Assembly (NCBI GenBank): GCA_020445645.1
Contig: JAGRGG010000007.1
Coordinates: 1-32,575 of the forward strand
Length of the DNA stretch: 32,575 nt
Direction: 5' to 3'
Origin: Geminicoccaceae bacterium
Lineage (GTDB): Bacteria > Pseudomonadota > Alphaproteobacteria > Geminicoccales > Geminicoccaceae
The first letter of the stretch is position 1. Every line of letters starts with the position of its first letter. The translations under genes were made by a program, and so were the position numbers. The notes under the pieces were generated by a model. That model saw only the letters and a list, made by a program, of their open reading frames with translations, was not told the origin of the DNA and ran no database searches. Of this stretch, positions 1 to 32,575 are shown piece after piece.

Positions 1-80
1 GCCAGATCGAGGCCAAGGCGCTCCGAAAGCTGAAGCACCCGAGCCGTTCCCGCCGGCTGCGCAGCTTTCTTGACACCTGA
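1..80 (+). CDS. rpoD: RNA polymerase sigma factor RpoD, C-terminal end (partial)
   Basis: Reading from base 3, the last 25 codons encode QIEAKALRKLKHPSRSRRLR and then SFLDT before TGA at 78-80. This matches the extreme C-terminus of the housekeeping sigma-70 factor, just after the region 4.2 helix-turn-helix that contacts the -35 element. Only this tail lies in the window; the rest is upstream. A GC-rich inverted repeat begins 14 bases past the stop and a tRNA gene follows. The identification rests on the nearly invariant tail; other group 2 sigma factors are possible but usually diverge here. Confidence 0.9.
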   Translation, partial: QIEAKALRKLKHPSRSRRLRSFLDT

Positions 81-93
81 AGTTGTATTCCGG

Positions 94-118
94 CGCCGCC
101 TCGCCTATCAAGGCGGCG
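94..118 (+). terminator. Possible rpoD terminator hairpin
   Basis: CGCCGCCT (94-101) and AGGCGGCG (111-118) are perfect inverted repeats around a 9-base loop. They lie between the rpoD stop and the tRNA. There is no downstream T-run, so this could be a weak terminator or a processing hairpin between a co-transcribed mRNA and the tRNA. Confidence 0.35.
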
Positions 119-141
119 TCGGGACGCACGGGGATGCATCA

Positions 142-217
142 GGGCCTGTAGCTCAGCGGTCAGAGCCGGCCGCTCATAACGGTCTGGTCGCAGGTTCGAA
201 TCCTGCCGGGCCCACCA
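142..217 (+). tRNA. tRNA-Ile with CAU anticodon (lysidine-modified Ile2 type)
   Basis: A complete cloverleaf can be drawn. The acceptor stem is 142-148 with 207-213 (one T-G pair), the D stem 151-154 with 163-166, the anticodon stem 168-172 with 180-184, and the T arm 190-194 with 202-206. The discriminator is A and CCA is encoded at 215-217. The anticodon loop is CTCATAA, so the anticodon is CAT (175-177). The same loop occurs in elongator tRNA-Met. The short D-loop and the TGGTCGC segment before the T loop resemble bacterial Ile2 tRNAs, in which C34 is converted to lysidine by TilS so that AUA is read. Discrimination from Met by eye is good but not certain. Confidence 0.75.
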
Positions 218-312
218 CCCGCCCCGTGCCCGCCGTGCGAAGCTTTCCCTTCGTGCCCGCCTTGGCCGGGACCTTCGGCAGGAAGGCCGCGCGCCGGTCC
301 CGACGCCCCGCG

Positions 313-492
313 TCAGCCCGCCACGAAGCCCGTTGCCACGCCCAGGAGGGCGAACACGACGAGCCAGCAGAGGCCGCCCGCGAGCGCCATGAACAGGGCG
401 GCGTAGAGCAGGGGCCAGCGTTCGGAACGGTTCGCGTCCTCGGCGGCGGTTCGGCCCCGATCCAGGAAGAACACCTCTCTCGTCTCGACCAC
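313..492 (-). CDS. Small single-pass membrane protein, 59 aa, unknown function
   Basis: A GTG-initiated frame (490-492) with an AGAGGG ribosome-binding-like sequence about five bases upstream encodes 59 residues and stops at 313-315. The first 24 residues are charged (ETRE, DRGR, EDANRSER). Residues about 27-58 are strongly hydrophobic, with tryptophan, cysteine and glycine (for example LCWLVVFALLG), consistent with one helix or a tight hairpin in the inner membrane. I do not recognise a family. It stands alone, pointing towards the tRNA. The coding call rests on the amphipathic-to-hydrophobic layout and the plausible start; chance translation of GC-rich DNA remains possible. Confidence 0.5.
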   Translation of the reverse strand: MVETREVFFLDRGRTAAEDANRSERWPLLYAALFMALAGGLCWLVVFALLGVATGFVAG

Positions 493-622
493 GCATCCCT
501 CTCACGCCAGGATTTCCGACGCCGGAGCATAAGTCGGAACCGGCTAACGAAGCCTTAAGGCCGGGGGATTTTCCTCGAAGGCCTTCGGGTTCGTTTCGTC
601 CGGCGGCTTCAAGGACCCTCAC

Positions 623-669
623 CGAACGGGAAAAGACAAGAAAGGCCCGGCACCTGCGGACGCGGGGCG
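623..669 (-). repeat. Long-form intergenic repeat, head plus pyrimidine tract (copy 1)
   Basis: Read on the minus strand, this stretch begins CGCCCCGCGTCCGC, continues AGGTGCCGGGCC, then runs into a C/T-rich tract ending CCGTTCG. It aligns over nearly its whole length with the plus-strand copy at 1782-1830. It lies about 46 bases beyond the azlD stop. Seen directly by pairwise comparison; no function is assigned. Confidence 0.65.
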
Positions 670-714
670 TTTGCAGCCTTCCTTGAAGCGGCGGGGGTAT
701 GAAAGGGGCGTGCT

Positions 715-1017
715 TCAGCCGAGGAGGGCGCGGCAGGCGACGACGGCGGCGACGCCGAGGAGGACGGCGAGGACGAGGGGCAGGCGGCGGGCGGCCGCGA
801 GGGTGACGAGGGCGGCAAGCGATTCGGCAGGGCCGGTGGCGAGCACGGTGGGGGCGATGAGGGCGACGAGGACGGCGCCGGGGACGGCTTCCAGGGCGCC
901 AGATGCCCGGCCCCGCAGGGCGACGCGGCGGACGAACCACGCGCCGGCGACGCGGGTGAGGTAGGTGGCGAGCGCCATGCCGAGGATGGCGAGAAGGGTG
1001 CGGGGGTCGAGGCTCAA
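715..1017 (-). CDS. azlD: AzlD-type branched-chain amino acid exporter small subunit
   Basis: A 100-residue protein with three to four hydrophobic segments and the AzlD-like opening SLDPRTLLAILGMALATYLTR. AzlD partners AzlC to form an inner-membrane exporter of branched-chain or related amino acids. The start is taken as TTG at 1015-1017, because it overlaps the azlC stop in a TTGA arrangement and gives a standard AzlD N-terminus. No ATG or GTG suits better; the open frame continues upstream only because GC-rich DNA lacks stops. Translational coupling to azlC is inferred. The substrate cannot be read from the sequence. Confidence 0.85.
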   Translation of the reverse strand: MSLDPRTLLAILGMALATYLTRVAGAWFVRRVALRGRASGALEAVPGAVLVALIAPTVLATGPAESLAALVTLAAARRLPLVLAVLLGVAAVVACRALLG

Positions 1018-1730
1018 GGGGGCACCGTCGCCGGGGCGGACGGGGGCGGGCGGAGCGCACCGGCGGCCATCCCGGCAAGGGCGCCGGCCAGGATGTACCA
1101 GGGCGGGGGGAGGAGGAGGCAGGCGGCGGTGGCGGCGACGGCGCTGGCGAGCCAGGGGGGCAGGTCGGCAGGGCCGCGCCACATCCCGGCGAGGAGGGCG
1201 ATGAAGATGGCGGCGAACGCGAAGTCGAAGCCGAAGCGGGCGGGGTCGCCGATGCGGTCGCCGAGGACGGCGCCGACGAGGCTGAACAGCACCCAGTTCA
1301 GGTAGAGGGGCAAGGCGAGGCCGAGGTAGAAGGCGGCGGTAAGCCGGCCCCCGAGCGCCCGCCGCAGGGCGAGCGCCCAGACCTCGTCGGCGAGGAAGAA
1401 GAGGAGGGCGCCCTCGCCCCGGACGCCCCGCAGATGCGGCGCGATCGAGGCGCCCATCAGGACGTGGCGCAGGTTGACGAGGAGGGCCGTGAGCGCGAGG
1501 AAGAGCCAGGGCGCCGGGGTGGTCCAGAGGCCGACGGCGACGAACTGCGCCCCGCCGGCGAAGACCGTCCCGCTCATCAGGCCGACCTCCAGGGGCGAGA
1601 GGCCCTTCTGCCGGGCGAGCGCCCCCATGAGGACGCCGAACGGCGCCGCCGCGACGAGGACGGGCACGATCGCGGCGCACCCGGCCATGAAGCCGGCGGG
1701 GGGCGGGGGCGATGGGTGACTCGTGGCCAT
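1014..1730 (-). CDS. azlC: AzlC family exporter large subunit
   Basis: A 238-residue polytopic membrane protein, the usual length for AzlC (BrnF/YgaZ family). The N-terminal part carries the family pattern AAIVPVLVAAAPFGVLMGAL, then FAGGAQFVAVGL and LLVNLRHVLMGASIAP, where the NLRHxLMG motif is characteristic. With AzlD it should export branched-chain or related amino acids across the inner membrane. Two ATGs compete. The one at 1740-1742 is only one base from an AGGAG and so is poorly spaced. The one at 1728-1730 is about 13 bases away and is preferred, without strong support. It overlaps azlD by four bases. Confidence 0.88.
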   Translation of the reverse strand: MATSHPSPPPPAGFMAGCAAIVPVLVAAAPFGVLMGALARQKGLSPLEVGLMSGTVFAGGAQFVAVGLWTTPAPWLFLALTALLVNLRHVLMGASIAPHLRGVRGEGALLFFLADEVWALALRRALGGRLTAAFYLGLALPLYLNWVLFSLVGAVLGDRIGDPARFGFDFAFAAIFIALLAGMWRGPADLPPWLASAVAATAACLLLPPPWYILAGALAGMAAGALRPPPSAPATVPP

Positions 1731-1781
1731 GCGGGCTTTCATGCTCCTTTTCGGGCGCGGGGTGCGGGCGGGCACGCGGTT

Positions 1782-1830
1782 GCGCCTCGCGTCCGCGGGT
1801 GCCGGGCCTTTTTTTCCCTTTTTCCGTTCG
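1782..1830 (+). repeat. Long-form intergenic repeat (copy 2)
   Basis: Plus-strand copy: GCGCCTCGCGTCCGCGGGTG, then CCGGGCC, then a T/C tract ending CCGTTCG. It closely matches the reverse complement of 623-669. It faces an inverted partner at 1907-1941. Together they occupy much of the 328-base gap between azlC and the lpxR-like gene (1731-2058), in which I see no gene. Confidence 0.65.
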
Positions 1831-1906
1831 TTCGGGAAAGGTCGGATGGCAGAACGTGGGTCGAGATTTTCCTGCCGCCCCGGACCCCCAGCGGGTGGGG
1901 GGTGAC

Positions 1907-1941
1907 AAGAGAGAAGGTCGAGCACCCGCGGACGCGCGGCG
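1907..1941 (-). repeat. Intergenic repeat head, inverted partner of copy 2
   Basis: On the minus strand this reads CGCCGCGCGTCCGCGGGTGC followed by a C/T-rich stretch. Its first twenty bases match the head at 1782-1830 almost perfectly. The pair is arranged head, pyrimidine tract, about 75 bases of centre, purine tract, inverted head. The composite at 22285-22421 has the same layout. Confidence 0.6.
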
Positions 1942-2023
1942 CGATGGCGGCGCCCCTGGGACACTTTCAGGCGAAGCCGAACCGGCTTTGCGGCCGGGAA
2001 ATGTGTGGAGGCAACGGATCAGG

Positions 2024-2057
2024 GCGTCTTGCGCGAACCTGAGCCCGCGCAAGACGC
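2024..2057 (-). terminator. Hairpin terminator after the lpxR-like gene
   Basis: GCGTCTTGCGCG (2024-2035) and CGCGCAAGACGC (2046-2057) form a perfect 12-bp stem around a 10-base loop. On the minus strand it begins one base after the stop codon of the gene ending at 2059. No clear U-run follows, so termination strength is uncertain, but its position fits an intrinsic or Rho-assisted stop. Confidence 0.6.
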
Positions 2058-2058
2058 G

Positions 2059-3135
2059 CTAGAAGCGCAACGACAGGCTGATGGCGCCGAACTCGTCGTA
2101 GGCGTCCTGCGAGCGGAACTCGGCGCTGCGCCAGACGTGGGTGTAGGCGAGGCTCACGTCCCGCCACGCGACGGCGAGGCCGACCTGGAGTTCGCTGACG
2201 AGCGTGCGCTTGTCGACGCTGCGGCTGTCGCCGAAGGAGTTGCCGTCGAGGAAGATGTTGCGGATGACGGCGCGGCCCTCGACGCCGCCGAAGAGGTACC
2301 AGCCGAAGCCCGTGCCCCTGGCCTTGCCCTGGCGGAAGCCGGTGCCGGGCAGCGAGGGCTGGATGCGCAGGGGGCCGTAGTCGTCGGGCAGTTCGTGGCC
2401 GAAGCGCGCGACGGCGCCGAGGTCGGCGTAGGTGAAGACGTTGCCCAAGGCACCGCTCAGATGCGGGGTGAAGTCGTAGGCGAAGTAGCCGCCCCGGCCC
2501 CGGCCCCGCGCCTGGCGCCAGCTTCGCTGGTAGAGGAGGAGGACGGCGGGCTCGTCGTCGAGCTGGGTGTCCCAACCCTTGGGCTGCGGCGAGCCGACGA
2601 TGCGGTGGACGGTCTTCTGGGTGATCTCGCCGAGGGCGGCGGGGCCGACGATGCCGAGCGAGAGGGCGATCTGGTCGCGCCGGCCGTTCCGTTCGGACAG
2701 GAGACCGACCGAGGCGTGCAGCCACGCGGCGTAGGGCTGGGCGTTCTTCGGCGGGTTTTTGACGGTGATGTCGTCCGGGGTGTAGAGCGACTGGCCCAGC
2801 GCGTAGGCGACGCGGACGGCGCCGTCCGCGGGAAAGCCCGGCAGGCGCGCCGCCGTCCGTCCGGCCCAGGCGGGGGTGTCCCCGACGGCCGGGCTCCAGG
2901 CAAGCTCGACGCCGTTCGTGTAGTGGCGGTCGAGGTCGTAGAACAGGTCGTTCTCGAGGAGGAAGGTGAGGCTGCCCTTGTCTTCCGGCGCCTTCGCCGC
3001 CGGGGCGGGGGGCGGCGGGCTTGCCGCCGGGGCGGCAGCGGGCGCCGCCCTTCCCGCCATCGGGGCGGCGAGGAGGGCGAGCGCCAGGAGGACGGCCGGG
3101 GAGGCTGGCCGCGGCGGGGCCGTGCGGGGGGACAT
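2059..3135 (-). CDS. lpxR: LpxR-like lipid A deacylase family protein (DUF2219), outer membrane
   Basis: A 358-residue protein with an N-terminal signal peptide (hydrophobic run about 14-30, then an Ala/Pro-rich linker to about 52). Beta-barrel-like sequence with alternating hydrophobic residues follows, ending in phenylalanine as outer-membrane porin-like proteins do. Family landmarks are ENDLF at 61-65, RHYTNG at 70-75, GQSLYTPDDI at about 114-123 and AQPYAAWLH at 132-140. LpxR is a calcium-dependent outer-membrane enzyme that removes the 3'-acyloxyacyl chain of lipid A; the Asn-Asp pair and YTN motif belong to its active-site region. The start ATG overlaps the upstream dehydrogenase stop by one base (TGATG), implying co-translation. 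Deacylase activity here is inferred from family membership. Confidence 0.8.
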   Translation of the reverse strand: MSPRTAPPRPASPAVLLALALLAAPMAGRAAPAAAPAASPPPPAPAAKAPEDKGSLTFLLENDLFYDLDRHYTNGVELAWSPAVGDTPAWAGRTAARLPGFPADGAVRVAYALGQSLYTPDDITVKNPPKNAQPYAAWLHASVGLLSERNGRRDQIALSLGIVGPAALGEITQKTVHRIVGSPQPKGWDTQLDDEPAVLLLYQRSWRQARGRGRGGYFAYDFTPHLSGALGNVFTYADLGAVARFGHELPDDYGPLRIQPSLPGTGFRQGKARGTGFGWYLFGGVEGRAVIRNIFLDGNSFGDSRSVDKRTLVSELQVGLAVAWRDVSLAYTHVWRSAEFRSQDAYDEFGAISLSLRF

Positions 3136-4121
3136 CAGACCATCGAGGGGAGGACGCGGTCGGGGGGGCGGTGGCCGTCGATGAAGGTCTTGATGTTGAT
3201 GATCACCTTCTCGCCCATCGCCATCCGGCCCTCGGTCGTGGCCGAGCCCATGTGGGGGAGGAGGACGACGTTCTCGAGGTCGCGCAGCTTCGGGTTGATC
3301 GCGGGCTCGTGCTCGAACACGTCGAGCCCGGCGCCGCCGAGTTCGCCGTTGCGCAGCATCCGGGTGAGCGCCGCCTCGTCGACGACCTCGCCGCGCGCGG
3401 TGTTGACGAGGATCGCGTGCGGGCGGAGGAGCTTCAGGCGCCGGGCGGAGAGGAGGTGGAAGGTGCCGGGCGTGTGCGGGCAGTTGACCGAGACCACGTC
3501 CATGCGCGCCAGCATCTGGTCGAGGCTCTCCCAGTAGGTCGCCTCCAGTTCGGCCTCGACGCTCTCGTGGACGCGGCGGCGGTTGTGGTAGTGGACCGAG
3601 AGGCCGAAGCCCCTGGCGCGGCGGGCGACGGCGGCGCCGATCCGGCCCATGCCGAGGATGCCGATGCGCTTGCCGTGGATGCGGGTGCCCAGCATCGAGG
3701 TCGGCGACCAGCCGGCCCAGTCGCCGGAGCGGGCGAGGCGCTCGCCCGGCACGATCCGGCGGGCGACGGCGAGGATCAGCGCCATCGTCATGTCGGCCGT
3801 GTCCTCGGTGAGGACGCCCGGCGTGTTGGTCACGGTGATGCCGCGCTTGTAGGCGGCCTCCACGTCGATGTTGTCGACGCCGGTGCCGTAGTTGGCGATG
3901 AGCTTCAGGCCCGGCCCGGCGTGGGCGAGGACGGCGCTGTCGATCCGGTCGGTGACGGTCGGCACCAGGATGTCGACGGACTTCACCGCCTCGACGAGGT
4001 CGGCGCGCGACATCGGTTGATCACCGTCGTTGAGCCGGGCGTCGAACAGCTCGCGCATCCGGGTCTCGATCGGGTCGGGCAGCTTGCGGGTGACGATGAC
4101 GAGGGGCCGGCTGCGCGCCAT
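3135..4121 (-). CDS. D-isomer-specific 2-hydroxyacid dehydrogenase (glyoxylate/hydroxypyruvate reductase type)
   Basis: A 328-residue cytosolic NAD(P)-dependent enzyme. The nucleotide-binding fingerprint is GMGRIG at 157-162. The catalytic residues of the D-2-hydroxyacid dehydrogenase family are all in place: Arg243 in NTARGEVVDE, Glu272 in DVFEHEP and His290 in LLPHMGSAT. YGTGVDNID near 78-86 is the substrate-loop signature typical of glyoxylate reductases. It should reduce glyoxylate or hydroxypyruvate to glycolate or D-glycerate. The ATG is preceded by a good GGGAGGA site six bases away. It is the first gene of a two-gene unit with the lpxR-like gene, a pairing with no obvious metabolic logic. 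Confidence 0.88.
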   Translation of the reverse strand: MARSRPLVIVTRKLPDPIETRMRELFDARLNDGDQPMSRADLVEAVKSVDILVPTVTDRIDSAVLAHAGPGLKLIANYGTGVDNIDVEAAYKRGITVTNTPGVLTEDTADMTMALILAVARRIVPGERLARSGDWAGWSPTSMLGTRIHGKRIGILGMGRIGAAVARRARGFGLSVHYHNRRRVHESVEAELEATYWESLDQMLARMDVVSVNCPHTPGTFHLLSARRLKLLRPHAILVNTARGEVVDEAALTRMLRNGELGGAGLDVFEHEPAINPKLRDLENVVLLPHMGSATTEGRMAMGEKVIINIKTFIDGHRPPDRVLPSMV

Positions 4122-4283
4122 GCCTGTCCTCCCTTTGAAAACGGCTCGGGACGTTGCAGGGAGGGACTAGCAGAAAGCCGGCGGCACCGGAACGCGGCAA
4201 TCGCGCCCTGCTTGGCCCCGCTTGGCAAGCAAAGGCCCCGGACGCTACCAAGGCCGCGCCCGCCCCTTCATGAAAGGCAACCC

Positions 4284-4775
4284 ATGCGCCCAAGGTCCGG
4301 GGTCCTGCTCGGCCTTCTCCTTCTCCTCCTCCCCGCACCGCCGGGCGGCGCCCAGACGCCCGGCCCCGAGGGGCTGCCGGTCCCGCGCTTCGTCTCGGTC
4401 GACAGCGGCAAGGCGAACGTCCGCACGGGGCCAGGGGAGAACTACCCGATCCGCTGGGTCTTCACCCGCCCGGGCGTGCCGGTCAAGATCGTCGAGGAGT
4501 CGGGCGACTGGCGGCGGATCGAGGACCCGGAGGGCGCCACCGGCTGGATCCACGGGACGCTGCTCTCCGGCCGGCGCACGGTCATGGTGACGGGCGACGG
4601 CGTCCAGGACCTCCACCGCCGCGCCGAGGCCGATAGCCCGGTCGTGCTGAAGGTCGAGCCCGGCGTGTTCGGCCGGCTCGACGGCTGCAAGGGGTCGTGG
4701 TGCCGGATCGAGGTCAAGGAGGGCTCGGGCTGGCTGCCGAGGGGAGCGGTGTGGGGGGTGCTGGCGGACGAGTGA
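4284..4775 (+). CDS. Exported bacterial SH3-domain protein
   Basis: A 163-residue protein with a classic signal peptide (Arg-rich start, a leucine run at about 7-17, cleavage near GGAQ at 21-24). The first SH3-like domain spans about 37-97 and contains ANVRTGPGENYPIRWVF, the usual bacterial SH3 signature. A second, diverged copy spans about 104-158 with the pair C135/C140. Such proteins are periplasmic and usually bind peptidoglycan or accompany cell-wall enzymes. The ATG has AAAGG six bases upstream. It is divergent from the dehydrogenase at 4121 across a 162-base region that should hold both promoters. Partners are unknown. Confidence 0.85.
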   Translation: MRPRSGVLLGLLLLLLPAPPGGAQTPGPEGLPVPRFVSVDSGKANVRTGPGENYPIRWVFTRPGVPVKIVEESGDWRRIEDPEGATGWIHGTLLSGRRTVMVTGDGVQDLHRRAEADSPVVLKVEPGVFGRLDGCKGSWCRIEVKEGSGWLPRGAVWGVLADE

Positions 4776-4790
4776 CGACGCCCCGCATAG

Positions 4791-5669
4791 TCAGGCCATC
4801 CCGCTCTTCCGCGCGAGGTGGAGATAGAGCGCGCTGTGGTCGAGGTCGGCGCCGCCGGATGCGGCGAGGTCGGCGAAGAGGCCGGTCGTCTTCGCGGTGA
4901 GCGGCAGGTCGAGACCGAGCTTTTCGGCGAGATCCATGACGGTGCGGACGTCCTTCAACTGGTGGCGGACGGGGCCGCCGGGGGCGAAGTCGCGTTTCAG
5001 CATCCGCTCGCCGTGCTGGCGGAGGACCGTCGAGTCGGCGAAGCCGCCGAGGAGGGCTTCGCGGACGGCGGCGGGGTCGGCGCCGCCGCGCTCGGCGAGG
5101 AGGAGGGCTTCCGCGACGGTGGCGATGGTGTTGGCGACGATGAGCTGGTTGGCGAGCTTGGCGAGCTGGCCGCAGCCCGCGGGGCCGACCAGGGTGGCGC
5201 GGCCGAGCGGCGCGAAGAGGGGCTTCGCCTTTTCGAACGCCGCGGGCTCGCCGCCGGCCATGATGACGAGGCCCCCGTCCCTGGCGCCGCGCTCGCCGCC
5301 GGAGACGGGGGCATCGAGGTAGAGGACGCCCCGCCCGGCGGCGGCCTCCGCCTGCCCCCGCGCGGTCTCGACCGGGATCGAACTCATGACGACGAGGAGC
5401 GCCCCCTCCCCCATCGCCGCCAGCGCCGGGCGCCCGCCTTCGAGGAGCACGGCGTCGCAGGTGGGGCCGTCGCCGAGCATGACCATGACGGCCTCGGCCC
5501 CCGCCGCGGCGTCGGCGGCACTCGCCACCGCCTCGACCCCGGCGTCGGCGAGTGCTTGCGCCTTTTCCGCCGTGCGGTTCCAGGCCCGGACGGCGTGGCC
5601 GGCGCCCGCGAGGCGGCGCGCCATGTGGCCGCCCATGATCCCCGTGCCGATGAAGCCGATGCCGGCCAT
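4791..5669 (-). CDS. Beta-hydroxyacid dehydrogenase (3-hydroxyisobutyrate / tartronate semialdehyde reductase family)
   Basis: A 292-residue soluble NAD(P)-dependent enzyme. The N-terminal Rossmann motif is GTGIMG at 8-13. The substrate-binding DAPVSGG spans 119-125. The catalytic lysine is Lys171 within GCGQLAKLANQ. These are the four-part signature of the 3-hydroxyisobutyrate dehydrogenase superfamily. It oxidises or reduces a small beta-hydroxyacid; whether that is 3-hydroxyisobutyrate, tartronate semialdehyde or another acid cannot be told. The ATG is preceded by AAGGAG at good spacing. It lies downstream of the caspase-like gene but is separated from it by a strong repeat hairpin, so it is probably a separate unit. 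Confidence 0.85.
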   Translation of the reverse strand: MAGIGFIGTGIMGGHMARRLAGAGHAVRAWNRTAEKAQALADAGVEAVASAADAAAGAEAVMVMLGDGPTCDAVLLEGGRPALAAMGEGALLVVMSSIPVETARGQAEAAAGRGVLYLDAPVSGGERGARDGGLVIMAGGEPAAFEKAKPLFAPLGRATLVGPAGCGQLAKLANQLIVANTIATVAEALLLAERGGADPAAVREALLGGFADSTVLRQHGERMLKRDFAPGGPVRHQLKDVRTVMDLAEKLGLDLPLTAKTTGLFADLAASGGADLDHSALYLHLARKSGMA

Positions 5670-5718
5670 GTCGTCTCCTTTTTCGTCCGGGCAGGTTTAA
5701 GCCAGAAGGAGAACCGTC

Positions 5719-5762
5719 GAAAGACGACGCTTCGCGTCCGCTGGCGCGGGGCGTCGTCTTTC
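5719..5762. repeat. Stop-codon-associated hairpin repeat with extended arms (copy A1)
   Basis: The core is ACGCTTCGCG (5727-5736), loop TCCGCTGG, then CGCGGGGCGT (5745-5754). It pairs over ten positions with two G-U wobbles when read as plus-strand RNA. Outer arms GAAAGACG (5719-5726) and CGTCTTTC (5755-5762) extend it to an 18-bp stem that enters the stop codon of the caspase-like gene (5761-5763). It can act as a transcript end or RNA-stability hairpin for that gene; this role is inferred. Confidence 0.75.
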
Positions 5763-7851
5763 AGCTCCCGTTGAGCCGCAGCCAGTCCTCGGCCCTGGCC
5801 TCGGCGGCGGCCTTAGCGCCGGGGTCGATGGAGGGCGCCAGTGCTGCGAGGCGGTCCTTGGCCTTCTTGGCCCCACCGGCCTCGGCGAGGCGGTACTGGA
5901 ACCACGCCTCCTCGGGGTTTCGGGCGGTGCCCGTGCCCTCGGCGTAGAGGTCGCCCAGGTCGAGCCTCGCGTCGTCGTAGCCGCGTTCGGCGGCGAGCGT
6001 GAGGAGTTGCAGGGCGCGCTTGGGGTCCTTCGCCGTGCCCTTGCCGTCGAGGGCGGCGCGGGCGAGGTAGAGGGGGGCGAACTCGTTGCCGACGGCGGTG
6101 GCCCGCTCCAGCCACGACACGGCGGCTTTCGGATCCTTCGCCACGCCCTTGCCGTCCATGTAGGCGCGGCCGATGTTGGTCATGGCGTCGGTCTGGCCGA
6201 GGTCGGCGGAGGCGCGGTAGAGTTCCAAGGCGGCGTCGGCGTCGGCGGGGACGGCCTTGCCGCGGCGGTAGACGTCGCCCAGCGCCGTGAGCGCGTTGGG
6301 CCAGCCGTGGGCGGCGGCGAGGCGGAGCCACGCGAGGCCGTCCTCGGTCGATTGCGCCACACCCTTGCCGTCGATGAAGAACACGCCGAGGTTCGTGCGC
6401 GCGCGCGGGTTGCCGAGGAGGGCCGCCTCCTCGTAGAGCCTCGCGGCCTCGGCCTCGTCCTTCTTCACGCCGTGGCCCGTCTTGTAGAGGTAGCCGAGGC
6501 TGACGATGGCGGCGCCGTAGCCCCCCTTGGCCGCGCGCTCGTAGAACACCTTGGCCCAGTCGTAGCGCCTTGCCTCGTCGAGGGCGCGGGCGAACTGGAA
6601 CAGGAAGCGGGGGTTTTCGGGGACGCGGGCGAGGGCCAGCGCGCAGGCGCGGACGGCGCTGCGGATGCTGACCAGCCCGCCCCTGACGCCGGGGGCGACG
6701 CGGGCGGGGTCGTCGGGGTCGGCGGCGAGGAGGTCGCAGTCGTCGACCTGTTCGCCGAGCCCGCCGGGAACGGCGGGCAGCCGTGCCGGCCAGCGGCGGA
6801 TGATCTCGGGCGGGAAGCGGTCGCCCGTCGTCGCCAGCACCGCCTCGCCGTCCTCCTTCGGCGCCGGGAGGGGCTGGAAATCGGCCCCGGCGCCGCGCGA
6901 GGCGACCTGGAGCGTGGGCGGGGCGACCTCGAGGGCGACGCGGCGCGTGTCCGCTTCCTCGACGAAGGGCGACTTCGGGAAGTGCGCGACGTAGAGGCGG
7001 AAGTCGTCGGGCGAGCGGCTGTCGCGCAGGAACTGCCAGAGCACCCAGCCGACGGTGAGCCCGTCCGGCGCCGCCGCCCCGCCCTTCGCCGGACCGGTCG
7101 GCGCGTCGCCCGCCGGGTGGAGGACGAGCGCCGTTTCGAGCGAGCCCGAGAGCCAGGGGATCTGGAGCCCGCCGGTCGCTTCGCGCACCTGCCGGCGGAC
7201 GAAGCGGAACATCTCGTAGATGTCCCAACCGGGCTGCTCCAGGGCGCTGGCGAGCGCCGTCGTGTAGGGGCTGTTGGCACCCCCCTGCCCGTCGTAGGCG
7301 ACCTTGCCGGCGCTGGTCGCGTAGCCGACCAGCAGTTCGTTCGGCGCGTCGTCGACCGAGGCGAGGCCGGCGCGCAGGCTGGGGTCGACCTTGACGAAGG
7401 GGTTGTCGCGGCAGGAGTCGAGGAGGACGAGCCCGACCTTCACCTTGGCGCCCGCCATCGCGTCGATGACGCCCAGGATCGAGAGCGAGCCGTCGACGAC
7501 GGCCTTGAGCCCGGTGGGCTCCAGGTCGACGGGGAGGAGGAGGTTGACGCCGTCGTGCTGGAGCGCGTGGCCGGCGTAGTAGAAGAGCCCGACCTCGGCG
7601 CCCGCCATCCGCGCCGTCATCGACTTGAGCAGACCCGGTATCGCCCCCTGCTTCAGGTCCTCGACCAGGACCACGTCGAAGTCCAGCTCGCGCAGCACCT
7701 CGGCCATGAGGCGCACGTCCTGGATCGGGTTGTCGAGCGGCGCGAAGCCGTAGGCGTCGTTGCCGACGAGCACGGCGACCCGGTTCCCCGCCCAGGCGGG
7801 GGACGCCGTGCTCAGGGCGACGAGAAGAAGGCACAGCCGCAGGAAGCGCAT
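5761..7851 (-). CDS. Secreted caspase-like (peptidase C14) protein with Sel1 repeats
   Basis: A 696-residue protein. A signal peptide (1-21, ending ASPAWA) precedes a caspase/metacaspase-like p20 domain at about 23-245, opening with VAVLVGNDAYGFAPLDNP. The catalytic His95 (YYAGHALQ) and Cys147 (LLDSCRDNPF) are both present, so it is probably proteolytically active. A linker of about 190 residues follows. At about 440-660 there are six consecutive 36-residue Sel1-like repeats with the LGxxYxxGxGVxxD pattern, a scaffold for protein contacts. The product should be periplasmic or surface-exposed. Bacterial caspase homologs of this sort are widespread but mostly of unknown substrate. No toxin, TIR or nuclease partner lies next to it, so I do not call it a defence system. 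A modest GGGGAAG site precedes the ATG. Confidence 0.88.
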   Translation of the reverse strand: MRFLRLCLLLVALSTASPAWAGNRVAVLVGNDAYGFAPLDNPIQDVRLMAEVLRELDFDVVLVEDLKQGAIPGLLKSMTARMAGAEVGLFYYAGHALQHDGVNLLLPVDLEPTGLKAVVDGSLSILGVIDAMAGAKVKVGLVLLDSCRDNPFVKVDPSLRAGLASVDDAPNELLVGYATSAGKVAYDGQGGANSPYTTALASALEQPGWDIYEMFRFVRRQVREATGGLQIPWLSGSLETALVLHPAGDAPTGPAKGGAAAPDGLTVGWVLWQFLRDSRSPDDFRLYVAHFPKSPFVEEADTRRVALEVAPPTLQVASRGAGADFQPLPAPKEDGEAVLATTGDRFPPEIIRRWPARLPAVPGGLGEQVDDCDLLAADPDDPARVAPGVRGGLVSIRSAVRACALALARVPENPRFLFQFARALDEARRYDWAKVFYERAAKGGYGAAIVSLGYLYKTGHGVKKDEAEAARLYEEAALLGNPRARTNLGVFFIDGKGVAQSTEDGLAWLRLAAAHGWPNALTALGDVYRRGKAVPADADAALELYRASADLGQTDAMTNIGRAYMDGKGVAKDPKAAVSWLERATAVGNEFAPLYLARAALDGKGTAKDPKRALQLLTLAAERGYDDARLDLGDLYAEGTGTARNPEEAWFQYRLAEAGGAKKAKDRLAALAPSIDPGAKAAAEARAEDWLRLNGS

Positions 7852-7910
7852 CGTCTTCCCCGTCGAAGGGAGACGGCAAACCTACAGCAAGCGGCGGCGG
7901 GCGTACAGGA

Positions 7911-7923
7911 TGCGCTTCGCGCA
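7911..7923. repeat. Short hairpin resembling the stop-codon repeat
   Basis: TGCGC-TTC-GCGCA forms a perfect five-base stem with a three-base loop, five bases beyond the stop of the small gene ending at 7929. It shares GCTTCGCG with the repeat core and may be a decayed copy. It is short enough to be chance in GC-rich DNA. Confidence 0.35.
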
Positions 7924-7928
7924 ACAGG

Positions 7929-8108
7929 TCAGGCGGCGCGTTCTTCCAGCGCCTCGAAGGTCCAGGCGGCGCCGAGGCCCAGCGCGACGTGGCCGACGAG
8001 GCTCATCCAGGTGAGAGGGATGAAGCCCGGCATGAAGGGGAGGCTGGCGAAGACGCCGAGCGCCAGGATCCAGGCGGCGGCGTGGGCGGGGGTCGTGGCG
8101 GCCTGCAT
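7929..8108 (-). CDS. Small membrane protein, 59 aa, unknown function
   Basis: ATG at 8106-8108, with GAGGGAG about nine bases upstream, opens a 59-residue frame ending at 7929. Two hydrophobic stretches are visible (about 10-33 and 36-51), with FMPGFIPLTW as a short turn between them. This suggests two membrane spans and a cytosolic tail ending EALEERAA. The good ribosome site, the coherent hydrophobic layout and the fit between flanking genes support coding. I do not recognise the family. It lies upstream of the caspase-like gene in the same orientation, 77 bases away, and could be co-transcribed with it. Confidence 0.65.
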   Translation of the reverse strand: MQAATTPAHAAAWILALGVFASLPFMPGFIPLTWMSLVGHVALGLGAAWTFEALEERAA

Positions 8109-8289
8109 GGGGCGTCTCCCTCAATGGCGGTTCGTTCGAGGTCTTCGATCCTACGCCCGATCCCCCTGCCCAGCGTCGCCATCCGCGTGAGCGGCGGGGC
8201 TGGAACTTGCCGCTGGACAAGGCCCGGGGAAGCCTTTCAACTGGCGACAGCGCCCAGTAGAGGCAGCCCGAACGAGGAGAGGAGAAGCG

Positions 8290-9888
8290 ATGTACGCAAG
8301 GTTCCTGACCGCGACCGCCCTGGCCCTTTTGGGAACGGCGTCGCTCGCGGCGGCGGCGACCCCGCCGGACACGCTGGTCGTCGCCGACAAGATCGACGAC
8401 ATCGTCTCGCTCGACCCGGCCGAGAGCTTCGAGTTCTCCGGCAACGACGCGCTCAACAACGTCTACGACACGCTGATCGCGCTCGACCCCAAGAACGATT
8501 TCGCGCTGGTGCCGGGGCTCGCCGAGAGCTGGGCGGTGTCCGAGGACGGCAAGACCTACACCTTCAAGATGCGCGAAGGCGTCGTCTCGCACGCCGGCAA
8601 CCCGATGGACGCGACCGACGCGGCGTGGTCGCTCCAGCGCGCCGTGAAGCTGGACAAGACGCCGTCGTTCATCCTGACGCAGTTCGGCTTCACCCCGGAC
8701 AACGTCGACGGGATGATCAAGGCGACCGACGCCCGGACGCTCCAGATCACGACCGACAAGGCCTACGCGCCGTCGTTCTTCTACAACATCCTCACGGCCG
8801 TCGTGGCGTCGATCGTCGACCAGGAGGAGGCGACGGCGCACGAGGCGGACGGCGATTTCGGCTACGAATGGCTGAAGACCCACTCGGCGGGCTCGGGCGC
8901 CTTCACGCTGCGCGCCTGGAAGCCCAACGACAGCATCATCCTCGAGGCGCCCGACCACCCCTACTGGCGGGGCGACGTGGCGATGAAGCGGGTCTTCGTC
9001 CGCCACGTGCCGGAGCTGGCGACGCAGCGGCTGCTCCTGGAGCGGGGGGACGTGGACGTGGCGCGGCGGCTGACCCCGAACGACATCGAGGCCGTCCGCA
9101 ACAACCCCGACCTCAAGGTGCAGGACGAGCAGCGGGGCCGGATCTTCTACGTCGCCATGAACGAGAAGGTCGAGGAACTGGCGAAGCCCAAGGTGATCGA
9201 GGCGATCAAGTACCTGATCGACTACGAGGGCATCGCCGGCACGATCAAGAAGTATCAGGCGACGCCGCACCAGACCTTCCTGCCGGTGGGATTCTTGGGC
9301 GCCATCGACGACAGGCCCTATTCCCTCGACGTGGAGAAGGCGAAGGGGCTGCTCAAGGAGGCGGGCTACCCGGACGGGTTCGAGGTCGAGTTCCTGGTCA
9401 GGAACGACCCGGACCGGCTGGAGATCGCCCAGTCGATCCAGAACACGCTGGGTCAGGGCGGCATCAAGGCGAACATCAAGAGCGGCACCGGCAAGGAGAT
9501 CCTGGGCGACTTCCGGGCGCGCACGCACCAGCTCATCCTGGAGAGCTGGGGGCCGGACTACCCGGACCCGCAGACCAACGCCGACACCTTCGCCCGCAAC
9601 CCCGACAACTCGGACGCGGCCAACGCGACCGGGCTGCTGGCGTGGCGGACGGCGTACCCCGCCGAGACGACGACGCCGATGGTGAACGCCGCCGTCCTCG
9701 AGAAGGACACAGGCAAGCGCGCGCGGATGTACGAGGAGATGCAGCGCATCCACCAGAAGGAGGCGCCGTTCGCCGAACTGTTCCAGGAGGTCGAGACGAC
9801 GGGGGTGCAAAAGGGCGTCGACGGCTTCACCGTCGGCGGCGCCGTCGCCTCGGCCTTCTACTGGCCCACGACCAAGGCGGCCGAGTAG
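8290..9888 (+). CDS. Peptide-type ABC transporter periplasmic substrate-binding protein (SBP family 5)
   Basis: A 532-residue exported protein with a signal peptide at 1-22 (LALLGTASLAAAA). The mature part follows the DppA/OppA family: VSLDPAESFEFSGNDALNNVYDTLIALDP, then LAESWAVSEDGKTYTFKMREGV, the usual cluster 5 motif. It should capture oligopeptides or another medium-sized solute and pass it to the two permeases downstream. The ATG has GGAGAGGAG upstream. It is first in a five-gene operon running to 13525 with gaps or overlaps of 13 bases or less. The substrate cannot be deduced; members of this family also bind opines, nickel complexes and glutathione. Confidence 0.92.
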   Translation: MYARFLTATALALLGTASLAAAATPPDTLVVADKIDDIVSLDPAESFEFSGNDALNNVYDTLIALDPKNDFALVPGLAESWAVSEDGKTYTFKMREGVVSHAGNPMDATDAAWSLQRAVKLDKTPSFILTQFGFTPDNVDGMIKATDARTLQITTDKAYAPSFFYNILTAVVASIVDQEEATAHEADGDFGYEWLKTHSAGSGAFTLRAWKPNDSIILEAPDHPYWRGDVAMKRVFVRHVPELATQRLLLERGDVDVARRLTPNDIEAVRNNPDLKVQDEQRGRIFYVAMNEKVEELAKPKVIEAIKYLIDYEGIAGTIKKYQATPHQTFLPVGFLGAIDDRPYSLDVEKAKGLLKEAGYPDGFEVEFLVRNDPDRLEIAQSIQNTLGQGGIKANIKSGTGKEILGDFRARTHQLILESWGPDYPDPQTNADTFARNPDNSDAANATGLLAWRTAYPAETTTPMVNAAVLEKDTGKRARMYEEMQRIHQKEAPFAELFQEVETTGVQKGVDGFTVGGAVASAFYWPTTKAAE

Positions 9889-9901
9889 GGGCGGCCCGGC
9901 C

Positions 9902-11050
9902 GTGAGGGCGGCGGCGGAGGAGAAGGCCCGGACGGGGGAGGCCCCGCCGGCGGAGGCGCTGCACCGGGGCGGCCCCGGCGGCGGCTTCGTCCTTCCCGCC
10001 GTCCGCGGCGTCGCCGCCGGGCGGGTCATCGGCTTCGCCAAGGGGCTCGGCGGAACGGCCGTCAGCCTCGCCGTCACCTTCCTCGGCCTTCTCCTCATCA
10101 CCTTCGTCATCGGCCGGGTGATCCCGATCGACCCCGTGCTGGCGATCATCGGCGAGCGGGCGACGGCGGCGCAGTACGACGCGGCCAGGGCGTCGCTCGG
10201 GCTCGACCGCCCCCTCTACGTCCAGTTCGGGCTCTACGTCTGGGACGTGCTGCGCGGCGACTTCGGCACGTCCCTGCTCACGGCCCGGCCCGTCGCCGAG
10301 GACGTGGCGCGGGTCTTCCCGGCGACCCTCGAACTCGCCACCGTGGCGACGCTCATCGGGGTGGCCTTGGGGGTGCCAGCCGGGGTCGTCGCCGCCGTCC
10401 ACCAGGGGCGCTGGCAGGACCAGACGATCCGTTTCCTGGGCCTCCTCGGCTACTCGATGCCGGTCTTCTGGCTCGGGCTCATCGGGCTCCTCGTCTTCTA
10501 CGGCAAACTGGGCTGGATCGGGGGGCCGGGACGGCTCGATACGTCGTATGAGTTCGTCTACGACCTCGACGTGCCGGCCCGGACGGGGGCGATCCTCCTC
10601 GACTCGGCGCTGGCCGGCGCCTGGGACATCTTCAGGAACGCCCTTTCCCACATCGTCCTGCCGGCCTCCGTCCTCGGCTACTACTCGCTCGCCTACATCT
10701 CCCGGATGACGCGCAGCTTCATGCTGGAGCAGCTTTCGCAGGACTACGTGACGACGGCCAGGGTCAAGGGGGTGCCGGAGCGTCGCGTGGTCTGGGTCCA
10801 CGCGCTCGGCAACGTGCTGGTGCCGCTCATCACCGTCGTGGCGCTGTCCTACGCCTACCTCCTGGAGGGCTCGGTGCTCACCGAGACGGTGTTCGCGTGG
10901 CCGGGGCTGGGGCTCTACATCACGAACGCGCTGTTCTCGGCCGACATGGCGGCGGTGCTCGGCGGCACCGTCGTCGTCGGGCTCGTCTTCATCGGCCTCA
11001 ACCTCCTCTCCGACCTCCTCTACCGCCTCGTCGACCCGAGGGCGCGGTGA
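9902..11050 (+). CDS. Peptide-type ABC transporter permease (DppB/OppB family)
   Basis: An inner-membrane permease of about 382 residues from a GTG at 9902. The N-terminal 40-odd residues are charged and unusual; the conserved fold begins near GLGGTAVSLAVTFLGLLLI. Family signs are the first TM segment, then RASLGLDRPLYVQFGLYVWDVLRGDFGTSL, and the EAA-loop region KGVPERRVVWVHALGNVLVPL that docks on the ATPase. The GTG lies 13 bases past the preceding stop, with only a weak AGGGG upstream. A start further in is possible, though no better candidate is visible. It pairs with the next permease, which it overlaps by one base. Confidence 0.87.
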   Translation: MRAAAEEKARTGEAPPAEALHRGGPGGGFVLPAVRGVAAGRVIGFAKGLGGTAVSLAVTFLGLLLITFVIGRVIPIDPVLAIIGERATAAQYDAARASLGLDRPLYVQFGLYVWDVLRGDFGTSLLTARPVAEDVARVFPATLELATVATLIGVALGVPAGVVAAVHQGRWQDQTIRFLGLLGYSMPVFWLGLIGLLVFYGKLGWIGGPGRLDTSYEFVYDLDVPARTGAILLDSALAGAWDIFRNALSHIVLPASVLGYYSLAYISRMTRSFMLEQLSQDYVTTARVKGVPERRVVWVHALGNVLVPLITVVALSYAYLLEGSVLTETVFAWPGLGLYITNALFSADMAAVLGGTVVVGLVFIGLNLLSDLLYRLVDPRAR

Positions 11051-11952
11051 TGGGTCTGGGGGCGTGGCTCACGACCGACACGCCGCGCTCGCGCTTCCAG
11101 GCGCGGATGGGGCAGACCTACAACGGCTGGCGGGACCTCGTCCGCAACCCGCTCGCCATGCTGGGGCTGGCGATCATCGTGGCGCTCGTCCTGATGGCGG
11201 CGTTGGCGCCCTGGGTCGCCACCCACGACCCGATCGTCCAGACGCTCAAGGACCGGCTGCTGCCGCCGGGGGCGGGCGGGCACCCCCTCGGCACCGACGA
11301 ACTCGGCCGCGACATCTACAGCCGCATCGTCTACGGCGCCCGGATCACCCTCTACATCGTCGGCATCGTCGCGGTCACGGCGCCCGTCTTCGGCCTCGTC
11401 GTCGGCACGGCGGCGGGCTACTTCGGCGGCTGGGTCGACACCGTGCTCATGCGCCTCACCGACATCTTCCTGGCCTTCCCCCGCCTCATCCTGGCGCTCG
11501 CCTTCGTGGCGGCCCTCGGGGCGGGCGTCGGCAACGCGATCCTCGCCATCGCGCTGACCGCGTGGCCCCCCTACGCCCGCGTCGCCCGCGCCGAGACGCT
11601 GACGGTGCGCAACGCCGACTACATCGCCGCCGCCCGGCTCCAGGGGGCGGGCGCGACGCGGATCATCCTCGGCCACGTCATGCCGATGTGCCTGTCCTCG
11701 GTCATCGTCCGTGTCACCCTCGACATGGCCGGGATCATCCTCACGGCGGCGGGGCTCGGGTTCCTCGGGCTCGGCGCCCAACCTCCCTTGCCGGAGTGGG
11801 GGACGATGATCTCGGCGGGGCGCAAGTTCCTCCTCGACCACTGGTGGGTGGCGACGATGCCGGGCCTCGCCATCTTCGTCGTCAGCCTGGGCTTCAACCT
11901 GCTGGGCGACGGCCTGCGCGACGCGCTCGACCCCAGGAGCGCGCCCCGATGA
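11050..11952 (+). CDS. Peptide-type ABC transporter permease (DppC/OppC family)
   Basis: A 300-residue inner-membrane protein. The N-terminus has RNPLAMLGLAIIVALVLMAALAPW, the DppC first span, then HPLGTDELGRDIYSRIVYGAR, a hallmark of this subunit. The coupling loop is AARLQGAGATRIILGHVMP near 195-215, followed by GLGFLGLGAQPPLPEWGTMI. ATG overlaps the dppB-like stop in TGATG, and its own stop overlaps the next gene in ATGA, so translation is coupled through the operon. It forms the second half of the pore. Confidence 0.92.
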   Translation: MGLGAWLTTDTPRSRFQARMGQTYNGWRDLVRNPLAMLGLAIIVALVLMAALAPWVATHDPIVQTLKDRLLPPGAGGHPLGTDELGRDIYSRIVYGARITLYIVGIVAVTAPVFGLVVGTAAGYFGGWVDTVLMRLTDIFLAFPRLILALAFVAALGAGVGNAILAIALTAWPPYARVARAETLTVRNADYIAAARLQGAGATRIILGHVMPMCLSSVIVRVTLDMAGIILTAAGLGFLGLGAQPPLPEWGTMISAGRKFLLDHWWVATMPGLAIFVVSLGFNLLGDGLRDALDPRSAPR

Positions 11953-12788
11953 ACGAGGCGCCGCTGCTCGCCGTCGAGGATCTGTGGGTGCGCTTTCGCA
12001 CCCGCGCCCGGACCGTCGAGGCGGTGCGCGGGATCGGCTTCACGGTGGGGCGGGAGCGGCTCGGCATCGTCGGCGAGTCGGGCTCCGGCAAGTCGATGAC
12101 GGGGCGCGCGATCCTCCGGCTCATCCGTCCGCCGGGCGAGATGACGGCCAAAAGGCTGGACCTCGCCGGCACCGACCTTCTCGGCCTCTCCGAGCGGGGG
12201 ATGCGGGCGGTGCGGGGCGAGCGGATCGCCATGATCATGCAGGACCCGAAATACGCCCTCAACCCCGTGATGCGGATCGGGCGGCAGCTCATCGAGACGC
12301 TTCGGGTCCACGCGGGCGTGTCGCGGGGGGAGGCGAAGCGACAGGCGCTCGCCATGCTGGAGGCGGTGCAGATCCGCGACCCCGAACGGGTGATGCGCGG
12401 CTACGCGCACGAGGTCTCGGGCGGCATGGGGCAGCGGGTCATGATCGCCATGATGCTGATGGCGGGGCCGGAACTGCTCATCGCCGACGAGCCCACCTCG
12501 GCGCTCGACGTGACGGTGCAGCTCGACGTGCTCAAGATCATGGACCGACTGGTCCGGGAGCGCGGCATGGGGCTCGTCTTCATCAGCCACGACCTGCGCC
12601 TCGTCGCCACCTTCTGCGACCGGGTGCTCGTCATGTACGCGGGCCGCATCGTGGAGGAGCTGCGCGCCGACCGGCTCGACGAGGCCAAGCACCCCTACAC
12701 GCAGGGGCTGCTCCACTGCCTGCCGAAGATCGGCGGCGGCAAGGCGCCGCTCCCCACGCTTCGGCGGGAGGCCGCGTGGGCGCGCTGA
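11949..12788 (+). CDS. Peptide-type ABC transporter ATPase (DppD/OppD-like)
   Basis: A 279-residue cytosolic ATPase. Walker A is GESGSGKS near 44-51, the Q-loop lies in MIMQDPKYALNP, the signature is SGGMGQRV, Walker B is [12 protein letters not shown] and the H-loop is FISHDL. The oligopeptide-family C-terminal motif HPYTQGLLHCLP is present, but the protein ends soon after. It lacks the Cys-rich tail of about 40-50 residues found in typical DppD proteins. It overlaps the upstream gene by four bases and the next ATPase by 13. It should power import together with that second ATPase. Confidence 0.9.
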   Translation: MNEAPLLAVEDLWVRFRTRARTVEAVRGIGFTVGRERLGIVGESGSGKSMTGRAILRLIRPPGEMTAKRLDLAGTDLLGLSERGMRAVRGERIAMIMQDPKYALNPVMRIGRQLIETLRVHAGVSRGEAKRQALAMLEAVQIRDPERVMRGYAHEVSGGMGQRVMIAMMLMAGPELLIADEPTSALDVTVQLDVLKIMDRLVRERGMGLVFISHDLRLVATFCDRVLVMYAGRIVEELRADRLDEAKHPYTQGLLHCLPKIGGGKAPLPTLRREAAWAR

Positions 12789-13525
12789 TCGAGGTCCGGG
12801 ATCTGAACGTCGTTTTCGGCAAGGGCCGGCAACGGGTCCACGCGGTCAAGGACGTGTCGTTCGCGGTGGAGCGCGGCGGCTCGTTCGGTCTGGTGGGCGA
12901 GTCCGGCTCCGGCAAATCCACGGTGCTTCGCGCCATCTGCGGCCTCGCCCCGATCGCGGGCGGGCAAGTCCTCCTGGACGGCGCGCCCGTGCCGCACGGC
13001 ATCGCGTTCGCAAGGCGGGTGCAGATGGTCTTCCAGGACCCCTACGCCTCGCTCCACCCCCGCCACACAATCGATCGCGTCCTGGCCGAGCCGATCGCGA
13101 TCCACGGGCTCGGCGACGGCGAGGACAGGATCGAGCGGGCGCTGGACGAAGTCGGCCTGGGCTCCGCCTTCCGCTTCCGCTACCCGCACCAGCTCTCGGG
13201 GGGACAGCGGCAGCGGGTCGCCATCGCCCGCGCGCTCCTCCTGGAGCCCGAGGTCCTCCTCCTCGACGAGCCCACCTCGGCGCTCGACGCCTCGGTCCAG
13301 GCGGAGGTGCTCAACCTGCTCGCCCGGCTTCGCGCCGAGAAGGGCCTCACCTACCTGCTCGTCAGCCACGACCTCGCGGTCGTCGACCACATGTGCGAGC
13401 GCCTCCTCGTCATGCAGCACGGGGCGGCGGTGGAACGGCTCGAGGCGGCGGCGCTCGAAGCGCACCGGGTCGACACGGAATACGCGCGGACGCTGCTAAG
13501 GGCGAGCGAGGGATACAGGCGCTAG
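12776..13525 (+). CDS. Peptide-type ABC transporter ATPase (DppF/OppF-like)
   Basis: A 249-residue ATPase with Walker A GESGSGKS near 42-49, Q-loop [14 protein letters not shown], signature LSGGQRQRV, Walker [13 protein letters not shown] and H-loop LVSHDL. The QDPYASLxPR pattern is typical of the DppF subunit. The start is taken as GTG 12776-12778, giving [13 protein letters not shown], the standard opening strand, with a 13-base overlap of the preceding frame. It is about 70 residues shorter than many DppF proteins and lacks their C-terminal HPY/Cys region. Last gene of the importer operon; a hairpin with a U-rich tail follows. Confidence 0.9.
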
Positions 13526-13528
13526 ACC

Positions 13529-13542
13529 ACGCCTCGCGGGGC
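13529..13542 (+). repeat. Truncated head of the stop-codon repeat
   Basis: ACGCCTCGCGGGGC begins four bases past the ABC operon stop. It looks like the repeat core with its loop deleted (arms ACGCxTCGCG and GGGC). The short length makes this tentative. Confidence 0.35.
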
Positions 13543-13550
13543 TTTCTTGG

Positions 13551-13572
13551 CGGGGCTTTCCCCGTCTGTTTT
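13551..13572 (+). terminator. Terminator of the ABC importer operon
   Basis: CGGGG (13551-13555), loop CTTT and CCCCG (13560-13564) are followed by TCTGTTTT. A short GC stem with a U-rich tail, 26 bases past the last ATPase stop, fits an intrinsic terminator in the space before the convergent basic-protein gene. Confidence 0.6.
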
Positions 13573-13582
13573 CGCAGGAAGG

Positions 13583-13870
13583 TCAGGCGTCCCCGGCGGG
13601 GGCCTCTTCCTTCTTCGCCTTGGCGCGCGAGGGCCTCGGCGCGGCGGGCTTCTTCGCCTTGGGGGCCGCCTTGGCCTTGGGCGCGGCGGTCTTCGCGGGC
13701 TTCTTCGCCGCCTTGCGGGCGTCGAGCTCGGCCTGGATCGCCGGGAGAAGGGCGGCGGCCGAGGTCTTCTGCTTGGACGTCCCGGACTGCCCGAGGCGCT
13801 GGGCGTTGGCGTGGAGGTTCTTCAGGGCCTCGTCTTCGAGCGCCGGCAACCTTTCGAGCATGTCCAACAT
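13583..13870 (-). CDS. Small basic protein with lysine/alanine-rich histone-like tail
   Basis: A 95-residue protein from ATG 13868-13870, preceded by GGGAG. Residues 1-50 look helical and folded (DMLERLPALEDEALKNL, then HANAQRL). Residues about 52-90 are a low-complexity Lys/Ala/Pro tail with repeated AAPKAKAAPKAKKPAAP-like units, as in histone H1-like C-terminal tails. Such tails bind nucleic acid non-specifically or form flexible linkers. A longer frame upstream exists but lacks a better start. I do not recognise a named family. A role in nucleoid or RNA binding is inference from composition only. Confidence 0.75.
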   Translation of the reverse strand: MLDMLERLPALEDEALKNLHANAQRLGQSGTSKQKTSAAALLPAIQAELDARKAAKKPAKTAAPKAKAAPKAKKPAAPRPSRAKAKKEEAPAGDA

Positions 13871-14062
13871 CGTACTCCCATATGTCGCGCGCACCCCCGC
13901 CGACCCGGCTGACGGCCCTACGCGCGCCTGAAAAAGACGCCGTGAGAACGTCACGACAAGGGAAGGCAAGAGGGTTCAGCATAGAGATGTGCACGGTCGA
14001 AGGGAATTTAAACGCTCCCGACGCTTTTAGGGCTGTGACGGATTGGCCCCTGCCCTCGATCC

Positions 14063-14083
14063 GGGCCGGCGGACGCGAAGCGT
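14063..14083 (-). repeat. Stop-codon repeat head, minus orientation
   Basis: On the minus strand, four bases after the SDR stop codon, ACGCTTCGCGTCCGC occurs, identical to the first 15 bases of the best repeat copies. It is flanked by GGCC on both sides, giving a hairpin. Confidence 0.6.
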
Positions 14084-14087
14084 GGCC

Positions 14088-14948
14088 TCATCCCCCCACG
14101 ACCGTCCCGCCGTTGGCGTGGAGCACCTGCCCCGACATGTACGAGTTCTCGGGGAACGCCAGGAACAGGTGGCAGGCGGCGACCTCGTAGGGCTGGCCGG
14201 GGCGGCCCATGGGAACGTTGGTGCCGAATTCCTTCACCTTGTCGGCGTCGAAGGTGGACGGGATGAAGGGAGTCCAGATCGGCCCCGGCGCCACGCCGTT
14301 GACGGCGATGCCCTTGGGGGCGAGCTGGTTGGACAGGGCACGGGTGAAGGCGACGACAGCGCCCCTGGTCGCGCTGTAGTCGACGAGGACGGGGTTGCCC
14401 TTGTAGGCGGTGACGGAGCAGGTGTTGATGATCCGGCTCCCCTCCTTCAGGTGGGGCAGCGCCGCCTTCGTCATGTAGAAGTAGCCGAAGACGTTGGTGC
14501 GGAAGGTGCGCTCCAGCTGCTCCGACGAGATGTCGGTCAGGCTTTCCTGCTCGTGCTGCTCGGCAGCGTTGTTGACCAGGATGTCGAGGCGGCCCAGCCC
14601 GTCGACCGTCCGCTTCACGGCGTCCCGGCAGAAGTCCTCGAAGCCCACGTCGCCCTTGATGGCGAGGCAGCGGCGGCCCTCCTTCTCCTCGACCCAGCGC
14701 ACCGTCTCCTCGGCGTCGCCGTCCTCCTCCAGGTAGATGAAGGCGATGTCGGCCCCCTCCCTCGCCATCGCGGCGCACACGGCGCGGCCGATGCCGCTGT
14801 CACCGCCGGTGATCAGCGCCACCTTGCCCTTGAGCCGGTCGGCGCCCTTGTGGCGCGGCTCGAAGGCCGGCCTCGGGTTCATCTCGCTCTCGCGGCCGGG
14901 CTGGTGGTCCTGCTCCTGCGGGGGCGCGCTCTGCATCGGGCTGCTCAT
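14088..14948 (-). CDS. Short-chain dehydrogenase/reductase (YghA-like) with altered catalytic motif
   Basis: A 286-residue classical SDR with an extended N-terminus rich in Gln/Pro/Glu, as in the YghA/general-stress SDR group. The cofactor motif TGGDSGIG spans 47-54, NNAAE 126-130, and the catalytic serine is Ser178 in NTCSVTAY. The YxxxK site reads Y191-SAT-R195. The normally invariant lysine is arginine, from AGG at 14364-14366, one base from AAG. All surrounding residues are standard (VAPGPIWTPFIP and others). Either activity is altered or the base is a sequencing or consensus error. The ATG has AGGAGG nine bases upstream. The natural substrate is unknown. Confidence 0.85.
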   Translation of the reverse strand: MSSPMQSAPPQEQDHQPGRESEMNPRPAFEPRHKGADRLKGKVALITGGDSGIGRAVCAAMAREGADIAFIYLEEDGDAEETVRWVEEKEGRRCLAIKGDVGFEDFCRDAVKRTVDGLGRLDILVNNAAEQHEQESLTDISSEQLERTFRTNVFGYFYMTKAALPHLKEGSRIINTCSVTAYKGNPVLVDYSATRGAVVAFTRALSNQLAPKGIAVNGVAPGPIWTPFIPSTFDADKVKEFGTNVPMGRPGQPYEVAACHLFLAFPENSYMSGQVLHANGGTVVGG

Positions 14949-15016
14949 GGGGAGATCCCTCCTTCGTGTCCGGCGAGGAAAGCGGCGACGCACGGGACGG
15001 GTTCCGTGGGATGAAA

Positions 15017-15044
15017 TGCGCTTCGCGCCCGCTGGCGCGGAGCA
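15017..15044. repeat. Diverged stop-codon repeat (copy A4)
   Basis: GCGCTTCGCG, loop CCCGCTGG, then CGCGGAGC. This is the repeat core with a few substitutions, still able to fold with a small bulge. It ends seven bases before the stop codon of thpR (15051-15053) and is downstream of that gene on its own strand. Confidence 0.65.
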
Positions 15045-15050
15045 CAATTC

Positions 15051-15611
15051 CTAAACCCGCTCCATGAACCCGGTGACGAAATCATACGACGCTTCGAGCG
15101 TGTGCTCGGCGCCGTCGGGGTGGAGGCGGCTCGAGTAGAGGCAAAAGGCGGAGACGGGGAAGGGCTCGGCGCGAAACAGGCTGCGGTTCCGGAGCCAGTC
15201 GCCGAGGCGGGCCTCGGGCGGGGGGTAGCGGAAGCGGGCGACGGTGACGTGCGGCAGCCACTTGCGGCTTTCCGGCGGCACGCCGGCCGAGGCGGCGGCG
15301 CGGTCGACCCGGCGCTTCAGGCGCTCCAGGCCGTCGGAGGGTTCGACCCCGACCCAGAGGTGGCGCAAGGGGCCGCGCGGCGGGAACTGGCCGATGCCCT
15401 TGAGGGCGAGGTCGAAGGGCGGGAGCGTGATGCCGGCCAGCGCCTCGCCGATCTCGCAAAAGGTGTCGTGGTCGACCTCACCCAGAAAGCGCAGGGTGAG
15501 GTGGAGGTCGCCCAAGGGCGTCCAGCGGGCGTCGGGCAGGCCGCGCGCGAGGCGCCCGATCGGGGGGGCGGCTTCCCCGGGCATGGGGATGGCGACGAAG
15601 AGCCTGGGCAA
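15051..15611 (-). CDS. thpR: RNA 2',3'-cyclic phosphodiesterase (2'-5' RNA ligase family)
   Basis: A 186-residue 2H phosphoesterase. The two catalytic HxTx motifs are HLTL (His37, Thr39) and HVTV (His121, Thr123), each in the usual LHLTLRFLG and LPHVTVARF contexts. The family opens RNA 2',3'-cyclic phosphates and can join 2'-5' linkages in vitro. The start is TTG at 15609-15611, with AGGAG eight bases upstream, giving PRLFVAIPMP, the standard N-terminus. The frame stays open upstream to 15836, but that part has no family similarity. A repeat hairpin sits at its 3' end. Confidence 0.88.
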   Translation of the reverse strand: MPRLFVAIPMPGEAAPPIGRLARGLPDARWTPLGDLHLTLRFLGEVDHDTFCEIGEALAGITLPPFDLALKGIGQFPPRGPLRHLWVGVEPSDGLERLKRRVDRAAASAGVPPESRKWLPHVTVARFRYPPPEARLGDWLRNRSLFRAEPFPVSAFCLYSSRLHPDGAEHTLEASYDFVTGFMERV

Positions 15612-15826
15612 GGGGGCGTCTCCTGCAATAAGCGCGGCCGTCGCGGGGGTGCTGCTTGCCAAACGCCGCGCGCTCCCATAGGAAGCCTGTTCGCGGCGCG
15701 CGGGGCCGCCGGAGCGCGGCCGGCTGCCGCCCCCCTTGTTCGTAGACGCAAGGCGGGCGCCGCCGCAACGGCGGATTCCGCGTCGCGGGCCGCAACCGCC
15801 CCCACCATCGCCCGGATCCAAGGCAC

Positions 15827-16537
15827 GTGGCAGCATCCGACGACAGCTTCATCCGCGAGGTCAACGAGGCCCTCCAGCAGGACCGCCTGGGGCTCCTCTG
15901 GCGGCGCTACGGCGCGCTCGCCATCGCGCTCGCCGTCGGCGTGGTCCTGGCGACGGCGGGCTTCGTCGCCTGGGAGGCGTGGAAGGAGCGGCGGCTCCAG
16001 GACCAGGGCGCCGCCTTCGCCGAGGCCGACGCCCTCCTCCAGGCGAAGAAGCCGAAGGAGGCGGCGGACGCCTACGCCACCGTCGTCGCGGACGGCGGCG
16101 GGGGCTCGGCCGACCTCGCCCGGCTGCTCCGCGCCGACGCCCTGTTCGAGGCGAAGGACGGGGCGGCGGCGGACGGGGCGCTGGAAGGCCTCGCCGGGGA
16201 GGCGGGCGCCGACCCGATCCTGCGCGACGCCGCCGCCGTGACCCTCGCCATGCGCCGGCTGAACGACGCGCGCCCGGACGAGTTGCGCGCGGCGCTGACC
16301 CCCTTGAGCGAGGCCGGGCGGCCGTTCCGCTTCACGGCGACCGAACTCCTGGCCCTCGTCGACCTGCGCGCCGGCGAAACCGAGCGCGCGCGCGGCCTCC
16401 TGGAGGGGCTGCAAAAGGCGGCCGGCGTGCCGCCGGGGCTGAAGGCCAGGACCGCCGAGCTGCTCGGCACGCTTCCCCCCGCCCCTGCCCCGACCCCAGC
16501 CCCGCCAGATTCGCCAGATTTGAAAGACAAGCCGTGA
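15827..16537 (+). CDS. YfgM-like tetratricopeptide membrane protein
   Basis: A 236-residue protein beginning at GTG 15827. A single membrane span lies at about 28-50 (LAIALAVGVVLATAGFVAW), with the N-terminus in the cytosol. A periplasmic, alanine-rich helical repeat region follows, with YfgM-type pattern (EADALLQAKKPKEAADAYATVV), and the protein ends in a Pro-rich tail. YfgM binds the SecYEG translocon and helps hand secreted proteins to periplasmic chaperones. Its stop overlaps the bamB start in GTGA, the conserved yfgM-bamB-der order. A 215-base gap separates it from divergent thpR; I see no certain promoter there. Confidence 0.85.
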   Translation: MAASDDSFIREVNEALQQDRLGLLWRRYGALAIALAVGVVLATAGFVAWEAWKERRLQDQGAAFAEADALLQAKKPKEAADAYATVVADGGGGSADLARLLRADALFEAKDGAAADGALEGLAGEAGADPILRDAAAVTLAMRRLNDARPDELRAALTPLSEAGRPFRFTATELLALVDLRAGETERARGLLEGLQKAAGVPPGLKARTAELLGTLPPAPAPTPAPPDSPDLKDKP

Positions 16538-17859
16538 GCCGCCGCCTCGCTTTGCCTCTCCCCTTCCTTCTCGCCGGGCTCCTCGTCGGGTGCAGCTCCT
16601 GGTACGGCGAGACCGAAGAGCCCCCCTTGCCGGGCGAACGCGAATCGGTGCTGCTCATCGACGCGGGGCTGGCCCCCGACCCCGGCATCGCCAGCCTGCC
16701 GATCGTCCTGCCGGCGCCGGAGGCGAACCCGGTCTGGCCGGAGGCGATGGGCAACGCCCGGCACCAGTTGGGGCACGTGGCGCTGGCCGACGACATCGCC
16801 GAAGCATGGCGGGCGGACGTCGGCGCAGGCGACGCGGGGCAGCGGCGGATCCTGAGCCAGCCCGTCGCCGGAAGGGACGCCGTCTTCGCCATGGACGCGA
16901 ACGGGGCGGTCACGGCGTTCGGGACCGGGGACGGGGAGCGGCTGTGGCGGGCCGATCCCGGCGGGGACGCCGACGCCGACCGGCTGCGCGCGGGGGGATT
17001 GGCGCTCGGCGACGGGCTCCTCTACGTCACGACCGGCAGCGGCGAGGTCGTGGCGCTGGACGCTTCGAGCGGCGCGGAGCGGTGGCGGCAGGGCCTGCTT
17101 GCCCCCATCCGCACGGCGCCGACGGTGGCCGAGGGGCGCGTGCTCGTCACGACCAGCGGCAACCAGACCTTCGCCCTCGACGCCGGGTCGGGGGCCGTGC
17201 TCTGGCAGCAGGCGGGGCTCGCCGAGCAGACGGCGATCCTGGGCGGCGCGTCGCCCGCCGAGGATAACGGCCTCGTCGTCGCCGCCCTGTCGTCGGGCGA
17301 GGTCTTCGGGCTCGACCTGACGACGGGCGGCCCCGTCTGGACCGACACCGTGGTCCGCCCCCGCCGCACGCTGGCGAGCGGCGCCATCAACGACATCACG
17401 GGCGACCCCGTCATCGCGGGCGACCAAGTCGTCGTCGCCGGCAACGGCGGCGAGATGGTGGGGATGCGCGCGGCGGACGGGCAGCGCCTCTGGGAGATCG
17501 ACCTCACCTCGGCCAACACCCCCTGGGTCGCGGGCGGCTTCGCCTACGTGCTGACGGACCGGAACGAACTCGTGGCCGTGATCCTGGACGGCGGGCGGGT
17601 GCGCTGGGTGAGCCCGCTCCAGCGCCTGCGCGATCCCAAGGATTCGAACTCCAGCCGGGTCTTCTGGACCGGGCCGATCCTCGCGGGCGATCGGCTCGTG
17701 CTCGCCAGCAGCGACGGCGAGGCGGTCAGCGTCTCGCCCTACACGGGCGAGGTGCTGGGCCGGATCAAGCTGCCGGGGGGGGTGTCGGTGCCGCCCTTGG
17801 TGGCGGGGGGCACGCTCTACTTCCTCACGGACGGCGGCGACCTCGTCGCCTATCGCTGA
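16534..17859 (+). CDS. bamB: Outer membrane assembly lipoprotein BamB
   Basis: A 441-residue lipoprotein. The signal peptide ends in the lipobox LVGC with Cys20 as the lipidation site. The rest is an eight-bladed PQQ-like beta-propeller, shown by recurring AxDAxxGxxxW units (for example VVALDASSGAERW, FALDAGSGAVLWQ). BamB supports the BAM complex that inserts beta-barrels into the outer membrane. GTG 16534-16536 overlaps the upstream stop. der starts four bases after its stop, so the three genes form one unit. Confidence 0.92.
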   Translation: MSRRLALPLPFLLAGLLVGCSSWYGETEEPPLPGERESVLLIDAGLAPDPGIASLPIVLPAPEANPVWPEAMGNARHQLGHVALADDIAEAWRADVGAGDAGQRRILSQPVAGRDAVFAMDANGAVTAFGTGDGERLWRADPGGDADADRLRAGGLALGDGLLYVTTGSGEVVALDASSGAERWRQGLLAPIRTAPTVAEGRVLVTTSGNQTFALDAGSGAVLWQQAGLAEQTAILGGASPAEDNGLVVAALSSGEVFGLDLTTGGPVWTDTVVRPRRTLASGAINDITGDPVIAGDQVVVAGNGGEMVGMRAADGQRLWEIDLTSANTPWVAGGFAYVLTDRNELVAVILDGGRVRWVSPLQRLRDPKDSNSSRVFWTGPILAGDRLVLASSDGEAVSVSPYTGEVLGRIKLPGGVSVPPLVAGGTLYFLTDGGDLVAYR

Positions 17860-17863
17860 TCCC

Positions 17864-19213
17864 ATGACCCGAACGATCGCCATCCTCGGCCGCCCCAACG
17901 TGGGCAAGTCGACCCTCTTCAACCGCCTCGTCGGCCGGCGGCAGGCGCTGGTCCACGACGAGCCCGGCGTCACCCGCGACCGGATCGAGGGCGAGGCCCG
18001 GCTCTTCGACCTCGCCTTCAAGGTCGTCGACACGGCGGGGCTCGAGGTCGGGCTGGAGGGGGCCTTGAGCGAGCGGCTGGTCGAGAAGAGCCTCAAGGGG
18101 CTGGACGAGGCCGACGCGGGCGTGTTCCTGATCGACGCCCGCGCGGGCGTCACGGCGCTCGACCGGACGATCGCCGACCTGCTCCGCAAGCGCGGCAAGC
18201 CCGTCGTCCTCGCCGCCAACAAGTGCGAGGGCCGCGCCGCCGAGGCCGAGGCGGCGGGCGCCTGGGGCCTCGGCCTCGGCGAGCCGGTCTGGCTCTCGGC
18301 CGAGCACGGGCTCGGGCTCGACGAATTGGCGGAGCGGCTGCGCCCCTACGTCGGCGCCGGGGAGGAGGAGGAAGCGGGCGAGGGGGACGAAGGCGAGCCG
18401 GAAACGCTGAGGCTCGCCATCGTCGGCCGCCCGAACGTCGGCAAGTCGTCGCTCGTCAACCGCCTTCTCCGCGAGGAGCGGCAACTCACCGGCCCCGAGC
18501 CCGGCCTCACCCGCGACGCCGTCCGCCTGCCCTGGCGCTGGCGCGGGCGGCCGGTCGAGCTGGTCGACACGGCGGGGCTCCGGCGCAAGGCCAGGATCGA
18601 CCAGCGGCTGGAGCGGATCTCGGCCAGCGCCTCGGTGCGGGCGATCCGTGAGGCGCACGTCGTCCTTCTTCTCGTCGACGCGACGCAGCCGCTCGAAAAG
18701 CAGGACCTCGCCATCGCCGGGCTCGCCCTCGACGAGGGCAGGGCGCTGGTGCTCGCCGCCAACAAGTGGGATCTGGTGGAAGACCAGAAGGAGACGCGGG
18801 ACGAGATCCTGTTTCGCATGAAGCACAAGCTCTCGCAGCTGAAGGACCTCCCCTTCGTGCCGTTCTCGGTGCTGACCGGACGGGGGCTGGAGCGGCTCCT
18901 GCCGGCCGTCGCCCAGGCGTTCGAGCGCTGGTCGACCCGGGTGCCGACATCGAGGCTCAACCGCTGGCTCGGGGACGCGCTGGCGAAGAACCCGCCGCCC
19001 ATGGCGCAGAACCGGCGCATCAAGATCCGCTACGCGACCCAGGCGGCGACCCGCCCGCCGACGATCGCCCTCTTCGCCAACAAGCCCGAAGCCGACATCC
19101 CGGACAGCTACAAGCGCTATCTGCTCTCCAGCTTCGTCGAGACCTTCGGCCTCCAGGGCGTGCCGCTGCGGCTGCGCTTCCGCCACGGCGAGAACCCCTA
19201 CGCCAAGGATTGA
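17864..19213 (+). CDS. der: Ribosome-assembly GTPase Der (EngA)
   Basis: A 449-residue protein with two tandem GTPase domains. The first P-loop is GRPNVGKS at 9-16, with DTAGLE switch and NKCE in the G4 position. The second is GRPNVGKS near 188-195, with DTAGL and NKWD. A KH-like C-terminal domain follows, including KIRYATQAATRPPTIALFAN. The double-GTPase layout is unique to Der, which acts in 50S subunit maturation. It ends the yfgM-bamB-der unit. No clear terminator hairpin with a U-run is visible just after it. Confidence 0.97.
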   Translation: MTRTIAILGRPNVGKSTLFNRLVGRRQALVHDEPGVTRDRIEGEARLFDLAFKVVDTAGLEVGLEGALSERLVEKSLKGLDEADAGVFLIDARAGVTALDRTIADLLRKRGKPVVLAANKCEGRAAEAEAAGAWGLGLGEPVWLSAEHGLGLDELAERLRPYVGAGEEEEAGEGDEGEPETLRLAIVGRPNVGKSSLVNRLLREERQLTGPEPGLTRDAVRLPWRWRGRPVELVDTAGLRRKARIDQRLERISASASVRAIREAHVVLLLVDATQPLEKQDLAIAGLALDEGRALVLAANKWDLVEDQKETRDEILFRMKHKLSQLKDLPFVPFSVLTGRGLERLLPAVAQAFERWSTRVPTSRLNRWLGDALAKNPPPMAQNRRIKIRYATQAATRPPTIALFANKPEADIPDSYKRYLLSSFVETFGLQGVPLRLRFRHGENPYAKD

Positions 19214-19533
19214 GGACGAGGATGCCGGGCGGCTGTCGCGTCCGCCGGGCAGACGACCCCGCGGCCGATCGCGCGCCGCGCACGAACCCGCAAAAAGCCG
19301 GCTTGAAACGAAATCGGGCCGATCTTCAATTTTCTGGGATCCCTATTGGGATCTCCCGGTTGAATTAGCACGCAGAGCGGCCCCCTTTTTCAAGGCGAGC
19401 GAGCCAATTGCCGATGTCAAGGTCGATGTTCCTAGGAATGATCTTCCGGAACGCCTTGTCTCAGGCTTTGTCTCCACGCCGGTGGCGGCGCTTTTAACCT
19501 AACTCACGTTGAGAGACATCGAGGAGACACCTT
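19214..19533. other. 320-base intergenic region upstream of the PRC-barrel gene
   Basis: I see no gene here. The middle (about 19315-19375) and the part after it are noticeably more AT-rich than the surroundings, as expected for a regulatory region. Two perfect palindromes lie at 19429-19438 and 19444-19451. TTGTCT (from about 19467) followed after about 18 bases by TTTTAA could be a weak sigma70 promoter. A CGCGTCCGCC stretch 25 bases after the der stop resembles the repeat head but is short. Confidence 0.5.
19429..19451. promoter_or_regulatory. Paired palindromes, candidate operator
   Basis: TTCCTAGGAA (19429-19438) and TTCCGGAA (19444-19451) share TTCC/GGAA half-sites, with centres 14 bp apart. 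They lie about 85-105 bases before the PRC-barrel start, where a regulator could bind two faces of the helix. No matching regulator is in the window, so this is a suggestion only. Confidence 0.3.
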
Positions 19534-20952
19534 ATGCGCAACGCCTTCCTGATGACCACGGCCGTGGCCCTGACCCTGGCGGTCACGCCGGTCAGCGCCC
19601 AGCAGTTCGCCGATACGCCGGACCAGATCAACCAGATGGTCCAGCAGATCGAGCAGGGCGGCGATCAGGCCTTCTCGAAGGTCGAGCAGGCGCTGACGGA
19701 CCTGCAAAAGGAGATGCAGGGCGCGCAGGTCCCGCAGACCGCGCAACAGAAGCTCGACACGGCGATGCAGGCGGTCAAGGACAAGGACCAGCAGAAGGCC
19801 GTCACCAGCCTGCGCGATCTGGGCAAGGAGATCGACGTCGTCGTCCAGGCGCAGGGCACGCAGGGCCAGAACCAGGACCAGATGGCCCAGAACGCGCAGG
19901 GCCAGGACCAGCAGGACGGCGGGCAGGCGGCGCAGCTCGAAGTCAAGCAGCCCGCCCCTAATGTCCAGGTCGAGCAGCAGCAGCCGCAGGTCGACGTGAA
20001 GCAGCAGGACCCGAACGTCAACGTGCAGGTGCCGGAGCCCAACGTCACGGTCACGCAGCCGAAGCCGCAGGTCGACGTGACGGTCAGGGTGCCGAAGCCG
20101 CAGGTCGAGGTGCAGCAGGCCCAGCCCAACGTCCAGGTCGAGCAGCAGCAGCCGCAGGTCGACGTGAAGGTCCCGGAGCCGAACGTCACCGTCCAGCAGC
20201 CGAAGCCCGAGGTCAACGTCGTCCAGGAAGGCCAGCCCAACGTCCAGGTCGAGCAGGCGAAGCCTGAGGTCTCGGTCGAGCAGGCCAAGCCGAAGGTCAC
20301 GGTCGACCAGTCCGACCCGCAGGTGAACGTGAAGCAGGCGGGCGGCGACAACCCCGCCAACGTGGATGTCAACGTTCAGCAGGGCCAGGACGGCCAGCAG
20401 GCGCAGGACAGCGGGCAGCAGGGCCAGAGCGACCAGCAGACCACGGTCGTGGACCAGGAAAAGCAGCCGGTGCAGGGCTCGGCGGCGACCGAAAACCAGC
20501 AGCCGGCGACCGGCACGACGAACGACCAGTCCGACATGAACGCCACCACCGTCGGCGCCGCCGCCACCGGGGCCGGCGCCGCCGGGATGACCCCGCTCGT
20601 CGACGAGCCCAGCTACCGCTCCTACAACAACGAGGCCGCCGACATGCGGCAGGGCATACAGCTCGACAACGGCTTCAGGGCCGAGGACCTGATCGGCCAG
20701 ACGGTCTACGGCTCGAACGGCGAGAACGTCGGCGAGATCTCGGACCTGCTCGTCGGCTCCAGCAAGCAGGCGCAGCGCGTCGTCATCGACGTCGGCGGGT
20801 TCCTCGGCTTCGGTGAGCGCACGGTGGCCTTGAACATGCGCGATCTCAGCAACGGCCAGAAGGGCCTCCAGGTCGACATGACCGAGGACCAGTTGAAGCA
20901 GCTGCCGCGCTACCGGGAAGAGGAAGGCGTCTACACGCCCTACCAGGAGTAG
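19534..20952 (+). CDS. Exported PRC-barrel protein with PxVxV repeat array
   Basis: A 472-residue secreted protein. The signal peptide covers 1-22 (cleavage after PVSA). A helical Gln-rich segment runs about 23-130. At about 135-270 there are some 14 copies of an 8-11-residue unit of form xPxVxVxQ (PNVQVEQ, PQVDVKQ, PNVTVTQ, PEVNV), alternating charged or Gln and valine as in a repetitive beta structure. A Gln-rich linker follows. A PRC-barrel lies at about 379-460 (GQTVYGSNGENVGEI, then VVIDVGGFLGFGERTVAL). Similar PRC-barrel proteins with such arrays occur in other alphaproteobacteria; their function is not established. It is monocistronic, closed by a strong hairpin. Envelope or stress roles are guesses. 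Confidence 0.88.
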   Translation: MRNAFLMTTAVALTLAVTPVSAQQFADTPDQINQMVQQIEQGGDQAFSKVEQALTDLQKEMQGAQVPQTAQQKLDTAMQAVKDKDQQKAVTSLRDLGKEIDVVVQAQGTQGQNQDQMAQNAQGQDQQDGGQAAQLEVKQPAPNVQVEQQQPQVDVKQQDPNVNVQVPEPNVTVTQPKPQVDVTVRVPKPQVEVQQAQPNVQVEQQQPQVDVKVPEPNVTVQQPKPEVNVVQEGQPNVQVEQAKPEVSVEQAKPKVTVDQSDPQVNVKQAGGDNPANVDVNVQQGQDGQQAQDSGQQGQSDQQTTVVDQEKQPVQGSAATENQQPATGTTNDQSDMNATTVGAAATGAGAAGMTPLVDEPSYRSYNNEAADMRQGIQLDNGFRAEDLIGQTVYGSNGENVGEISDLLVGSSKQAQRVVIDVGGFLGFGERTVALNMRDLSNGQKGLQVDMTEDQLKQLPRYREEEGVYTPYQE

Positions 20953-20988
20953 TCCCGCCCCGGCATGGGCCGGATCCGAGCGCGAGGG

Positions 20989-21020
20989 GAGGGGCGCGTG
21001 CCGGGAGGCACGCGCCCCTC
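20989..21020 (+). terminator. Strong hairpin terminator after the PRC-barrel gene
   Basis: GAGGGGCGCGTGCC (20989-21002) and GGCACGCGCCCCTC (21007-21020) form a perfect 14-bp stem with a GGGA loop, followed by TTCGCTTT. It starts 37 bases past the stop and fits an intrinsic terminator isolating this gene from doeA. Confidence 0.85.
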
Positions 21021-21093
21021 TTCGCTTTGATGCGTTGCCGTCGCCGCCGGCACGGTCTAGCGTTCGGCCGTTCACGTTCGGGGAGAGAACGCC

Positions 21094-22278
21094 TTGCCCG
21101 CAACCGACCTGCCGTTCGCGCGCGACGAGTACGCAGCGCGGCTGGCGAAGACCAAGATGGCCATGCAGACGGCCGGGGTCGACCTGCTCTGGATCACCGA
21201 TCCCTCCAACATGGCGTGGCTGACCGGCTACGACGGCTGGTCGTTCTACGTCCATCAGGGCGTGCTCCTGCCGCTGGAGGAGGAGCCGGTCTGGTGGGGC
21301 CGTACCCAGGACGCGAACGGGGCCGTGCGGACGGTGTGGATGGCGGACGCCCGGGTGGAGTGCTACCCGGACACGCTGGTGCAGAACCCGCAACGGCACC
21401 CGATGGCGCACCTCGCGGGGCTGATCCGGGACCGGGGCTGGGGCGGGCGGCGGATCGGGGTCGAACTCGACAACTACTACTTCTCGGCCAAGGCCTGCCT
21501 CACCCTCCAGGAAGGGCTGCCCGACGCCCGCTTTTCCGACGCGACGGGGCTCGTCAACTGGCAACGCATCGTGAAGTCGCCGGCCGAGATCGGCTACATG
21601 CGAAAAGCGGCTAAAATTACCGAGGCGATGCACGCGATGATCAGGGAGCGGGTCGGGCCGGGGGTGCGGAAGTGCGACCTCGCCGCCGAGATCTACAAGG
21701 TCGGCATCGCGGGCACGGAGGACTACGGCGGCGACTACCCGGCGATCGTGCCGCTGCTCCCGACCGGCAGCGACGCCGCCGCCCCCCACCTCACCTGGGA
21801 CGACAGGCCGTTCGCCGTGGGGGCGGCGACCTTCTTCGAGGTCGCGGGCTGCCACAGACGCTACCACTGCCCGCTCTCGCGCACGGTCCACCTGGGCGCC
21901 CCGCCCGCCCACATCGTCGAGGCGGAAAAGGCGCTCGTCGAGGGCCTGGCGGACGGGATCGAGGCGGCGCGGCCGGGCAATCGCACGGAGGACGTGGCGG
22001 CGGCGCTGGCGAAGGCGCTGAAGAAAATCGGCATCGAGCGCGAGCCCCGCTGCGGCTACCCGATCGGCCTCAGCTACCCGCCCGACTGGGGCGAGCGCAC
22101 CGCGAGCTTCCGGGCGGGCGATCGAACCGAGCTTCGCCCCGGCATGACGTTCCACTTCATGCCGGGCCTTTGGATGAAGGACTGGGGGATCGAGATCACC
22201 GAGAGCATCCTGATCAAGGACGACGGGCCGGCGGAGACGTTCTGCCAGGTGCCGCCGGGCATCCTTGTCAAGGAGTAG
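21094..22278 (+). CDS. doeA: Ectoine hydrolase DoeA (M24/creatinase-like fold)
   Basis: A 394-residue protein of the pita-bread fold. The N-terminal domain has LLWITDPSNMAWLTGYDGWSFY-like sequence and the C-terminal domain holds FFEVAGCHRRYHCPLSRTV, which I recognise as typical of ectoine hydrolases (DoeA/EutD). At sites where metallopeptidases have Asp, Asp and His ligands this protein has Glu, His/Cys and Tyr (GYPIGLSYPPDWGE), so it is probably metal-free like creatinase. DoeA opens ectoine to N-acetyl-diaminobutyrate as the first catabolic step. The TTG start (21094-21096) has GGGGAGAG upstream. The usual DoeB deacetylase is not adjacent; an ArgE-type enzyme is. Confidence 0.8.
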   Translation: MPATDLPFARDEYAARLAKTKMAMQTAGVDLLWITDPSNMAWLTGYDGWSFYVHQGVLLPLEEEPVWWGRTQDANGAVRTVWMADARVECYPDTLVQNPQRHPMAHLAGLIRDRGWGGRRIGVELDNYYFSAKACLTLQEGLPDARFSDATGLVNWQRIVKSPAEIGYMRKAAKITEAMHAMIRERVGPGVRKCDLAAEIYKVGIAGTEDYGGDYPAIVPLLPTGSDAAAPHLTWDDRPFAVGAATFFEVAGCHRRYHCPLSRTVHLGAPPAHIVEAEKALVEGLADGIEAARPGNRTEDVAAALAKALKKIGIEREPRCGYPIGLSYPPDWGERTASFRAGDRTELRPGMTFHFMPGLWMKDWGIEITESILIKDDGPAETFCQVPPGILVKE

Positions 22279-22284
22279 AAGGTT

Positions 22285-22310
22285 ACGCTTCGCGTCCGCT
22301 GCGCGGGGCT
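22285..22310 (+). repeat. Stop-codon repeat head, left end of composite element (copy A3)
   Basis: ACGCTTCGCGTCCGCTGCGC, then GGGGCT. This is the repeat core with one loop base missing. It begins six bases after the doeA stop. Its left flank AGAAGGTT is shared with the copy at 23574-23619. A pyrimidine tract (CCCTTTTTTCTTTTT) follows. Confidence 0.75.
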
Positions 22311-22330
22311 TCCCTTTTTTCTTTTTGTCC

Positions 22331-22374
22331 GTTGTCCGAGCTTGGCACGGGCGCCCGTGCCAAGCTCGGACAAC
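22331..22374. repeat. Perfect 44-bp palindrome between doeA and the deacetylase gene
   Basis: The left 22 bases (starting GTTGTCCGAGCTTGG) are exactly the reverse complement of the right 22 (ending CCAAGCTCGGACAAC), with no spacer. T-rich sequence precedes and A-rich sequence follows, so an RNA hairpin could continue outwards past 60 bp of mostly paired sequence. The U-run lies on the 5' side in both directions, so this is not a standard intrinsic terminator. Confidence 0.95.
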
Positions 22375-22400
22375 AGATAAAAAAGAAGAAGAAAGGCCGT

Positions 22401-22421
22401 GTGCAGCGCCACGCGAAGCGT
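22401..22421 (-). repeat. Inverted repeat head, right end of composite element
   Basis: On the minus strand this begins ACGCTTCGCGTGGCGCTGCA, matching the first eleven bases of the left head exactly and the rest loosely. It is followed (minus strand) by a CTTTCTTCTTC tract. It ends four bases before the downstream ATG, covering where a ribosome site would lie. Confidence 0.65.
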
Positions 22422-22425
22422 GCAT

Positions 22426-23583
22426 ATGACGGACATCCGCCGCGCGATCGGCCTGTTGCGCGACCTCGTCGCCTTTCCCTCGCTGAGCCGGACGACGACG
22501 CTGCCGATCGCGGGCTACGTCGGGGCCTGCCTCGACGCCTGCGGCGTGCCCTGGTGCCTCGACGGGGACGGGGGGCAGGCGAACCTGTTCGCCACGATCG
22601 GCCCCGAGGTCGACGGCGGGGTGGTGCTGTCGGGGCATTTCGACGTGGTGCCGGCGGGGGATGAAGGCTGGGGCGGCGACCCGTTCGTGCTGCGCGAGGC
22701 GGAGGGGCGGCTGATCGGGCGGGGCGCCGTCGACATGAAGGGCTTCCTCGCCTGCTGCCTTGCGATGGTTCCCGTCTGGGCGAAGGGCCGGCTGCGGCGG
22801 CCGGTCCACCTCGCATTCACCCACGACGAGGAGGTGGGCAGCTTCGGCGCCGCGCGGCTGCCGGGGTTCCTGGCCGGGCGGCCGTTCAGGCCGGGCATCG
22901 CCGTCGTCGGCGAGCCGACGGGGATGCGGCCCATCGTCGGCCACAAGGCGGGGTTTGAACTGATCACGACGGTGACGGGGCTCGCGGGCCACGCCGCGAC
23001 GCCAAGCCGCGGCCTCAACGCGGTCTACTACGCGGGCCGCCTCGTCGCGCACATCGAGGCGACGGCGGCGCGGCTGGCGGCGGCGCCGCGCGACGGGTCG
23101 CCGTTCGACCCGCCCTATTCCACCTTGAGCGTCGGGCGGATCGAGGGCGGGATCGCCCGCAACGTCATCCCGGACACGTGCCGGATCGTCTGGGAAGTCC
23201 GGCCCCTGCCCGAGGACGACGGGGGCGCGATCGTCGCGGGGATCGAGGGCTTCGCAAGGGACACGCTCCTGCCGGAGATGCAAGCACGCCACCCCGAAGC
23301 CGGCCTCGCCTTCGTCCAGGAGGCGCACTTCCCCGGCCTCGCCGCCCGCCCCCGCTCCAAGGCGGCGGACTTGGTGCGGCGCCTTTGGACGGACGCGCCG
23401 GGAGAGGTCGTCTCGTTCGGCACCGATGGCGGCCACCTGCAGGCGGCCGGGCTCGACACCGTCGTTTTCGGGCCGGGCTCGATCCGGCAGGCGCACACCC
23501 CGGACGAGTACGTCGAGGTCGCGGCGCTGGAGGACTGCCTCGCCTTTCTCGACCGGCTTGGGCGCTGGCTCGAAGAAGGTTGA
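22426..23583 (+). CDS. M20-family N-acyl amino acid deacetylase (ArgE-like)
   Basis: A 385-residue cytosolic zinc hydrolase. Metal-ligand motifs are GHFDVVP (His71, Asp73), GRGAVDMKG (Asp103) and HDEEVG (Glu135/136). The dimerisation domain starts near GHKAGFELIT, and the spacing matches acetylornithine deacetylase ArgE. It removes an acetyl group from an alpha-N-acetyl amino acid, classically N-acetylornithine. Beside doeA, the close analogue N-alpha-acetyl-diaminobutyrate is a plausible substrate, which is inference. The ATG at 22426 gives the family N-terminus but has no clear ribosome site. An in-frame GTG at 22399 has AGAAAGG upstream and would add nine residues. Confidence 0.82.
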   Translation: MTDIRRAIGLLRDLVAFPSLSRTTTLPIAGYVGACLDACGVPWCLDGDGGQANLFATIGPEVDGGVVLSGHFDVVPAGDEGWGGDPFVLREAEGRLIGRGAVDMKGFLACCLAMVPVWAKGRLRRPVHLAFTHDEEVGSFGAARLPGFLAGRPFRPGIAVVGEPTGMRPIVGHKAGFELITTVTGLAGHAATPSRGLNAVYYAGRLVAHIEATAARLAAAPRDGSPFDPPYSTLSVGRIEGGIARNVIPDTCRIVWEVRPLPEDDGGAIVAGIEGFARDTLLPEMQARHPEAGLAFVQEAHFPGLAARPRSKAADLVRRLWTDAPGEVVSFGTDGGHLQAAGLDTVVFGPGSIRQAHTPDEYVEVAALEDCLAFLDRLGRWLEEG

Positions 23584-23619
23584 ACGCTTCGCGTCCGCTG
23601 GCGCGGGGCGTAACCTTCT
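23574..23619. repeat. Stop-codon repeat hairpin between convergent genes (copy A2)
   Basis: The core ACGCTTCGCG (23584-23593), loop TCCGCTGG and CGCGGGGCGT (23602-23611) is identical to the copy at 5727-5754. Outer arms AGAAGGTT (23574-23581) and AACCTTCT (23612-23619) extend the stem with a GA bulge. The arms include the stop codons of both the deacetylase and the carbonic anhydrase genes, so it can serve as a bidirectional 3' end. Confidence 0.85.
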
Positions 23620-24667
23620 ACTTCAGCACCAGCGCCCGCCCGTTGAGCGGCTGCACGGGCCTTGCGTTGTGGTTCGGCATGATGGCGGCGAGACCGGCGA
23701 GGGTGTTGGTGGCGGCCTTGATCGGGGACTTCATTACGTGCCACGCGACGCCCTCGCTGCAGGGCGGGGTCGTGAGCGAGCCGACGTAGCGATAGTCGTC
23801 GCGGTCGGCGGGCAGGAGGCGGCGGGGGTCGATCGTCACCTCGGCGACGGTGCGCACGCCTTCGGCGCGGGGGGCGTGGCGGAGCACGAGGTCGAGGGTG
23901 TCGTCGGCGGCGGCGCCGTTCTCGACCATGACGCCGACGACGGCGAGCTGGCCGTGCGCGTTCTCGTGGACGAGGTGGACTTCCATCGGCGCCGCGCGGC
24001 CGTCGATCAGGTGCTCGCTCGGGGCGTGGAGGTGGAACTGGCGCAGTTCGTAGCGGGTGCCGGCGATCTCGATCCAGTTGCCGGCGGGCACGTCGGCCTG
24101 GATGGTGTGGCCGTTGTTGCGCAGCTTGAGCGGCACCGGCTGATAATAGAAGGCGATGGCGGGCAGGAGGTCGGTCGTCTCGGCGCGGGTGAGGTCGATC
24201 GGCGACTGCTTCCTGCCGGCGGCGCAGGCGCCGAAGGCGGGGTCGAGGCCGCCCCATTCCTCGGGTCCGCCTCGACCGGCGTAGGCCCAATGCGGGGGTT
24301 GGTCGCCGTGGTGCTCCTCGGCCTTCGCCGGGGCGGGGCCGTGGCCGTCCCCGGCGGGCCCGCCGTGCGCGACGGGGGCGAGCATCGGGCGGGGCGGGAG
24401 CGGCCGGGCGGGGGCGGTCGCCGCCGTGGGCAGGGCGGCGAGGTCGCCGGGCGATGCCGCCGGCGCCGACGGGACGGGAACGAGCGCCACGCGTTGCGGG
24501 GCGCCGCCTTCCGCCGGAACGAGGGCGTAGGCGGGGGCCTTGAAGACGTGTTCCGGCGGGGCCGGGCGGGTGAATTCGGCCCAGGCGGCGTCGGTGGCGC
24601 GCAAGGTGCTGCCGCAGCCGGAGAGGAGGGGCAATGCCAGGAGGGCGGCGAGGCCGGATCGCGTCAT
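23618..24667 (-). CDS. Alpha-type carbonic anhydrase, predicted lipoprotein
   Basis: A 349-residue exported protein. The lipobox LLSGC with Cys18 suggests lipid anchoring. Residues about 25-120 are a Pro/Ala/His-rich linker. The alpha-carbonic anhydrase domain follows from about 125: KQSPIDL, NNGHTIQ (His187, proton-shuttle position), zinc ligands His212 and His214 in QFHLHAPSEH, and His231 in EVHLVHEN, then LTTPPCSEGV. All catalytic residues are present, so it should hydrate CO2 in the periplasm or at the envelope. The long linker is unusual and may let the domain reach across the periplasm. It is convergent with the deacetylase gene, with 34 bases between stops. Confidence 0.92.
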   Translation of the reverse strand: MTRSGLAALLALPLLSGCGSTLRATDAAWAEFTRPAPPEHVFKAPAYALVPAEGGAPQRVALVPVPSAPAASPGDLAALPTAATAPARPLPPRPMLAPVAHGGPAGDGHGPAPAKAEEHHGDQPPHWAYAGRGGPEEWGGLDPAFGACAAGRKQSPIDLTRAETTDLLPAIAFYYQPVPLKLRNNGHTIQADVPAGNWIEIAGTRYELRQFHLHAPSEHLIDGRAAPMEVHLVHENAHGQLAVVGVMVENGAAADDTLDLVLRHAPRAEGVRTVAEVTIDPRRLLPADRDDYRYVGSLTTPPCSEGVAWHVMKSPIKAATNTLAGLAAIMPNHNARPVQPLNGRALVLK

Positions 24668-24737
24668 GCGAGGGATCCTTCGAGGGCGGCGAATGCCCGG
24701 AGGATGCCGGCGTCGCGTTAAGATCGGGTTACGCTGA

Positions 24738-24750
24738 ACGCGCTTCGCGT
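24738..24750. repeat. Partial stop-codon repeat
   Basis: ACGCGCTTCGCGT contains GCTTCGCGT from the repeat head and runs directly into the stop codon of the pseudouridine synthase gene (24750-24752). Only the left half is recognisable. Confidence 0.45.
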
Positions 24751-25730
24751 CAAAGCTCGTCCGGCCAGTCGTCGAGGCGGCTGAAGGGCAGGTTCTCGAC
24801 CGGCATCCCCAGGAAGGCGAGCGCTTCCTTGAAGGCTTTGGGCGGCTCCGCCTCGACGCGCAGGCGGCCCTTCCGCGTCGGGTGGGGCAGGTCGATGGCG
24901 CGGGCGTGGAGCATGAGGCCCTGGGGGAGCTGGTCGACCCCTTCCCTGGAGGCGCCGTACTTGGCGTCGCCGAGGATGGGGGTGCCGACGGCGGCGCAGT
25001 GGGCGCGGAGCTGGTGGGTGCGGCCGGTGAGGGGGAGGAGGCCGACCCAGGCGGCGACGCCCCCAGCGCGGGCGATGACACGAAAGCCGGTGCGGGCGCG
25101 CTTGGCGTCGAGCGCCTCCGGCCCCATGCGCTCCCGGCCGGGGGGGCCGGCCTTGCCGAGGCGGAGGTCGACGACACCCTCGCTGCGGTCGGGCCGGCCC
25201 TGGACGATGGCCCAGTAAAGCTTCCTTACCTCGTGGCCCTGGAAGGCGTGCATGAGGGCGCGGGCGACGGGGGCGGTACGGGCGAGGACGAGGAGGCCGG
25301 ACGTGTCCTTGTCGAGGCGGTGGACGAGGCGGGGGCGCCCCTCCCCTTCCCCGAAGGCACCCAGCATCCCGTCGACGTGGCGCTCGGTCCCGGTGCCGCC
25401 CTGGACGGCGAGTCCGGCGGGCTTGTCGAGGACGATGACGGCGTCGTCCTCGTGGAGGACGAGGCTCCGGATGAACCTGGCGTCGCGGGCGCCGACGGGG
25501 GGCTTCGCTCGCGGCGGCGGGGCGTCGGCGAGGGGCGGGACGCGGACGCTCTGGCCCCTGGCGATCCGGTCGGAGGCGGCGACCCGCTTGCCGTCGAGGC
25601 GGAACTGGCCGGAGCGCAACAGGCGCTGGAGGTCGACGAAGCCGAGCGCGGGGAAGTGCTTTTTCGCCCAGCGGTCGAAGCGCATCCCGTCCTCGGACGA
25701 TCCCACCTCGCGGTGCTGCACGCCGCTCAA
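24750..25730 (-). CDS. rluC: RluC/RluD-family 23S rRNA pseudouridine synthase
   Basis: A 326-residue protein. The N-terminal S4 RNA-binding domain spans about 15-65 (RFDRWAKKHFPALGFVDLQR). The catalytic domain has HRLDKDTSG with the catalytic Asp140, then GRTHQLRAH and DAKYG. It isomerises uridines in 23S rRNA; I favour RluC over RluD from the opening sequence, but specificity is not certain. The start is taken as TTG 25728-25730, overlapping the rarA stop in TTGA with GGGAG about nine bases upstream. An internal ATG at 25685 would cut into the S4 domain. Last gene of the long minus-strand run. Confidence 0.85.
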   Translation of the reverse strand: MSGVQHREVGSSEDGMRFDRWAKKHFPALGFVDLQRLLRSGQFRLDGKRVAASDRIARGQSVRVPPLADAPPPRAKPPVGARDARFIRSLVLHEDDAVIVLDKPAGLAVQGGTGTERHVDGMLGAFGEGEGRPRLVHRLDKDTSGLLVLARTAPVARALMHAFQGHEVRKLYWAIVQGRPDRSEGVVDLRLGKAGPPGRERMGPEALDAKRARTGFRVIARAGGVAAWVGLLPLTGRTHQLRAHCAAVGTPILGDAKYGASREGVDQLPQGLMLHARAIDLPHPTRKGRLRVEAEPPKAFKEALAFLGMPVENLPFSRLDDWPDEL

Positions 25731-27040
25731 GACGCACGCTCCCGGCGCAGGCGCTCCAGATGGGCGAGGCGGGCCTTCAAGGCCGCCTCGGCCCCCTCCC
25801 CGGTCGGTGCGTAGTAGCGCGGCCGGTCCATGCCCTCGGGGAAGTAGTCCTGGCCGGAGAAGCGGTCGGGGGCGTCGTGGTCGTAGGCGTAGCCCCGGCC
25901 GTAGCCCATGCCTTTCATCAGCCTGGTTGGCGCGTTGCGGACATGGAGCGGCGGCGGAAGGGAGCCGCTCGCCTCGGCGCCCGTCATCGCGGCCTTGTAG
26001 GCCGTGTAGACGGCGTTGGACTTGGGGGCGAGCGCCAGCGCCACGGCGCATTGCGCCAGCGCCAGTTCACCCTCGGGCGAGCCCAGGCGCTCGAAGGTTT
26101 CGGCGGCGGCGAGGGCGCGGGGGAGTTCGTCGGGGGCGGCGAGGCCCACGTCCTCCACGGCCATGCGGACGAGGCGCCGGGCGAGGAAGCGGGGGTCCTC
26201 GCCCCCTTTGAGCATCCGGCAGAGCCAGTAGAGCGCGGCGTCGGGGTCGCTGCCGCGCACGGATTTGTGCAGCGCGGAGATCAGGTTGTAGTGCGCCTCC
26301 TGCGCCCTGTCGTAGACCGGCAGGCGGCGCTGGAGGAGGCGGGCGAGCGCGTCCACGTCGAGGGGGGGGTCGCTCGGCAGGTCGGCCAGGGTCTCGACCA
26401 TGTTGAGGAGGTGGCGGCCGTCGCCGTCGGCGAGGTCGGCGAGGCGGGCGCGGGCGGCGGGGTCGAGGGGCAAGGGGCGGCCGAGTTCGGCCTCGGCACG
26501 TTCCAGGAGGCCCGCGAGCGCGGCCCCGTCCAGGCGCTCCAGGACGACGACGCGGCAGCGGGAGACCAAGGCCGGGTTGAGGGCGAAGGAGGGGTTCTCG
26601 GTCGTGGCGCCGACGAGCGTCACGACGCCGGCCTCGACCTCGTGGAGGAGGCCGTCCTGCTGGGCGCGGTTGTAGCGGTGGATCTCGTCGATGAAGAGGA
26701 CGGGGGCCGCGCCGCCCCCTGCCAGCCGCCTCGCCTCGTCGAACGCCCGGCGGAGGTCGGCGACCCCGGACATCACGGCCGAAAGCGCGATGAGCGGGCG
26801 GCCCGCGGCCTTGGCGAGGAGGCGGGCGAGCGTCGTCTTGCCGCAGCCGGGGGGACCCCAGAGGAGGAGCGACGCGAGGCGCCCGGCGGCCAGCATCCGG
26901 CCGAGGGGGCCTTGCGCGTCGAGCGCGGCGTCCTGGCCGACGACCTCGTTCAGCGATTTCGGCCGCAGGCGGTCGGCGAGCGGGCGCGCCGGGTTCGTTC
27001 GGGCGGCGGGCCTGGGGGATCCATCCCCGAACAGGTCCAT
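25727..27040 (-). CDS. rarA: Replication-associated recombination AAA+ ATPase RarA (MgsA)
   Basis: A 437-residue protein. Walker A GPPGCGKTT covers 62-70 and Walker B FIDEIHR 116-122, then the sensor region VGATTENPSFALNPALVSRC. The C-terminal tetramerisation part contains HKSVRGSDPDAALYWLCRML and YPEGM-type sequence (YFPEGMDRPRYY), which is diagnostic of RarA. It acts at stalled replication forks, with single-strand binding protein and RecA. The start codon overlaps the upstream protease stop by one base and the stop overlaps rluC, so all three are translationally linked. Confidence 0.95.
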   Translation of the reverse strand: MDLFGDGSPRPAARTNPARPLADRLRPKSLNEVVGQDAALDAQGPLGRMLAAGRLASLLLWGPPGCGKTTLARLLAKAAGRPLIALSAVMSGVADLRRAFDEARRLAGGGAAPVLFIDEIHRYNRAQQDGLLHEVEAGVVTLVGATTENPSFALNPALVSRCRVVVLERLDGAALAGLLERAEAELGRPLPLDPAARARLADLADGDGRHLLNMVETLADLPSDPPLDVDALARLLQRRLPVYDRAQEAHYNLISALHKSVRGSDPDAALYWLCRMLKGGEDPRFLARRLVRMAVEDVGLAAPDELPRALAAAETFERLGSPEGELALAQCAVALALAPKSNAVYTAYKAAMTGAEASGSLPPPLHVRNAPTRLMKGMGYGRGYAYDHDAPDRFSGQDYFPEGMDRPRYYAPTGEGAEAALKARLAHLERLRRERAS

Positions 27041-28503
27041 CAGCCGAGCCTCACGGCGAGCACCCGCCCCTCGCGGCGGATGACGAGCCGCCACTCCCGC
27101 CAGCCGCGCAGGGCCTGACGGAGGTCGGCGACGCTGCCGATCCGGGCGTCGTCGAGGGCGAGGATCACGTCGCCGGGGCGCAGCCCGTAGGCCCGTGCGG
27201 CGCCTTCGACCTCGAGGACGACGACGCCGGACTCGTCCGGGTCGCGGCCGAGTTCCTCGGCGAGGCCGGGCGACAGGTTGGCGACGGTGGCGCCGGCGAG
27301 CGGCTGGCGGCCGCCCAGGGTCGTCGCGTCGGGGGGCGGCTCCTTCGGCGCCGCCCGGATCGGCAGGTCGAGGCGGTGCCGCCGTCCGGCCCGCACGAGG
27401 TCGAGGGCGGCGGCGGCGCCGAGCGGCTTCAGCGACAGGCGGTAGTTGAAGGAGGGCACGTCCTGGACGGCGACCCCGTCGACGGCGAGGATCACGTCGC
27501 CCTTCCTGACGCCGGCGGCGGCGGCGCTGCCCTTCGGGTTCACGCCGGCCACGGCGACCCCCTCCGGGCGGTCGAGGCCGAGCGTTTGGGCGAGGTCGCC
27601 GTCGACTTCCCGAAGGTCGAGGCCGGGCCAGGGGCGGACGGGGGTGCCGCCCGCGTCGAGGGTGGCGAGGCGGGCCTTGACCAAGTTCGCTGGGATGGCG
27701 AAGCCGATGCCGATCGAGCCCCCGGAGCGGGTGAAGATCGCCGTGTTGATGCCGAGCAGTTCGCCGTCGAGCGAGACGAGGGCGCCGCCCGAGTTGCCGG
27801 GGTTGATCGCGGCGTCGGTCTGGATGAAGGCGACATCGCCGGCACCGCCCTCGATCGGGGTCGCGCGCGCGCCCGCGGAAACGATGCCGGACGTCACCGT
27901 CTGGCCGATGCCGAACGGGTTGCCGATGGCGAGCACGAGGTCGCCGACCTCGATCGTGTCCGAGTCGCCGAGCGGCAGCGCCGGCACCCTGCCGGCGTCG
28001 ACCTTGAGAAAGGCGAGGTCGGAGCGGGGGTCGGTGCTGAGGAGTCGGGCCTTGAACGCGCGCCGGTCGGCGAGCACGGCGGTGATCTCGTCGGCGCCCT
28101 CGACGACGTGGTTGTTGGTGACGATGAGCCCGTCACCGCGGACGATGACCCCGGAGCCGAGTGCCGTCTGCTCGCGCACCTGCGGCGCGTCCGGGCCGGG
28201 GGCGCCCCGCATGAAGAAGCGGAAGAGGGGGTCGTCGAGGAGCGCGCTGCGCTGGTCGGGGAGGCGCTTTTTCGAGGTGATGCTGACGACGGCCGGGCTC
28301 GCCTTCTTGACCACGGGCGCGAAGGACAGGCGGACGGCAGCGGGACCCGCCGGTATGGCGCGCGCGGCCTCGGCGGCCGGGGCCGCTGGAGCGTACGAGA
28401 CGAACCAGGGGGCAAGGCACAGGGCGAGCAGGGCGGCCCGCGCCCGCCCCGTCAGGCACGCCCGAAAGGGCGGCCTAGGCCGCCAGACGTTCCTCGTCCT
28501 CAT
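27040..28503 (-). CDS. DegP/DegQ (HtrA) family periplasmic serine protease
   Basis: A 487-residue protein. A signal peptide with its hydrophobic core at about 20-35 precedes a trypsin-like domain with the full triad: His132 (TNNHVVEG), Asp162 (RSDLAFLKV) and Ser238 (NPGNSGGAL). Two PDZ domains follow at about 280-385 and 395-487. It is a protease/chaperone for misfolded envelope proteins. The ATG (28501-28503) lies inside rplQ, a 29-base overlap; no better start with an intact signal peptide is visible. Its position after rplQ suggests expression with the ribosomal operon. Confidence 0.9.
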
Positions 28504-28906
28504 CGTCGTCGCGGAAAACGGGGCCGCTGTCCTTGCCCTTGGCGTCGACGTCGCGGTCGACGAACTCGATCACCGCCATCGGCGCGTTGTCGCCGTAGCG
28601 GAAGCCCGCCTTCATGATGCGGATGTAGCCGCCCATGCGGGTGGCGTAGCGGGGGCCGAGCACGTCGATCAGCTTCGTCGCCGTCGCCTCGGCGCCGGTG
28701 CGGGCGATGAGGAGGCGCCGGGCAGCGAGGTCGCCCTGCTTGCCGAGCGTGACCAGCTTCTCGACGAGGGGGCGCAGCTCCTTCGCCTTCGGCAGGGTCG
28801 TCGTGATCTGCTCGTGCTTGACGAGCGCCTGCGCCATGTTGGCGAACATGGCGCGGCGGTGGCTGGCGGTGCGGTTGAGCTTCCGGCCGCTCTTGCGGTG
28901 GCGCAT
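28475..28906 (-). CDS. rplQ: 50S ribosomal protein L17
   Basis: A 143-residue protein starting [20 protein letters not shown], the invariant L17 opening, with the GDLAARR and [20 protein letters not shown] segments. L17 sits near the exit tunnel of the large subunit. The C-terminal acidic tail ([12 protein letters not shown]) is an extension common in alphaproteobacteria. It follows rpoA after an 84-base gap filled by a tandem repeat; AGAGGAAAG precedes the ATG. Confidence 0.97.
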
Positions 28907-28924
28907 GGCTTCTTTCCTCTGGTG

Positions 28925-28992
28925 GGCCTACCGGCCTTCGGCCTGCTCGAGACCGACTGGCCTACCGGCCTTCGGCCTGCTTGAGGCCTGCT
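28925..28992 (-). repeat. Tandem hairpin repeat in the rpoA-rplQ gap
   Basis: A 23-base unit containing CCTACCGGCCTTCGGCCTG occurs exactly at 28925-28947 and 28959-28981, with 34-base period. A third partial copy (AGGCCTGCT) runs into the rpoA stop at 28991. Each unit folds through GGCC-TTC-GGCC. It lies wholly within the operon leader of rplQ and could affect rplQ expression relative to rpoA, or stabilise the upstream transcript. Confidence 0.8.
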
Positions 28993-30007
28993 AGAACGGC
29001 TCCTCGACCTTGCGGGCGAGGTCCTCGATGTTCTCGGGGGGCCAGCCGGTCACGTCCATGCCGAGGTGGAGGCCCATCTGGGTGAGGACCTCCTTGATCT
29101 CGTTCAGGGACTTGCGGCCGAAGTTCGGCGTTCGCAACATCTCGGCCTCGGACTTCTGCACGAGGTCGCCGATGTAGACGATGTTGTCGTTCTTCAGGCA
29201 GTTGGCCGAGCGCACCGAAAGCTCCAGCTCGTCGACCTTCCTGAGGAGGTTCGGGTTGAACGGCAGCTCGGGCCTTGCGATCTGCGACTGGCCGAGGTGC
29301 GGCTCCTCGAAGTTGATGAAGGGCTGGAGCTGGTCCTGGAGGATGCGCGCGGCGAGCGCCAGCGCATCTTCCGGGCTGACCGAGCCGTTGGTCTCGATCT
29401 GCATGACGAGGCGGTCGTAGTCGGTCTGCTGGCCGACGCGGGCGTTGTCGACGCGAAACGCCACCTTGCGGACGGGGCTGTAGATGGCGTCGATCGAGAT
29501 GAGCCCGATCGGCGCGTCCTCGGCCTTGTTGAGGGACGCGGCGACGTAGCCCTTGCCGGTGCTCACGGTAAGCTCGAGCGAGAGCTTGCCGCCCTGGTCG
29601 ACGTGGCAGATCACATGGTCCGGGTCCATGATCTCGATGTCGTGGCCGGCCTCGATCATGCCCGCCGTGACAACGGCCGGACCCTCGACGCGCAGGTAGG
29701 CGCGCTTGGGCTGGTCGCTGTGCAGGCGAAGCCCGAGCGACTTCAGGTTGAGGACGATGTCGGTCACGTCCTCCCGAACGCCCGGGATCGACGAGAACTC
29801 GTGCAGCACGCTGTCGATGTGGACGGCGGTGATCGCAGCGCCCTGGAGCGAGGAGAGGAGGAGACGGCGCAGGGCGTTGCCGATGGTGATGCCGAAGCCG
29901 CGCTCCAGGGGCTCGACGACGATCGTCGCCTCGCGGTCGGGACGGCGCCCGAGCTGGACGTTCAGCTTCTGGGGCTTGATCAGCTCCTGCCAGTTTCGTT
30001 GGATCAC
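28991..30007 (-). CDS. rpoA: RNA polymerase alpha subunit
   Basis: A 338-residue protein with the N-terminal assembly domain ([20 protein letters not shown] near 32-51) and a C-terminal helix-hairpin-helix domain ([16 protein letters not shown], then [12 protein letters not shown]) that contacts UP elements and activators. It starts with GTG at 30005-30007, giving the standard [12 protein letters not shown]-like opening. It stands between rpsK and rplQ as in most bacteria. Confidence 0.98.
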
Positions 30008-30038
30008 GAGGAACCTCGCGTGACTATGTGCCTGTAAC

Positions 30039-30072
30039 GGCCTCGAAGGCCGCAGGGGCGACGAGCCCTTGC
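30039..30072. other. Two adjacent hairpins in the rpsK-rpoA gap
   Basis: GGCCT-CGA-AGGCC (30039-30051) is followed at once by GCAGGGGC (30052-30059) facing GCCCTTGC (30065-30072) with one mismatch. They lie in the 103-base gap between rpsK and rpoA. They could attenuate or process the operon RNA; no known ribosomal-protein binding site is recognised. Confidence 0.4.
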
Positions 30073-30110
30073 AGCCTTCCCGGCCTCGATGGGGAAGAGG
30101 ACGCGCCCTG

Positions 30111-30503
30111 TCAAACGCGGCGGCGCTTGCGGGCGCGGCAGCCGTTGTGCGGGATCGGGGTGACGTCCCGGATGTTGGTGATCTGGAAGCCGACCGACTG
30201 GAGCGCGCGGAGCGCCGACTCGCGGCCGGAGCCGGGGCCGCGCACCATGACTTCCAGCTGGCGCATCCCGTGCTCGGCGGCCTTGCGGCCCGCCGTCTCG
30301 GCGGCCATCTGCGCCGCGAACGGGGTCGACTTGCGCGAGCCCTTGAAGCCCTGCGCGCCGGCGCTCGACCACGCGATGGTGTTGCCCTGGGCGTCGGTGA
30401 TGGTAATCATCGTGTTGTTGAAGGTGGCGCTGACGTGCGCCACGCCGGAGCTGATGTTCTTGCGCTCGCGGCGGCGCAGCCGCGTGTCCTGGGGCTGGGC
30501 CAT
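30111..30503 (-). CDS. rpsK: 30S ribosomal protein S11
   Basis: A 130-residue protein with [20 protein letters not shown] and the C-terminal [16 protein letters not shown], which are near-invariant in S11. It forms part of the 30S platform near the mRNA exit. It follows rpsM with only three bases between stop and start, so translation is likely coupled. Confidence 0.98.
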
Positions 30504-30506
30504 GTC

Positions 30507-30884
30507 CTACTTCTTCACCTTCTTCTTGCCGGCGATCGCCCGGGCCGGACCCTTGCGGGTGCGGGCGTTGGTGTGGGTGCGCTGGCCGCGCACGGGCAGG
30601 CCCTTGCGGTGCCGCAGGCCGCGGTAGCAGCCCAGATCCATGAGGCGCTTGATGCTCATCGCCGTCTCGCGGCGGAGATCCCCCTCGACCTTGTGGTCGC
30701 GGTCGATCCGCTCGCGGATGCGGGCCAGCTCGGCGTCGCTCAGTTCGTTGACGCGACGCTCGCCGGGGATCTCGACGGCTTCGAGGATCCGCCGCGACGA
30801 GGACGGGCCGATGCCGAAGATGTAGGTCAAGGCCACCCAGACGGGCTTTTGGGCTGGAATGTTCACGCCGGCGATACGCGCCAC
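30507..30884 (-). CDS. rpsM: 30S ribosomal protein S13
   Basis: A 125-residue protein with [11 protein letters not shown] at the start, [20 protein letters not shown] in the C-terminal half, and a basic tail ending KKKVKK. S13 lies in the 30S head and bridges to 50S. The start is GTG 30882-30884, with AGGAG eight bases upstream. A near-consensus promoter sits about 75-100 bases upstream of the start. Confidence 0.97.
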
Positions 30885-30958
30885 CTGTCAGTCTCCTGTT
30901 CCGGCCTGCCGCACATGGCAAGCAGTCCCGATATCCATATGGTTCAGGAAGCCGGCGA

Positions 30959-30986
30959 AGTATAGGGGCCGAACGCCCGCTGTCAA
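30959..30986 (-). promoter_or_regulatory. Sigma70 promoter for the rpsM-rpsK-rpoA-rplQ unit
   Basis: On the minus strand TTGACA (30981-30986) is followed after 16 bases by TATACT (30959-30964). The -35 is a perfect consensus and the -10 one base off. It lies in the 125-base gap between adk and rpsM and points at rpsM, giving this group its own promoter in addition to readthrough from secY-adk. Predicted start of transcription is near 30952. Confidence 0.8.
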
Positions 30987-31009
30987 CGCCTGCTCCCGCG
31001 ATTCCTTAC

Positions 31010-31588
31010 CTAGCGAAGGGGGTCGAGCACCCCGAAGATCGTCGTCGAAACGGCATCGATCGGCGCCATGCCGTCGACGTGGTGGACGATCCCCTGCCCC
31101 TCGTAGAACGGCAGGACGGGCTTCGTGTGCTCGCGGTAGACGGCGAGGCGCGCCCGCAGCGTCGCCTCGTTGTCGTCGGCGCGGGGGCCGCCCGGCGATT
31201 CGGCGGCGCGCTTGAGGATGCGCTCGACGAGGACGTCGTCGTCGACGTCGATGAAGACGACCGCGTCGATCCGGGTGCCCTTCTCGTGCAGCATCGCGTC
31301 CAGGGCCTTCGCTTGGCTGAACGTGCGCGGAAAGCCGTCGAGGACGAAGCCGTCGTGGCAGTCGTCGCGCTCGATGCGGTCCTTGACCACGCCGACGGTC
31401 ACGTCGTCGGGGACGAGCCGGCCCGCATCCATGATCTCCTTCGCCTGGAGCCCGACGGAGGTGCCGGCGCGGACGGCGGCGCGGAGCATGTCGCCGGTCG
31501 ACAGGTGGGCGAGGTTGTAGCGTGCCTCGATCCGGGCCGCCTGGGTGCCCTTGCCGGCGCCGGGCGGGCCGAACAGTATCAGTTTCAT
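31010..31588 (-). CDS. adk: Adenylate kinase (short-LID type)
   Basis: A 192-residue enzyme with P-loop GPPGAGKGTQ at 8-17, the AMP-binding STGDMLR, and DGFPRT at the family site. The LID is the short form without the extended Cys-rich or 30-residue insert, as in many alphaproteobacteria (192 rather than about 215 residues). It interconverts ATP, AMP and ADP. Its ATG overlaps the secY stop (ATGA). Confidence 0.97.
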   Translation of the reverse strand: MKLILFGPPGAGKGTQAARIEARYNLAHLSTGDMLRAAVRAGTSVGLQAKEIMDAGRLVPDDVTVGVVKDRIERDDCHDGFVLDGFPRTFSQAKALDAMLHEKGTRIDAVVFIDVDDDVLVERILKRAAESPGGPRADDNEATLRARLAVYREHTKPVLPFYEGQGIVHHVDGMAPIDAVSTTIFGVLDPLR

Positions 31589-32575
31589 CCCCGTCTCCCT
31601 CTGAGCTTGGCCTTCTTGATGAGGCCTTCATACTGGTGTGCTAGCAGATGCGACTGCACCTGCGCCACCGTGTCCATCGTCACCGAGACGACGATGAGCA
31701 GGCTCGTGCCGCCGAAGTAGAACGGCACGGCGTAGCGGGAGATCAGGATCTCGGGCAGGACGCAGACGGCGGCGAGGTAGAGGGCGCCGACGGCGGTGAG
31801 GCGGGTGAGCACGTAGTCGAGGTAGTCGGCGGTGCGCTGGCCCGGCCGGATGCCGGGGATGAAGCCGCCGTGCTTCTTCAGGTTGTCGGCCGTCTCCTTT
31901 GGGTTGAAGACGATCGAGGTGTAGAAGAAGGCGAAAAAGACGATGAGCCCGATGAAGAGGAGGACGTGGAGCGGCTGGCCGCGGCCGAGCGCGGCGCTGA
32001 CCCAGACGAGCCAGTCGGAGCCGCCCTGCGCCGCGAATCCCGCCACCGTCGCCGGCAACAGGAGAAGCGAGGAAGCGAAGATCGCCGGGATGACGCCCGA
32101 CGTGTTGAGCTTCAAGGGCATGTGCGACGACTGCCCGCCGAAGACGCGGTTGCCCTGCTGGCGCTTGGGGTACTGGACCAGGACCCGCCGCTGCGCCGAC
32201 TCCATGAAGACGATGAAGGCGATGACCGCGAGCGCCAGGAGGGCGAGGAAGATGATGAAGAAGGCCGAGATGGCCCCCGTGCGCGAGAGTTCGAGGAGGG
32301 AGGCGAGCGCGCCCGGCAGCGACGCGATGATGCCGACGAAGATGATGAGCGAGATGCCGTTGCCGATCCCGCGCGCGGTGATCTGCTCACCGAGCCACAT
32401 GAGAAAGAGGGTGCCGCCGACGATGGTGATGACGGTGGTCGCCCGGAAGAACCAGCCGGGGTCGATGACGGCGCTGCCGGCCGGCCCCTCCATGCCCTCC
32501 ATGCCCACGGCCAAGCCCCATGCCTGGAAGGCGGCGAGGAGGACGGTGAGGTAGCGGGTGTACTGGTTGATCTTC
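31585..32575 (-). CDS. secY: Protein translocase subunit SecY (partial, N-terminus beyond window)
   Basis: The last 329 residues lie in the window; the frame continues past the right edge, where it reads KINQYTRYLTVLLAAFQAWG. Conserved SecY stretches include ITARGIGNGISLIIF and QSSHMPLKLNTSGVIPAIFASS, and the C-terminal loop has NPKETADNLKKHGGFIPGIRPG. It forms the protein-conducting channel in the inner membrane. The TTG at 32514 is an internal codon, not a start. It overlaps adk by four bases. Confidence 0.97.
   Translation of the reverse strand, partial: KINQYTRYLTVLLAAFQAWGLAVGMEGMEGPAGSAVIDPGWFFRATTVITIVGGTLFLMWLGEQITARGIGNGISLIIFVGIIASLPGALASLLELSRTGAISAFFIIFLALLALAVIAFIVFMESAQRRVLVQYPKRQQGNRVFGGQSSHMPLKLNTSGVIPAIFASSLLLLPATVAGFAAQGGSDWLVWVSAALGRGQPLHVLLFIGLIVFFAFFYTSIVFNPKETADNLKKHGGFIPGIRPGQRTADYLDYVLTRLTAVGALYLAAVCVLPEILISRYAVPFYFGGTSLLIVVSVTMDTVAQVQSHLLAHQYEGLIKKAKLRGRRG

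Follow-up and report, generated by a model that had tools for sequence, protein, structure and literature searches.

A high-copy intergenic repeat with terminator-like hairpins facing a palindromic core in a Geminicoccaceae bacterium

Introduction

The ERIC or IRU sequences are largely palindromic intergenic repeats of enterobacteria, and ERIC is not known to be built of terminator halves that face each other. One report mentions an intergenic repeat unit of 127 bp (PMC2759123). REP sequences are short hairpins found in hundreds of intergenic copies, some of them near stop codons, and they frequently pair up, in inverted orientation, as dimers around a structured spacer (PMC3733652, PMC12306157). 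Spacers with complementary ends are known among the REP dimers (PMC3733652), and Escherichia coli REPs situated no more than 15 nt from a stop codon have been reported to down-regulate translation (PMC12306157). In Neisseria and Pasteurellaceae, repeated terminators are built from DNA uptake signals, so that one repeated motif supplies terminators at many places (PMC1852404). Finally, template switching has been documented to create and repair hairpin stems (PMC8794818), and in this quasipalindrome correction a single event renders both arms of an inverted repeat identical (PMC8794818, PMC7202029).

Here we describe a composite inverted element from a Geminicoccaceae bacterium. The element is similar to ERIC (about 127 bp) in being of comparable size, largely palindromic and intergenic, the comparison being one of descriptions. 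With the uptake-signal terminators it shares a repeated motif placed at terminator positions, but here the motif, which we call the head, is itself a hairpin and nearly all of its copies are intergenic. As judged from sequence comparison, the element belongs to a REP-like, lineage-specific family of intergenic repeats present in high copy number.

The element in the doeA-argE gap

The window, i.e., the whole analysed stretch of 32,575 nt (GCA_020445645.1, contig JAGRGG010000007.1), contains on its + strand doeA for ectoine hydrolase (21094-22278; NCBIfam TIGR02993, above cut-off) followed by an argE-like gene of the acetylornithine deacetylase family (22426-23583; NCBIfam). Across the gap between them, a head is followed by a pyrimidine tract, the palindrome, a purine tract and an inverted head, just as the original prediction described it. 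The left head (22285-22309, + strand) lies 6 nt past the doeA stop codon and forms a terminator-like hairpin, GCTTCGCGT-CCGCT-GCGCGGGGC, with its stem at 22287-22309. It is followed on the same strand by a T-rich pyrimidine tract (22310-22326), the U-tract of the predicted terminator. The core at 22331-22374 proved on checking to be an exact palindrome of 44 bp, spacer-free and centred on GGCGCC, the second-longest palindrome of the window being 20 bp. On the - strand, the purine tract (22375-22395) is the T-rich tract of the opposite-strand terminator, and the inverted right head (22396-22421) is degraded in this copy. An independent terminator scan called the left head hairpin at 22287-22309; no - strand terminator was called by the same scan in the right head.

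The RNA fold of 22270-22435 has an energy of -104.8 kcal/mol versus -56.3 +/- 4.2 kcal/mol for dinucleotide shuffles (z -11.4). Nearly all 147 bases of the gap had been expected to fold into one hairpin. The long hairpin stands, but its paired part is confined to 22285-22421, which self-pairs almost end to end into approximately 137 nt; the outer arms, 56 nt each, are approximately 80% complementary and the right head is degraded. In the relative G008, which belongs to a different genus (protein identity 51-65%), there is no element at this junction and the doeA TGA overlaps the argE GTG by 4 nt (GTGA). The element thus opens, in the window genome, a junction that is closed in G008.

Forms, copy number and lineage range

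The window harbors several other forms of the repeat. A second, more diverged composite (1775-1950) lies between two - strand genes, and a diverged half element on the - strand (631-669) consists of a head and a pyrimidine tract. Solo heads are found at 5716-5762 (hairpin at 5727, approximately 20 bp, outer AAAGACG/CGTCTTT) and at 23576-23620 (hairpin at 23584), the latter between convergent gene ends. Four forms of the head were seen in a 711-kb sample of the genome: the solo hairpin, the short inverted pair (28-46 bp), the half element with its pyrimidine tract, and the composite of approximately 118-163 bp. This sample contains 17 composite places, and since it was drawn mostly from contigs on which copies had already been found, the copy density is a biased estimate. 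The core palindromes between facing heads are roughly 44-75 bp. At the centre, most copies are asymmetric over a short stretch of a few bases and a minority are perfect (62, 68, 68, 72, 74, 134 and 138 bp besides the window copy), so a perfect centre is a state reached by some copies rather than a defining feature. A separate observation in the window concerns repeats with a 27-bp period at 19914-20358, within a gene (19534-20952) whose protein had no NCBIfam match.

In the window organism's genome (G000), the composite search found at least about 40 places (40 of the 427 candidates scored), and a strict head-to-head pattern gave 25 full composites versus none in the control. The head alone matched 366 times with one mismatch (0 in the control) and 583 times with two (39 in the reversed control). 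The absence of any related composite elsewhere, named beforehand as evidence against the original prediction, is therefore not what was found, with at least about 40 composites and several hundred heads. It had also been reasoned that the palindrome should be either recent or selected; the answer given here is a large family in the genome, of which the window copy is no one-off.

One of 39 other genomes had a match in the composite search, and a weak one. In 30 genomes of the same family the head was absent except for three single near matches. The comparison genomes are all from outside the genus of the window organism, and "lineage-specific" hence means genus level or below. A 33-base head query had no match in GTDB contigs, and a 23-base match there, located only inside a Prevotellaceae coding region, was dismissed as chance. 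No copy of the repeat was found in viral contigs. Rfam gave nothing above the gathering score, and the sub-threshold matches were mostly microRNA-precursor models on a generic long hairpin. The family appears to be a real repeat element, found so far only in the lineage of this bacterium.

Position relative to genes

Among 128 heads, 113 lie in intergenic DNA, though the intergenic share of the sample is 10.4%. With genes called by a simple codon-usage script instead of a standard gene finder, 59 of these 113 begin -1 to 9 nt past a same-strand stop codon, compared to 3.1% expected for random intergenic positions. What the copies have in common is a position just past the stop codon that ends the preceding gene. 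The 31 composites are found between tandem (16), convergent (4) and divergent (6) genes, with 5 arrangements undetermined. It had been suggested that the hairpin could sequester translation initiation downstream. As a general role this is not supported: an ATG four bases away is peculiar to the window copy, the distance to the start of the downstream gene is 13 to 269 nt in the other tandem copies, and six copies lie between divergent genes. Translation sequestration fits the window copy at most.

The preference for stop codons raises the question of whether the repeat is a classical REP acting on mRNA. Hairpins past the stop would then stall ribosomes, protect the 3' end or be cut by RNase III, and the facing pair would be a REP dimer with a structured spacer. 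The repeat agrees with REPs in consisting of 20-40 bp intergenic palindromes in high copy number (113 of 128 heads lie between genes, and the copies number in the hundreds). Half of the heads are in the stop-proximal position, the T-tract is missing in solo and short forms, and the published effect of stop-proximal REPs on translation and the complementary spacer ends of REP dimers count for this reading as well. The composites, however, carry a long T-tract 3' of the inward hairpin on both strands, which would be needless for a stall signal. They also differ from REPs in having a stem of 9-10 bp with conserved G.U pairs before the T-tract, and a copy-specific core palindrome. The constant GTAG or CGTC tetranucleotide is missing as well: what precedes the 113 heads is mixed (GACG 8, GGAC 8, GATC 7, GTAG 4, CGTC 2). 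No RAYT flanked by the head was found in the genome, which is 95.8% complete; it has two Y1_Tnp genes, one of them at a contig end, and the head is in the examined flanks of neither. Stop-proximal REP action on translation or mRNA is nonetheless a serious rival, though we consider it the less probable account.

A candidate RAYT link was also discarded at the level of single genes, as the Y1 gene on contig C60 has no head nearby and the RAYT-like gene on C78 has its own, unrelated repeat. This different repeat (locus L086), GGGGACACAATACGAA and variants of it, surrounds the RAYT-like gene.

Dispersed copies, terminal inverted repeats and the junction closed in G008 would also suit a MITE or another non-autonomous transposon, with the heads as terminal inverted repeats and a transposase spreading the element in trans. 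Direct flank identity of 2-12 bp, as expected of target-site duplications, is nevertheless at the level of shuffles, the heads strongly favor the post-stop position, and neither of the two Y1 transposase genes, found in a search covering the PF01797 family only, has a head nearby. We regard such an origin as improbable. Because there is no constant tag, no linked RAYT and no target-site duplication, the repeat is not filed under either REP or MITE.

Still less probable, to a degree that makes it hard to uphold, is a signal of the DNA-uptake type, two of which would make a terminator in the manner known from Neisseria and Pasteurellaceae. The short motif does resemble that precedent (PMC1852404) in having hundreds of copies, often arranged in inverted pairs at terminator positions, but almost all copies here are intergenic (113 of 128), and the 583 loose head matches compare with roughly 1,000 or more uptake signals given in the same report.

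The heads as putative terminators

The head is a hairpin of 9-10 bp with conserved G.U pairs. Read from the outside inwards it is GCUUCGCGUC-CGCU-GGCGCGGGGC, with three G.U pairs, and in composites a tract like CUUUUUUCUCUUUUUU comes next. The inward reading is more stable than its reverse complement in 59 of 62 composite heads (mean -14.9 versus -10.0 kcal/mol), and the 12 nt after the inward hairpins of composites contain approximately 8 T. A G+C-rich hairpin with a T-tract directly after it on the transcribed strand, the hallmark of intrinsic terminators, is thus present in the left unit of the window copy and in the inward hairpins of the composites. Since the head folds better inwards and a T-tract follows, it looks like an intrinsic terminator, and a composite accordingly resembles a pair of terminators that point towards each other, with a palindromic core in between.

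Transcripts arriving from either side would end in the T-tract, and RNA reading through would fold to a single hairpin of approximately 137 nt, a possible RNase III substrate. In the window, doeA transcripts would end at the left unit, its right counterpart being degraded. The element would work like a repeated, bidirectional terminator, termination being predicted, and two terminators facing each other around a palindrome could insulate neighboring genes both ways. As a whole, a repeat of facing terminators whose arms are corrected at the DNA level is the best explanation, one that we consider fairly probable. Against it stand the many intergenic heads, in solo and short forms, that have no long T-tract, and T-tract termination can therefore not be the only role of the head. 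For the six composites between divergent genes, a terminator for the neighboring gene makes little sense. The closed junction in G008, which is in favor of the explanation, comes from a different genus. At the window locus a terminator would lie 4 nt ahead of the argE start and a sigma-70-type promoter scan found no argE promoter; expression of argE, by read-through or from an unseen promoter, is left unexplained by the terminator reading.

Two further ideas were set aside. The stronger terminator is not on the stop-proximal side, as there was no difference between the sides. A fold of the head into two mini-hairpins (1-11 and 12-23) showed a degree of covariation, but for the most part the 10-bp stem can pair as well, and the short forms complicate the test; covariation therefore does not settle the head fold.

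Similarity of the two arms

The two arms of a composite resemble each other more than they resemble the arms of other copies. Arm identity is 85.9% within a copy and 76.4 +/- 0.8% when arms are swapped between copies, and the excess declines from the core (z 10.3) through the tract (z 6.9) to the head (z 4.0). The same non-consensus base is found in both arms in 196 cases versus 82 expected. Mismatches between the arms, taken in transcript orientation, are G.U in 61 and A.C in 57 cases overall, and 20 and 18 in the core. In three copies (L013, L024 and L043) the palindrome runs 6-8 bp beyond the head into the flanks (P 0.001).

Since the arms of one copy are alike and G.U is not in excess over A.C, we infer correction of the arms at the DNA level, probably by template switching: one arm would correct the other, most simply during replication. 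Compared to the described quasipalindrome events, in which a single event makes the arms identical, correction is here deduced from pattern alone, in dozens of copies that belong to a single natural family of repeats. The arms could instead be kept alike by selection on a long RNA hairpin through compensatory changes. The very stable fold and the strong covariation of the arms would agree with that, but wobble intermediates would predict more G.U than A.C, and palindromes reaching into unique flanks, as they do in a few copies, are not expected from it. We consider RNA-level selection unlikely, somewhat more so than REP action. The parity of G.U and A.C could also reflect selection for symmetry of the DNA, or a number of mismatches that is too small. 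With dozens of copies, arm-to-arm correction of a palindrome can be told apart from compensation at the RNA level, a distinction usually debated on the basis of RNA genes.

On the reading of DNA-level correction, it may be, as a tentative proposal, that long palindromes with little or no spacer persist in dozens of copies while their arms are continually rewritten by template switching in replication, which would make the family a natural, replicated record of this process, and this in a genome in which SbcC was not found. SbcC had no match in the window organism's genome and SbcD a weak one, below the cut-off. Since the same weak SbcD match is found in most relatives without the repeat, the SbcC/SbcD state is at most a permissive factor.

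Assembly of the repeat copies

Palindromes of this kind might be thought to arise in assembly. Copies on contigs C18 (L112) and C19 (L113) do fold back as mirror images through their flanks near contig ends, and heads are frequent at the ends of contigs. Both of these mirror-image copies are probably fold-back artefacts, and the 134-bp perfect palindrome on C19 is suspect. In the window copy, however, the outer arms differ (approximately 80% complementary) and different genes lie on the two sides, so this copy is probably sound. With distinct flanks at dozens of other copies in addition, an artefact as the source of the element is hardly credible. N gaps occupy the centre of two copies, and in several contigs the sequence stops or is interrupted by N gaps within a copy. 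Many G000 contigs, among them C3, C10, C40, C63, C69 and C104, start within a few bases of a head, and the repeat, which breaks short-read assemblies of this genome, thus probably explains part of its fragmentation into 291 contigs.
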